Origin: Spirometra erinaceieuropaei
Taxonomy: Eukaryota > Platyhelminthes > Cestoda > Diphyllobothriidea > Diphyllobothriidae
Length of the DNA: 64,000 bases
Assembly (NCBI GenBank): GCA_902702965.1
Contig: CACRXP010000168.1
Span: 20,483-84,482, forward strand
Direction: 5' to 3'
Part shown: one piece after another, positions 1-64,000 of the stretch
Layout: each line of letters opens with the position of its first letter
Numbering within the stretch: the first letter of the stretch is position 1
Notes under the pieces: model-generated
What the model saw: only the letters and a program-made list of their open reading frames with translations
What the model was told of the DNA's origin: nothing
The model's database searches: none
Position numbers and translations under genes: made by a program

Positions 1-310
1 ATGGTCCCCCTTTATTACCGTAGAGAAATGTGTGGTTTTCCCTACAAGAAAAATATAAGGTATGTAGTTTGTAAACCGTAAATACCAGTGTAAAGGTCGA
101 GCGGGTTCGAAATTATTCTGGAATTGGAAAAGTTTCCGGAAACCATATTATACCCTTCCTTTCGGTATAAAATTAGAAGACGTAATTTTCTACCAACTGA
201 GCAAACGAATAAATATTTTTATGCAATTTTTCTGTACAGTATAATTGGACATTTAAGGGCATCGAAATCAATGAGGAAAATTCAAGGCTCAAAACTGACC
301 AACCAAGTTG
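1..310. mobile_element. Palindromic TA element, half copy (subfamily B)
   Basis: The sequence closely follows 62510-62790, the right half of a complete element: the 'gagaaatgtgtggttttcc' stretch, the 'tcgaaattattc' block and the 'gaataaatatttttatgca' block occur in the same order. The terminal part that should end at a TA is missing, and the left half lies outside the window. No coding sequence is apparent; the 82-aa open frame here is chance reading of a non-coding repeat. Confidence 0.75.
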
Positions 311-1005
311 TTATGAATTGTGCTGTATATCAGTATCGTTATAGGGTGACATCCTATTCCATCTCTATTTAAAAAATATAATCAGCGCATAATGGCATCT
401 TTCTAATAGTACATAGGAATACTTAGAGTTGCATAAATAAACGCCAACCGGACAGCATCGAGAAATCTGAACGCAAGTGCGACAGTAGATTCGAACTCAA
501 TAAATACTCAAATCAGTAGACTGCTTGTTCAGTCGACATCCTCTCTTCAAGTGTCAGAATGAAATAAAACAGTTCCTTACGAAGAATTATGAGAAATAAC
601 ACTTCACTCATTATTTAAGTTCATATATGTGGAAAACAGCGCACTGTATATATTGTTCTCTTTATCGAGGCAAGTATTTTTTGGCCATTCATTTTCCATC
701 CCCTTTTATACTTTCCATTGGACCGTATCCCAGAAAAATAGTATTTCATCGCACGCAAAAAGAGAAGGCATTAGCTGTTTGACATTCCTTCCTTTAAGAC
801 ACGATGTTTAACCCTTTACTACGTTCTCCCACTCCCCAAAAAAGTTTCTAAAAAACAAAAACAGAGTTGTATAATCGAATTCTACCAGTAAACAAAAAAT
901 AACTCTTTTGCTCCTGTTTATTGGATAGGGTTCTCTCAAGTCGTGACATTATGTCATTAATAGCAATTCGCATCTCTGCTTCCACATCCTGACGATTTCC
1001 GAATT
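311..1005. other. No feature recognised
   Basis: AT-rich DNA without a recognisable coding block or repeat. The part from about 840 to 1005 lies just downstream of the minus-strand BED/hAT-like remnant and may be its decayed continuation, but I cannot support that. Confidence 0.5.
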
Positions 1006-1009
1006 TTGT

Positions 1010-1735
1010 TTAGATTGGCAAAAGGACACTTAATCCAGGTCCGCATAAATGCCGGATAACCAAGTCATACTTTGCAACGATGTCCTTAAAATACTGGAAA
1101 ACGTTTTTTTCCCCTTCATGGTTGTTTTCACATCTTCCGTTATGGCACGACCACGGACATATCTCATCGATGTAATGAGTTAACCGTAATTTGCAAACAT
1201 CAATTGTCTCATCTAACTGGCGAGATATTTTTAGGGACCTGCCTTCATCTCAACGGCAAAATGATCCAAAATGTCTTGACAGAAATCACCATTCGGCGTT
1301 GAATTTTATAATAGTACTAACTCACTTTTGTTTGAGGCTTCTTTTGCCAGAATAATTGCTGCAATTTCTGTTGCACACGGTTGTACGCACTCTTCCACAA
1401 TTGCATTTGGCTACTTTATACTCCATGTGGCGTGACGCCATTAGCAGTGATTTTTCAGTTGTTATAAAACCTACTTTTGGAAGGATTACTCGAGCGTTAA
1501 ATCGGGCTCTCTTGTCTTCCAGTCATTTAACATCATGGCCTGTAAAATCTGGATCACCATGTCGGTTGGTAAAATGTTCATGCAGTTTAGAAGTGTTCGG
1601 ATTTGCTTTTGAAAAGGACAGCTCCGCAAAGTATGCACTGGGGTTTTTGAACATCGTCAGTTATTCCAGTGCAAGCGAAATCAAACTTCATATACTCGTT
1701 ATTCCATTGAAGAAATATAACCTAAAATATGAATT
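1010..1735 (-). pseudogene. BED zinc finger / hAT-transposase-like (ZBED5/GTF2IRD2 type), broken
   Basis: Reading the minus strand from about 1733 downward gives 'WNNEYMKFDFACTG', then 'KPQCILCGAVL' and, after a frame change, 'SKLHEHFTNRHGDPDF'. This is the C-x2-C ... H-x4-H layout of a BED zinc finger as found at the start of domesticated hAT transposases of the ZBED5/SCAND3 type. Next come 'TTEKSLLMASRHMEYKVAK' and, in another frame, 'EECVQPCATEIAAIILAKEA'. These match the family pattern of a helical 'ASY.IAK..KP...EELVLPC' segment. In-frame stops and at least two frameshifts break the frame, and the RNase-H-like catalytic core is not seen, so it is a 5' fragment. Such proteins bind DNA in the nucleus. 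A host ZBED-type gene fragment or a decayed transposon are both possible. Confidence 0.72.
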
Positions 1736-1739
1736 ATGT

Positions 1740-2160
1740 CGATAGACCGAAAAACAGCAATTAGTAGGCAGTATTACACTAGTATGCTGACCATTTATCA
1801 GAGACAGGACTGAGTTGAGCTAACTGGCGTATGAGGATTACTTTGCGCACATGACGTTAAAAAGTGCGAATGGTGTCAGGAATATGCGAGGAAACATCGA
1901 CTATGGACGGATACGCAGGAACTCTGTTTTACCTGCGCAGCAATGTCGTGCGGGTAGTTTTTGAACAATTATTTATTTTAAACAAAAATGCAATATCATC
2001 TTCCACCCCTCGCTGAAAGTCCCTGCTTTAAAAAAGATGGGAGAGAATTTTTTGAAGTCTATTGTTGGCAGAAACCGCATGCTTGGCACGTTAATCCACA
2101 GTGCCACGTTTGTAGCTACTACTCACATGTGTTTCTATCGCCAATCAACCTACCGTGGCA
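1740..2160. other. No feature recognised
   Basis: Neither strand shows a recognisable gene or a repeat shared with the rest of the window. Confidence 0.5.
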
Positions 2161-2164
2161 GTGA

Positions 2165-2296
2165 AAATTCGGAATTGTGACCAGCAGTAATAAGGCAATT
2201 TGGATAGAAGAAGAAGCGATCGCTGGAACAAGGGCTTTATTCGCCTGACGTTTCGGATTGTCACTTGAACTCATCTCCATGGACAGCGGCACTGTG
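2165..2296 (-). mobile_element. PLE terminal-repeat fragment with decayed hammerhead motif
   Basis: The segment around 2215-2285 matches the PLE ends at 15693-15765, 47161-47226 and 48532-48600 ('gatcgctggaacaag.gctttatt' followed by 'cctgacgtttcggatt'). Read on the minus strand it keeps the 'CGAAACGTCAGG' half of a hammerhead-like core, but the 'CTGANGA' half has mutated. It is directly abutted by SINE1 sequence from about 2297, so it is truncated. Confidence 0.6.
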
Positions 2297-2535
2297 CAGC
2301 CAACACTAACCACCTGAGCTACGAGGCCCCGCGAGTTCGATCACATTTGGGTCAAGTTATCCGCCCAACCTACTGCAACGTCTGGAATCCACCAAATCTG
2401 ATACAGGAAGTTGACTGCCCAAGCAGGATATCCTAAGTTATTCTCCTAGAATCCACCAGATGACTGCAAGGCTCACGTAATTCATAGATGATTTTGGCAA
2501 ATTCTGTATAGTATTTACTGGTCGACGCTGTATTC
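2297..2535 (-). mobile_element. SINE1 copy, 5'-truncated tRNA-like head
   Basis: On the minus strand the box-A-like segment 'TAGCTCAGGTGGTTAG' (about 2300-2323) is preserved, but the box B half is missing. Next to it is the family body ('cacatttgggtcaagttatccgcccaacctactgcaacg...'), which is shared with 4105-4300 and 11944-12120. Confidence 0.75.
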
Positions 2536-3042
2536 GTGCAACTTAATGTTCCAGATCATATCTGGCACCCAAACAACTCTCGTTTTGTATACCAAACAGC
2601 TGGCCTCAGCATTCAATAAACCGTATCAAGAAACTTGAAATCGAGTTTATCATCGGTATGGACTTTCTATCACAAAAATAAGTATACAGACAAACTAAAT
2701 CATCTTCCCCGAATTTCGAAATCACTATCATTACAAGGGTAAACAGCGAATAGTTTGAAACCAGCTACTAGGGAACGACTGAAGAAGGGATATCACAATT
2801 TCCACTGCACTTCTAATGCTACTTTTCCGTCAGATCTCTGCACCGCAGCTCAGTCTATAAAGTTCGCACCAAACCAGACGGATGGACACCATGGGAAGCT
2901 GGGTCAACCGATAGAGCACTTGGCTTATAGGCGGTTTTCATCAAACTTCAAAGCTCAAACTTATCTGCCTGACAGACTGGAACACATGACTGAAAGTAGA
3001 CCACAATTTATCTTCATTCATACCGAAACGCAATTCATGCCT
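2536..3042. other. No feature recognised
   Basis: A 97-codon open frame (2755-3048) lies here, but it shows no domain or composition that argues for a real gene. Confidence 0.45.
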
Positions 3043-3990
3043 TTCTAACTATGCGCTTTTACGTTCTTCGGGCCTTCATGGTGTGCAACAGAAAACGGGG
3101 CCTTCACTGAGGAGCATATCTGAAGTGAGACAGTGAAAATAACACATCATTTTGCTCTCAGCTAGTACCTATGTCTTATAGACTTGGCATTACGCAATTA
3201 TTCCGAAGAAGTTTACTGTGCTTGAGTCGAGTGTCCGCTGAGATTTCGGACTTGACTATAAAATGCCATGTCCAGGGCTCTTAACACTCAATGACGTCCG
3301 AGTGTGCTAGCTTAACATATACATATGTATTAGACAATGGAAGCAGAATACATTTTATTGCGTACATTTTCGAATCTGTAACCCCAGTTCGTCGTCCGAC
3401 GAAACGAGGCAACGTACAAAAATAGTTAACATTAAACAAGGCCTAATACTAGGTTTCTGCGGCTGGTTAAAGTGGGGACAAAACCATGACGAGGATTTGT
3501 TAAGCTCAGATTGTTTGCTAACCTCCCCCTCGTTTCACTACAGGATGTCGGTAACTAAATACTTCATGTCGTGCTCGCAGCAAGGGATGCAGGAAAATTT
3601 CGTTGAGGTCAAGAAGAGACTTTCGTGATGGTTGAACTCAGCCACGTCCAGCAGTGGCGCGTTAATATCATGTTTGGGTTATCAAACAATCTCAGTTTAT
3701 TGAGTCCTGGACATGGTTTTGTTCCAACAGAACAGCCCCTCAATTGGTGCCAGCACACAGCATCCTTCCCACTATCCGATGCCTTACCTCTGTCACCAAC
3801 GGTATCTCCCTCACTCAAACCAGCAAATATCTGCACGTCAGACACATTTGTTGTCGATGTTCAACTCAACCATCGGCACTCTCCGACGCTTTACAAACCT
3901 GACTGCTTCCTGCCGGCTGCAGCCGCCCAGGCTGTCGATAACGCCATCATTGGTACGTTTTTCATTCCCTCAAATTAACAATCCTTCTTC
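3043..3990. repeat. Duplicated block, copy 1 (uninterrupted)
   Basis: From 'cctttctaactatgcgctttt' at about 3043 onward, the sequence repeats at 4346-4640 and then continues at 5633-6200. This copy lacks the palindromic element found in copy 2 and reads 'catatacatatgtattag' at the equivalent point (about 3315-3335), so it serves as a related empty site. Open frames of 78-117 codons occur in both copies (for example 3625-3978 and 5883-6161), but the shared reading includes frame differences and no known domain. It could be part of a retroelement LTR; I cannot tell. Confidence 0.8.
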
Positions 3991-4345
3991 TTCATATTGA
4001 CCCAACTATGAAAACATCGGCGCCTCGGTGCGATTCGAACCTACGCAGTAAAGGGGGGGGGGTTAGTACAGCCAACGCTCTAACCACCTGAGCTACGAGG
4101 CCCCGTCGAAAGACGCGAGTTTGATCACATTTGGGTCAAGTTATCCGCCCAACCTACTGCAACGTCTGGAATCCACCAAATCTAATACAGCAAGTTGACT
4201 GCCCAAGCAGGATTTCCTAAGTAATCCACCTAGAATCCACCAGATGACTACCAAGCTCACTTACTAGGCTCACCCAGTAGGCTCAACTTACTGTATTCGA
4301 TTTGGTGGATTCTAGGCGTTACAGTAGGTTGGATGGGTAACTTGC
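3991..4345 (-). mobile_element. SINE1 copy with full tRNA-like head
   Basis: The minus strand of 4019-4105 reads like a tRNA gene: box A 'TAGCTCAGGTGG', a C-rich spacer and box B 'GGTTCGAATCG'. On its 3' side is the linker 'agttgggtcaatatga' (about 3995-4012). On the other side is the 200-bp body with 'ctggaatccaccaaatct'. Near 4255-4340 part of the body recurs in inverted orientation ('gatttggtggattctaggcg'). A run of ten G at 4053-4062 sits in the tRNA-like part. This is a derived element, not a functional tRNA gene: the head is too long and lacks clear cloverleaf pairing. Confidence 0.8.
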
Positions 4346-6200
4346 CTTTCTAACTATGCGCTTTTACGTTCTTCGGGCCTTCATGGTGTGCAACAGAGAA
4401 CGGGGCCTTTACTGAGGAGCATATCTGAAGTTAGACAGTGAAAATAACACATCATTTCGCTCTCAGCTAGTACCTATGTCTTGTACACTTGGCATTACGC
4501 ACTTATCCCGACGAAGTTTACTGTGCTTGAGTCGAGTGCCTGCTGATATTGCGGGTTTGACTACAAGATGTCATGTCCAGGGTAGTTAACACTATGTCCT
4601 TCATTCAATGACGTCCGAGTGTTCTAGCTTTGCATATACATACAGAGAGTGACCGATCTCATGAAACGTTGGCTGAAATTCTGAAATGCGTTTTCGATTA
4701 GGAAGGATTACTTGGTCGCGGTTGTAATACTGATTATCTAAGGGCATACTCTTATAACATTTAGGACTCGGCAGGGTGTCGGCTTTTAAATGCACTTCTT
4801 TTCAATCTCCTGTAGAAAGCGTGCTCGGTAAAAAATGAATGCTTAAGTAGCATACATTTTCCCGTTGATTTTCGATGGTCTTGGAAATTCGAATATATTT
4901 TATAGAAACCCTAAACAAAATATGCTTTCTTTTAGTCAATCAATAGAGAATCACGTCTTCTTTATATTTTATACTTAAGGAAGGAGTATAATTAGGTTTT
5001 AAAAGGTTTCTAATTATGAGACTTTTTAAGACCGCGAAATGTCCATTCACATAGCATCGTACCTGGCCGTTAACCACTACTCCTAATGAAATGTACAACA
5101 TGGTCCGCATCCATTGCAAAAATCTATGGACTCGGTGTGATAGCTCTTTAATGGCATAGAAAAATATGTGATTTTCTTTACGTGGAACTCATGCACCTTG
5201 TAGAGTGAAATTAGTAAGCGCTAATGTACAAATGATCAGGCTCTAATTTATTCAGTAATTAGGAAACTTTTAAAAACCTAATTATACTCCTTTCTTAAGT
5301 ATAAAATATAAAGAAGACGTGATTCTCTATCGATTGACTAAAAGAAAGCATATTTTGTTTAGGGTTTCTATAAAATATATTCGAATTTCCAAGACCATCG
5401 AAAATCAACGGGAAAATGTATGCTACTTAAGCATTCATTTTTTACCGAGCACGCTTTCTACAGGAGATTGAAAAGAAGTGCATTTAAAAGCCGACACCCT
5501 GCCGAGTCCGAAATGTTATAAGAGTATGCCCTTAGATAATCAGTATTACAACCGCGACCAAGTAATCCTTCCTAATCGAAAACGCATTTCAGAATTTCAG
5601 CCAACGTTTCATGAGATCGGTCACTCTTTGTATGCATTAGATAATGGGATCGGAATAAACTTTAATGCGCAAATTTTCGAATCTAATAGCGCAGTTTGTC
5701 GTCAGACGAAATGAGGCAATGTGCAAAAGTAATTAACATTAAACAAGGCCTAACACTAGGTTTCTGCGGATGACTAAAGTGGGAACAAAACCATGACGAG
5801 GATTTGTTGGGCTGATATTGTTTGCTGACCTCCCCCTCGGGTGTCGGTAACCAATTACTTCATGTCGTGCTCGCAGTAAGTAATGCAGGGAAATGTAGTT
5901 GACATCGAGAAAAGACTCGTGATGGTTGAACTCAGCCATGTTCAACAGTGGCGCGTTTATATCACGTTGGGGTTACCAAACAATCTGTTTATTGAGTCCT
6001 GGACATGGTTCCGTTCCAATCTAACAGAACAGCCCTTCAATTGGTGCCAGCACACAGCATCCCTCCCACTATCCGATGTCTTACCTCTATCACCGGCGGT
6101 ATCTCCCTCACTCAAACCAGCAAATATCGACACGTCAAACGCATTTGTCGTTGATGCCTAACTCAACAACTCCACCACCGACTCTCCGCAGCGACAGAGA
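4346..6200. repeat. Duplicated block, copy 2 (split by palindromic element)
   Basis: The parts 4346-4642 and 5631-6200 together match 3043-3990, with point differences. The break falls exactly at the TA flanking the inserted element. The spacing between copies (about 1.3 kb, with a SINE1 between) suggests tandem duplication. Confidence 0.8.
4643..5630. mobile_element. Palindromic TA element, complete (subfamily A)
   Basis: This 988-bp element is flanked by TA on both sides (4641-4642 and 5631-5632). It consists largely of two inverted arms of about 370-400 bp: the left arm begins 'cagagagtgaccgatctcat' and the right arm ends with its near-perfect complement. The arms are so alike that they give the same 52-residue conceptual peptide on opposite strands (4601-4795 minus and 5478-5714 plus), so that peptide is an artefact of the repeat. 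No transposase is present. TA target duplication and TIRs suggest mobilisation by a Tc1/mariner-type enzyme in trans; that assignment is inference. Confidence 0.88.
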
Positions 6201-7769
6201 ATGGCAGGTGGCGAGGCACCGATGAACTTCGGTTCGATGAAGTGCTTATGACCCATCTGGTAGACCCCAGTGGTGGACCAGCTGCGTCAGGTGCGTCTGT
6301 GCGCACGTTTGTGTTTCCGGTACCAGCTGATAGTCAGGATTATGATTGGCTGAATGAAGGCAAACAAGCCCAAAACTGTGCTGTATCAATCTACCTCCCC
6401 CCAGACTCTGTCGTCTCCCCCTGTTATCATAGCTTGGCCGACTTCGGCACGGTAGGTGGTTGCCTGTTCGTGACCCCTATCGCCCAAACGAAGCTTGTTT
6501 GCTTCGGGAAGCCAATGGATCGGTGTGCGTCCATTCCTGAGTGAATATATATATAGACAACTTCTTACAGGTCGTCTTCACTCGAGTCTGCAGTTAAGCC
6601 AGTCGTAGGGTTGGTCATTGCTAAGCGGTAGTGAGACGGAAGCAGGTCAACCGTTGCCGTGCCAGGCTGACTGCGTCCTTCCTGTCTTTTAAAGCCTTAA
6701 GCCTTTTGGTAGGCGCCGACTGCTTTACCTGTTATACTAGAAACCACAGCTGTGTTAATTGCTCACGAATAATCCGGGTGACAATTATACTAATAATAAT
6801 GCAATTTGAATCAATGATTCCGTTGGTAACGTATGCGTAATAGGGTCCCCAAGACCATTTCATTAGTAATTTAACCCATTTAGTCACAGTTAAACCATTA
6901 CATATGAAGTCATCTATAGAGGAGACCAATTTCTTTTATCTCTTGTTCTTCATTGTAGCTAGTTGGCGGAAATTATTGCTGAACGACCACTACCAAACTA
7001 GGTATCCAAGGGACATAATTAGCACTTCAGGTTAAGTGAATGATCCCCGCGTTCAGAATGTTAGCAGGAAAGCCAAGTCATTAATTACCAATTGAGCAAC
7101 AGTTAACACTTTCCAGCTCATTCATTTTGATCCTCTAATTAAAGCTAATAATGCGTTCCTTCCTTCGCACCCATTAATTTCCTTATATACGCTCCCATCA
7201 AGTCAGCGTCTGTTTACTAGTTTCTAGTCTAGCGATTCATAGGGCAAGCACATATCTTGCATATTGGAACTGCAGCTATACTCCAAAGTCGAACACAACT
7301 ACCATTTTAATCAGCCGCTAATTTACTTGTTACAATTTGCTCCTGCGGTCCCGCAAACTACAGTCCATACCCACGCGGCTAGAATTCAGAATTTATTTTA
7401 AAAGTCGAGCCTGTTAAACCCATGCGATGTCTTCGGCTGGCGTTAAACAATGGGTACACCTGAATTTCACCAAGATGCTGTTCGGCCTTAACAAAATATG
7501 GAATCAAAATATGGACTTGAAGCGACCTCTCCGAAATATTCAGTAGGACACGTGAATAGGAACTCTCGCAGTAAGGGTGGCCTTAAGCTAAATTTCAGAG
7601 AGGAAACCTCTACTCGTGCTCCAACTTTGGTATTAAACCTAGTCTTTCTGGCATATGACGCAAGACCACCATATTACTTTATTACCAAATCATACAAAAG
7701 GCTAAAACTGGGAACGTCTGACTACAGCGCATAAACGTACAATAGGTGAGCCAAATCATGAAATGGCAA
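6201..7769. other. No gene recognised; TATA-like run at 6546
   Basis: The stretch contains a 100-codon open frame (6242-6544) with no recognised domain. Immediately after it, 'gaatatatatatagacaac' near 6543-6561 resembles a TATA box with a short leader. Nothing else supports a promoter here. Confidence 0.4.
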
Positions 7770-8299
7770 NNNNNNNNNNNNNNNNNNNNNNNNNNNNNNN
7801 NNNNNNNNNNNNNNNNNNNNNNNNNNNNNNNNNNNNNNNNNNNNNNNNNNNNNNNNNNNNNNNNNNNNNNNNNNNNNNNNNNNNNNNNNNNNNNNNNNNN
7901 NNNNNNNNNNNNNNNNNNNNNNNNNNNNNNNNNNNNNNNNNNNNNNNNNNNNNNNNNNNNNNNNNNNNNNNNNNNNNNNNNNNNNNNNNNNNNNNNNNNN
8001 NNNNNNNNNNNNNNNNNNNNNNNNNNNNNNNNNNNNNNNNNNNNNNNNNNNNNNNNNNNNNNNNNNNNNNNNNNNNNNNNNNNNNNNNNNNNNNNNNNNN
8101 NNNNNNNNNNNNNNNNNNNNNNNNNNNNNNNNNNNNNNNNNNNNNNNNNNNNNNNNNNNNNNNNNNNNNNNNNNNNNNNNNNNNNNNNNNNNNNNNNNNN
8201 NNNNNNNNNNNNNNNNNNNNNNNNNNNNNNNNNNNNNNNNNNNNNNNNNNNNNNNNNNNNNNNNNNNNNNNNNNNNNNNNNNNNNNNNNNNNNNNNNNN
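7770..8299. other. Assembly gap
   Basis: This is a run of 530 N. Any open frame through it is meaningless. Confidence 0.99.
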
Positions 8300-8697
8300 T
8301 AAGCCGCCCACGTACACGCCAGTCCCGGAAACCGCATGTCTCTCCGCCCCCCTCCCTTCCTCACCCTACTCTGACCGTTCCCAGTGCATCAACACCATAC
8401 CCTGCTCTGTCCTTTCAGTCACTCCCTTGTGGCAGTGTTCAGAAGTATAGCACTGCTCCACTAACCCACGTAGGAGTACAACGGTTGGGTCATGGTTAAA
8501 TGAGAACGTTTGTTTACCTGAACTGTGGTAATCAATAATTTATGGTAGTACTGTCATTTTTTCAATGAATCGTCGGCAGCCCGATGTAGGTATACGGGGA
8601 AACTGTTGGTGTCGACATAGCGGCATGCAGCATGTGCTGAAAAATAAGAAACAGCTGGCCAAAATTTTCCACATAATTTCAGATAAAATGTATGGGA
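8300..8697. other. No feature recognised
   Basis: Ordinary-looking non-coding DNA lies between the gap and a GAA microsatellite. Confidence 0.5.
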
Positions 8698-8754
8698 AAG
8701 AAGAAGAAGAAGAAGAAGAAGAAGAAGAAGAAGAAGAAGAAAAAGAAGAAGAAT
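8698..8754. repeat. (GAA)n microsatellite
   Basis: About 18 GAA/AAG units, with one AAA interruption near the 3' end. Confidence 0.97.
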
Positions 8755-8864
8755 ATGAAACGAGCCTGATCGAGCATCCGAAACATTTTTTCATTTGCCT
8801 GAGCTTTCGAACTAGCGCAGGAGCCCATTGCTAGAGACAAAAGCAGCAATATTACTGGTGTCAG

Positions 8865-9084
8865 ATACAGACGTACCTTTAAAAATGACTGTCCAGGGCC
8901 TCCTGTGCAGACGCCAGATTAATACGTCGATTGGCTGGGTTTTCATCTGAGGCTCAGGCGTTTCAGTCAATTTTCTGCTTGTCTTGTTTCCGGCACGGGC
9001 GATTACCTTAGTGGATGCGAAGTTAAACTCGCGACCCCTTTCAAAGGTGTGATCAGCCACTAGTGTTAATCCATTACTCAAAAG
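8865..9084 (-). pseudogene. PLE GIY-YIG endonuclease C-terminal part
   Basis: The minus strand reads 'LVADHTFERGREFNFAST' then 'KVIARAGNKTSRKLTE'. This is the conserved '(H)....H.F.....KII....N..RE..E' tail that follows the GIY-YIG nuclease fold in PLE proteins. It continues the PLE at 9500-10945 in the same orientation, but the middle of the nuclease is absent and repeat family F lies between. A stop after the partial tail ends the frame. Confidence 0.72.
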
Positions 9085-9500
9085 GTCTGTAAGCGTATGC
9101 TACGCCAGTATCAGCAAACCAGGGCTTTCACAGCCTCGAATGCGCTGGCAGTTCCCGGACACCTGGTTCCCTGCCAACAGATGCGCTCGCGCTCCCGCTG
9201 GGTATACAAGTAGTGGACATGGCTGCCAATCATCATTCTCCTCCTTCTGACCCCTGCTGGGATGTTGCTGTTACTCTTGCTGCTGCTGTTGCTGCTGTTG
9301 TTGTTATTGGTCAAAAACCTAGCCATTTGATGTGTAGACCAAGGGGCATGTAGGGGAACATTAAGGTGCGGACTCGACATCGTCATCCACCTGCGCCCTC
9401 CCCGCCTCCAGTCTTCTTGACACTGTTTTGACACGGGGTCTAGGTTAAGAGTGGGGAGGAGAGAGTGTGGAAGATGTTGCGCAAGTCATCGTGTCTACTT
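9085..9500. repeat. Repeat family F copy, inserted in a PLE
   Basis: It shares most of its length with 29580-30065: 'gtaagcgt.tgctacgcc', 'gcgctggcagttcccggaca', 'ggtcaaaaacct', 'ccatttgatgtgtagacca', 'catccacctgcgccctcccc' and 'cttgacac'. A TTG/CTG-rich triplet run (about 9258-9310) is expanded here relative to 29760-29780. It separates two parts of the same minus-strand PLE. Confidence 0.8.
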
Positions 9501-10945
9501 CACACGGTGCACATAGAGTGTGTACTATAGCTCTAGGCCGGCGGGAAAATCGACCACCTAATCCTACAGCGATGCGCTCGGTCGCCTTTGAAACGTCCTT
9601 TATGTGTGGTAGAACATGCCACATCAGCGATGGTGTTTTCAGCGGGGTCCTCAGAAGACATACACGTAAACATCGGCTTACAAACGACTTTGGATAACCA
9701 TTTGGCTAGATCGCAGTTGGTAGCCAGACCCCGTATTAAAGGTGGCGGGGGGGGTGTTTACTGGGACTATTTTGTGGGGTTCCATAGTCACATCTGACCC
9801 ATTTGGCTTCCGTTTTACGTCTGAGGTTAGGATTAGGGTGCCGGTTAATGGTTTCCCATTTTCGGGTTAGGGATATGCCTTTAAACTTAGGTTTTCTGGT
9901 TACGGTTAGGGTTTGAGCGTACGATTAGGTATCAGTATTACGGTTAGGTTTTTCAATTACGGCTATGCCTAAGGGCTACGGTTACCTTAACGATTTCGGT
10001 TAGGGTTTGGGTTGCCGTTAGGGTTAAAGGTTAACGTTTAAGGTTGAGGTTAGGGTCAGGGTTAAGGTTAGGATTAGGGTTAAGGTCGCCGTCCGCTTCC
10101 TCATTCCTGGCTACCAACTGCGATCTTGCCAACCATTCCACATAAACTGATCGCGAATGTATCGGGCCTCACTTTCTTTCTCTCCGGGGTTGCTGTAGTG
10201 AATCTGGGCTACTTCTGTGTGCTCTCTCACGCAGCATCTTTTGCAAACTACCAAGTGGTTGTTGTAAAAACTGCGAAGTTGCATGGTGTTTCTTGTCCTT
10301 CTGTAAAACTTAGTTTCTTTATTGCCGTCTGGCTTTGCTTGGCGAGCACACCAAGGAATGGCAGCTGCTGCTCCTGCTTTTCTTCCCTCGTAAATTATAT
10401 ATTAGGCGAGACTGATTGAAGCAGATGATGGAAATACTGCGGCATATTCCTCCTGACGACAATGTACGTGTCGTCAAGGTAACGAGGCTAAATAGCCGGC
10501 TCATGTTGGCCTAATACAGTCTTTTCTGTCTATTTCAGGACCAGTTCTACTACTTAGCCGGAGATCGGAAACCCATTGCGTTCCTTTTGTCTACTCTAAA
10601 GATTCTCCCGCAGAGATGAGGTTGGTTTTTCGGCAAAATTTATGAAGCCGGCTCTGACCTTCAACGTATGCCTCCTTCAACTTGTTTGTGAAATAGTTCG
10701 TACGCCACATTTGACGCGACGAATTTGAATAACGAAGTTGCATCGAAAGAGACCATGACTTCGACCGTTTGAATCCTCCGACCTCGAGGATCTGCGAGGG
10801 ACTGTGAATCAGGTCGGAATGAGTCAGCCTCCGAGGAACTTCGGTACATCGAGCATCTTCATTTTACCAAATTATAGATGGAGCTGCCTCTAGGAGCAAA
10901 GACTCGCCGCAGTGGGAAATCTGATTCGGGGAAAATTCAGACAAA
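9500..10945 (-). pseudogene. Penelope-like element reverse transcriptase (broken, interrupted by MITE)
   Basis: Reading from about 10945 downward: an 'LRRVFAPRGSSIYNLVK' block near the RT N-terminus, then RT motif A as 'VEVMVSFDATSLF', a decayed motif B ('RNAMGF'), and the catalytic box RYLDD at 10470-10484 (both aspartates kept). There follow 'EEKQEQQLPFLGVLAKPDG' and the thumb-like 'TKFYRRTRNTMQLRSFYNN'. The frame resumes beyond the MITE with 'GYPKSFVSRCLRV' and 'WHVLPHIKDVSKATERIAVG', the linker that precedes the GIY-YIG domain in PLEs. An in-frame stop lies at 10395-10397, with frameshifts between motifs A and C. PLE proteins copy their RNA at chromosomal DNA ends; this one is inactive. 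Confidence 0.85.
9704..10130. mobile_element. MITE with GG-starting TIRs and 8-bp target duplication, copy 1
   Basis: The 427-bp element begins with 'ggctagatcgcagttggtag' and ends with its inverted complement (one mismatch). It is flanked by 8-bp duplications (9696-9703 aaccattt, 10131-10138 aaccattc). The interior is a degenerate run of TTAGGG/TTAGGTT-like units (about 9826-10085). It interrupts PLE coding sequence; removing the element and one duplication restores the reading frame, which confirms the ends. TIRs starting GG with 8-bp duplications fit Merlin-type mobilisation, but the TIR differs from the Merlin copy at 28289; hAT is also possible. Confidence 0.9.
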
Positions 10946-11829
10946 CAAACTGATGTTTACGACGATCGATTACTACGGTTTGCCAAGACTAAAACATAAT
11001 TTAAAAATGAATTCGGAGACGATAGCATGCAGTCCACTAATTGGTTGTCCTTTACGCTGTCCATACAAATTTGCTACTTCATGCGGCAGCATTCATCCTA
11101 ACTGCTACAACCGTTTGAATGTTTTAAGCTCACCGTGTCTCGGCCAATCGCCTTCCATCGTAATTTGGCCCGTGGTAGACTTCCGAGCGTAGTTTAGCCA
11201 GTCGGCTGGCCGAAAGCGCAGACTGAGTTACAGAACGAAAGCTGTGCTCTAGCTCAGTCCTTCCTTTCTCGTTTCCATCAGCTATGTAACCTGACACTAA
11301 CTATTCCTTAAGGAGCTAATGATAACTTCCCTTTCGATAAAACCCTGCATATTAGTTGTGCGTAGGTCTATATCAAGGTCATATCAAACATGCATACAAC
11401 TATATCAGCTCATAGTAAACAGTCGATCACCAATCCTATCATGTCACATTCACAAGAACGATATGTTACATGACAGCTTTGATTGTGACTTACCATTGAA
11501 TGTTTCTTACTCCTGATATATATATACATCATTTCCAGCTCTTAGTCAAGAAGATATGGCAAGCCTCCTTAAAAACACGAGCGAACTGTGCGATCGCCCA
11601 TTAGCAGCTGCTCAGATAGACTGACAACCGGCAACTAGAAGACACCTTCGACAATAATTTCGAAGTCGAGCCGATGTCAAAGTTCTTCAATATCCATGAA
11701 GGACATATTATTTATGCCCCAAAAACCACCAAGCTGCACATCTCAATTTTCGTATTGTACATATGGTTCTTTTTTAAAACTTTGGCGATTATTTTGCCTT
11801 GGAACTCGGGCTTTTTAACTTAAAACAAA
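10946..11829. other. No feature recognised
   Basis: A 104-codon plus-strand open frame (10878-11192) contains 'YYGLPRLKHNLKM', faintly like the YGLPK motif of PLE reverse transcriptase, but too weak to call. The remainder shows nothing. Confidence 0.4.
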
Positions 11830-12136
11830 CTCATATTGACCCAACTGTAAAAAACTCGGCGCCTCGGTGGGATTCGAATCCACGACAGCAAGGTGGAGGC
11901 TTTAGTACATCCAACGCTCTAACCACTTGAGCTACGAAGCCCCGCCGACCAACGCGAGTTTAATCACATTTGGGTCAAGTTACCCACCCAACCTACTGCA
12001 ACGTCTGGAATCCACCAAATCCGACACAGTAAGTTGACTGCCCAAGCAGAATTTACTAAGTAATTCACCTAGAATCCACCAGCTGACTACCAGGCTCATG
12101 TAATTCATAGATGTTTTGGCAGATCTTAAATAATTC
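11830..12136 (-). mobile_element. SINE1 copy (minus) with full tRNA-like head
   Basis: The minus strand of 11858-11943 has box A 'TAGCTCAAGTGGTTAGAGC' and box B 'GATTCGAATCC'. The linker 'cagttgggtcaatatga' lies at 11830-11848. The body runs to about 12120 and ends in 'aaatctgccaaaaca'-type sequence on the minus strand. Confidence 0.82.
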
Positions 12137-12415
12137 ATATTGACCCAACTGTGAAAAACTCGGCGCCTCGGTTGGGATTCGCAATTTAAGCTCGCGTCGT
12201 CCGGCGGGGTCTCGCAGCTCAAGTGGTGAGAGCGTTGACTGTGCTTAAGCCTTCCCCTTACTGCGTGGGTTCGAATCCCACCGAGGCGTCGGGCTTTTCG
12301 CAGTTAGGTCAATATGAATTATTCAAAATCTGCCAAAATATCACTGTATTCAAAATCTGTCAAAACATCTATGAAGTAAAACAAACTCTCAATTCGCGAT
12401 CTCTTGGCTAAGCAA
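12137..12415 (+). mobile_element. SINE1 copies joined: minus-strand linker then plus-strand head
   Basis: 12137-12180 repeats the linker and box B end of a minus-strand head. From 12204 a plus-strand head follows: box A 'CAGCTCAAGTGGTGAGAGC' and box B 'GGGTTCGAATCCCACC' (12268-12283). Its linker 'agttaggtcaatatgaatta' leads into a duplicated 'tcaaaatctg.caaaa' tail (12324-12366). Head and linker therefore occur both head-to-tail and inverted within 470 bp. Confidence 0.75.
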
Positions 12416-12542
12416 GCACCCAAAACAAATGAAATCAAAGTGCAGTCGAAATGGATGAGTTTGTTTTATGTTTTTTTTCCTGAGTTCAAAGGGAACTGAC
12501 AATACCCAAGGGGCGCTATAATAAACCTATTCTATTCTATAT
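12416..12542 (+). repeat. Retroposon-like 3' tail with (TATTC)n
   Basis: The segment ends in 'aataaacctattctattcta', an AATAAA signal followed by a short TATTC repeat typical of SINE/LINE tails. Whether it belongs to the preceding SINE1 is uncertain. Confidence 0.45.
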
Positions 12543-12639
12543 CTACTCGGGTATGCAGCCGTCCACATCGGTGTTATAACCAACCAGGGCTGGATGAGAT
12601 GACCGACCAGGCATTTTATCTTTGAGTGGCTTTAGCAAA

Positions 12640-13150
12640 TGGCTGGCATCCTGTCGCTTCATAAGAGAGATAACGAGTGAGAACAATACACCTACTTGAT
12701 ACTGGTCACACCGTCGACCCCAAAACTTCCTTCCGAGTACTTTTTCGGGCACGAACAACTCGGACATTGCGTTACCTGGAGGCGGCCTATATACGACGAG
12801 TGAAACCAGATCTTTGTAAACAATTGGAACACGTGGTTAACCTAACATTGCCATGGTAGCCCCTAGCTCCATGATTCCCCCTCTCTCCTCTCATTTTTTT
12901 TGCTCTTTAACGTTCTCCTTTTTTCACTTTCTTCCCCTACGGTGTTTGTGTTGCTAACTTTATCGATTAGCCAGCTTTGCCCAAAACCCTGACCTTGCTG
13001 TTTCTGCATTGATTTTCTGTACGAATTCAAATCTATTGTATTGTTCTCACTCGTTATCTCTCTTATGAAGCGACAGGATGCAGCTGAAGAGCAGTCGCGA
13101 AATTTTTTGGTACCAATAAATCCTGCCGTTCTTGCCTACTTCAGCTTCGT
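12640..13150 (+). pseudogene. PLE fragment: inverted end, GIY-YIG tail, 3' terminal repeat
   Basis: Positions 12686-12859 encode 'LLDTGHTVDPKTSFRVLF' and 'RYLEAAYIRRVKPDLCKQLE', the end of a PLE GIY-YIG endonuclease, closing at a stop after 'LPW'. The 3' repeat at 13037-13085 ('tgttctcactcgttatctct') is present in inverted form at 12645-12690, directly joined to the coding fragment. A possible hammerhead-like block with 'GCGAAA' and an AATAAA follow at 13075-13130. The same C-terminus and 3' repeat occur at 30315-31290. RT is absent. Confidence 0.8.
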
Positions 13151-13440
13151 ACCGGGGGCAAAATGCTTCAAAGGCTGATTTCGCGCTGAACGCAGCGATT
13201 TCTGTGCACTCGGGTTGGGTCTGTATGTACTCTCAATTAATCCGATGATTGTATTCAATTCCTCTTTCCCCATTAAGTAAAAGAAAAGGACTTTTTAAGG
13301 ACCTATGATCAAATCAAATGCAGCTAAGCAGAAGGCGAGTGTGAACTCAGAGCGCTGCAATCATTAGGCCAAGTCCACTGTTGTAGGCGAAGGCTAAAGT
13401 CGCCAGCTTGAGAGGCTTGTTCTATACAGAACCCTGATTT
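13151..13440. other. No feature recognised
   Basis: Nothing recognisable between the PLE end and repeat family F. Confidence 0.5.
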
Positions 13441-14345
13441 GTCCTCTCAGACGACAGGGGCCGCTGGCGAAGCCAGCGCTGGTGATGACTACTGCGTCCA
13501 GTCGTGCCTGAAAGTTACTGAGACAGTGGCGGCCACTGCCTTTGGAGGCTTAAGGGACAAGCTCAGGTGGTGTCCAATTTGTGTGTGTGTATGCCCTCCA
13601 AACGGGCCGCGTGTTAGATGCGCTGGACCAACACGGGAGCCACATCGGATTCTGGCAGGCGCTATCTGTGCGCAATAGCGAATGCCAACATGTAGGGGGT
13701 GCGCTGGCAGCCCCTGTTGTCGACAGCCGTCGAACAACTCGGCTCACTGCCACGCCCTTCATTGTTGTGTGGTAAAATCCTGGTTATTTGTTGTGTGGAC
13801 CGGGGGTGTGGTGGAACGTCAAGGTGAGGATCCGTCCGAGTCATCCACCTGCGGTCTCCCTAGTCTCCGGTCTTCTTGACTCTGTCTTGACACCTGACTC
13901 AGGCGGGGGAGGAGGAGAGAGTATAGGTAGATGCAGCGTAAGTCTACTGGCACTATAAACCCCTGCGCAAGTCACCGTCCCTGCTCCCACTGCTGCTGCT
14001 GCAGCTGTGAGGCACACGGTGGACATAATCGAAACCGATGGTCGAACTGTCGTGTGTGTGTTGCATTTGCTGAGGGTTGGTGTTCAAGTGGCGCATGAGC
14101 TACTGCGATTCTGTGGACGCATGTGTGTTCAAGCTGAGGTCGTTTGAGTGGCTGCAGGTCGGATAGTCTGGAATCGCTCGCTGCGAAGTCGAATGACCTT
14201 GAGGTTTTGAACAAGGACACCAGACCTGGCCATGATGGCCGTCAGCAAAAAACCTACTTCCACTGCATTCCGATTGTCCAAAACAAAGTATGCTGCATTT
14301 CTGCAAAAGAGCGCGCTAGAACTGTAATGCATTTGGAGTAGTCAA
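13441..14345. repeat. Repeat family F, long composite copy
   Basis: The core 13770-14055 ('aaaatcctggttatttgttg', 'catccacctgcggtctcc', 'cttgactctgtcttgacacc', 'acacggtggacat') matches copies at 9300, 29780, 44625 and 51480. The downstream part 14045-14250 ('gttggtgttcaagtggc', 'cgctgcgaagtcgaatgacc', 'ccatgatggccgtcagcaa') recurs at 53835-54080. The upstream part 13455-13580 resembles 53740-53830. Several overlapping short open frames occur on both strands, none with a domain. Confidence 0.75.
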
Positions 14346-14814
14346 CACCCTTAACGAGAGGGCCACGATCTACCGTAACACCAGAATCAACCTACGGCGC
14401 TTTTTGAAGAGTCCAGTTCATCAGGCAGTTGCAGAGAACTGTTGGCAAAAAGCAACCCTGATGGGACATCGAAACTTCACTCTGCTCAATACTCACGCGG
14501 ACTTGTGTCCACGTTCGGTGACAGCATGCTTCAAATCGGGTGGCGAGTGTTAAGGCGGCATCCAGAATTGCAGGAAGTCAAAGTGGATAACAGTGTCGAG
14601 GGCAAAGTTACAGCCCAAAACCGGACGGAGGGAGCGGTGGCTGTTGCTACCTGGATGCTTATAAAGATTAATATAAGGAATAAAAGCAACTGGGAAACGT
14701 AGCTGACGGTGATTTTGTTCGATTAAATGTACGTATGCCAATCCTGATGTCCGATTGGCGAGATATCCTCTGACCACAGGAAGATCACCTCAAGACACTG
14801 TGGCAGTCTGCGCC
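14346..14814. other. No feature recognised
   Basis: An 86-codon open frame (14442-14702) without recognisable features lies here. Confidence 0.45.
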
Positions 14815-15112
14815 TCCTTACTCCCCGCCGTTTTGTCATGTCAACCTTCTGTCCGCCCCATGCTCCCTTTCGCCTCACTACTGGGACCGCGCGAGGCTTG
14901 TCGCTGGCCCCGCGTGTTCTCCAAGCCAATCAACGCCGCCCCCTCTCTGATTGGCTTGCAGACAGTGAGACAGAGCGAAAGGCACACACACACGCGCTGG
15001 GGACTAATAACGTCAACGGCAGGCACAGGAGAGCCAACATGCCTGTGGAAACAGCTGGCGCCAACCGCCTGCGATCCTCTTGTACAGTCTTACGGATCAG
15101 TAAATAGCAACG
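14815..15112 (+). repeat. Repeat family D copy
   Basis: It matches 32745-33045 and, inverted, 38195-38480: 'cttctgtccgcc', 'cgcgtgttctccaagccaatc', 'ctctgattggct', a 'cgaaaggcacacacacacgcgc' block and 'gaaacagctggcgccaaccg'. Confidence 0.7.
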
Positions 15113-15432
15113 ATAGTGTGTAGGATCCCCCAACCAACTTGAGCCAGCCTGTAGACTGTGTGATACGTTGAATGGCTGCAGAGGGGATTTATGGATGTGG
15201 CAACACACTGGACGGAGAGCAAGGCGACACAGAAAATAGATAAATTTCTACCGAAAATCTTATCATGCGCCGTCATTTGGCAAAGAAAGTGAGCATGATA
15301 ATGAAGGAATAAACGAAAGGCAATTTTCAAAAAATTACTGACTTTGGATAGAGCGCCGCTAATAAATTTACGTTTGGTCAGGAAATGAAGGGAATTCCAA
15401 ACAATGGGAACGGCGGATAATAAATGGCGTTC
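15113..15432. other. No feature recognised
   Basis: No repeat or coding signal seen. Confidence 0.5.
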
Positions 15433-15488
15433 GGAGGAGGAGGAAGAAGAAGAAGAAGAAGAAGAAGAAGAAGAAGAAGAAGAAGAAA
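15433..15488. repeat. (GAA)n microsatellite
   Basis: GAG then GAA units, immediately before the GAT array. Confidence 0.97.
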
Positions 15489-15692
<204 letters not shown>

Positions 15693-15960
15693 GGATCACT
15701 GGAACAAGAATTTCACTGGCCTGACGTTTCGGATTCTCACTCTAACCCATCGTCAGAGACTGTTGCAGATGAAGGGGTGTTCACGGTCACGTTGTGTTTT
15801 AGGGCATACTTTTGCAGTTCCCATCTACTTGGGGTTCTACACCCTATCGTTACCCAGTAACTTTCACCAACCCAGTCCGTCTTCCCTGAATTCTGACTTG
15901 GGAAATCTGCGTGATGTCCAGCATTACAACTTCTGTTGCTTGATTTCCGGGGAGATTAAC
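15693..15960 (-). mobile_element. PLE terminal-repeat fragment with hammerhead-like motif
   Basis: It begins 'gatcactggaacaag' and contains the same block as the PLE ends at 47161 and 48532. The microsatellites lie at its outer end, as at 47105-47157. No RT or GIY-YIG is attached; the remaining sequence to about 15960 is unassigned. Confidence 0.65.
15716..15760 (-). ncRNA. Hammerhead-ribozyme-like core
   Basis: On the minus strand: CTGACGA, then a stem 'GGGTT...AATCC', then GAAAC, GTC and AGG. The bases TCT just before CTGACGA can pair with AGG after GTC as helix I. An extra U between CTGACGA and helix II departs from the usual core, and helix III would be only a 2-bp AC/GU. PLE terminal repeats are known to carry such minimal hammerheads. 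Activity is untested. Confidence 0.55.
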
Positions 15961-16480
15961 AAACTTCGACATTACTGTCACAAGCTCCTTGGTTTTGCCT
16001 TCAGCATATGAGCTTCTTTAACACTACGAAAAATTGCCCCGAGCTAAACAATTCAGGAACGGTGGTTTCCTCTCGCTGTGTCCAGCACACCCAGTTCGAC
16101 TTCCTAGTCATTTTGCTCTAGACTGGAGTCGTAGGGGGGGGGGGGGGCTTATAGGGCGCAAGTATACGTATAGGTTCTATTTTCTACAGTGGCCGGTCTC
16201 CAACTTAGCCGGCGCTTCGGAATTTCCACTTGACATCGCACCCTAGTAGCATGAAATCCACTGAATTGGAAATGCAGAAGCTCCTAGTCACTGGGATTTT
16301 ACACTCGCACGAACGTGTAATAGATTCTAGTGTTTAGTAGTCTGCTGCGTCCTAAAAGGCCAAAAGAGGCACGACAACCCCGAACTACCGTTTTTGTCTT
16401 CAACTTTAATTTTGCCCTAAGTGAGCGGCTGACTTTCAAACACACGCGAGAAACTTGCAGTATGTGACTGTTCCCCAACA
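15961..16480. other. No feature recognised; poly-G run
   Basis: Non-coding sequence with a 12-G run at 16136-16147. Confidence 0.5.
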
Positions 16481-16660
16481 GGCGGAGCCTGGGAATATAC
16501 AGGCGATGGGGTCAAGTAGTTGTATGCAAGAGAATAAATATTGGGAATGCGCGGTTGTACTTTGGTTGGTTGAGAAATAGTTGCCCTAACGCCCATCCTC
16601 CAACCCTAACCCTTATCCCTAACCACAACCTATGCAACTGCGTACCAGCTATAGCAATCA
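16481..16660. repeat. Family C fragment with TAACCC-like repeats
   Basis: 'gtcaagtagttgtatgcaa' and 'attgggaatgcgcg' match 25270-25320. They are followed by 'ccctaacccttatccctaac'-type units (16580-16630). Confidence 0.7.
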
Positions 16661-17100
16661 AGTCCTCGAGCGAAGAGCATTAAAGATTATGATGCAAGCG
16701 AATTATCATCAAGTCAAGAACGGCCCTTTGCTGCAGTTTTTTATTTGATTGATTCATATACAAATAAAAAAAATGCCTAAACCTCACTGCCTCCTAACAC
16801 CCCGTCCCTTATTCCTTCTGCCCTGTTCTCACAGCGCACTTGTGGGAAAAGACGGACTGTAATCCATTCCTTTTTCCTCTCACATTATTTGCTTGTGCTC
16901 CGTTCCCATATGAATGCACTTGCCCGCCGGAAATTTGTCGAGGCACGCGTTTGCCCGCTAACTAGTCTTCTGAATCTTCCCATGAGAATTTTCGCGACTC
17001 GAGAACCACATCTTTGGATTTACTGTTTTTTTTAACGTCGCAGGGAAAATTTCTCAACAGAAGACGTGAATAGCATCCGCAAAGTCAGCAAATGTGACCA
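16661..17100. other. No feature recognised
   Basis: AT-rich sequence without coding signal. Confidence 0.5.
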
Positions 17101-17113
17101 GGTGTTCACCTTT

Positions 17114-17760
17114 TGAGGAGCCTCTCAAGGCCGTCTTTCCGAGAATAGATTTCATGATAGCACAAAAAGAGAACATTTCACTTACTTTTCTTGATGCGCT
17201 CATATGTTGCGAAGATTGCTGTAGTCTATAAACCAACGTATTTAGGAAAGTGACAGGCACAACGCTCATAATGGATCTATACACAAATCACTAAATTAGT
17301 CACCGATGAATTTTCACAAGGAATCACGGCAAAAAAACAGGAAAACAGGGATCCTAGTTATTATGTTCTTTTCAGATACTCATCAGAGCCAGCGGTTAGC
17401 CGTAAGAAATCGTTAAACGACGTTGAACGCAACAAAGAAAACGGAATGGCGGAGCATTCAGTACATAAAGGAGGTCTCCGAAGCCGTGGCTAGATGCCTC
17501 CCGCCACTCAGAGCAGGAGCTGCTCACAGCTTTGACTCAACAATCCGCCGGCAGTTGATGCTGCCAAACGGCCCTATCTCTAAACAGGAGATTCGGCCTT
17601 TGTCTACCGACTTCAGTGCAGCTGTTGGGTGTGCAACTACGATGGGGAAACCGGCCGGTGGCTGAAAACTCGAATGCACGAGCATCGCTTGGCGTGCGAA
17701 GGTTGGACCCAAAGTCGGAGGTGGCAACCCATGCTGCGCAAATATAACACCTCTTAAAAG
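17114..17760 (+). pseudogene. Penelope-like element fragment: RT thumb and GIY-YIG start
   Basis: From 17114 the plus strand gives 'LKAVFPRIDFMIAQKENISL', then 'FLDALICCEDCCSL', a stop, and 'TNVFRKVTGTTLIMDLYTNH'. This parallels the PLE at 47620-47770 residue by residue. After a gap, 17440-17580 gives 'IQYIKEVSEAVARCLPPL' and 'STIRRQLMLPNGPISKQE'. Then, in another frame (about 17597-17700), comes the GIY-YIG-like 'FVYRLQCSCWVCNYDGETGR' and 'LKTRMHEHRLACE'. The G-E-T-G-R and R...HEH motifs of this nuclease are visible. RT motifs A-C are missing and at least one stop and frameshifts occur. Confidence 0.82.
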
Positions 17761-17957
17761 TTGAGGCCGTAGGCCGAGGTGTTGATCATACAGCAAGGAA
17801 GATGCAAGAAGTCTGTATTTCCACCGACGGCTCTGTTAACCGCCACCTTTATTTGCCCTCCCTCTATCTCGTTTTACGAACCTTCTAGACGGCGCGGGAC
17901 CGTCAATTATCTGCGCGGTCGACGAGGGCGGGGCTGGTACAAGTCAGGGTGAAATGC
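17761..17957 (+). mobile_element. PLE 3' region / terminal repeat, unit 1
   Basis: 17850-17957 ('tttgccctccct', 'acgaacct', 'gacggcgcggg', 'ggggctggtacaagtca') recurs at 18532-18656. It follows the GIY-YIG part, so it is probably the element's 3' non-coding end. Confidence 0.6.
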
Positions 17958-18530
17958 TGGTTTCCAAACCGCAAGCCGTTTATTTTCGGGTACGGAAAAC
18001 CATACATTTCTCTACGGTATTAAGAGGAGACCATATGGGGTTTCTAAAATTAAGCAGTGAATTTGAGCAATAGTGTTAACTTTACAAGCCACATCGGTAA
18101 ATGCAGAGACGTGACGATTTATGAACGGTCATTTCACGGTATTTAAAAGTCCTACAATTAGAAACTTTTTAAAAACCGAATTATGTCCCTCCTTCGAGCA
18201 TGAAATTGGAAGAAGACGTAAGTTTCTACCGAATGAGCAAAAGAATGAATATTTTTATTTATGTGTTCAATGAAATATAACTGGGCTTCTAGGGGCATCG
18301 AAAATCAATGAGAAAAATTCAGGCTATATAAGTAACCATTTTTACAGAGTGTAGTTTTTGCATGCCGCCGGAAGTAGGTTTATTCGAAAGCCGGCATCAC
18401 GAGGTAACTGCACTATTATATAATTGTGCTGCATGATGATTGGTTTAACAATCCTACTTAATTAATCTTTTTGAAACGAAGACGTATTTCGGAATTTCGG
18501 TTGACATTTCATGAGTTAGTCAACCTACTG
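17958..18530. mobile_element. Palindromic TA element, right half (subfamily B)
   Basis: It matches 39303-39877 and 62510-62978 ('gcgtacggaaaacca', 'gaatgaatatttttat'). It ends '..gttgacatttcatgagttag..cctactg' followed by TA at 18531-18532. The left arm is missing. The TA plus 'tttgcc' that follows equals the uninterrupted 'tatttgcc' in unit 1 (17849-17856), so the element entered a second copy of that unit. Confidence 0.78.
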
Positions 18531-18531
18531 T

Positions 18532-18660
18532 ATTTGCCTTCCCCTATCCGTTTTTACGAACCTATTTGACGGCGCGGGGCAATCGGGACCGTCAACTATC
18601 ACCGCAGTCGACGAGAGGGGAGGGGGAGGGGCTGGTACAAGTCACGGTGAAATGCGAATC
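18532..18660 (+). repeat. PLE 3' region, unit 2
   Basis: Second copy of the 17850-17957 block, with a small insertion in the GC-rich centre. Confidence 0.65.
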
Positions 18661-19489
18661 GGATTCAGCCACTCAAGCGCCACTGGTGGGCTACGCATCA
18701 AACAAAGTGCGCCACATAATGGGGGCTGTGCTCACGACCTTCTGGTCTGTGAAGATGGGTAGGCGAAATAACTGCTCGAAATGTCTGACCAGTGAACCTC
18801 TCTCGCGAGCGCCTCTTCTCCTTTTGACGTGTCACCTAAAAATCAGACTTGCCCTACTATTGATTAGGATTTCTGCCCGAGCTCTTAGAGAATGGCTTAA
18901 CTTTGCGAAACGCCTTATGCAAAGCCGACATGAAAAATCAAAACCCGCGCGACGCCAATTTTTGCGGACGCCCTTGGTAACATCTCGGATGCCGTTAGCC
19001 GCCCTACCATGATACCACCACTTGTGTAAAGTGACAACGGCAAGACAGTTCCGGCTTAATCGAAAAGCCCACAAAAATTCCTTACGAATCGTAGTGTGAT
19101 TGCGGGCAAGAGGGAGCTTCACTGAAAAGACAAGAAGATCACCTCGAACGCGAATATCAGAACAAGTATCGGTGTCGCAATGGGGGCGATTGACACTTTT
19201 TGTCATGTCGTGGCTCATTCGACGGGACTCGGTCACACATTCCGCTTAGAGGAAGCCAAAATCCTCACAACGGGAGCCGTGTGATTCACAGACAATGAGT
19301 CATGGTTCTCTGCGGCCAGCGCCGCCGGGGAAGCGCTTAGGCGAGCTCTGTTCTCTCTGGCAGTGCCCGTGGGACGAACGGCTTAGTCATTACTTTGCTA
19401 AAAATCAACCCTAGTAGTCAAATCGCGGCGATTAAGGCCTCCGATGCGGACGGCTAAATCATTATTGCATCAAACACGAGTAGCCGTGG
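18661..19489. other. No gene recognised
   Basis: Two overlapping open frames on opposite strands (18566-19012 plus, 148 codons; 18832-19236 minus, 134 codons) are the longest here. Neither shows a domain or motif I recognise. Confidence 0.4.
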
Positions 19490-19885
19490 TGACTGTCGAA
19501 ACCACGTGTTGACGCTTTGCCCCCCCCCCCCCCCCCCCCCCCCCCCACAACGGCTCGTCCGGGAGTTGCGTTAAAGCAACACGGGGACCACATCCTGGGT
19601 GTGCTGACACTTCTAACCGTGGGTTCACGCCGCGCCAACCCCGGGCTCAGTTCGGTAAGGAGGGAAAATTGAGGCAGATGCAGCGCAAGCCTGCCATCAC
19701 TGTATACTAGTTTACGCACATGTCACCGTCCTTGAGGTCACCCTGCTGTGGGGCACATGGTTGATGTCGTCGAGAACAACGATCGAACTGTCGTGGAGAC
19801 AATCAAACGTCTTTTTAGAGTTGCTTGACCGCCTAGGCATTCACTCCCTGCAGTTTGTTGCCGTCACTGATTATGGACTGATGAA
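19490..19885. repeat. Repeat family F-like copy with long poly-C
   Basis: 'gatgcagcgcaag', 'cacatgtcaccgtcc' and 'gaacgatcgaactgtcg'-like pieces match family F. A run of 27 C at 19520-19546 breaks the segment. Confidence 0.6.
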
Positions 19886-19913
19886 CTAATCCAAAGAGCC
19901 AACCGTCGATCTA

Positions 19914-19954
19914 CCCTCCTCCTCCTCCTCCTCCTCCTCCTCCTCCTCCTCCTC
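19914..19954. repeat. (CCT)n microsatellite
   Basis: About 13 uninterrupted CCT units. Confidence 0.97.
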
Positions 19955-20455
19955 AGTAAGGCCCTCAGAATGGAAATGTAGATGATAAGAGAAATTAGGG
20001 GGTGGATTATTTTTTGCTTTTACAACTAGCATTTTCTTAAACAGAGTCTTGTTTGCCAAAAATGCATTATATACATGAACAGAAGGCCTCCAGGCAAGCC
20101 AAATAAACTGAGGGTGGTATATATTTTCAAGAGGATAGTCTTTCATAACATTTATCACGACCTAAAAATACATAATAATTGCTGTCTTTCCACTTGAACG
20201 TCCAATAATCTCATAAGCAAACCCCTAACGTGTTAGGAAATCGCTCAGTGTATCGTCTCACCGATTAGCTGTTGGGAAGACTGATGTTGCAGCCGGAGAT
20301 GACACACCCGCGAATGGGCGGTCTTCATGTACTGGGCCACAATTTGTTATTTTAGTCCACCTTCCGGAAGGCGAACATTGGCACATTAAACGGTCTTCAG
20401 AAGTTCAATTGGACATGTAAGTACACTTTCGTCCTGTTTTATACCGTCGCATTAT
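19955..20455. other. No feature recognised
   Basis: No coding or repeat signal seen. Confidence 0.5.
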
Positions 20456-20459
20456 TACA

Positions 20460-20618
20460 TGTGGTTATATGGTCCCACCTGATGGGCACAATACTGTTGA
20501 CCTCATCGCCTGTGCGTTCCCCAGCTCCACCTGTAAAAAAGCCCTATTACCACCGATCCCGTATTACCGGTGGCTGGGCTTTATTTACTTTAGACGGGAC
20601 TACATAATCACATCTGGC
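20460..20618. mobile_element. Family C element, short copy with TIRs
   Basis: It starts 'tgtggttatatggtcccacc' and ends with a near complement ('gactacataatcacat'). 'cgatcccgtattaccggtgg' recalls the interiors of the copies at 54400 and the MITEs. It lacks the telomere-like run seen in other copies. No clear target duplication. Confidence 0.5.
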
Positions 20619-20689
20619 CAATTACTGACTATAAACAGAGGATGCATATGGTGGCCCTGCAGCTTCCGTTACTTTGGATGACAAATAAA

Positions 20690-21720
20690 GCCTTTTTGCT
20701 GGGTTGGGCAGAAGCCTAGGCCGAGAGGGAGACTCTGACTACCACGACCTTCAGGCTCGATCTCGAATGGAAAAAGATGGGCGTCAGTCAGGAGGATTGC
20801 TCATTTTCTGCACAGAACAACTGGAAGAGGAAAGAGGGAGAGAGTTCGCAGTCGAACAAGGGCACGTCCGGCGTCGTGGGAGCAGCGTACCAAGTCTCCG
20901 TCAGGGAATGCGTCACAGCGTCTAAAGCCAGGGCACGTCTAACTCGGCCTTGGATCTGATTGGCCGGTTGGAAAATCGTGTAACGACCGACCTCGTCGGG
21001 GGTTCAGCGGTCGTTGTCTCGTCCTGTGTCTCCACAGGGTGTCTGAGGTGGAAAGTCCTAGTCCGCAGCACCCTTCCCTTTGTGAGTATCATTCATTTCG
21101 GTCTTCGAGGCATTCATCACCAAATATAACACCCCGGTCACACGATAGACCAAGCGATATGACAAGTTTTTATTGTAAGAACCGGGATGGAACGTAAACA
21201 CAGGGGAGAATGGAGAGTCGATCTGTTCAAAGTCGCGTTATCCTCACAATTGTCCGGTGAGGGTGGAGCTGGGAGCTGCCACTGGGAAGAGAGATCAGTT
21301 TCTTCACGGACCTCGACTGGAAACAGAAAGGGAAATCGAAAAGCAGCCCCATGTCAGACACCTCGCCACTCAAACTTGGTGCCACAGACCATTAAAACAA
21401 AACCTTGCCATACTCCTTCACGTTTTTCAGCTAGAGCCGAGTGGGCGTCAAAGCGTCTTAAGCCAGGGCACATCTGACTCGGCATTGAAGCCGATTGGAC
21501 AGCTGGGTGAGGGAATGTCGGGCTGTCCTGGTGCATATGCGCCGAACAGAAAGAGGAAGCGGACGCCAGTTAAGAGGATGATGTATTCTGTACAGAATAA
21601 ATCGAGAAGGGGTTGGAGAGAGCTGGCAGCTGGACAAGGGCACGTCCGGCGCCAAGAGAGATGCGTTCCAAATCTCCGTCAGGGAATGCGTCTAAAACAG
21701 TCCTTCAAAGATAATTGCAT
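20690..21720. repeat. Repeat family E, two partial copies
   Basis: The block 'caagggcacgtccggcg' plus 'gtctccgtcagggaatgcgt' occurs at 20857-20915 and 21637-21690. The middle (20985-21420) is the inverted counterpart of 40145-40560. Read on the minus strand it has 'aataaa' near 'acttgtcatatcgcttgg' and 'tgttatatttggtgatgaat', which would suit the 3' part of an LTR followed by a primer-binding site, but both LTRs cannot be delimited. Confidence 0.65.
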
Positions 21721-21799
21721 CAATTTCAAAAATATGGCTGTCACCCACGCCACACTTCAGGTGAACTTTGCTTATACCTTCCTAGAAACCTTTTCTTTC

Positions 21800-22300
21800 T
21801 TGGTTTTTCTTTAGGTGTGCCTAATTGACAATTACTTCGACAAGAGTCTGGCCTGTCTTCCTATTTCGTCAATCCGCACTTCGTGTGTGTTTTATTATTA
21901 ATACTAAATAAATACTCATCGCTGCTTTCCACGTTCTACGTCATTGTGTGTGCTGTGAACTGTCCGTCTCCATCTCAATTAGAATATTAAAAACTTGGTG
22001 GCAGCGATGCCCCGCTCAAAAGATCCCGTCCGGGAACCCTCGCCAACGCCTAGCCCACCCCCACAAATCGCAACGAGGTGCCCTCCTTCGCCCTTCGCCC
22101 CTTCTGAAACCTATTCCAGCCTTGTCTAACGCTTAAAAAACATACAACACCGTCCTCGGACAAAGCCAGTCCTAACCCCACCACCAACTCAACTCTAGCC
22201 AACTTCCTCCATACCAGCCTACACTCCCCATCCAATATAACCCCCGATCCTACGTCATGGCGACAGTCTAGCCCAATGGATCTCTTCAACAGGGCCTTAC
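21800..22300 (+). mobile_element. Probable LTR-retrotransposon 5' end (LTR, primer-binding site, gag start)
   Basis: An LTR-like stretch with 'actaaataaatactc' (poly-A signal, about 21900-21915) runs into 'tggtggcagcgatgcc' at 21991-22006. This begins TGG, the complement of a tRNA 3' CCA, so it fits a primer-binding site. The ATG overlapping it (22006) opens a proline-rich frame, 'MPRSKDPVREPSPTPSPPP', that stops after about 43 codons, as a decayed gag might. No partner LTR or pol was found. Confidence 0.5.
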
Positions 22301-25150
22301 TTGGAGTCGGTAGCCGACAACTTCAGGAAGATCACGATTAAGTCTCTTCTGCCTCCCCCCCCCCCAGTCTGTATACAAGGTAGATGGGTTGGCACCCTCT
22401 CGTTTCTGTTCATTCAAAAAATACTTTGGAGCCCTTCAACAGATAAATTGATAATGGCATCAATTTCGAAAATATGGCAACGAAAAAAAACCTCTTCAGA
22501 ATGCTGGCAGAATATTACGTTTTCCGGATAATCAAAGAATAAACCACAAATGGATTTAGGCTTTCCCACCATTCACTTCATGTTTTATTATTCAAATGCG
22601 TTCTGTACGCATATTCTCCATGTTTCCTGAATCTCAACGCACACAATAAAAACCCCCTTATTCATTTTTACAGCTGTTTGTCCATGCCTGTTCCATTTGT
22701 AAATTTACTGTGTATTAAATGTGGAAGCATTTCTCGGTGCTGGAGCAACCCCCGGCTCAACTTGTGCTAATTTGGCCCTGGTTAGCTCTGCATTTCCGTT
22801 GTGATAGACCGTCGCTTCATTTTGCATCAAACCTTCCAGAATTCAGGTAGCGCATATGTCCTAATGCCGCATCGTGATTTTTTGAATGTCCCCAGCTGTC
22901 AGCCGTTTTAGCAATAACGCTTAGCAGTCCTATGGGAAAAGCTGGCATACCGGACACCACGGTTTTTTTCTTCTGTGTTGAGGTTTGTCGCTGCAACTAG
23001 CTGTCGTTCTCGATGTTTTTATGACCCTTGTTCAATATTTGGGGAAATCATTTAAAGAGTACGGATTTCAAGCTGATATCGTGCGACCGATTTACCTTAT
23101 GGGATAGATTTCGAACGTAAGTTAACCGCTTAGAATTGCAGGTTATCTGAATTTAGAACAACACGAAATCCGGAAAAAAGGCACTGTGTTTGTTAATGGC
23201 TCTAGCGATATACTCCGTCTCGTTTACGACATCTTTAGCAATCACATGCTTTGCCAGTCAATCTGATTAAAATTAAAAAGAAACGGTGAAGATAGAGGAC
23301 GATTGATGGGATGGCTGATGGAGAAGCAGACTGATTCTTCATGACGTAAAGTATTGGAAAGATGGTTAATTTTTTAACATGCCCTGGACAAAAGAAAAGA
23401 CAGCTCGCTCACTAAAGTCAAAGCAACTCTCCGAATTTTCGGAGTAGTCTGGAGGCATGCAGGTTAGCGTAAACGCAAAATATTCGTAATAAAAGCGCAA
23501 CAGCCGTTTCCTTTAGCGTTGTCCCTTATAACCATTCCTGAGTCCAGTTAAGCAACTTTTAATCATTTAAAAAAGACCTTCCGTCCATCTAAGCATCATC
23601 GGTTGCAGTGAAATTTAGAAAATGACCAGTGAACAACAGGGATTGGTGGAAGGTTGAGGGTGTCTGGACACGTCCGAACGGGAGTGGGGATAATTTTGCC
23701 GGGAGACAGAGGCGGATGGGGGGTGTATTTCAAGCACAGATACGTGACGGCAGAAGGCATTTGCTCAAGCTCTCTAGTTACCCAGAATGAGACTCATATG
23801 CTCCTAGCCGCGTGCTCCCACACACCACTGCTGTGATGAACCGCAAATATAATCCATTGCCAAGCTTCCCCCTCCAACACTATTGGCTGTTTTGTAACAT
23901 TCGCTGTTCTGCCGGGACCTATCTTACTCTACTGACCTGTTGATGAATAACTGAGAACGTTCGTATGACGTCTATGATTTCTTGCACTTTTGGGGGCATG
24001 AGCAACCCTCCTGATTCCCCTTTCAAGACTTGCGGCGTGTGAACAAATGAAATGAAATGCGGTCAACATTCTAGAACATTCTACTGAGTTGTATTTCAAT
24101 GGCCGAGGGTGCTCGCCGATTGCGTTAAAGGGCCTCTTCGTCCCGCTGTGCCTTGCGCTCGATCGGGAGCCACACAGGATCGGCCCTGTGTTCAGACGTT
24201 TCAAGCGTGGGTTTGATTGAGACTGGCTGATAACGGTCGACAAACACTGAAATTGTTATTTCAGTCATCCTCATCCTTGCCGGCCATGTCCTTCTTGTTC
24301 ATCTAGTTGAATCGGCTGTGTTTTTAAACCGGCGATTTGTTCAAAAACCAATTTCATGAGGTGAGGATACATATTTTGTTTTGAAAAGCATCTCAGCATA
24401 CTTCAATTTCGAGCATGTTTTACGACGAACCACTAATGGGTACTTTGATTTTTCTGTAGTCCTGTACATTGCTTCATAGACCTGTCGTGACTATTTTACT
24501 AGGACAGGAAGCAATATCTGGGGGACTGTGTCTTAAGAAATTGCCAAGGTAATGTGCGTGCTTAAGTTCCACTCCTGAGTCTTGCAACGAACCTTGCTGA
24601 TTAGGTAAAAAGTGTCGACCTTTACTTTACTACACTTCATTGCATTTGATCAGAAATGTCATACTTAATTTTATTTAACTATTCCGACTGCACTTTTAAA
24701 AAAATACTGGCAAAAATATATGCGGAACTCCCCAGTACTAGGAAGCCGTATGGGATGGAGACAGAGTAGGCCAGGTTACGGTTCGACTTAAGGTTATTAT
24801 CATGCTAAGTGTTCGATATGGGTTTAAAAATAGGGGTCGGATAATGTTGTGATCTGAATTACAGGACAGTATTAAAGTTACGTAGAGAGTGTATAAGCTA
24901 CGGACGAGACCCAAGTAAGTAGAGTAATTACTGTTAAAAGGATTGTGAGAAAGGTTACTTAGGCTTATGTCCAAGCCCAACGTGACAACTATCCCCAACA
25001 GAGATCACTGAAACCCATTCAGGACCCAACACTGACCAGAAATCATACATTATACATCATTCGCAGCCCTCATGTCGTAACCCTAGGCTTATCCTTACTG
25101 TTAATGCCAAACCTAGTCCTGCCTTCGACAGCTCGGTCAAAAACTCAAAA
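22301..25150. other. No gene recognised
   Basis: 2.8 kb of mostly AT-rich DNA. A C run lies at 22351-22363, and 24120-24240 resembles part of the SINE2 far body ('gtcccgctgtgccttgcg', 'gactggctgataacgg'). Short open frames show no recognised domain. Confidence 0.45.
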
Positions 25151-25159
25151 GATTTTTCT

Positions 25160-25475
25160 CAGATGTGGTTATTTAGCTCCACCTGAAGCGAACAGATCTC
25201 AGCCACCTGTAGTATGAGATCAGTGGTGATAGGGGGTTTTTACGGGTGAGACCGGGGAACGCGCAGGCGAGGAGATCAAGTAGTTGTATGCAAAAAAAAG
25301 CTATTGGGAATGCGCGATTGTACTGTGAATGGTTGCGAAATAGTCGCCTTAGCCCTAACCCCCAACCCCTAGCCCTAACCACTTACTCTTACCCCTAATC
25401 CTGACCCTTAACCCCCAACCCCAATCCAAACAGTACTGTGTCCATCAGGTGGGTCTACATAACCGCAACTTACCA
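25160..25475. mobile_element. Family C element with TIRs and TAACCC-like interior
   Basis: The left end 'gtggttatttagctccacctga' is matched by the inverted right end 'tcaggtgggtctacataaccg' (25448-25470). Inside are the block shared with 16500 and a run of 'ccctaacc'-type units (25345-25430). No target duplication was recognised. Confidence 0.7.
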
Positions 25476-26465
25476 GGGATTTTAGGTAAGGCGGTTCTTT
25501 AAGGTACTCCTTAACATGATTTTGCTTAATGAGAGTGCGCACTTAGATTCTTTGTTCTACCTGCTGCCGCAGACTGTTCAGTAGCCATTATAGACGAATT
25601 TACAAAATGTCGTTGCACTGTTGGCGGTCATTTTGGTATTTATTGATGAGGCATTTGCGGCTGCTAACGCGTTTTCACGGGATATAATGGAACTAATCTG
25701 GTCAAAACGATATCTAGTGTATTTTGTGTAACTGTCAGAATTCATTCAAAGGGCTTTCTTTCCAAAAACCAACAAGCTATCAAGACTTCCAACAATGACA
25801 AGTATGGAGACAATTTCGTTGGCTGTGACATCTGGTTTTCCTGCAATTGTATATTTTAACATGTCCCCAGAGAGTACGCAACCGATGATGTACTTTACCC
25901 TAGTTTGTTTTCCGAAATCGTGTATTTTTTATTACAAATACATCCATCGGCAGAAATAGGTTATTTATACACCTTACGAAAAATTCCTGTTTGCATGAAC
26001 TGGACAGGATCGCTTTTGGATCGCAAGTTTTCTTCATCGGACGATTAGCGCATAGGCTTTCTCTAACTAACAATTGGATATCACTGAAGATGGAGAAAAG
26101 AATTCCACTCTCTGGGTCAGTCACTGTAACCGGTCGGTAGTGCTTTGAAGAGTGCCTACTAACCCCCCTTTTCGGAAGTCTGTCTATTTTTTTTCTCTTG
26201 GATACCAAAAGGAAAACGTCTTGAGTTCATTCGGCATTGAGACAATGTCCTGACCCGCAGGACATCAAAAGCATTTACACTCATCATCGTCTTGACCACT
26301 CGTCGGTTCCAAATGGTCAAGAGAAACAGCTGTGGTCGTCCTTTCAACCCGCTCTTATCCGGAGTCCAGACGCAGATGGATTTTATCACAGAGGCGGGTT
26401 TTTATTCGTGCTGTGCCACGGCTTTGCCTAACCCTTACTGTCACTTACTGCCTCTTCTCCCTCCC
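25476..26465. other. No gene recognised
   Basis: A 102-codon minus-strand open frame (25900-26208) overlaps a 76-codon one (26159-26389). Neither has recognisable features. Confidence 0.4.
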
Positions 26466-26469
26466 CCTA

Positions 26470-26640
26470 TTCCTACACTCCGCTTGTATGGAAAGAAGAC
26501 CCGTAATAGATTCCTCGTATCGTTGAAACGTTTCCCTTTGTACCACCTTCCCATATAAGTGAACTGATCCAATGAGAATTTAGCGAAAACAAGCGTATGC
26601 TCGCCAAATGCTCTTCTGGACTGCTCCATGGGAATTTCCG
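26470..26640 (+). mobile_element. PLE 3' end fragment (plus)
   Basis: 'gtatcgttgaaacg', 'cttcccatata', 'aatgagaatttagcg' and 'gtatgctcgcc' parallel the PLE 3' end at 37835-37925. Confidence 0.6.
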
Positions 26641-26769
26641 AAACTTGGATTTTTTTTCCTATCCCCCTTCCCGAGACAGTATATTGGCAGCGCAGGAAAA
26701 TGCTAGGAGGCGTACTAGCTTGCCCGTAGAAAGGTTGAAAAGTAAAGTAGTAATCGATTTTAGAGTTGC

Positions 26770-27205
26770 GAAAATTCCCATAGCAGTAAACAGAAGACGA
26801 GGTGGCGAGCATACGTAGCTTTCGCCAAATTCTCGTCCACCCAGTACATTTATATGGGAACGGGGTAAAAGTAAAACATGTCAATGATAAGATAAATCGA
26901 TAAAAGTCCGCCTTTAAACACAGGCGGGGTGTGGGAATGTGGGGGGGGGGGGGGGGGGGCAATAGCAGTCAATGTCAGGGGCGGAGTAAGAGCGGAAGGG
27001 CGCGGAGAGTTGCAGCGTTAGTCGACCTTCGACCACTGTAGCCGCGGAGCCTACACAAATCGCCTCCGTTTAAAGGCGAACTTTTATCGATTTCTCTTAT
27101 CGTTGACATGTTTTACTTCTACCCCGCCCCCATATAACTGTACTGGTCCGATGACAATTTATCGAAAGCTATGTACACTCGCCACCTCGTCTTTTGTATA
27201 GTCGA
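26770..27205. mobile_element. Two PLE 3' ends in inverted orientation
   Basis: 26785-27045 on the minus strand matches 37690-37930, including 'gtcgaaggtcgactaacg', the C-rich run and 'ttttatcgatt'. 27065-27200 repeats the distal half on the plus strand. Opposed terminal repeats are common for PLEs. A 19-G run lies at 26941-26959. The 173-codon minus-strand frame (26441-26962) is an accident of this repeat. Confidence 0.75.
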
Positions 27206-28280
27206 TTTGTTGATGACAAAGCTCTACGGCATTCGTATTCCAACAGCTCAACCATTTGTTCCCTGGAAGGACTCCCTAAAAAATTTGTTGTCCACATTTT
27301 GGGATTTTTTGAGATAATGTTTGCTGCAAATCGTGGAAAACAGGGAAATTTAACGTTGAGGCTTCACTAAGGTCCTCTCCACGCCCACATTTCAGGGCAG
27401 TCCATCATGCCGTAGCAGCACCATGGACCTGAGTGACTCTCCTTCAAGTGGAAAATAGTCGACTTGACGTGCTCACGTCCATGATATTTAGTGGGTGAAA
27501 TTACTGGAAAAGGAGTTCCACTAGACGAATATAAAACTGACTTCAAGATGTTTAACATGGCACGATGCAACAGCAACCCCGACCTGTCACTCTACGTAAC
27601 CACTTTATTGCCGTTTACGGCATAGGTCGCATCTCATGAGTTTTAGTCAGTATTGCCTGGATTTTGGTGGACTGTTCACACGGAGGACAGGTGGAGGAGA
27701 TCTTCCCGGATTCTAAACACTTTTAGGTCAAAAACGGCGTTTATTTCGGGGAATGCAAGAACTTTCTAGCCTCTCATGTCCTGAGGGAAAACAGCCCTCC
27801 TTCCTTTTTTTCCAGGTCACCATCCTGAGTGCAAATGAGCGCGACCTCGTCAGTCGGACCGACACTCTTGGGATTTTTTTATTACTTTTTGCCTGATGAC
27901 GCGCGATTAATAATGCTGCTGATCTCGACAGTCAGTGGTGCAGATGCCTAGACAGTGAGGGACGCGTAGGTTGAAAGCGGTCTGCATGATGATTGGAGGC
28001 ACTATTTGTTTGAATGGTGAGGAGTCCCTCGATTGTGCTCCAGGTTAACCCTTAACTTGAAGCCCCGATGACATTCTAAAGCTCCACGTTCAGTTATCTG
28101 GTGTCGGTAAGTCCTCGAAGGCCTACCGGGACGTTCAAACTAAAACAACCTTAAGTAAGTCAGTGCCGAGGAATAGGGCATTCCAGTCCCAAGTCAACAC
28201 ACATTTTCTCAGTCGACAATTTAAAAAAGACATCCATGTGTACCTGCAAGACGTGTCCCCAAAACTTGCAGAAAAATGAA
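27206..28280. other. No feature recognised
   Basis: No coding or repeat signal identified. Confidence 0.45.
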
Positions 28281-28288
28281 GAACCGTT

Positions 28289-29077
28289 GGTAACAATCGG
28301 GAGATGACACCGAAAAAAATCCGCCTGACCAAAGCAGCCTGTCTTACGGGACAGGTGGTAATAGGGGCTTTTATGGATGGTGGCTGGTCGGGATGTACCA
28401 TACCAGCGGACGAAAAGCCTTATTTGAACAGGTGTATGATCGAAGTTGGTCCGCTCTCCGTTCTGTTATTATAAAATGGGTCGTCAAAGGCCGTAAAGTG
28501 GTAACGGACGAGTGGAAGGCGCATAATCGTCTTCCCTCAGAAGGTTATCTACATTTCTCTGTTAACCACTCAAAGAACTTCAAGGACCCTACCACCGGAC
28601 AGCACACCAATGCCATTGAGGCATACTGGAGTAGACTGAAAAGGAAATTCCACGAGGGAGGCCCTGTATGTGGTCGAGCTGTGTGGGCTCACATAGACGA
28701 AGTACAGTATCGTGTTTGGTTTGGCCTCAATGCCATGTCCTTGACAAATGCCTGGGAACTGTTCCTGTCCCATGTTGTGCAGACTTTTCCTATTTAAAAG
28801 TTGTTTGTTATGTAATAAACTGCCATAATGCGAATGTATGCCGTATATTAAGGTGTACGTGAGTAACGATGTGGAAGTTTGGGTAACAGCGACAATCGTC
28901 CATGTAACCTCCTGCGATGTTCGTCCGGCCAGCACATGTTAGGCCATCGGGGAAAGTCCGAGTAGTGCATGAAAGTAGGCCTGCAACCGCTGATATAGCC
29001 TGAAGACGTTTGAGTCCACTGATAAAGGTATTATTTCTAGGTAACGGTTTTTTGGGTGCCATCTCCCGATTGTTACC
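28289..29077 (+). mobile_element. Merlin DNA transposon, internally deleted, complete ends
   Basis: The 789-bp element starts 'ggtaacaatcgggagatg' and ends with the inverted 'catctcccgattgttacc'. It is flanked by 8-bp near-identical duplications (28281-28288 gaaccgtt; 29078-29085 gaaacgtt). GG-starting TIRs with 8-bp duplications and an IS1595-like transposase define the Merlin superfamily. An AATAAA follows the transposase at about 28813. The transposase N-terminus is missing although both TIRs are intact, so the loss was internal. Confidence 0.9.
28321..28797 (+). pseudogene. Merlin / IS1595-type (ISXO2-like) transposase, N-terminally deleted
   Basis: The frame is open from 28321, and the first ATG at 28393 gives 134 aa. 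Counting from that ATG, 'VVTDEWKAH' carries the second catalytic Asp (D39), 'VNHSKNFKDP' follows (57-66), and 'HTNAIEAYWSRLK' carries the Glu (E76). This is the strongly conserved D...VNHS..F.DP....HTN.IE..W block of ISXO2-like DDE transposases. 'YDRSWSAL' before it fits the preceding strand. The first catalytic Asp and any N-terminal zinc-binding domain are absent, whereas family members are roughly twice as long. It therefore cannot catalyse transposition alone. The remaining frame has no stop, which suggests a fairly recent deletion. Confidence 0.92.
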
Positions 29078-29085
29078 GAAACGTT

Positions 29086-29574
29086 GATAATCTAGTGAAT
29101 ATTATCAGTCAGAGAAAACGCCACACACATGCTAGCGTATCTGAGCGTTAAACAAAATTATAATGGGCCGTTTGGCATTTGTTGTCTGACGGCCCTTCAG
29201 TTTGAGCTAATGCGCTCGTCTTATACTGACTGAGCTTAGAAAAAAAAACTAGAAGTACGATTGCCGTTTTACTCCGATTGTAATGAGGAATTGAATATTT
29301 GCGCTTTGTTTTGCCGTTACGGCTCTAAAACCCATCCATGCCAAACAGGAAATTCTTGATTTTTTACCAGTCACGCGTCAACAAGGTTTCCGAGTGACGT
29401 GAAAATGTCAAACTGGCGAAGACAAACCAGTTTGTCAGCAATTGAACTGAAATAAGGCAACCCAAGTACACAGGATATGTAAGTTTGCACAAACGTTCAA
29501 AACTCGGAGACCGGCTAAACGACGTCAAAAAGGTGTTGGAATGAAACTGCGTGATGGTCATATATTAATACTGA
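29086..29574. other. No feature recognised
   Basis: No coding or repeat signal seen. Confidence 0.5.
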
Positions 29575-30070
29575 CAAACAAAACGTCTGTAAGCGTGTGC
29601 TATGCCGGTATCAACAAGCCATGGCCCTCGCAGCCTGGTGTGCGTTGGCAGTTCCCGGACACCTGGTACCCTGCCGGTAGATGCGCTGCCACTGGGTATA
29701 CAGATGGTGAGCGTTGCTGCCCAGTTATCAGTCATCATTGTCCTTCCGACCCCTGTTAGGGTGTTGTTGTTTTTTTTGGTCAAAAACCTGGTCATTTGCT
29801 GTGCGGACCAGGGAATGTGGCGTAGAGCGCCAAGGTACGGGCTCGACCGTGCCATCCACCTGCCCCCCACCCAGGTCTTTTTGATGTTGTCTTGACACCG
29901 GTTCAGGCGGAGAGTGGGAAAGATACTGTGCGGTAGATGCTGTGCAAGTCTACTATCACCATAAACTAATTCCCGCGCAAGCCTTCGTAGCTACCGCACC
30001 TCGGTGTGTAGCACACGGTGGACATTGTCGAAATCGACGGTCGAACTGTCATTAGACAACTGACGCTCAA
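29575..30070. repeat. Repeat family F, well preserved copy
   Basis: It is a good reference copy: upstream part 29585-29760, core 29770-29960 and end 29990-30055 ('gtgtgtagcacacggtggac', 'gacggtcgaactgtca'). It matches 9085-9500 almost throughout. Confidence 0.8.
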
Positions 30071-30314
30071 AATCTGTTTATGTTCTTGAGCCCTCGAGTA
30101 CGCTTTGCCTACAGATATTTCGAAAACAACACACTTAAAGTGCGTCACACCGTCTTCATCTCACTCCAGAAAGCTTTGATTTCTTTTATTAATTCGAAAT
30201 ACTACTGCCCTTTTGACTTTTTTGAAAATGCCAAACATCCGACTGCACTCTTTGCTTACAATATTACATGTTTTCTTGAAACAAATTATACTGAAGCAGG
30301 CATTAACGGCAGAA

Positions 30315-31290
30315 GTTATTGGTACCAGTAACTTTCGCGGCGGCTTATCGACTGCAGCCTGTCGTTACATAGCACAGATAACAAGTGAGAAAGATACAGA
30401 GGTTTGAACTTCCACAGAGAAAATCAATGTAAAACAACAAGGTCAACGTATACTGTGCGTAGACTAATCAATAAAATGATAACTTGAAAAGGCAACAGAG
30501 GAATGGAAATGGGGAAGTAAACATGCTGAGGCATTTCGAAAATCAAAAGGGCTCAGGTCTACCAGTGCAAGCTGAGGTTGACCACGTGATCTAGCTGTTT
30601 ACATAGGTCGGGTTTCCCCCGCCGTATGTAGGCTGCCTCCAGGTAGCGCAATAACCGAGTAGTTCGTGCTCGAACTAACACTCGAAAAGACGTTTTTGGG
30701 GTCAACTGAATGGCCACTATCAAGGAGATGCTTTGTAATAGAAGACCGTAGAATCTTATTCTCCTGCCTTAAAAGCCATTTAGGCAGGTGCTCAACTGAC
30801 CTGGCTGCCAGTTGCCTTTGCGTTCGCCCAATGTAAATGCATCCACAAGTGCATGAAAATTCGCAAACACAATATGACGTGGCGTGCAATGGCAAGGCAT
30901 CCTTCGCCCGTGGAACTTGAATAGCTTTAGTAGGGCTGCAGGATATGAGTTCAGCTGAGTTGTATTTTCTTTCAGTGGCGCATCTCAATCGCCGCTTGAT
31001 GGTATATGAGATGTTGTCGCCCATAAAGTGTAAGGATATTACAACGGGCTTTTTCAGTTCACTTCCCCATTTTCTTTCCTATGTTGCGCTTTCAAGCTAC
31101 CATTTTATTGATTAGTCTACGTGCAGTATACGATGACCTTGCTGTTTTACATTGATTTTCTCTGTGAAAGTTCAAACCTCTGTATCTTCCTCACGTGTTA
31201 TCTGTGTTATGTAACGACAGGCTGCAGTTGATTAGTCGTCGCGAAATTTACTGGTTCCAATAAATTCTGTTGTCTGTGTGTGCACAAATA
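30315..31290. mobile_element. PLE remnant between inverted terminal repeats
   Basis: The left repeat (30320-30455, minus) and right repeat (31134-31275, plus) are inverted copies: 'ttggtaccagtaactttcgc' against 'gcgaaatttactggttcc', and 'gttgttttac.ttgattttc'. The right repeat ends with AATAAA. Between them lies a minus-strand endonuclease. The same repeat flanks the PLE fragment at 12640-13150. Confidence 0.8.
30559..31024 (-). pseudogene. PLE GIY-YIG endonuclease domain
   Basis: The minus strand reads 'YCVCEFSCTCGCIYIGRTQR', then 'RSVEHLPKWLL' and 'ITKHLLDSGHSVDPKNVF'. The Y-I-G-R-T strand, the Arg/His helix (EH.P.WL) and the H..GH motif are those of PLE GIY-YIG nucleases. After one frameshift near 30680 the frame continues 'LRYLEAAYIRRGKPDLCKQL' to a stop at 30559-30561. 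RT is lost. Apart from the frameshift this domain is the best preserved endonuclease in the window. Confidence 0.88.
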
Positions 31291-31689
31291 TTCACACTTG
31301 CCAACCGCAATATTACTAAACTTCCCTTTGAGTAGCAGGGGCTTGGTTCAGATATTGAAACTCTAATATGATGACCGGAGTTTCATACCTCAGCCCACAT
31401 CTTCGTTTGCAGAAAAGTCACTTTCTTACGGCGTAAGTTGGTTTTCTTGCGGTCAATTTCGGTGTCGGAGTAATGCTGTTAAATATTCTCAGCGCATAAA
31501 TTGCTGGTCGCGTTTCTCAGATACCAGTCACAGTCATCTTTAAATCAGAACTGCACAAAATATGTAGGCATGACTCAACTCCAGTTGACACCCGACCCTT
31601 ACCGCTGAAATCCACAGTCAGAGTAAACTGACTCTTACACATAATCCATTTTTTTGCTTCTGTTAGCCATTACTCTCTTGCATTTATAA
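31291..31689. other. No feature recognised
   Basis: No coding or repeat signal seen. Confidence 0.5.
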
Positions 31690-31754
31690 TTAATATATAT
31701 ATATATATATTAATGGTAGTATACCGTACTCCCGACCTAGATACTTGCTAAAAG

Positions 31755-31825
31755 CCCAGACACGTGTTTCGCCGATATTCTGCCGCTGCGTGACACAGCT
31801 GCGAGGGGTTCGGCTCTTCAGTGGG
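31755..31825 (-). ncRNA. Hammerhead ribozyme, copy 1
   Basis: On the minus strand: CCCA-CTGAAGA-GCCGA...TCGGC-GAAAC-ACGT-GTC-TGGG. Helix I pairs CCCA with TGGG; helix II pairs GCCGA with TCGGC and encloses a 6-bp hairpin (GCTGTG/CGCAGC); helix III is AC/GT or the palindrome ACACGTGT. All conserved core bases (CUGANGA, GAAA, GUC) are present. Predicted cut is between 31759 and 31758. Confidence 0.88.
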
Positions 31826-32106
31826 ACCCCCAGCGTTCTCTAGCGGTTTCCGGTATATGAACTCCAGAGAATAATCAGGTGAATAATTTCAGAAATTAAT
31901 CAGTGCAGAACTTGGAGTTAAATCTCCGGGACATGACTTTTTAGGGTCAGAACCGAAATTTCAATGAACATTTGAGTCGAAGACAATCAACTACTGTGGA
32001 ATAACCACGTAATGCCCATTCTACAAACAAGTAGTACTACGAGTAGTATGAATTCCATATGGTAATGGTAGTATACCGTACTCCCGACCTAGATACTTGC
32101 TAAAAG

Positions 32107-32177
32107 CCCAGACACGTGTTTCGCCGATATTCTGCCGCTGCGTGACACAGCTGCGAGGGGTTCGGCTCTTCAGTGGG
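32107..32177 (-). ncRNA. Hammerhead ribozyme, copy 2
   Basis: Core and all three helices are identical to copy 1. The predicted cut lies between 32111 and 32110, 352 bases from the first, so a transcript through both would release a 352-nt monomer. Confidence 0.88.
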
Positions 32178-32480
32178 AGCCCCAGCGTTCTCTAGCGGTT
32201 TCCGGTATATATATGGTGAAGGTATTATACCGTACTCCCGACCTAGATACTTGCCATAGATACTTACCATATGGAATTCATACTACTCGTAGTACTACTT
32301 GTTTGTAGAATGGGCATTACGTGGTTATTCCACAGTAGTTGATTGTCTTCGACTCAAATGTTCATTGAAATTTCGGTTCTGACCCTAAAAAGTCATGTCC
32401 CGGAGATTTAACTCCAAGTTCTGCACTGATTAATTTCTGAAATTATTTACCTGATATATATATATATATAAATATGGGAT

Positions 32481-32615
32481 CATCAAGTCTTAAGATTGGT
32501 GACAGTCTATTTTGTGTTTCGCGAAGGCCGACTTTTTAAAAAATGATGATATAGCGTTTTAAATTCTATAAAAATACAATTCTTGCAAACGAGTAATTAA
32601 TTTGATCCACTTGGG
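32481..32615. other. No feature recognised
   Basis: Short AT-rich spacer. Confidence 0.5.
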
Positions 32616-33290
32616 GAACCTCGACGGTCTCGGTGGGACATGAATGCATGATAGCAAGTTCGGGCCTTGAGCACAGCCAACGCTCTAACCACCTGAGCCA
32701 CGGGGCCCCAGCGGAAGCCATGAGTTCCATCACACTCGGCAGTTCGTGCCTCCTTGCCCTCCGCCTTTGTCACGCTGCCTTTCTGTCCGCCTCACAGCAC
32801 TTGTCGATGTGCTGCTGGAACACGCGTGGATTGTCACTAGCCTCGCGAGTGCTCCAGTCGACTCAACGCTGTGCCCCCCCCCCCCCTCTGATTGGCTGGC
32901 GGGCGCGGAGACAACGAAAAGCGCACACACGCGCCAGGTCTCAGCACCTCGAAGGCAGACACGGACAACAACTCGCCTGAGAGCGCGCTCGCGGCGACAG
33001 CCTGCAGAGTGTTTGTGTACGCACTTCCAAAACAGTAAAGGTTGTCCAACTCACCCCGTCTTCCCTGATTGGGAATCTTTGTCTTTTCGACCACACTACT
33101 TTTGACAACCCCCTCTCCTCCCCCAGCCTACTACAACATATGAGCTGACTGCGCAAGCAGGACTGCCTAGGAAATTGATCTAGAATCAACCAGATGACCA
33201 CAGGGCTCACTAAATCAATGGGCGTTTCTGGCGCATTTGAATAATTAATTCAACCCAGTTGTGAAAAGCTTGGCCGTCTCTGTCGGAATA
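32616..33290 (-). mobile_element. SINE1 copy split by family D
   Basis: The minus-strand tRNA-like head lies at 32622-32708 (box A 'GGCTCAGGTGGTTAGAGC'). The body resumes at about 33120 ('cctactacaacata', 'gctgactgcgcaagcaggac') and reaches the next linker 'caacccagttgtgaaaag' at 33250. Repeat family D occupies the interval between. Confidence 0.7.
32745..33050 (+). repeat. Repeat family D copy nested in SINE1
   Basis: 'cctttctgtccgcctcacag', 'tcgcgagtgctccagtcgac', 'cccctctgattggctggcgg' and 'gaaggcagacacggacaac' match 38195-38480 in inverted orientation. A 12-C run lies near 32875. Confidence 0.78.
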
Positions 33291-34245
33291 AGCTAAATCT
33301 CCTCATTTAAAATTAGTTTTGCTCGTAAAACCGCCTGTGTTTATCAGGCGTAGGCGTAATCCACTCGCATACGTAGCAGTGATGCTAAAAAAAGTTTCCT
33401 CTGGATCACGTGCGCTTGTCGCCACATGTTTAGTTAAAACTCTTATGAAACCCATGCTTCCTCTACTTCTGAAGAAAACAATAACGCTGCGCTGTAAGTA
33501 CGGTGTGTCCACAAACGCATGCATTATGCACGTATTCGGGGAAAATTCCTAGTTCACTGATAAAGACAAAGAAAACTGGACGATCTTCAATTGAATGAGA
33601 ACAAAAAGGACGGATCGAGAGTGATTTCACGTTCGTAAGGAGTCGCCGCTTATTTAGGTAGATCAATGATATTGAAAACGGGAAAAATCATGCCAACTTA
33701 CTAAGTTCGATTTGTGTAATGCATATGATATGTCCAGGAATATGTGCATATGACTAGTACAGCATAAAAACAGCGATGTTTGAAAAAGCGCTTTAGATAG
33801 TTCTCAACCCCATATGCATGACAATAAGATTAATATGCAGCACGACAACAGCTCATCTACATAATGACTTGCAATTATTCTGAAAATACAATAAAGGGCT
33901 GTCATTTTCGCAGTCGTTAGTGTGGACTAGCTTTTGGTTGGCATTCTGAGTGGAGACGTCTCAAAAATATGACGTTTCATATGGCCATATGAAGTCAAAT
34001 TCGTGGGGCCAGTCACAAGCAAGTCATTAACTTGGCCCTTCGTTAAACTACTGAACGTTTCTGGTGGCCGTAGAATTTGTTGAGTCGTACAGTGCCCTTG
34101 AATTATTAGTAAATACTATGCTGTTTTCAGTATTCTCAGTCCTTCACGAGGAACTTCGGATTCTTTTTTATACCTATCTATACTCACAACTTAGGACAGA
34201 TCTTAAAAGTTTTTGCCTATCAAATGAATTCTCGGGAGTTCATTG
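33291..34245. other. No gene recognised
   Basis: Short open frames on both strands (up to 77 codons) without recognisable features. Confidence 0.45.
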
Positions 34246-34672
34246 GGCTAGATCGCAGTTGGTAGTCAGGCCACGTATTACAGGTGGCGGGGGGTTTGTT
34301 TACTAGTGCTATTTTGTGGGGCTCCATAATCACATTTGACTCATTTGACTTCCTTTTTACGTTTGAAGTTAGGATTAGGGTGCCGGTTAATGGTTTCCGA
34401 TTTTCGGGTTAGGGGTTTGCCTTTAGACTTAGGTTTTCGGGTTACAGTTAGGGTTTGAGCGTACGATTAGGTTTCAGTATTACGGTTAAGTTTTCCAGTT
34501 ACGGCTATGTCTAAGGGTTACGGTTACGTTTACGATTTCGCTTAGGGTTAGGGTTGCCGTTAGGGTTAACGGTTAACGTTTAAGTTTGGGGTTAGGGTTA
34601 TGGTTCAGGTTAGGATTAGGGTTAAGGTCGCCGTCCGCTTCCCCATTCCTGGCTACCAACTGCGATCTAGCC
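34246..34672. mobile_element. MITE with GG-starting TIRs, copy 2
   Basis: Same length (427 bp) and order as 9704-10130, with perfect terminal 10 bases (ggctagatcg ... cgatctagcc). It is flanked by a perfect 8-bp duplication gttcattg (34238-34245, 34673-34680). The TTAGGG-like interior is retained (34370-34625). Confidence 0.93.
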
Positions 34673-34739
34673 GTTCATTGTTTAGCAGATGACGTTTTAC
34701 GTCCCGCACTTAGGCTCAACTAAAGATTAAAAATTACTG

Positions 34740-35215
34740 CTGAAGTAAATAAACTTTGTCTTGTTTTATTTCCGAGGAATTTAATGTTCGAAGTTTGAGT
34801 AAATTCTTCGGAACAGATTTTTTCAGGCATGGTTCATAAGAATGATATGAATATTTGAGCTAAAATCCATCAGCCACTGTGGAATAACCGCGTAATATTC
34901 ACAAACCGCCAACAGGCAGCCAGTAGCATACGATTGTGCAATTCCTTACCATATCGATAGCATAGGAGCTAGCTAAAAGCGCAGACATGCCTTAAAAAGT
35001 CTCTTCCAAAGAATTTACTCCACGTCCGCTCATTAGCTTCCTCAGAAAGTAAAAAAATCGGAGTAAAATCGGAGTTGGAAATACCGGAAAACACATGCAG
35101 AAGTCTGGGGACCCCACTGATGAGACGAACTTCTGTCTGCTACGTCAGACAGCGGCACAAGACCGACGAAACACGCCTGCCTGGACTTTTAGCTTCTACC
35201 TGTGTTGTCAGTATA
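34740..35215. mobile_element. Degenerate relative of the hammerhead repeat element
   Basis: 34855-34900 ('atttgagctaaaatc..tc', 'actgtggaataaccgcgtaa') and 34970-34990 ('gctaaaagcgcagacatg') follow the order of the 31.7-kb unit. 35095-35205 is the ribozyme portion in inverted orientation. Confidence 0.65.
35112..35190 (+). ncRNA. Decayed hammerhead ribozyme
   Basis: CCCCA-CTGATGA at 35112-35123 and GACGAAAC at 35165-35172 keep both core halves, and CTGG follows for helix I. The GTC cleavage triplet has become TGC and helix II has mismatches, so it is probably inactive. Confidence 0.6.
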
Positions 35216-35930
35216 GTAAATAATCACAAAAAATAAACTTTCGTAAGGTAGATCTGTAGTGAAAATGCCTTTGACTGGATAGAAACAACTCACGCAATAC
35301 GTTCTTCGTTCAAAGGTACTCTCGCCAGGGCAGTATAACTGAGTGGTTACGGTTTCATTATTATCCTAAACAAACTCGGAGAAGAAATTTAAATATTTCG
35401 CCTGATTAATACTGGCAAATTTCTGCCGCAAACAAAAAGCTCCTTCTGCTCCCTTCTTTTTATCTCCTTTTCTCCATGCAGAAGAATGAATGAATGACTG
35501 GTAATTAGGAAATCTTACATATCCATAACCCAGTATGTTTAGTTTTCTCCACCTGCTGCAAAATGCAGATATGGTCACATCTTGGAGAGTTTTTTCGCTG
35601 TCATGTTGTACGATATTTTGTGCATTTACAACTGGTCACTCGTGATCTTTTCTCTGAACCAACACGAATGCCGGATAGGGGTACGTCAGGCGTTATATAG
35701 GCTGCGCAACCGTATGAAGTGGCACACGCGGAGACGTGATGACACGCCAGTGCGCAGGTTCCCGCCGCGCCAACTGACAGCGTCGAATATTTGACCAACT
35801 TGGACAGTGGACTGGTGACTGAGAGATGGAATAGAGAGGTTGCGAGCTCGACCATAAACACCATTACTATAAACACTATCAGTAAAGACAATTTAACGAG
35901 CCTTTAAACTCTCACTGGGCGCTAGAAGCC
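35216..35930. other. No gene recognised
   Basis: A 96-codon minus-strand frame (35601-35891) is present, without recognisable motifs. Confidence 0.45.
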
Positions 35931-36375
35931 GTGGCTTGGATGGCTGAAGGTTGACTGGATAGCTCAATCCCCCCCCCTCCCACAGGACGGCGAGTCGGGC
36001 TGCAATGACTCCTTTCTAATGCTACCTTTATTTCACACTCGTTCAGATTGGACCTCATTTACTCTTTGCTGCTTCTAGGAAGACCCAATCCATTGTGAGT
36101 GGCACGCGCATATAGGCTAGTTTTGTCAGCCACTACGCTCGATCCCGCCTCCAGTCTTCTTGGCTCTGCCTTGACGCCGAGATCTATTGGATGAGGAAGG
36201 AATGTGCAATATATGCAGCGCATGTCTACTGTGACTATACTCAGACTCAGGCGTAAAGCACCGTCCACACGCCCATCCTGCTATGGAACACACTTGGGAC
36301 ATCATCGATAACAACAGTCGAAATGTCATGTTAATAAGTGCAATTGTGGGCATATATTTCATCCCCGTGGTTACT
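35931..36375. repeat. Repeat family F, diverged copy
   Basis: 'cctccagtcttcttggctct', 'cttgacgccgaga', 'gatgcagcgcatgtctact' and 'tatggaacacac..gggacatc' follow the family F order. Confidence 0.65.
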
Positions 36376-36734
36376 TATTGACAGTCCGGTCCGCGTTGCC
36401 GACGATTTCCACTTTGTGCTCCACTAAACGGTGATTTGCGTGTGAATTGGCTTGAAGTGATAGCAGACTTGCGTAGAATCCACCGCACTCTCTCTTCCCA
36501 CCCACCACCGGGCCCGGTGTCGGGACAGAATCAAGATGACCGGAAGCAAGAGGGGACGCAGGCTACTAATTAAAAGTGGAATTAAAGCCACAAACCTGCA
36601 AAAAATTGCGCTGATCAGCCAAAACAGAGGCTTAACTACCCCGCACCGATATGATGACTCATAAATGTATGCAGCTCAGAGAGAGAGAGAGAGAGCGAGA
36701 GAGAGCGAACTTGACTCCGGGGACTGCGTCCCTA
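36376..36734. other. No gene; (GA)n run
   Basis: It includes a GA dinucleotide run at 36678-36706 directly before the PLE fragment. Confidence 0.6.
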
Positions 36735-37712
36735 CGGCGTCTCCTTAACTTAAACATTACGGTCGCTATGTTGATGATATCTTCGCAATTGCCACTGCAG
36801 AAACCGACGTAGTTAGCCTCTTATATGCTGCAAATCAGGCACATCCGTCGATCAAACTCCCGCCGAAGATCGAAACGCCCGGTTCGCTCCCTTTTTTTAG
36901 CTGTCCTTCTAAGCAGGAGACCTGATGGGAGTGTCCGAAGAATCGTCTATCGGAAGAAAACCTGGTCTAGACAATACACGAACTTCGCCATTTTCGTATC
37001 CCTCCAGCAAAAACGAAATCTAATCCGATGTATGACACAAAGAGCTAAACAATTTGCTCAACAGATAGCATCGAGGAGGAGCTCAGAAAAATCCAGGACT
37101 TCCTTCGCGAAAACGGGCATCCCGACAGGTTTATTGCAAAGAACATTGCCGAACGATCGATCAAACCCGCCACACCGACCGCCGAAAAGAAAACTTTGTT
37201 CTTCAAAGTCCCTTTCCAAGGGGACGCTGCAAGTGAACTCCAAAGGAGACGCCTTGATCAAGCTGTCTCGCGAACTTTCCCAGCAGCAAGAGTTCAAATA
37301 TCACTCTCTACTAACCCTATTTTACGCGGAGACGGTAAGGATAAGTTGCCACCGCAGAACACCTCAATGTGCATCTATTCCTCCACTCCTCCTGTGGAAC
37401 AGGTTATATTGGTCGCACGAGTCGGGCTTATTCAAGGGAATACGGGAACACCTCCCGGCATGGCTGGAAAAAAGCGGAACGAGGAGCATAGGCAGCGTCA
37501 TTCTCGAGCATGTTGTCGATTCCGGACATCGTGTGAACCCCAACGAAGCCTTTCGTGTGATTTATAAAGTCCCATCGAGCTACCCTAAGCTACTAGGCCA
37601 GCGCCTGTTAACGACAGCGGAAGAGGCCTCCATTAGGTTACGAAAACCACTCTTATGCGCACAGAAGAACCACGTTCCGGCTCCGCGCCTACAGTGGTCG
37701 AAGGTCGACTAA
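36735..37712 (+). pseudogene. Penelope-like element: RT motif C to GIY-YIG tail, frameshifted
   Basis: RT box RYVDD lies at 36763-36777, followed by 'IFAIATAETDVVSLLYAANQ' and 'KLPPKIETPGSLPF'. A frame change leads to 'LLSRRPDGSVRRIVYRKKTW' and 'QQKRNLIRCMTQRAK'; another gives 'EEELRKIQDFLRENGHPDRF'. The endonuclease part in the long 295-codon frame reads 'LFKGIREHLPAWLEKSGTR' and 'SVILEHVVDSGHRVNPNEAF', ending at the stop after 'WSKVD'. RT motifs A and B are missing, so it is 5'-truncated. At least three frames are needed to follow it, so the long open frame is not the native protein over its whole length. Confidence 0.85.
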
Positions 37713-37935
37713 CGTTGCAACCCTCCGGGCCCTTCCGCTCTCACCCCGTCCCTGACACTGACTGCTATTACCCCCCCCCCTCCTCCCCATTCCCACACCC
37801 CGGCCTGGGGTTTAAGGCGGACTTTTATCGATTGATCTTATCGCTGACGTGTTTTTCTTCTACCCCGTTCCCATACTGGCCCCACGAGAATTTATCGAAA
37901 GTTACGTATGCTCGCCACCTCGTCTTCTGATTATT
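37713..37935 (+). mobile_element. PLE 3' non-coding end
   Basis: It follows the PLE stop codon and is repeated at 26785-27045 (inverted) and 27065-27200: a C-rich run, 'cggacttttatcgattgatc', 'cttctaccccgttcccata' and 'gctcgccacctcgtcttctg'. Confidence 0.78.
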
Positions 37936-37939
37936 TAGC

Positions 37940-38115
37940 TTTGCGGCCACTGCGCCCAATCCCGTCTCCGGTCTTCTGAACCCTGTCTTAATATCCAACC
38001 CAGGTGGCTGAGGGAGGAGAGAAAGTGTGTTATATGCGGCTCAAGTACCCGTCCATACGCTCCCCATGCTGTGGAGCACACGGCGGACATCGTCGATAAC
38101 AACAGTTGCCTTCGC
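37940..38115. repeat. Repeat family F fragment
   Basis: 'gtctccggtcttctgaaccc', 'tgctgtggagcacacggcgg' and 'catcgtcgataacaacag' match the distal half of family F. Confidence 0.65.
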
Positions 38116-38194
38116 AACATTTAAGGCGGTCTGGACTAGTCAGCCGCATTTGGAGGGAAATTCTTCTTCAGCCACAGGGTGATTAAGGCATGGA

Positions 38195-38482
38195 TGTGAG
38201 TACACAAAAGCCCTGTAAGCAGTCGCCGCGAGCGCCCTCTCCAGGCAAGTTGTGTCTTCTTTGTCCGCCTTCGAGGTGCTGAGCCCCAGCGCGTGTGTGC
38301 GCCTTTCGTTGTCTCCGCGTCCGCCAGCCAATCAGAGGGGGCACAGCGTTGATTGGTCTGGAGCACTCGTGAGGCTAGTGACAATCCTCGCGTGTCCCAG
38401 CAAAGTATCGACAAGGGGTGTGAGGCGGACAGAAAGGCAGCGTGACAAAGGCGAAGGACAAGGAGACGCGAACTGACACATA
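38195..38482 (-). repeat. Repeat family D copy (inverted)
   Basis: Inverted counterpart of 32745-33050, with similar length and order and well conserved. Confidence 0.78.
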
Positions 38483-38919
38483 TGCTTCATCAATGTGGCT
38501 ACCAGTCATGGGTGTCAAGCCCGTCAAGCATCCGTCATAGGCACGAGGCATCGCAAAAAGAAGTCGGTCCGCCCACTGTCGACTAGTTCAGCACCCCACT
38601 TACATTTGCGTTCGCTTCGTGCATTTAATTCTTTTGCAGTAGTGACCGACCAAACTCTTTGAGGCGTCATAAGTTCCAGGAATCTGCACCGGTGAGCCCT
38701 TGCTCATTCTCAGATCATCATCCCGAGCCTCGCAACTTTGTCAACCTGGGAAATTATTTCCGTTTTCCGATTATGAAGGCTGTAAAAAAACTAACTCCCC
38801 GCTAAAGTTTAGACGTTTGTCACAGCACTGCGCCTCTGCCTGGCGCATACTGACACGTACTCACCAGCGACAGCCATCCGTTTGACGTTCTGCGAGCCGG
38901 CATGATGCTCCCATCGAGA
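38483..38919. other. No feature recognised
   Basis: No coding or repeat signal seen. Confidence 0.5.
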
Positions 38920-39877
38920 CTGTCAATCGAAATTCTGAAATGCGTTTTCGTTTCGAAAAGACTAATTAAGTAGGGTTGTAAAACTAGTCATCCTGCAACA
39001 GAATTCTCTAATATTTCAGTTACCTCAGGATGCCGGCTTTCGAATGGCCTTCCTTCCGGCTGCAAGCAAAAACTATACTCTGTAAGAATGACTACTTATG
39101 CAGCATGCATTTGTCGCATTGATTCTCGATGCCCTTAAACGTTCAATTATATTTCATGGAAAAAATGAACAAAAATTTTCATTCTTTTGCTCATTCGATA
39201 GACAATTACGCCCGCTTCGAATTTTATGCTCGAAGGAGGGACATAATTCGGTTTTTAAAAACCTTTCCAATTCCTGAATAATTCTGAATCCGCTCTGGAT
39301 TCAGGGTTTCCAGACTACAAGCTGTATATTTTTTGCGTACGGAAAACCACACATCTCTCTACGGCAATAAAGTGGGACCATATAGGGTTCATAAAATTAA
39401 GCAGTGGATTTGATACATACTGTTACCTTTACAAGCCACATTGGTAAATTCAGAGACATGACGATTTATAAACGGCCATTTCACGGTATTTAAAAGTCCT
39501 ACAATTAGAAACTTTTTAAAAACCGAATTTTGTCCCCCTTTCGAGCATAAAATTAGAAGAAGACGTCATTATCTACCGAATGAGAAAAAGAATAAATATT
39601 TTTATGCATGTTGTCTATGAAATATAATTGGGCCTTTAGGGGCCTCGAAAATCAATGTGAAGAATGCATGCTACATAAGTAGTCATTTTTTACAGTGTCA
39701 TTTTTGCATGCAGCCGGGAGGAAGTTCATTCGAAATCCGGCATCCTGAGGCAATTAAAATATTATAGTAACTATGTTGCAGGCTGACTAGTTTTACAACT
39801 CAACTTAATGAATCTTTTCGAAACGAAAACGCATTTGGGAATTTCGGTTGACATTTCATGAGTTAGCCCACCTACTG
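38920..39877. mobile_element. Palindromic TA element (subfamily B), left tip missing
   Basis: Arms of about 400 bp: 38920-39260 is the inverted counterpart of 39540-39860. The right end 'gttgacatttcatgagttag..cctactg' is followed by TA at 39878-39879. About the first 25 bases of the left TIR are missing. Confidence 0.82.
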
Positions 39878-39929
39878 TACATGCGGACATCACATCCAAG
39901 ATAAGTGACCGTCTGAGTGTAACCTCCAT

Positions 39930-40965
39930 GAAGTCCTAGAAGGCATACTCAGTGAAGACCGGCAGTTGCCCTATTCCAAGCGCCTGTCGCAGCGCTGGGC
40001 ACCCCGCGAGTGTCTGCACATGGGCGCCAGGGCTGACCGACATTCGCCCATCCGGCTGTCCAACTGTCCAATCGGATTCAATGCCGAGTCAGACGTGACC
40101 TGGTTTAAGACGCTTTGACGCCTACTCGGCTGTAGCTGACACACGTGAAGGCGTATAACCCGGTTTTGTTTTAGTGGTCTGCGGCGCCAATTTTGAGTGT
40201 CAAGGTGCCTGATATGAGGCTACTTTTCGATTTCCCTTTCAGTTTCCAGTCGAGGTCCGTGAAGAAACTGATCCCCCTTCCCCGTGGCAGCTCCCAGCTC
40301 CACCCCCCCCCCCCCGGACAATTGTGAAGATAAGACTCCTTTGAACCGATCGACTCTCCCTTCTCCCCTGTGTTTACGTTCCATCCCGGTTCTTGCAAAT
40401 AAACACTTGTCATATCGCTTGGTGTGTTATATTTGGGTGTTATATTTGGTGATGAATGCCTCGAAGACCGGAATGAATGATACTCACAAAGGGAAAGGTG
40501 CTGCGGACCAGGACTTTCCTCCTCAGGCATCCTGTGGAGAGACAGACGAGACAACGACCGCTGAAGCCGTTACACGGTTTTCCGATCGGCAAATCAGATC
40601 CAAGGTCGCGTGAGACGTGCCCTGGCTTTAGACGCTGTGACGCATTCCCTGACGGAGACTTGGTACGCCGCTCTCCCGGCGCCGGACGTGCGCCCGTTCG
40701 ACTGCCAGCTCCCCCCAACCCCTCCCCTATTTATTCTGTACAGAATACATCATCCTCCCAACTGGCGTCCGCATTGTCTTTCTGCTCGGGGCCGCGTTTG
40801 AGCGTCGTGGGAGCCAGGGTCTCGCCCACGGCATAGGCTTCTGCGATAAACCCCCCATAGGCGCACTTTTTCCAGTGACGTGTACTACTACACAGGCCAC
40901 CTGATGAATAATCAAGAACTCACTCTTGAGATCGCGGACTTTTTCGATATCCGATAATTTCAAAC
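39930..40965 (-). repeat. Repeat family E, long copy
   Basis: Inverted relative to 20690-21720. 40145-40560 on the plus strand carries 'gcaaataaacacttgtcata' (AATAAA at about 40398) and 'tatttggtgatgaatgcctc', then an open frame starting MNASKTGMNDTH (40452-40613). 40600-40770 repeats the 'gggcacgtccggcg' block in inverted form. It may be an LTR plus gag start. A C run lies at 40303-40316. Confidence 0.65.
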
Positions 40966-41843
40966 TACCACAGCAAGCATCTTTGTAACGGTCAGTTTGT
41001 GCTTTGCTGTGGTAATTTACATTAAAATCGCGTAAAAAGTTAGGTGAGTTTGCCGAGGTACGAGGGCAGACACGGTTGTTGGACCACCTTTACTGCTGCA
41101 AGAGAGGCTACAGGCGTCCCAACCGCCAACGGCAGCAATTCCCCCCCCGAGCCAAGCGCCAGTTGTTGAGGTTGTTAACCCCGACGCGAAATGCGTGCAT
41201 GCGCCCGGGCTTTTTCGGCCTTCACCCAATCAGCAAAGCGAGTCACGTCGACTGACGCCAAACTGTTGCCACGCCGGGGGAGGGGGGGGGGGGGGCAAGT
41301 CACTCGCAGTTCAAGCAGTTGGTTGGTGAGGAGTGTTCGGCGGGTCGAAAAGATGTATGCGTAAACGACCGCACCGACAACCAGATGGGCAGAATGCTAC
41401 AGGTGCATGGGTCATGCATCACGCCCGTGGTTATTTTTCTGAAGGTCGTATGGCTGAGTATGTGCGGCAGGAATCGGACATGAACTTGTAAGGAGTTATA
41501 AGTCGAAATAGCCTAGAAGGACTTTTGGAAAAGCTGGAGACAGTATGTGATGATGTTTTTAACATAATGTAACACGTGAATTAAAGAAAAACAGAGACGC
41601 ACCAGAAGACCTCACTGGAGGCTAATCACATAAATCATAATATGTTTACTTACCACTGCGAAATCTCTCCCTTTTAGACCCCGCCACGAGTATCACAGAT
41701 CCCACCAATAACAACGGGGAGCAACAGCCATAGTGCTTTAATGTATTAAAACACACATCAGATAAAATCTATTTTTTTACAATACAATTTTCCTTATCCA
41801 AACATGTGTTCCTTTATTTAACTAACCGGGAAAAAAGGGGTAA
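40966..41843. other. No gene recognised; poly-G run
   Basis: Non-coding sequence with a G-rich tract at about 41275-41296. Confidence 0.5.
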
Positions 41844-42236
41844 TTAATGGGAATTGGGCAGCACAAGTGAGGGAAACCCCTGGTTGGGTAAGCGCTGAAA
41901 TTCGTTTTTTGGAGCTCGGGCCAAGCTCGGAACGACCTCGCTAGCCCGTTTTTCAGAGCTCATATTGGGCTCGTTTTTGCGAGCTCCGTATGAGCTCTGA
42001 TCGATAACCATTTCAGAGCTCCAGTAGAGCTCACGTACCTCGCAAAACGAGCTCCCTGCGAGGTCATTCAGAGCACATTTTGCTATTAGGGTGGCACCAA
42101 AGTTACACTTCTCGAGGATGTCAGGAGAGGCAGGTCTCTGTATGTCATGTCTGTTAATTCTTCTGTAAACCAGTGCCGAAGGCACAAGAATGTCGTTGTC
42201 TGCATCGGAAACCAACGCGCAGAGCCAATGGGGCAT
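41844..42236 (-). CDS. Hypothetical 130-aa open frame, doubtful
   Basis: One uninterrupted minus-strand frame of 130 codons, starting MPHWLCALVSDADND. No signal peptide, membrane segment or known motif is visible, and no homologue is recognised. The region overlaps the GAGCTC cluster, whose copies fall in different frames, so the DNA pattern is not explained by coding. It may be chance, or part of an unknown repeat. I report it because it is one of the few longer frames outside recognised repeats. Confidence 0.2.
   Translation of the reverse strand: MPHWLCALVSDADNDILVPSALVYRRINRHDIQRPASPDILEKCNFGATLIAKCALNDLAGSSFCEVRELYWSSEMVIDQSSYGARKNEPNMSSEKRASEVVPSLARAPKNEFQRLPNQGFPSLVLPNSH
41912..42054. 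repeat. Cluster of seven GAGCTC palindromes
   Basis: GAGCTC occurs at 41912, 41956, 41981, 41992, 42016, 42027 and 42049, with near copies between (aagctcg, gggctcg). Two pairs have the form GAGCTCC-N4-GAGCTC with 11-bp spacing. Confidence 0.9.
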
Positions 42237-43436
42237 CGTAGGATACGATATTAATTAGAACTAACTGGGCCTTTTATACTAACCTAACAAACCACTTTAG
42301 TGAAACTAGCTACGTTCTCCTGAACGTGGTGTCGAGGTTTACGACGTCAAAATCTGCGCATCCAGTTTCCCTTTATTTTGATTGGCAGAGTTTACTGGGG
42401 CTATAACAAGACAGCTCTCTGTCACGCCAGATGATTACGTGGACTGACGTGGCTTAAAGCACATTATATTTTCTCCGCGTTTTTCCTTTCCACAGGTCGA
42501 CTTCATTACTTGTCATTCCTTTTCAGCAAAAAACTAGCTATAGGCGGCATTCTCATTATAATTACAACAGCTATTTTCCCCTCCAAAGCTACTTTCTGAT
42601 CATTAACTTTGCATTTACTTGGCGACTTTGAGCCTTTCTGCGCAGCAGTGTCTTTTTCAAAGGCGAATTCTTTCGGTAAGTAGAAAGACCGCGCGCAAAA
42701 CGCGATGATCGTCAGTAACCGCACGACTTTCCTCCAGGTAGCGATTCGATTCAGTTGCTATTCCGCAGACTGAATTGGAGAACTTTCGTTGACAGTAAGT
42801 TTGGCAGGATGAATTGGAACTAAGTGTCCCCTTCATCTGAATATTTCCTTTTTTAGGGTGGAAGCGTCCTTATCATCGCTGCAAGCATAATAGTTAATCC
42901 TGAGCTCTTTAGCATGCTTTACAAACTCGTATTTACAAGAGTCCCCATCTGACCTACCTATTCAGTGTCGACCGCAGTGGTGATTACGTCAAGGCTACAT
43001 TCTGTAATCGGAAGGTCGTATAGACTTCACTTTAAACCAACGGCCCTCATTTAGGAAACTGAAATAACTATGTGGAAAGACAAGTTTCCATCGGCCTCCA
43101 CTTTTTCATCCTCTACAGGCTTCTTCAAGTAAGGCTGTAAGCGAAAAGTGCATTATTCTCCTTTTGAAAGGTCCTGGCAGTTTAAAACGAGATGGCTTAG
43201 TCTAAAATAATTTTCCTGTAGTGCGGAATGCACAGTTTGGCTGCAAGTTACTTGCATTTAACTCCGTCCATCCAGCTTCTACATGTTGGCCAAGTGCGGA
43301 GAAAGGTTCCCTTGTAGGTAGTTACCCCACCTTCAGAATACGGCCGTGCACTTTGAGCCATCTAAAACTACTCAGTTTATGCCAAATGATCCTTATCATT
43401 GTTGTAAAACTGGGTGAGGCGTGCCCTTATGCGTAC
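42237..43436. other. No gene recognised
   Basis: 1.2 kb without repeat or domain matches. The longest frame is 86 codons (43221-43481). Confidence 0.45.
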
Positions 43437-43439
43437 TTA

Positions 43440-44425
43440 CTTTGCGTGACCGATCTCATGAAATGTTGGCCGAAATGCTGAAATGCGTTTTCGACTAGGT
43501 AGGATTACCTAAGTGGGGTTGTAATGTCGCTTATCAGACAACAAAATCCCATAGTATTACAGACTCGTCAGTATGTCGGTTTTTGAATTCACTTCTTTTC
43601 GACCTCCCGTAAAAGCTACACTTGGCAAAAAATGGCTACTTAAGAAGCATGTATTTTTCACATTGATTTTCTATGGTCATATAAATTCAAATATTTCTTA
43701 TGGAAAACATGCACAATATGCTTTCTTTTACTTGCTTGGTAGAAACTAACACTGTCTTTACTTTGCATACTGGACAAGTGTATATTAAGGTTTTAAATGA
43801 GTTTGATATGATGATATTTTTAAGACCGTGCGATGTCCATACATACAGCGCCGCATATCTTCGTTTACCAATGTTTCTCGTGAAACCTACAACATAGTCC
43901 ACATGCATTGCAAAATTTCATAAATTCAACATAGTATCTTCATAAAGGCATAGAGGCATATATTATTTTTCTTGTGGGAAAGCATGCTGCTAGTAGACTG
44001 GAATTGTTAAATGGTAATGCAACGGCTGATATGACCCAAAATTATTGGAGAATTGGGAAACTTTTTCAGAACCTAAACATACACCTTTTTCTGGTTTAAA
44101 ATGTGAAGACGATGTTAGTTTCTGCCAAACAAGTAGAAGAAAGCATATTTTGTGCAGGTTTTCCATAAGAAATATTTAAATTTATATGACCATCGAAAAT
44201 CAATGTGAAAAATGCATGCTTCTCGAGTAGCCACTTTTGCCAAGTGTAGCTTTTATGGGAGGTCGTAAAGAAGGGCATTTAAAAGTCGACATACTGGCGA
44301 GTCTGGAATACTATGAGATTTTGTTGTCTGATAAGCAACATTACAACCCCACTTAGGTAATCCTACCTAGTCGAAAACGCATTTCAGAATTTCGGCCAAC
44401 GTTTCATGAGATCGGTCACGCACTG
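43440..44425. mobile_element. Palindromic TA element, complete (subfamily A)
   Basis: 986 bp, flanked by TA at 43438-43439 and 44426-44427. The left end 'ctttgcgtgaccgatctcat' and right end 'atgagatcggtcacgcactg' are inverted, and the arms extend about 400-450 bp each. No transposase frame. Confidence 0.88.
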
Positions 44426-44429
44426 TACA

Positions 44430-44880
44430 TGAATGCTCCTAAGACGAGCCACACAGTATAATCGCTGGGCAGACACGGGGGTCAGGTTTGGACGCAGTTG
44501 GAGTTCCTGGGGATGCGCAACCACATCTATTGTCACACACATAGGGGCTGTGGTGGCGCGCCCAAGTGAAGGCTCACGTCGCGCGGCAACTGAGAACATA
44601 GGCGTCCTCCCCCTTTTCTTGGTGCATAAAATCCTGGTCGGGCCACATTGTGGGCTAGGGGGTGTGGCGGCACGCCTAGGTGCGGGTTTTCGCCTTACCA
44701 ACCACCTGCGTCCTCCTCCACCTCCGGTCTTTTTGAAACTCTTTTAAAAGCGGATCCAGACAGCGCAGCGGGAGGGGGGAGGAGAAAGTGCGGCGGATGC
44801 AGCGCAAGTCTATCATCAATAATAAACGAATTTACGCCCGGCGAGGCCTGGTCCTGCAGTCCCCCTTGACTGATACCATG
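44430..44880. repeat. Repeat family F copy
   Basis: 'ggtgcataaaatcctggtcg', 'cctgcgtcctcctccacctc', 'cggtctttttgaaactcttt' and 'gatgcagcgcaagtctatca' match the family core. It begins directly after the palindromic element's TA. Confidence 0.75.
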
Positions 44881-44929
44881 TGCTTAGCTTACTAAAATAA
44901 TTTCAGTAGGTGCGATTACACTGACTTTA

Positions 44930-45150
44930 CATACAACACGTGTTTGCGCCTTCCTTATTACTTGAATCCAGCGAGTTACTGTGCCCGCAGGGAGTGTTTA
45001 TACGCCAGACTCGGTTACATCAGGTGTTAGTTCACACGCGTGCTTTGAGCCCTGTTTGCGCCCCCTTGATTATCTTGATCCAGCGAGTGGCTAAGTATGT
45101 AGGCTTGCAAATGGCATTGTTCGGACTGAGTGGAACTCCGTCGGTTCCGC
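44930..45150. repeat. Repeat family G copy
   Basis: 'gaatccagcgagttactgtg', 'tacgccagactcggttacat' and 'ggtgttagttcacacg' recur at 45895-46000 with changes. Confidence 0.6.
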
Positions 45151-45174
45151 CATAGTGGTCATGCACTCGTAGGG

Positions 45175-45361
45175 GGGCGCTCACCGATCGTTCTTACAGA
45201 ACTCGCTCGTTCCGTTGTGCCTTACGGGTTCTCTCCCGAGCCCAACCAGCAGCCGCACAGCGGCGCATGATATATAGGCAGAATGGCATTATCGATAAAG
45301 ACAAGGGAGACTGAAATGCCCGTTTCTGGCTTATTAGCCGTCGTCAGCCAGTCATACCCAA
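45175..45361 (-). mobile_element. SINE2 copy, body only (minus)
   Basis: 'ccgttgtgccttacgggttc', 'agacaagggagactgaaatg' and 'cttattagccgtcgtcagcc' form the SINE2 body in reverse. The tRNA-like head is missing and the next copy starts head-first in the other direction. Confidence 0.72.
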
Positions 45362-45610
45362 CGTCGAAGCCCAGTAGTTAGAGGCGTGGACTTCTAACAA
45401 ACAGGTCGCCATTTCGAATCTCGGGTGCTCCACACTTCGGGGTTGGGTATGACCGGCTGATACGGCTAACAAGCCAGAAATGGCCATTCCAGTCTCCCTT
45501 GTCTTTGTCGGTAATACCATACTGCCTATATCATGCGCCGCTGTGCGCCTGCTGGTTGGGCTGAAAAGAGAACCCGTAAGGCACAACGGAAAGAGTGAGT
45601 TCCCTAAGAA
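45362..45610 (+). mobile_element. SINE2 copy with tRNA-like head
   Basis: The head 45366-45440 has 'gcccagtagttagagg' (box A-like) and 'atttcgaatctcgg' (box B-like). The body is 'gggttgggtatgaccggctg', 'gaaatggccattccagtctc' and 'ttgtcggtaataccata', extending to 'aacccgtaaggcacaacgg'. Confidence 0.78.
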
Positions 45611-45663
45611 AGATCGATGAGCGCCCCTACCATTGCATATTCCCGATCGAAAACCGATGGGAC

Positions 45664-45835
45664 CACGTGCTCGTGGCCCAGTGGTTAGAGGCGTGGACTT
45701 CTAACTAACAGGTCGCGAGTCCGAGCCTCGGGTGCTCCACACATCGGGGTTGGGTATGACTGGCTGACGATGGCTAATAAGCAAAAAATGGCCATTCCAG
45801 TCTCCCTTGACTTTGTCGGTAATACCATACCGACC
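45664..45835 (+). mobile_element. SINE2 copy with tRNA-like head
   Basis: Head 45669-45742: 'TGGCCCAGTGGTTAGAGG' (box A) and 'GCGAGTCCGAGCC' (box B-like). The body matches the preceding copy; the far end is missing. Confidence 0.8.
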
Positions 45836-45889
45836 ATGCACCGCTAATTAACGCGCGGTTCCCTCCGTGGCCTTCCAGTTGTGAATGCA

Positions 45890-46030
45890 CCCTCCTTATC
45901 TTCTTAATCCACCGAATGGCTGTGTCGGGGGGAGAGTGTGTACACGCCACTTTCGGTTACACCAAGCATCGGTTCACACGTGCTTCCCTGTGCGTGCCTC
46001 GATCTCTGCTTGCGCTCTACCTCCCTTCTT
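45890..46030. repeat. Repeat family G copy
   Basis: 'aatccaccgaatggctgtgt', 'tacacgccactttcggttac' and 'ggttcacacgtgc' match 44960-45040. Confidence 0.55.
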
Positions 46031-46224
46031 AATCCAACGTTAGATAAATGTTCTGAAAAGCTAACTATATGGTAAAAATCAAGTGGGGCCCACATGCGCA
46101 TGTCACCGTCCTTGCTCTCACCTTGCTGTGGTTTCGTCATAGTGACTGACCCAGCGTAAAGCCTCACACTCAACTGAGACCTCTCAGCAGTCGAAGTTGC
46201 CAGAGGTTTTTACAGTTAGGTAGT

Positions 46225-46430
46225 GTCGCGGTAGCTAAAGCTATAGACAGGACTTAGCCACTACGACCTTCAGGCCCAGTCCCAAATAGACAGAGGTGTT
46301 CGACGCCAGTTGGAGGACCAGTTGAAATAAGCTGACAGTCGGAAGTGATAACACGTCCAGCGCCGCGAGGGCGGTGTCCAGAGTGAAAACGGGGGATGCG
46401 TCATAGTGCAACGCCCCTGGACTTGAACAG
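46225..46430. repeat. Repeat family E fragment
   Basis: 'actacgaccttcaggc', 'gacgccagttggaggac' and 'acacgtccagcgccgcga' follow the order of 20735-20890. Confidence 0.6.
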
Positions 46431-46541
46431 AATTGTGTGACACTTCCGCGCGAGGACCTAGGGTGGAGATGGCGTAACCGCGTGTCAGTGAAGATGGCTG
46501 GTGTCCCTTCCTCTCTCTCATCCGCCGATCCCTTCCCCCTT

Positions 46542-46563
46542 TACCGTACCGTACCGTACCGTA
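46542..46563. repeat. (CCGTA)n short tandem repeat
   Basis: Four CCGTA units. Confidence 0.9.
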
Positions 46564-47104
46564 ACGCTCGCCTCGCTCTCCGTCTCCCAACATCGGCACC
46601 TCCCTCGGCCCTTCCCTGCAGTTGCCCACAGCGCTGCATTCCCCACCGGTTAATGAGCTGGCATTTCGGTATCTCCTCCCCAACCAGACAGGTTATCTGA
46701 TGGCTGTAACTCATTCCAACTGTACGAGTAGCTATTATTATTATACGTATCTCCCATGACCGTCTTAATATGCTATACTGTTTTCCGTTCCTGGCGTACT
46801 ATCTTCTGCTGTGTGTGAATGAGTATTCAGAGATGCTAACCACTCTGTTCAGATCTATTTTCTCCAGGATCTACTCTCAGCGTTCTCTTACTTTGGTGTG
46901 TGCTACCCTTGACGTCCTCGGCCGCTACAATAGCACCTCAAGCGAGAGCACGCCTGGGTCGGCCTTGAAGGTGATTGGCTGGTTTGCACAACTGAGATTG
47001 GCCGAGAACGCCACTGACGCGCACGATATGTAGTGTAAACAGCCCAGGCGTGCTAGGTGTCGAAACTAATGGAAGCGAAGAGACGAGTCCCAGAAAGCAG
47101 TCTT
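46564..47104. other. No gene recognised
   Basis: 87-codon frames at 46437-46700 and 46770-47033 show no domain. Confidence 0.45.
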
Positions 47105-47157
47105 GAAGAAGAGGAGGAGGAAGAAGAAGAAGAAGAAGAAGAAGAAGAAGAAGAAGA
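47105..47157. repeat. (GAA)n microsatellite at PLE end
   Basis: GAG/GAA units abut the PLE terminal repeat, as at 15433-15692. Confidence 0.96.
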
Positions 47158-47186
47158 CACGATCGCTGGAACAAGAGCTTTATTAA

Positions 47187-47226
47187 CCTGACGTTTCGGA
47201 TTCTTACTCGAATCCATCGTCAGGGA
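47187..47226 (-). ncRNA. Hammerhead-ribozyme-like core, left PLE end
   Basis: On the minus strand: CTGACGA, helix II GGATTC/GAATCC, GAAAC and GTC. The C before CTGACGA no longer pairs with the A after GTC, and an extra U precedes helix II. Probably weak or inactive. Confidence 0.5.
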
Positions 47227-47288
47227 CAATAGCAGATACAGGTGGTTTATGCTCAAGAGACAATTTACGAGCAGGTGAGGGCACGCCA

Positions 47289-48128
47289 ATGAGTTGGCCG
47301 ATCGAGACAATCGAGCTGCTTCTACAAAGCAAATATGATGAAACGGAGAATCGTCTTGGACGCGCCCAAGTCTTTCAGCTCCTGAAGTTCTGTCTCAGGA
47401 CGCACTTCACGTTCGACGGGACAATCTACGAACAGGTAAAGGGCACACCAATGGGTTCGCCGATTTCGGGGTTCATCGCCGAGGCGGTCTTGCAACGGCT
47501 AGAGTCGCTGGTCTACCTACACCACAGACCGAGGTCCTGGGCCCGGTACTGCAATGGTACCATCGTCGTTATCGACCGGAATCAACGGCTGACATACAAA
47601 AAACCTCTCAATGCGGTTCTTCCGGACATGCAATTTACGATGGGGGAGGAAGATAACAACCAGCCGGCCTTCCTGGATGTCCTCGTATGCCGCAAAGACT
47701 GTGGTGGACTAAAGACAAAAGTGTTCAGGAAAGCGACAAGTACGGTGCAAGTACTAAACTTCAACAGCAACCACCCAATCAGCCGCAAAGTCAGTTGTGT
47801 AAGGACGCTCTATCGGCGTGTAGGAACGCACTGCAGTGAGTTGGAAGACACGATTCCCGAACTACAATACCCTCAACGGGTCTTCAAAGCCAATAGCCAC
47901 CCGCTCAACTTCGTCAACCGGTGCATACGCAAAAGGGACAAAAGACCCAACCGCACGGACACCAAAATTTGGCGAGCGCTTCCGTATGTTAAGAACGTTT
48001 TGATGGTTGTCGGCCCCATTTTCGCACCACTTGAGGTTGGAGTTGCACGCAGGCCGGAAACAACCGTCGGCTCATTCGACAAGATCCGGCCACACATTCA
48101 AATTCGACGAGGCCGAAATTCTCGCTAG
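47289..48128 (+). pseudogene. PLE reverse transcriptase, catalytic box mutated
   Basis: An open frame of 279 codons. Motif B is intact ('YEQVKGTPMGSPISGFIAEA', residues 47-66). The catalytic box, expected R-Y-V-D-D, reads R-Y-C-N-G-T (residues 86-91), so both metal-binding aspartates are gone. The thumb follows: 'AFLDVLVCRKDCGGLKTKVF' (123-142), 'LNFNSNHPISRKVSCVRTLY' and 'IWRALPYVKNV'. Motif A is absent; the first ATG is only the start of the surviving frame. It joins without a stop to a GC-rich stretch in which the rest of the linker and most of the endonuclease are deleted. Confidence 0.9.
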
Positions 48129-48318
48129 ACGTTGCAACCGCGTCAGCTGCGAGTTGCTTGAGTCATGCTTCACCCGCCCCCAGTCTATTAACAAGTGCAA
48201 CGAATTCCCCCTTCCATATTCGGTGCTGAGACTTCGCCTAGGCGGAGTAATTGGTCACGCGGAGAGCACACTGGCAAACACTCTTCGCAGCGCCAGGATC
48301 GGTGGTCCAGATAATTGA
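48100..48318 (+). pseudogene. PLE endonuclease C-terminal remnant
   Basis: In the frame beginning at 48007, 'RCNRVSCELLESCFTRPQSI' and 'NKCNEFPLPYSVLRLRLGGV' follow. This is a PLE C-terminal tail in a different frame from the RT. The core of the GIY-YIG domain between is missing, so a deletion joined them. Confidence 0.65.
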
Positions 48319-48529
48319 ATGATCATCACACCAACGTCCAACATCTCTGATGAAATTCCAGCTATTAACGGCGCTAATGTCGACCATCAAACAGCCAACA
48401 CACCAAGTTCAACAATCCCCGACGAAGGGGAAGAGAGCCGTGAAATTTTATAGGTATGCGGTAGTATGGCGGCTGCATCCTACATGTACTGCTGTCCCTT
48501 GTGGACGGTCCACCCCTATCTGGTTTTGT

Positions 48530-48575
48530 CTCTGATGATGGGTTCAAGATGGGGTGCGAAACGTCAGGTGAATAA
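48530..48575 (+). ncRNA. Hammerhead-ribozyme-like core, right PLE end
   Basis: TCT-CTGATGA at 48529-48538, then a weakened helix II, then GCGAAAC-GTC-AGG. Helix I TCT/AGG (one G-U pair) is possible. Helix II has lost its pairing (GGGTTC opposite GGGTGC). Confidence 0.5.
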
Positions 48576-48604
48576 AGCTTTTGTACCAGCGGTCGTGTCT
48601 CCTT

Positions 48605-50495
48605 CTTCACGTGTCGAAACCCTCTTATTCGAACACCAATAAGAACATAAGACAGGGGCCTAAGGGAAATTTGGGGATTATTTAGGACGACGAGAATATG
48701 GGTTGGAGTTCAGACAGTATAGGGAACACGGGGCAGTCCTTTGGCGGGGACTGGTTGGCATAAAGACGTCCCTTGGTTGATCAGGCAAGCGAGGGCGGTG
48801 ATGACGTGTAGAGGTTTCGGGGAGGCGTTCTCCGATCCAAGCTGTCCGGACATCAATTTACCTTGGCATTTATAGGGCCTCCGAGCAATAGATTGACCAG
48901 TAAGTAATAGTAAGCATGATAATGCAAAGTAGGATAACGCAGAGGATTAGCCAATAGGATGATCGAGGCCGCAAACTAACATATTTGACAGTCTTGCAAT
49001 GGCCAATGGGATTAAAGTTGGAATGTGACCAGCGCGGTGCCGTGGTGTCGGTGGATAACCGGCAACGGGTTAGGAGTCTAGCATAAGCCAAAGTTGGGAC
49101 AGCTGTGGCTACATCCCTACAGTGCAGCGTTTCAACAGGCGCCCGGAACACGGTGATTCGATTGGGTGATTGCCGAGTCTGTGAGCGCCTGTCATTTGCC
49201 CCCCCCCTCCCCCCAGCAGCTGCATGCGTTCATCCTCCTACCTCTCCGGAGCCGTGATCGCATGACCCTTAGCGCGTCATAGGTGCCAAAGGTAGAGGTC
49301 TCATACGTGCTTGAGGGGCTACAAGAACACGCTAAGAACTCGCAGACCACTCATCGATCCTGAAAAAGACCGATCTGCCCTAGCAGGTGGGAGCCTAGCA
49401 TACGAGGCGCGACAGCCCAAAAACGCTCTGGCCTCACAATCTGCTGCCTCTCTTTATCTCTACTTGTACGGTGGGGGAATGCGGTGGAACTCCGAGCTAA
49501 AGAGGCCATAAATGAAATCGGGCGAAGCCTCACGCGTACGGTTCTCCCCGTTTCCTCTCTCTCTCTCTCCGCTCCGTGGCCCTAACCGGCATGAGAGGCG
49601 CATGTTTGCTATCAGTTGTTAGTCCTTTCGTAGAAAGATGAACGTAGGCAGAACAATCTAGTCGCGTCTGCGGGCAGCAGGCCTCTGATGTTGTTCAGTG
49701 GGCCATCAAATCTCGGCAGGCAGTCAACCTGTCTTTGCCCACTCAATGCTCAGTCGTCCGATGTTGCGGAGCCATCTGAGGTCCTTTGTTCTGAGCCGAG
49801 GTCCAACCACTGTTCATTTTTAGCCGAGGGGGAGGGGCGCAATTTCGTTTCCCCTTTTTCCTGTAACCTAATAGGGACGCTCTCGTTTGCAGAGACCTTC
49901 AAGATGAAAGAGAACAGTTGTCGGCAGAATGGGCTGTGTCTCTTTTTTCGTTCCCCACTCCCCCCTCCCCCCCCACCTGAAAAGTCTCTTGCATGACCTG
50001 TGAGCACGCCACTTGCCATGCGTTTCTTAGTCAAGTTGTCAGTTGTGTACACACTCCCCGATATAATTCGCAAACGCAATTAAGCAAAGGTAATTACGCC
50101 GGGCCTTTTAGGGAGCGTCTCAGTACAATGAAGTAGGTGAAGTCGCAAACTCGCCGGCAAATTAATTGATTTGGCGACGTTACTTTCCGTGCACTAGTAA
50201 GTGGAAAATACGCCTAGGCCTGTAACGTTGGAATTTGCTTCTGTAAGACCACATGCAACTGACCACATGAAATTCGCTCCACTGATACGAGCCGAGGTCC
50301 AAACAGGAACATCAGTTTTTGGAAGCCTTATCCTTTTATCCGCTATACACCAGAAGCATACCCGGCAGTGAAATGAATTAAACTAGAGAAAAAAGTTAAC
50401 TTAGCATGCGCTGCTATATATGTGCAATTATAATACTTAAGTAGCATATGAGTGTTAGGGATGTTAGCGCGAGTTTTACATTTAATGCAGTGGAA
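48605..50495. other. No gene recognised
   Basis: 1.9 kb. Two opposed frames of about 100 codons at 49688-50079 are without motifs. Short CT-rich and C-rich runs lie at 49199-49214, 49553-49570 and 49958-49976. Confidence 0.45.
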
Positions 50496-50501
50496 GGGGT
50501 A

Positions 50502-51345
50502 CAGTAAGTGACATCTTCCATGAACCGTTAGTCGAAATCCTAAGCGTGTTTTAGATTACAAGGGATTACTGGCTAGACAAGAGAATATGGGTTAAGGTTA
50601 GGAGGGAATAAATCGAGGTTACAGTGATTAATGTTACGGTTGGAGTTGAGAGTATGATTAAAGTCAGAGCAAGGCCACCAGTAGTACCGGGAAGATCCGT
50701 ATCCCCGTGTCCGGCCGGAAGAGTTACCTGGAGTTGTAATACCGTCTCGAATGCTGCATGATGCTAAGATAATTTAGTTATGCCAGCTTGCCTGTGTTTA
50801 AATGCACCTCTTATTTGTCGCCTGCGTAAATTACACGCGCTGTAAAGGTACGTGTCACTATGGACATAATAGCAGGGAAGACTGAAATGGCCATTTCTGG
50901 CCTGTTAGCCGTCATCAGCCAGTCCTACCCAACCCCGAGTTGTGGAACACCTGCGGCTCGATCCTGCGACCTGTACATTAGAAGTCCAACGCCACTAACC
51001 ACTGAACCAGGGGCTCGTTGTTCTTTTGGTTGCAATCGGGACGAGTGAGACCCGTAACACGGTGGGCGTCTTCCCTTTATCATTGTGACGTGTTAGGCGG
51101 CTTGAGTTTTTTTTCATTGTCTTTCGACGCCCTTATAAACACAAATATATTTTTTAGAAGTCATGCACAAAAATATTTTTATTGTGCACATGCTGCGGAA
51201 TACTGCGCATTCTTCAAAGTTCCTATCCTCAAAAGCGTATTTTTTAATTTTCAAAACATAACTTAACTTACCGAATAATTTCGAGCTGGACCCGCTGTTG
51301 AAGTTGTTTACGGGGTTTCCAATCTGCAAGCTGCACACATTACAT
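50502..51345. mobile_element. Palindromic TA element (subfamily A), with nested insertions
   Basis: It starts 'cagtaagtgac' after TA at 50500-50501, with diverged left-arm sequence to about 50570 and again 50726-50850. A 145-bp segment with 'gggttaaggttagga' (about 50580-50725) and a SINE2 copy (50860-51040) interrupt it. The AT-rich continuation 51095-51345 has lost its right TIR. Confidence 0.6.
50855..51045 (-). mobile_element. SINE2 copy (minus), nested
   Basis: 'gaagactgaaatggccattt', 'ctgttagccgtcatcagcca' and 'gtccaacgccactaaccact' give body then tRNA-like head (about 50955-51020) on the minus strand. Confidence 0.78.
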
Positions 51346-51469
51346 TTAAGGTAACTGCGCACTTCCGAAAATTGCTAAGAAGATGGTGCATAGGACTCAC
51401 CCAACAGATGTGGATTACGTTATGCATTTTATAATGAAACATTGAGGCTTCGGCTGCGCCAGCCCCTTC

Positions 51470-51800
51470 TGCGTTTTTGGTTAAAATCCTGGTAATTTGT
51501 TGTGTAGAGTAGGGGTGCGGGATGAAGCATCAAGATGCGGGCTCGACCGTGCCATCCACCTGTGCCCTCCCCGTCTACGGTCTTCTTGACTTTATCCTCA
51601 CATCGGGTCCAGGTGAGGAAAGAGGAGGAGGAGGAGGAGGGAGTGCAGTAGATACTGCGCAAGTCTACATTCACTATAAACCAAATCACGCGCAAATCAC
51701 CGTGCCTACTTTATCTTGTTGTGGAGCACACTGTGGGCATCGAACTATTACGTTGGATTGGACAATCGGATATCTTGCTGCCCGTACATTTCCTCTTGCA
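51470..51800. repeat. Repeat family F copy with (GGA)n
   Basis: 'ttaaaatcctggtaatttgt', 'catccacctgtgccctcccc', 'gtctacggtcttcttgactt' and 'tgcgcaagtctacattcact' match the family core. A GGA run lies at 51618-51642. Confidence 0.78.
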
Positions 51801-51959
51801 AGCTTCAGCTAGTTTGTCTTTACCCCCGCCCTGTCAACGAGCAAAAAAGTACCCGGAACCAGACACGATGTGCACATCTATTTGATTTAGCATCGACGTC
51901 TAGTGTGGGTCTTATTTCATTTGCGTTGAGCAGGCATTCATGTATGAGGTTGATTTTGA

Positions 51960-52955
51960 GATCCGATCTGTGAGAGAACCCATTAAATGTTAACCTAAAT
52001 TCTGAAATACGTTTATGACCCACAAGGATTACTTAAATGTGATCGTGATATTTATTATCATGGGTCACAGTCCCAAGAGATTTCCGCCATGTCCGGATGC
52101 CAGCTTTTGAAGACACTTCTTTTCGGTCGCCTTTAAAAATCGCGCTCAGTAAGAAATAGCTACTTATGTTGTCTAATTTTTCCCATTGATTTTCGATGTC
52201 TTTATACACTGAAATCTACGTTGCAGAAAACGTGTTCACAAATGTATTTTCTCGCATTCATTTGGTGGCAAAGCATGTCTTCTCGAAATTGCATACTTCA
52301 GATGAGGTTATATTTCGGTTTTAAAAGGTTATCAATCGTGACCTTAAAAATGTCCATTGAAATAACGTCGTGGCTCAACGTTTATTAATGCCCGTATAAA
52401 TTATACGACATAGTCCACATCCACTGCAAGATGCTATGAGTACTACCTGATATCTTCTTAGTGGTCTAAAGGAAGATATGATTTTCCCCACCTGGAAGAC
52501 ACCGCTTATAGACTGTAAACTCTAGACGCAGATGCCTCGGCGGAACGGACCCAAAATTATTTGGGAACTGAAAACCCCATTAAAAAGTATAAATGTACCT
52601 TTCCTTTGAGCGTGAAGTCTAATGAAAAATGATTTACTATCAAATGTCTGTGGGGACGCATATTTTGGAAAGTGTTTTCCTCAACGCAGACTTAAATTTA
52701 CAAACGGCATCGAGAATCACTGGAAAAAGGTGTACAACATAAGTAGCTATTTTTTTACTGGGCGCGGTTTTTAAAGGGAGCCGAACAGAAATGTTTTCAA
52801 AAGCTGGCCTTCGGTTGTGACTGGAATCTCTCGGGATTATTGTGCACAGTAATAAATACTACAGTCGCACTCATGTAAGTTATCCGTATTAATAAAAAGT
52901 ACACTTCAGAATTTAGATCACCATTCCCGGAAATCGATGATTGAGTGTACTTATA
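51960..52955. mobile_element. Palindromic element, strongly diverged copy
   Basis: 'aaattctgaaatacgtttat' near 51995 and the inverted 'acttcagaattta' near 52905 mark the ends. 'cttcttttcggtcgccttta', 'ccattgattttcgatg' and 'ggttttaaaaggtta' match other copies. TA ends cannot be fixed. Confidence 0.6.
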
Positions 52956-53689
52956 AAGTTTCTAGTAAAGTGTCCTTTTAGTTTCACTTATTCGTACATC
53001 CCGCCTGATAAATTGTTCTTTGACAACGTCAAAAACTCTCTGTATGGCATGAATAACTGCGATAACACCATAGTATAAATATCGATGGACCAATCGAGCG
53101 CATTTCTTCAACTCACTATCGTATACGATTTGTTGGTAATCACACTGATATGTCTGGCCTTTTTGTTTAAGCGTCCACGGAAAAGGAATATTTATCCTTC
53201 CAGATACGCTACTGAAAAAATTATATTTTGAGGAAAACAGTTATCTACGAGAGGATACGGAAGTTATCCACAACTTGTACCCAAATCCCAGAGATTTCAG
53301 CCACCTACAACCATCTAGGAGAGGACCAGGATTAACTGTTCTCAGAAACTCTTTTCGTCGGCCCGTGTTTAGGAAAACTTATAATGGAGTACTTCTACAG
53401 CGATGTCATATTCAACTTAGGACGGCTGGGCAAGCACTGTCTGTTTGTTTACCCCACTTCCACTTCAGTAATCTTGCGAGGCATTATCCCTGATTGGCCA
53501 TCGTCGATTTCATCTCCCTGAGGTATAGTCCTCTGTCCAAATATATCTTACCTCTCCTTTTCAAACTCTTGGTCGGTGGAGCATTTGCTGCGCATACCTG
53601 CCGCTCGCTCAGGGACGAAACCCCATACCTACATGGTCGTCCCCCACGAGAACACCGCCTCCGAAATGGCATGCTCCGTCGCACAAGAC
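52956..53689. other. No gene recognised
   Basis: Open frames up to 108 codons (53484-53810 minus) without recognised motifs. Confidence 0.45.
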
Positions 53690-54085
53690 GGACGCTCCAA
53701 GGCCTACCGAGCGCACCGCTGAGATAGCCCGGTTGGCGTTGACTGGGTCCAGTCATGCCCGACAGTCCGTGACACAGGGGCGGCCACTGTTTTGTACTTT
53801 TGTGATCCAATCTGAAGTGGTGTTCAGTTGGTGTATGTGTGTTGATTTGTCGGGGGTTGGTGTTCAGGTGGCTTGTGTTGCACTCGCTGGGGAGAGGGGG
53901 GGACGGGTGGTATGTTGAAGAGGCGCACCCTGCAGACGCATGTGCGTCCGGGTTGAAATCGATCGGAGGGCTGGCTGCAGGTCAGCGCGTCCGGAACCAC
54001 TCGCTGCGAAGGCGAATGACCTTGAACCATCGGGGCCTTGGACAAGGACGCCAGACATGGCCATGATGGCTGTCGGCAACAGGTC
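53690..54085. repeat. Repeat family F, outer parts only
   Basis: It matches 13490-13580 and 14040-14250 ('ggggttggtgttcaggtggc', 'actcgctgcgaaggcgaatg', 'gccatgatggctgtcggcaa') but lacks the core between them. Confidence 0.7.
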
Positions 54086-54218
54086 AACCGATCGTATCTG
54101 ACTACTTACGACCATGCTATTATGATGCTTCCATGTTGTGCACTTATGGGAGTGAATTTGGAAACCATTTCTATCGGGCGTGTTGTATTTGCAGTTCTCG
54201 TTTGACAACCATACGGTG

Positions 54219-54470
54219 AGATCCTATTTTGTAGACGCACCTGTTGGGGATAGGGATCAGGGATTAGGGTTGGGAATTAGGGTTAGGGGTTAGGGGTTAG
54301 GGCTAGGGGTTGGGGGATTGGGGTTAGGGTTAGGGTTAAAAGGTTAGGGGTTAGGGTTTAGGAGATAGGGCTAGGGGATTAGTGTTAAACCCGTTATTAC
54401 CACTGGTCCCGTATGGCAGGCGACTGCTGCTGGTCTACTGCAGGTGCGGCTATGAAATAAGATCCGATCA
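54219..54470. mobile_element. Family C element with telomere-like interior
   Basis: Imperfect inverted ends 'gatcctattttgtagacgca' and 'tgcggctatgaaataagatc' bound a run of TTAGGG/TTAGGGG/GGATTAGGG units (54245-54390). Confidence 0.7.
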
Positions 54471-55644
54471 GTCTACAACTCTGACTACATATGCAGTAGA
54501 TTAAATCCTACATCGCTCTTGATGGCCTCTGTCTGAAATGTCACAGCCGGTATGGTAGATATTTTAACGCACCCCAGTCAGTCAATGCTAAAGAGTCGTT
54601 GTGGAAAGGGATATCTAAGCTAGCAACGATTTGGAGTGGAATTCCCTATGGCCGAGGTCCTGGGAAGGCACTTTCCAAACAATCGAAGGCACTGTGTTTT
54701 TGTAAAAGGGTCTTTTTAGTAAGTAAGTGTGATGTACTTCTATGGCAGGCTTTTCCCCAACTCGCCACCTTCTCCCTGACAGCTGACTATTCGAAGGTCG
54801 TAACTGCTGTTCCAATTCTCTGTCCGAAAAATAAAGTTGAGTCTCATCTCGTCCGCCCACCTCGTTTAAAAAACACTCCTGCAAGGTAAAGAAATGGTAC
54901 TTTCCAACCTTGTCAACAGAGTGAAACAAAACACGCATCTTGTTGTCGTGACGGGAAGACAGCCCTCGCCTTGCTGCGCATCGATCAGGCCCTCTGGTTA
55001 CGGTCAAGAACGACGCAATTAGACGAAATGAGTTTTATGGGTGGTGGTGGTGTGATCCCACGTCTCAAAACAAATTCGTATAGTCAATCAGCGTAGCAAA
55101 AAACACTGACCATTAATCCCATTGGTCGCCGTCGTAAACGTTAGTTCATCCACGTCTACTAATTATGCGTACTAAAGATCAACAAAAGTGCATATGGAAC
55201 GAAAAATTGTTCAGAATTTCTCAAAAGTGAAGGAAACTGGATAAATTTCTACTATGCTGCCAATTTTGTAGATTTTAAACGACAGATTTTGTAAAACGCA
55301 TGATTAAGTTTGTAGAAAAAATCATTTTTAAGAAATTACGGGCAGTAAAATATATTGTTTTCATGTTACTTTCCTGAAACCAGCCCTCGCAGGGGGAGAG
55401 CAATAAGAAAGCAGAATGCCATTGTCTGCCTTGAGAGTTAGAGACAGACTGCTTGGGTTTACGGGCATTTTGGGGAATCAATTTTAATCGACAGTAAAAC
55501 GGTCCATTTGTTGATGCCTGACTGAGCGAGCAGTTAATCTTTCGCATTAAATTAATATGAAATTCCGGCCCAGTCACTATCCGGCCACGGCTGAGACCGC
55601 CAAGCCCCGCGCAGAGGGGCTCAGGGAAGCCAAGTAACCTCATG

Positions 55645-55741
55645 ATTGGCTATTGTCGCCAAGGTCACGGAGGCCATTCAAAGGCACACGAAACCGCCGA
55701 TTGGCTGGTTATTGCCAGAATACCGTTTCTCTCCTCATTGG
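55645..55741. promoter_or_regulatory. Three inverted CCAAT boxes (weak)
   Basis: ATTGG occurs at 55645, 55700 and 55737, two of them as GATTGGCT. NF-Y sites in animal promoters are often inverted CCAAT boxes. No start site or exon is seen. Confidence 0.25.
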
Positions 55742-56660
55742 CCTTGTATTTCTGCCAACATACTCTGCTCGAAGTCAATGGGCACGCAGCAGTCAACTCC
55801 TTTCTCCAGGTACTCAAATCACTTTCTAATAAGGATGGCGTCTTTTTCGTCAATTGCTCCAGATGTGAAATATCTTGCCTTTCAGTTTGCCTATAGCGGT
55901 CATGTTGCCGTAGATTAAAACCCCCAATCTCCCTGTAAACTGTACAGTTGGGCGTTTTTTAGAAGTGTCTAAAGAAGGAGGGAAAACTGTGAAAAATGTT
56001 TCATTTTTGAATGGCCCACGCATACACGCAGGGGCACGCTCTATGGAGGGCAAACGAGAGAAAAGTGATTTCTCTACTCTTGGCAATTTCTAGAACGACC
56101 TACGCAAGGACTTCAGACGGAATGAATAAAATAACTTCCCCCGACTGCAGGCAGCATCGTCAAAGCACATATCTGTCTTGTTGCCTACGAGCTGCAGTCT
56201 GGGTACTGAAGTCCTCCAGAAGCGGCATTTTCACTTCTGACTGCTTTAAAGGAAGCCTGCGCTTTTTTGCAACCTGAGAATTGCCTACCGAGCGAGCATT
56301 TGGCCGACTGGTAGTTACATGGGAAAAAGCAAAAGGGCTGGCAGAGATGCGGGCTTTAAGGGCAGGGCAAATGACGGTAGGAATTTCACCTAGGATGTGA
56401 TCCTTGCATTCTGCTAGTTCAGTGCATGTCATCGGAGTATCGTGTCTCTAAGCTCTTGTTGCTTACTCGTGCAATGTAAAAATAAGATTGGCTTGCAATT
56501 TCGCAGCTTCTATGCAGAGAAGGCCCGTGGTCACTTTAGATCTAACATGGCCAATTCAGGCAATGAGAAAGCTGATAAATACTGCCTCAAGAAATTAGTT
56601 TAGTGGAGCATTTTAAAACCGTGAGTAGTGCTCTCTGTCCCTAATTTTGCAAATTTATGC

Positions 56661-56668
56661 TATAAAAG
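56661..56668 (+). promoter_or_regulatory. TATA box (weak)
   Basis: 'tataaaag' followed by GGGG and a GC-rich leader is a canonical TATA context. The 1 kb downstream shows no recognised exon. Confidence 0.25.
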
Positions 56669-59600
56669 GGGTCTGCGGCGTGGGACGGACTAGCCCGCAT
56701 AGTCTACCTGGTGATCAAATATTCAGAAGAAGATTTATTGAATGACTGCTGTTTAGCAGGCCTGTATGAAGGTTTGCTGGGCTTTGCTGAAGCCACGGCT
56801 TGAAGATCAAAAAATACTGCAATCTTTTTCCCTTCATGATTCTTGAAAACAAAATGGATGACTGAGGATTTCAGGCATTGTGGCTCTCCTGTCTCATTGT
56901 CATCGATTATGCGCTTAACGCGTTTTTCGAATCAAGAATTATTAACGTGCACGAACGGGTCAAATATTATATCGAGAAAAGCTACGACTAACTTGCATAA
57001 GGAATGCAACTATCAATAAATGAAGAAATTTCAGCGAAAAAATTCCTGATGTATGCCTTAACTGGAAAATTTCACGGACCAGGTCCCTGATCTGGGTTCA
57101 GAATACTCCAGTTGCTGAAGTATTTACGTGAACAGTTATGGGCAACGGTAGGTTGTTTAACTCTATCTCTCAACCAGATTTAATTGTCTTATTACTGTTT
57201 ATACATAAGTATTCTTTTAAAAAATAAATAAGTCAGGCGTAAGCACTCGACAACAGAAATCGTTCGGAGATATCGAGGTAGCAAAAGTAAAGTAAATCAA
57301 AACTCAGCCAGCAATCCTTTCAGCACGCGCAGTTTGGTGAGTACCGAGATGGTACAAGAAGGTTTAGCTACTCTTTCGAGAGAAGTAAGTAAGTCACGAC
57401 GTACGGAATCGACGATGGAAGGCAATGCAAGTACATTGCGGTAACTAGGAAATCAAGGTAAGACAAAGGGATTACGGGGAGGGGGAGCGAGAACATCATA
57501 CCAAATAAGTTATCATTAAAAAAGCCAAACTTCAACAACTCGGTGCGTGAGGTTATGTCAAAATGTTAGATAACACACAAAGTAGACTTCCTGTAGCTAC
57601 AGATTAACAAACAAAACAAGGCCTTCCAAGACAAATATAGTAGTTGCCTATACGTACTAAACCTAGTGGGATTATACAACCCATTCTTACCCAGTAAGGA
57701 CTGATTTTGAATTTTTGCATTACGGAGGCAGTATAATGAATTTCTTAGCATGTTTATGGGCTAACATAAAAGCTATTCCAGCCGTGACTCCCTTAGTTGG
57801 TTTTTCTTATGTAAACATCAGTCGGAATTCTCTGTGCACATATTACCTTTTGAGGAACGGGGTTTTCTCTTATTAATTGAAGCCGAACGGTATATTATTA
57901 TTTGCTCGGATATTTCGTCATTGTTCCAAAAATAAGAAATCGTCAGAATGCGCTTATATGGAAGAGCGAACTGTTCGGCAGCAAGTTTATGCATCCTGCA
58001 TAATACTCGCAATTTTGATTATTTTTTGCGACTTTATTGCATAAAAGATTTATGGTCGAGATATCTGCGTTGTCAGCCGGATAGATACAGTGGACTGATC
58101 AACCTCCATAGGGTACAAGCCCGTTGTCAACGCACCGGAAAAAAGTTGCGCCAACAAGCGAGCTCAGCAGATGCGCGGCCTTCTGATGCCCGTGCCCAGT
58201 CATTGTGATTGGCTGCTTTGAGACAAGACCCTCAACGGGTTGACCAATCAACCGGTACTGCCAATGTACCCTGGAGTTCCAGTCGTACACTTAATGAAAT
58301 TCTGAATTGGACTGTAGAATATAGGCAATAAAACAAATGCAGCCTTTGCACAGTAGCGAAGCATCCAGAAAGAAAACACACGCATAACTAGGTCGCCAAA
58401 GATTGAGGTGGTGTCTAAATAGCAACAGTGGAAAACCATTCGGCAAAAAGGAACGCGTCAACAACTACATGTTTCCAAGACATTTTAAGCATTTAAGGGG
58501 GCGCTACTTAATTAAGGGTGCATAGAGCAGCTTGTTGTCTGTGATGACATGGTAGAGAGAATTAAGGGGGACGAGGCGGCAGTGCGGGAGGGGAAGTGGA
58601 GAACGAAGAATATGGTAGGTCTAAAAGTAACGCTAAAATGGGGCATAACATACCTTTTTATACGGTACAGTAATTCGAGTTACCCAATGAAAATAAGTAG
58701 CAACTCTGTATGCGTAAATTACCAGAGGTAGGCGACAAGTAACCACCGGAAGCATGCAAAGAAGTACAGGAGATAGAAGGCATGAAGCCATCCGCACTGA
58801 CACCCTCATCCCAGAAACCCTATTAGAAGCGGGAGACTTTCACCCTGATAGACAACGTCCAAGGGGCTGTGATAACGTGGCGCACCCGGCCATATCGAAA
58901 CCGTGTTGTTCGTCATGTCCTTCACAAAAGAAGCCTCAGCGACCGATGGATATGAGGAAACAGGAGGCGACAGTCAGCAGTGATTGCCAGATGGAATACA
59001 GGAAGTCAGTGCGTTCATAATCAGCACTGAGGGAGGCTGAAGAGAACACCAAATAGCGGTTTGAAAGCGGAACAGTCAATGGCCAAGCTGAGGAACGACT
59101 GAATATCAAGGAAGACCAGGTTAAGGTGACCACTTCGGCACGCCGGTTTATTCACTGCCAGCACAGTGGGCTTCAGCTGGGTTTGGAACCTCTCGATCTT
59201 CTCATTGGGTGTCCAAGGATAAGTTTTGATTAAAGTTCAGACGCCGCAGAAGAAGTTGACGACGAGTTCGAGTAGTTAGGATTCAGACATGACGATGAAG
59301 GGATCGCTGAAGACGATTGAGACATTTCCTGACCTCAGTCGCCATCTCCGCGTTTGGCAGAAGAACTGTCTTTGGCTTGGTAAGAACTGACGGAGTTCAA
59401 CCCGTTTTTCCTGCAATCGTGCATCTGCATGCTGTTAACAAACTAGCCCAAGCTTTTGCTCTCCTAATTTACTTTGCAGTTCAGCCTGGAGCCCGACGAC
59501 TTATTAAGAAGTAAGCATAGATTGCAGGAAATAAACACGTCTTCAAAGACTGGTCTCTTGACCCAGAACGAACTGTTGAAACAGTTGTCCACATCCCGTT

Positions 59601-60064
59601 TGTCCTCCCTTGTCATGCCTCAGTAAGTTTCCGTTCACGCCCGAACAAATCGCAGTTAGCGTCTTCGGCGAAGACTGATAATGAAAGTGAGCATAGCTCA
59701 TTAAATGCAAGACCACACAGGACTATCAACACAACAACGTTGGCTAACAGTCGGAATAAATTGTGGCATTATAACGGGGCAGATGAAGACCATGGCTTTT
59801 CAAGTGCAACCGAATGTTTCAGGCTGCGAGTTCGAGTGTCCCTTTATTGGATGCTCAAGTGGCTTTCTGATGTGGTTGGAGATTTGACTAACTTTTCACA
59901 AAAAGGACAGAGATACCTGATGTTCATTTTTAGTTTTCCAAACATGCAACCAAGTCCAGGAGACCAGGAGGACACAGGTGGCTGACACGGAAAAAAACCG
60001 TACCGCCACATCCCCTGGTCCAAAACAAACACCTGATCGGGATTTTCAACAACAACAACATATA

Positions 60065-61010
60065 CTGTGAGTGACCGATCTCATGAAATGTTTGCTGAAA
60101 TTCTGAAATGCGTTTTCGATCAGGAAGTATTACTTGGACGCTGTTGTAGTACTGATTTTCTTGCAACATAATCCTATAATATTTCGGACTTGGCAGGACT
60201 TCATTGCCTTTTACTCTCCTGTTGAAACCGGACTCGGAAAAAATGACAACTTAATTAGCATGCATTTTTCCTATTGATTTTCGATGGTCTTGGAAATTCG
60301 AATATATTTTATAGAAACTACGAATAAAATACGCTTTCTTTCGGTCATTTGAGAGAGAATCACGCCGTCTTTATATTTTATACTCGAAGAAGGAGGATAA
60401 TTGTGCTTTAAAATGCTTTTAATTATGAGAATGTTTAAGACCGGGTAATGTCTATTCATGCAGCATCGTACCTGTACGTTCATCGCTGCTCCTCATGAAA
60501 TGTACAACATGAACCGCATCCATTGCAAAATTTTATGGACTCTACATAGTATCTTCTTAAAGGCATGGGAGAATATGCGAGCTTGCGGGGAACGCATGCA
60601 TCTTATAGACTGAATTCACTAAACACTGATGCAACGACTGATCAGGCTCGGAATTATTCGGGAATAAGAAATTTCTTCTAAAACCTAATTATACTCCTTC
60701 TTCGAGTATCAAACGACTGAAAGAAAGCGTATTTTTGTTCGTAGTTTCTATAAATTATAGTTAAATTAGCAAGACCATCGAAAATCAATAGGAAAAATGC
60801 ATGCTAATTAAGTGGTCATTTCTACCGAGTCCGGTTTCTACAGGAGATAAAAAGGCAATGAATTCAAAAACTAACATTCTGCCAAGTCCGAATTATTATA
60901 GGGTTATGTTGCAAGATAATGAGTATTACAACCGAGCCCAAGTAAACCTTTCCAATTGGAAACGCATTTCAGAATTTCAGTCAACATTTCATGAGATCGG
61001 GTGCTCATTT
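60065..61010. mobile_element. Palindromic TA element, complete (subfamily A)
   Basis: 946 bp, flanked by TA at 60063-60064 and 61011-61012. Left end 'ctgtgagtgaccgatctcat', right end 'atgagatcgggtgctcattt'. The arms match 4643-5630. No transposase. Confidence 0.86.
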
Positions 61011-61179
61011 TATGTGGGGTTTGCACTGATCCCAGTTGGCGCGGCGAAACGGGCCTGCACCGCACCCCGAATTTAGGCATTCCCCATAACGTCTATCACA
61101 GTCCGGTCTAACTCCCGTGTTGGCCCATCACATCTTCCATGTGGCCCGTTTTGGGGGCCTCTCCATGGGCAGAATAACA

Positions 61180-61345
61180 TTTCCGACAAAGATAAGGGAG
61201 ACTGGAATGGTCATTTCTGGCTTATTAGCCGTCGTCAGCCAGTCATACCCAACGCCATGTATTTCAACCCCTTAAACTCGAACCTGCGCCCTTTTTGGCT
61301 AGAAGTCAAACGCCTAACCACTGAGCCACGGGCTCGTTGTCCCAT
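61180..61345 (-). mobile_element. SINE2 copy (minus)
   Basis: 'ataagggagactggaatggt', 'gccgtcgtcagccagtcata', then the reverse tRNA-like head 'cctaaccactgagccacggg' (61311-61330). Confidence 0.8.
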
Positions 61346-61474
61346 GGGTTGCGATTCGGCATATAGAATGGTACAGAGGGCGCTCATCGAACTCGATATG
61401 GGACGCACTTATCTCTCGCTTTATGCCTTCGAATTCACTGACGAGTCCGTCAGAAGCTGTAGAGCGGCTATTGG

Positions 61475-61560
61475 CACAGGCAGAATAGCCTTCCCGACAG
61501 ACATAAGGGAGATTGGAATGGCCATTCAGGGCTTATTAGCCGTCCCTCTAGCATTGTACA
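61475..61560 (-). mobile_element. SINE2 body fragment (minus)
   Basis: 'ggcagaatagccttcccgac' and 'ataagggagattggaatggc' are body sequence. It stops after 'cttattagccgtc'. Confidence 0.65.
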
Positions 61561-61593
61561 TACTCACATACTCGTTCGGACCCAGGAAAACAA

Positions 61594-61765
61594 CGAGCCC
61601 ATGACTTAATGGTTAAGGCGCTCGGCTTCTCCCCAACAGGTCACGGGACCGAACTTCAGGGACAACACCCCTCAGGGTTAGTTATCGCCGGCCGACGTCG
61701 GCTAATAAGCCAGGCATGGCCATCACGGTCGGCCTTGTCTTTGCCGGTACCCCTTGTCTCCATAT
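61594..61765 (+). mobile_element. SINE2 copy (plus)
   Basis: The tRNA-like head 'gagcccatgacttaatggtt' (box A diverged) runs to 'ggtcacgggaccgaac'. The body 'cggctaataagccaggcatg' ends with 'ttgtctttgccggta'. Confidence 0.72.
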
Positions 61766-62003
61766 ACCACTACTCACTGTGCGACGGTTTGTGAGGGCTC
61801 TCAATGGAGCCCCAAGACATAATATAACGTGCATTTCCCACAGTCTGACCGGCAAACGCCTTTCCTACGATAAGTTCTTTTATCTACAATAACGTAATAT
61901 GACGGATGAGCGCTCACTTGTGAAAGTGAGACACACAGTCTGATCTCTAATATTATCCGTATAAAACCTCAGTAAAGCTTTATCACATTTTTACATGATC
62001 GTA

Positions 62004-62978
62004 CAGTAGGTGGGGTAACTCATGAAATGTCAACAGAAATTCCGAAATGCGTTTCCGTTTCGAAAAGAGTAATTAAGTAGGGTTTTAAAACCAATCATCT
62101 TGCAGCATAATTCTATAATAATTCAGTTACCCCAGGATGTCGGCTTTCGAACAAACGTCTCTCCGGCTGCATCGAAAAGTCATACTCCGTGAAAAATGAC
62201 TACTTAAGTAGCATGCATTTTTTTTCATTGATTTTCGATGCCCCTAAAGATTCAATTATATTTTATAGAAAACATGCATAAAAATATTCATTCTTCTACT
62301 CATTTGATAGTAAATTACTGCTTCTTCCAATTTTACATTCAAAGGAAGGGTATAATTTGGTTTTAAAAATGTTCCTAATTGTTAGATTTTTTAATACCAT
62401 GAAATGATCCTTCATAAAACGTCATGTTACTGCATTTACCAATGTGGCTTGTAAATTTGACAACATGGATCAAATTCACTGCTAAATTTTATAAACCCTA
62501 TATTGTCTCCCTTCATTACCGTTGAGAAATGTGTGGTTTTCCGTACGCGGAAAATATACGGCTTGTAGTTTGGAAACCGTGAATGCAAGTGTAACGGCAG
62601 GTCGGGTTCGAAATTATTCGGGAATTGGAAAAATTTTGTACAACCAAATTATAACCTTCCTTCGAGTATAAAATTGAAAGTCAGCAAAAGAATGAATATT
62701 TTTATGCATGTTTTCTAGGAAATATAATTGAATCTTTAAGAGCATCGAAAATCAATGGAAAAATGCATGCTACTTAAGCAGTCATTTTTTTACCAAGTAT
62801 GGCTTTTGGATGCAGCCGGAAAGACGTTTGTTCAAAAGCCGGCGTCCTGGGATAACTGAATTATTTTAGAATTATACTGCAGGTTGATTAGTTTTACAAC
62901 CCTGCTTAATGTATCTTTTCGAAACGAAAATGCATTTCGGAGTTTCTGTTGGGATTGCATGAGTTAGCCCACTTAGCG
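62004..62978. mobile_element. Palindromic TA element, complete (subfamily B)
   Basis: 975 bp, flanked by TA at 62002-62003 and 62979-62980. Left end 'cagtaggtggggtaactcat', right end 'atgagttagcccacttagcg'. Arms of about 400 bp. It is the reference for the half copies at 1-310 and 17958-18530. Confidence 0.86.
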
Positions 62979-63120
62979 TAGGATCACACTGATCGCACTG
63001 AGGCAGCCGCTGTGGCCTGACCTCTAGTTCATAGCCTGTCCCCGACTGTAAGTCTGTCGTCATGACTCCGAGGCGTGTTTTGTTATTTGTAGTTAAGCGC
63101 TGGATCTGAACTGGAACGAC

Positions 63121-63124
<4 letters not shown>

Positions 63125-63195
<71 letters not shown>
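63125..63195. repeat. (CT)n microsatellite
   Basis: About 35 uninterrupted CT units. Confidence 0.98.
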
Positions 63196-63198
<3 letters not shown>

Positions 63199-63499
63199 CC
63201 TCGTATGCCGACTGCATGTTCAATTCGGGCTGGTCACAGGGGACCGACATGGGCGTACGCACGACTAGTGCGCATGTGACATTTTTCTAGCAATTTGAGA
63301 CCTGTCGGAGTAAACATGTGTTGTGCACATCTGCCATACGCGCCCTTTGGTTGATCCTATCTTTCCTAGGAGCCAGTCTACCTTAATTTGATCACGTGTT
63401 TTACGATGTAAAACTTCCTGTTGACCTTCTATCAATCTCCAATAGCATCTGTGGCATAATGGATAGAACGTTGTCTTGGTAGAGCGGTCGCCCATTGAT

Positions 63500-63772
63500 C
63501 GTGTTGTGGAACTCAGTCATTCCGTTGTGCCTTAGGGTTCTCTCTCTCAAGTCCAATCACCAGCAGCACAGCTGTGCGTAATACAGGCAGAGTAACATTA
63601 CCGACAAATGACAAGGGAGACTGGAATGGCCATTTCTGGCTCATTGGCCGTCGCCAGCCAATCGTGGCCAACTCCGAAGTGTGGAGCACCTGAGGCTCGA
63701 TCCGGCGACCTGTTGGATAGAAGTCCAACGCCCTCTAATCACTGAGCCACGGGATCGTTTCCTGTCAGTTGT
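63500..63772 (-). mobile_element. SINE2, longest minus-strand copy
   Basis: It includes the far body 'cattccgttgtgccttaggg', the near body 'agggagactggaatggccat', and the head in reverse: 'tagaagtccaacgcc', 'aatcactgagccacggg'. It serves as a model of the full unit of about 270 bp. Confidence 0.82.
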
Positions 63773-63774
63773 GA

Positions 63775-64000
63775 TGGGGAATATGACAGTTAGACCGTCG
63801 TTTCCAACGATATCCACCGTGTGCTCCACGGCGAGCTGAGAGTAGGCACGATGACTTACGCATGAGTTAGTTTATAGGAATACCAGATTCGCGAAGCATC
63901 TACCGCTCTCCCTCTTCCTCACTCCGCATCTGGACCCGGTGTCAAGAGAAAGTCAGGAAGACTAGAGGGGGAGGGCGCAGGCGGATAGCACGGTCAGGCC
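63775..64000. repeat. Repeat family F copy (inverted), cut by window end
   Basis: 'gaccgtcgtttccaacgata', 'accgtgtgctccac', 'tctggacccggtgtcaagag' and 'ggagggcgcaggcgg' are the family core read on the other strand. Confidence 0.7.

Follow-up and report, generated by a model that had tools for sequence, protein, structure and literature searches.

The insertion at 31705–32455

The window analysed here, a stretch of 64,000 nucleotides of Spirometra erinaceieuropaei DNA, carries at 31705–32455 a pair of minus-strand hammerhead ribozymes (HHRs) of type I with complete cores and a spacing of 352 nt, within a composite repeat that meets (TA)n on both sides. The features are listed below, with RNA numbering that starts at the base after the HHR cleavage point; A and B are two 3′-end sites within the RNA, and PLE stands for Penelope-like element.

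31689..31710, no strand: left (TA)n microsatellite, the insertion target (from sequence and repeat comparison)
31705..32210, minus: left half, the RNA-sense retrozyme copy (RNA 253–352, 1–352, 1–54)
31755..31825, minus: HHR copy 1, with helix I CCCA/UGGG, helix II GCCGA/UCGGC, palindromic helix III ACACGUGU and predicted cleavage after GUC
31759..32110, minus: complete 352-nt monomer, between the predicted cleavage points 32111/32110 and 31759/31758
32107..32177, minus: HHR copy 2, the same 71 nt as copy 1, identical
32209..32254, minus: central extra retrozyme piece of ~44 nt (RNA 11–54; from repeat comparison)
32264..32455, plus: right half, in opposite orientation (RNA about 46–237), with its 3′ end at site B (32455)
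32456..32473, no strand: right (TA)n microsatellite adjoining site B (from sequence and repeat comparison)
34777..35193: old relative, head-to-head pieces of 68–80% identity, with a decayed HHR on the plus strand near 35098–35190
47223 minus, 48532 plus and 15756 minus: minimal PLE-type HHRs

The 71 nt that span both strands of helix I are the same in the two HHR copies (31825–31755 and 32177–32107), which as RNA run CCCA-CUGAAGA-GCCGA-(large loop II)-UCGGC-GAAA-CACGUGUC↓UGGG (arrow, predicted cleavage point), with a helix I of 4 bp and a helix II of 5 bp. The palindromic helix III belongs to a kind that is short within a single molecule and lengthens on dimerisation. A structural descriptor (helix I of 4 bp, CUGANGA, helix II of 4 bp, GAAA, helix III of 2 bp, H17) found exactly these two sites in the 64-kb window, and only 2 of 200 dinucleotide shuffles of the window contained a site (mean 0.01 per shuffle); on this count a chance origin was rejected. 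The claim of the first-pass annotation that two intact HHRs lie 352 apart was thus borne out, as was their assignment to type I, to which both the core and helices captured by the descriptor and the Rfam model that matched them, Hammerhead_1, point, although the latter stays under its gathering score. The covariance check with this model gave a divided answer: both HHRs were matched, at 31753–31827 and 32105–32179, but their 23.9 and 22.6 bits (E 0.004 and 0.011 in a 1.1-kb stretch, 0.24 and 0.66 in the whole window) lie below the gathering cut-off of 34, and a scan at gathering scores reported neither. Rfam thresholds used alone would miss these HHRs, probably because of their long loop II.

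The copy contains direct repeats of 154 nt (98% identical, spacing 352) and inverted arms of 192 nt (99% identical) at 31874–32065 and 32264–32455, for which the first pass had given the approximate limits 31880–32060 and 32270–32450. It had also placed the HHRs inside the inverted repeat; the arms exist, but the first HHR lies outside them and the second in the spacer between them, and the third retrozyme piece of 44 nt (about 32211–32254) had been overlooked. The last unit-specific base of the left half, whose 3′ end is at site A, is 31711, and the copy is of a head-to-head A/B type (A at 31711/31705, B at 32455). The idea that the arms serve to fold the opposite transcript back on itself was rejected: the arms are two divergent pieces of one insertion, A to the left and B to the right, and such a divergent architecture recurs across the retrozyme family and in PLEs. 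The inverted repeat is an insertion scar.

The monomer spans the interval between the two predicted cleavage points, in keeping with the earlier proposal of a 352-nt unit that could be released. It was also rightly said to have no open frame, its coding potential being small: the longest ATG–stop frame is of 56 aa in 31700–32480 and of 23 aa in the unrolled 352-nt circle. An RT plus GIY-YIG ORF was absent from 31700–32480 (no ORF above 56 aa), so the copy lacks the coding part expected of a PLE. The GC content of the monomer is 44%, and its circular fold has an MFE of −98.2 kcal/mol (z −2.7), equalled by 1 of 200 shuffles.

Other repeats were met in the window. Two diverged pieces on the plus strand, at 3163–3285 and 4468–4618, match the central part of the retrozyme unit (64–68%) and resemble each other in their left flanks, and a fragment of an ISXO2/IS1595-type transposase, which we take to be Merlin-like, lies at 28294–28794 (plus; Pfam PF12762, E 1e-14).

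A dispersed family with two internal 3′ ends

Comparison of the unit with its own 758.7-Mb assembly gave 2,908 first-look candidates, 40 of which were scored and yielded 116 matches; among these 40, full-length matches are mostly 97–100% identical and many are in tandem. A pattern made of 14 exact nt of the unit, 12 unspecified bases and a non-G was matched 597 times in the genome (reversed control, 4). Near-identical copies of the 352-bp unit are dispersed in the assembly, many of them in tandem arrays, with up to about 6 units in the dispersed loci retrieved (38 stretches were taken for reading) and at least 73 in one array. Other copies with a conserved core, expected at first pass, were also found: over 12 core positions in 43 insertions, 3 of 516 observations were non-consensus, against 2/808 in the helices and 133/12,426 in the rest of the unit, in segments of at least 92% identity picked by their similarity to the intact query. 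Core changes are about half as frequent as those in the rest of the unit, which is the expected direction, on a small number of events. The counts for unit identity, core, rank test and C3 cover segments of at least 92% identity and at least 90 nt, and the mapping of 3′ ends covers matches of at least 88%; loci L001–L008, being cut-outs of re-fetched places, were left out of all counts. The 43 insertions of the core set and the 43 of the 3′-end set were grouped by different rules and are not one list.

Insertion 3′ ends do not lie at the cleavage point. They fall at two internal sites, A (nt 46–54) and B (nt 237). Junctions at A typically read ACCAT, ACC(A/T)TTA or ACC(A/T)TTACCAT and then (AT)n (nt 46, 48 and 52–54), and at B CACCTGAT and then (AT)n; uncut units read ACCATTACCATATGG (or close variants) at A and CACCTGATTATTCTC at B. 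In the 3′-end set 29 insertions are in a single orientation and 14 are head-to-head, making 57 3′ ends, of which 32 lie in window A (43–60), 16 in window B (230–242) and 2 elsewhere (nt 67 and 213), the remaining 7 being unreadable (assembly gaps, 6; locus end, 1). Thus 48 of the 50 readable ends are held by windows that make up 31 of 352 positions (binomial 2e-48, for windows chosen after the data were seen). At least three TA units follow within 14 nt at 28/32 A ends and 12/16 B ends.

The 5′ ends are variable and the arrays do not consist of integral numbers of units. Among the 22 readable 5′ ends of single-orientation insertions (L009–L044), 10 lie at nt 269–333 and 7 at nt 9–31, that is, shortly past one full turn from site A and flanking the HHR. 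Because the search favoured copies with a complete unit, selection may account for this cluster; perhaps, alternatively, the folded HHR stops the enzyme.

Target-site duplications (TSDs) are mostly undetectable because they are hidden in (TA)n; by eye none was seen in loci L033, L035, L040 and L044. In L046, an insertion outside TA repeats, a 12-bp TSD (GGGACAAATAAA) surrounds a B/A pair. Younger retrozyme copies have landed within or next to (TA)n that belongs to older retrozymes or to PLE tails at L015, L035, L045, L052, C10:1736930-1737402 and C6:1874542-1874995, and retrozymes and PLEs appear to create (TA)n targets for each other.

The head-to-head insertions mostly pair unlike ends. We found 23 such pairs, of which the 15 that could be fully classified comprise 14 A/B, 1 B/B (L028, a diverged copy) and no A/A; with the measured frequencies of A and B ends, at least 14 A/B of 15 would arise by random pairing with P about 1e-4. 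Fourteen pairs came from the 3′-end set, four from match coordinates (C152, C534, C936 and C254) and five more from coordinates (C93 and C30) or from reading the sequence (L053, L054 and L055). The six coordinate-only pairs were classified from the matches without flanks, the A end of C93 and C30 being a match that reaches the end of the query. As for the pairs not fully classified, L030 and L053 combine A, and L055 combines B, with an end elsewhere; one end is in a gap or cut in L013, L017, L027 and L029; and L054 is an old copy without end assignment that may be A/A.

Units in the same orientation within one insertion differ by a mean of 0.4%, and 29 of 49 pairs are identical (30 of the 49 pairs come from two arrays, L013 and L038), whereas units from different loci differ by a median of 1.4% (rank test per insertion, 15 insertions, P 0.0006). 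Two complete adjoining units read in the large C14 array differ at 18 of 352 sites (5%), and near-identity within insertions set against this 5% is as expected from repeated copying of one circle. For the opposite halves of head-to-head insertions, 8 of 11 were closer than expected and the 3 diverged ones were not, with no overall significance for template identity (11 insertions, rank test P 0.37). A linear multimeric transcript rather than a circle as the template would be compatible with mobilisation by PLEs, and purified PLE protein indeed used unprocessed linear RNA in vitro, HHR cleavage being dispensable (described in PMC11167929). The greater likeness of units within an insertion than between loci or between C14 neighbours speaks against such a template, although a linear transcript of a young homogeneous array would look the same; we consider this variant rather unlikely, a circular template being our preferred reading.

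Penelope-like elements and related systems

A PLE RT ORF of the window was compared with known proteins; among the best 120 of 888 matches those of diphyllobothriid tapeworms rank highest, the first eight have 75–81% identity over 57–85% of the query, and the matches listed include proteins of Spirometra erinaceieuropaei and Sparganum proliferum. With a Sparganum PLE protein as query, the assembly yielded copies up to 93% identical. Pfam gave no match for three PLE-like ORFs of the window. Locus L047 holds a PLE whose body of ~2 kb is preceded, in head-to-head arrangement, by an inverted 142-nt piece; its 3′ ends lie 44 nt and ~80 nt after its own HHR cleavage point, and its TSD is given as 11–13 bp because two bases may be native. 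Across four PLE loci the longer end is shared by L048 and L047 and the shorter by L049 and L050.

In the assembly, the pattern CGAAACGTCAG-N(15–45)-(TA)6 was matched 78 times, over 41 places, and never in the reversed control. The tail TGCGATCGCCTTATCTTCTCA of one PLE subfamily, searched with a pattern that barred G eleven bases on, is followed by TA-rich sequence in 30/30 matches and by at least 3 TA units in 26; in its full form this tail extends to 43 nt past the HHR cleavage point, and upstream sequence in L051, a copy of this subfamily, matches the C-terminal portion of a PLE protein (42% over 50 residues). A single (TA)n in L052 separates a PLE tail from the retrozyme A end that faces it. 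The first pass had held that the flanks of the unit differ from PLE ends; this is right for the two minus-strand PLE HHRs of the window, one of which has (TTC)n some 34 nt, and the other (TCA)n some 30 nt, past the cleavage point, but does not extend to another PLE subfamily in the genome, which has TA repeats.

Site A, at 46–54 nt, may be set beside the PLE ends of the same genome at 43–44 nt past the HHR; site B (237) has no such counterpart. Local alignments, one tail each and against shuffles, gave no significant likeness between the 3′ and start regions of PLE and retrozyme, nor did local alignments detect significant sequence homology among PLE, retrozyme and tRNA-like tails. PLEs typically show tandem pseudo-LTRs (pLTRs) and inverted pieces (PMC3846280), and the locus might on that account be a solo pLTR remnant. 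A blastn search of L047–L051 (E 1e-3), all PLE loci, gave no match to the unit, however, and in L052 the unit matches only a separate retrozyme copy; its long helix II and paired helix III are unlike the minimal PLE HHRs of the window. We consider a pLTR remnant highly improbable and have discarded it on the blastn result.

The element is instead a metazoan non-LTR retrozyme, ordinary in its class, and its junction evidence is new. The class, as it is presented in PMC7229834, was defined by Cervera and de la Pena in 2020 with platyhelminths among its hosts; it shares with the present family a type I HHR, tandem units of 150–450 bp (here 352) in dimers to multimers, GC below 50% (here 44%), no substantial ORF, a self-paired circle (here a predicted fold) and PLEs in the same genome. 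The kinship to metazoan retrozymes named at first pass is accordingly sound as regards the type I HHR, 352-bp tandem units, 44% GC and want of a substantial ORF. Where metazoan retrozymes have TSDs they exceed 4 bp, as do the 12 bp in L046. By contrast, the relevant passages of PMC7229834 describe for metazoan retrozymes none of the fixed internal 3′ ends, (TA)n target or head-to-head pairs seen here, and we found no report of such junction mapping for retrozymes in the literature listings consulted.

It is to published PLE traits that these junctions bear a resemblance. According to the relevant descriptions, PLEs have inverted pLTRs, a 31-bp tail that is optional on one of them and TSDs of 8–10 bp (PMC3846280), to be compared with 11–13 in L047, and the Anolis PLE protein, when purified, acts on both strands by cutting and extending them, prefers AT-rich DNA and initiates reverse transcription internally, using two neighbouring sites of an AC-rich stem loop in the RNA, HHR cleavage not being required in vitro (PMC11167929). 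Head-to-head inverted copies, an optional one-sided tail, tandem copies, an internal RT start downstream of the HHR and an AT-rich target are common to PLEs, as described in these two sources, and the retrozyme, whose pairs show the PLE footprint of head-to-head copies with unequal 3′ ends (14 A/B of the 15). On the published descriptions PLEs differ in being coding, whereas the retrozyme has no protein and an HHR not of the minimal type, and its start sites are 183–191 nt apart as against 30–40; with an A–B distance of 183–191 nt and a PLE distance of about 36 nt, the parallel is one of kind, not of geometry.

Other known systems are more distant. Schistosoma W-elements with HHRs are, by their description, also flatworm repeats with type I HHRs, and the passages on them describe no junction mapping to PLEs (PMC8490949). 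Plant LTR retrozymes share an HHR-bounded non-coding unit and spread through circular RNA (PMC4918200), but differ in a type III HHR, LTRs, a primer binding site and a 4-bp TSD, and were likely mobilised by Gypsy elements according to the section on them in PMC7229834.

A second family was met in the assembly, of tandem 308-bp units with a tRNA-like part (L041:2139-3117; also L020, L031, L032 and L044). By eye it has a candidate type I HHR (GACTGG CTGATGA ... GAAA TGGCCA TT↓CCGGTC), which was not among the hits of an Rfam scan of L041 extended to E 2. Copies of the family run into (TA)n some 146 nt past that candidate cleavage point, with perhaps a second end about 38 nt past it (8/14 listed places). 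The SM-alpha satellite is a flatworm repeat with a type I HHR, and we presume that the 308-bp family may be a nearer analogue of it than the 352-bp retrozyme.

Mobilisation and the role of the ribozyme

The ribozyme sequence, the fixed internal 3′ ends, the variable 5′ ends and the non-integral tandem lengths are observed, as are the A/B pairing, the (TA)n target and a PLE subfamily with the same kind of target. Considering these together, we think it likely that the family is a non-autonomous retrozyme whose RNA circle is copied by a PLE-like enzyme from two internal start sites into (TA)n. A multimeric minus-strand transcript would be cut by its HHRs into 352-nt monomers, which, by analogy with the known class, would be closed into circles; a circle would serve as the template for a Penelope-like (RT plus GIY-YIG) enzyme that opens (TA)n DNA. 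Reverse transcription would begin inside the RNA, at site A (46–54 nt past the cleavage point) or B (nt 237), and the enzyme would travel from less than one to about six turns round the circle, with variable stop points. Both 3′ ends of the target DNA could be extended, one from A and one from B, to give a head-to-head insertion such as that at 31705–32455. Cleavage by the HHRs, circularity of the RNA and the identity of the mobilising enzyme are what we infer here. It is the insertion footprint that supports two-site internal initiation of the PLE type. Mobilisation by PLEs is already a published hypothesis, PLEs being named in PMC7229834 as strong candidates in terms of a proposal rather than a demonstration, and the retrozyme footprint supports it.

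A preference for (TA)n could arise with any AT-loving nuclease. It might be argued that a LINE-type enzyme (e.g. RTE or CR1) mobilises the retrozyme RNA, with head-to-head copies resulting from twin priming at (TA)n. Published models, as outlined in PMC7229834, allow LINEs or PLEs, and the copies of the 308-bp tRNA-like family likewise end at (TA)n. On the other hand, a PLE subfamily in the same genome has a like target and end distance. A LINE copy begins at the 3′ end of its RNA, as opposed to a pair of internal positions on a circle, and the product of twin priming has an inverted 5′ part and a single 3′ end rather than two outward 3′ ends. We regard a LINE-type enzyme as improbable and favour the PLE-like one.

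The C14 array bears on the role of the ribozyme. It comprises 73 listed unit matches over 61,845 bp (C14:1734137-1796008; L056 and L057). Apart from two breaks (68 and −156), the spacings come to within 5 bases of a multiple of 352, and since there are unlisted stretches between matches the array holds no fewer than 73 and perhaps as many as about 176 units; it ends at site B on its 3′ side and runs into an assembly gap on the other. The core base C3 reads G, G, T and G in the four units sampled. A string bearing C3G has 57 exact copies in the genome, 47 in the C14 array and 10 elsewhere, while C3 is C in 68/68 dispersed segments that cover the position, a set picked by similarity to intact queries. 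In the Anolis PLE, C3G kills the HHR, as the relevant passage of PMC11167929 has it. Local amplification thus seems to have taken place in the C14 array without the standard ribozyme core, and the sequences suggest, short of proof, that dispersal calls for a working ribozyme whereas amplification on the spot does not.

Such an array, amplified locally with C3 changed in all four units read, is what would be expected if the family were plain satellite DNA grown by unequal exchange, with the HHR as a passenger. In the dispersed insertions, however, the 3′ ends are fixed and lie at microsatellites, the 5′ ends vary and, with the selection just mentioned, C3 is unchanged. For the dispersed copies a pure satellite was ruled out on their fixed 3′ ends at (TA)n, and as an account of the family it is hardly credible, even less so than the pLTR remnant.

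Finally, within the PLE-like reading we put forward, as a possibility that we hold tentatively and less firmly than mobilisation itself, that a dimeric Penelope-type enzyme holds one 352-nt circle at two sites and that two-sided target-primed reverse transcription proceeds from A and B until the two meet; ribozyme-dead units would amplify locally and hardly disperse. If this were true, the ribozyme would be a licence for transposition. The C3-mutant C14 array beside intact dispersed copies offers a natural test of the need for a ribozyme in spread. Which enzyme moves animal retrozymes is treated as an open question in the literature, so far as the accounts cited here go, PLEs having been proposed from shared traits and co-occurrence. 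To this the retrozyme junctions add a footprint that is open to test, namely two internal starts, two-sided extension and a kind of target common to a PLE subfamily.
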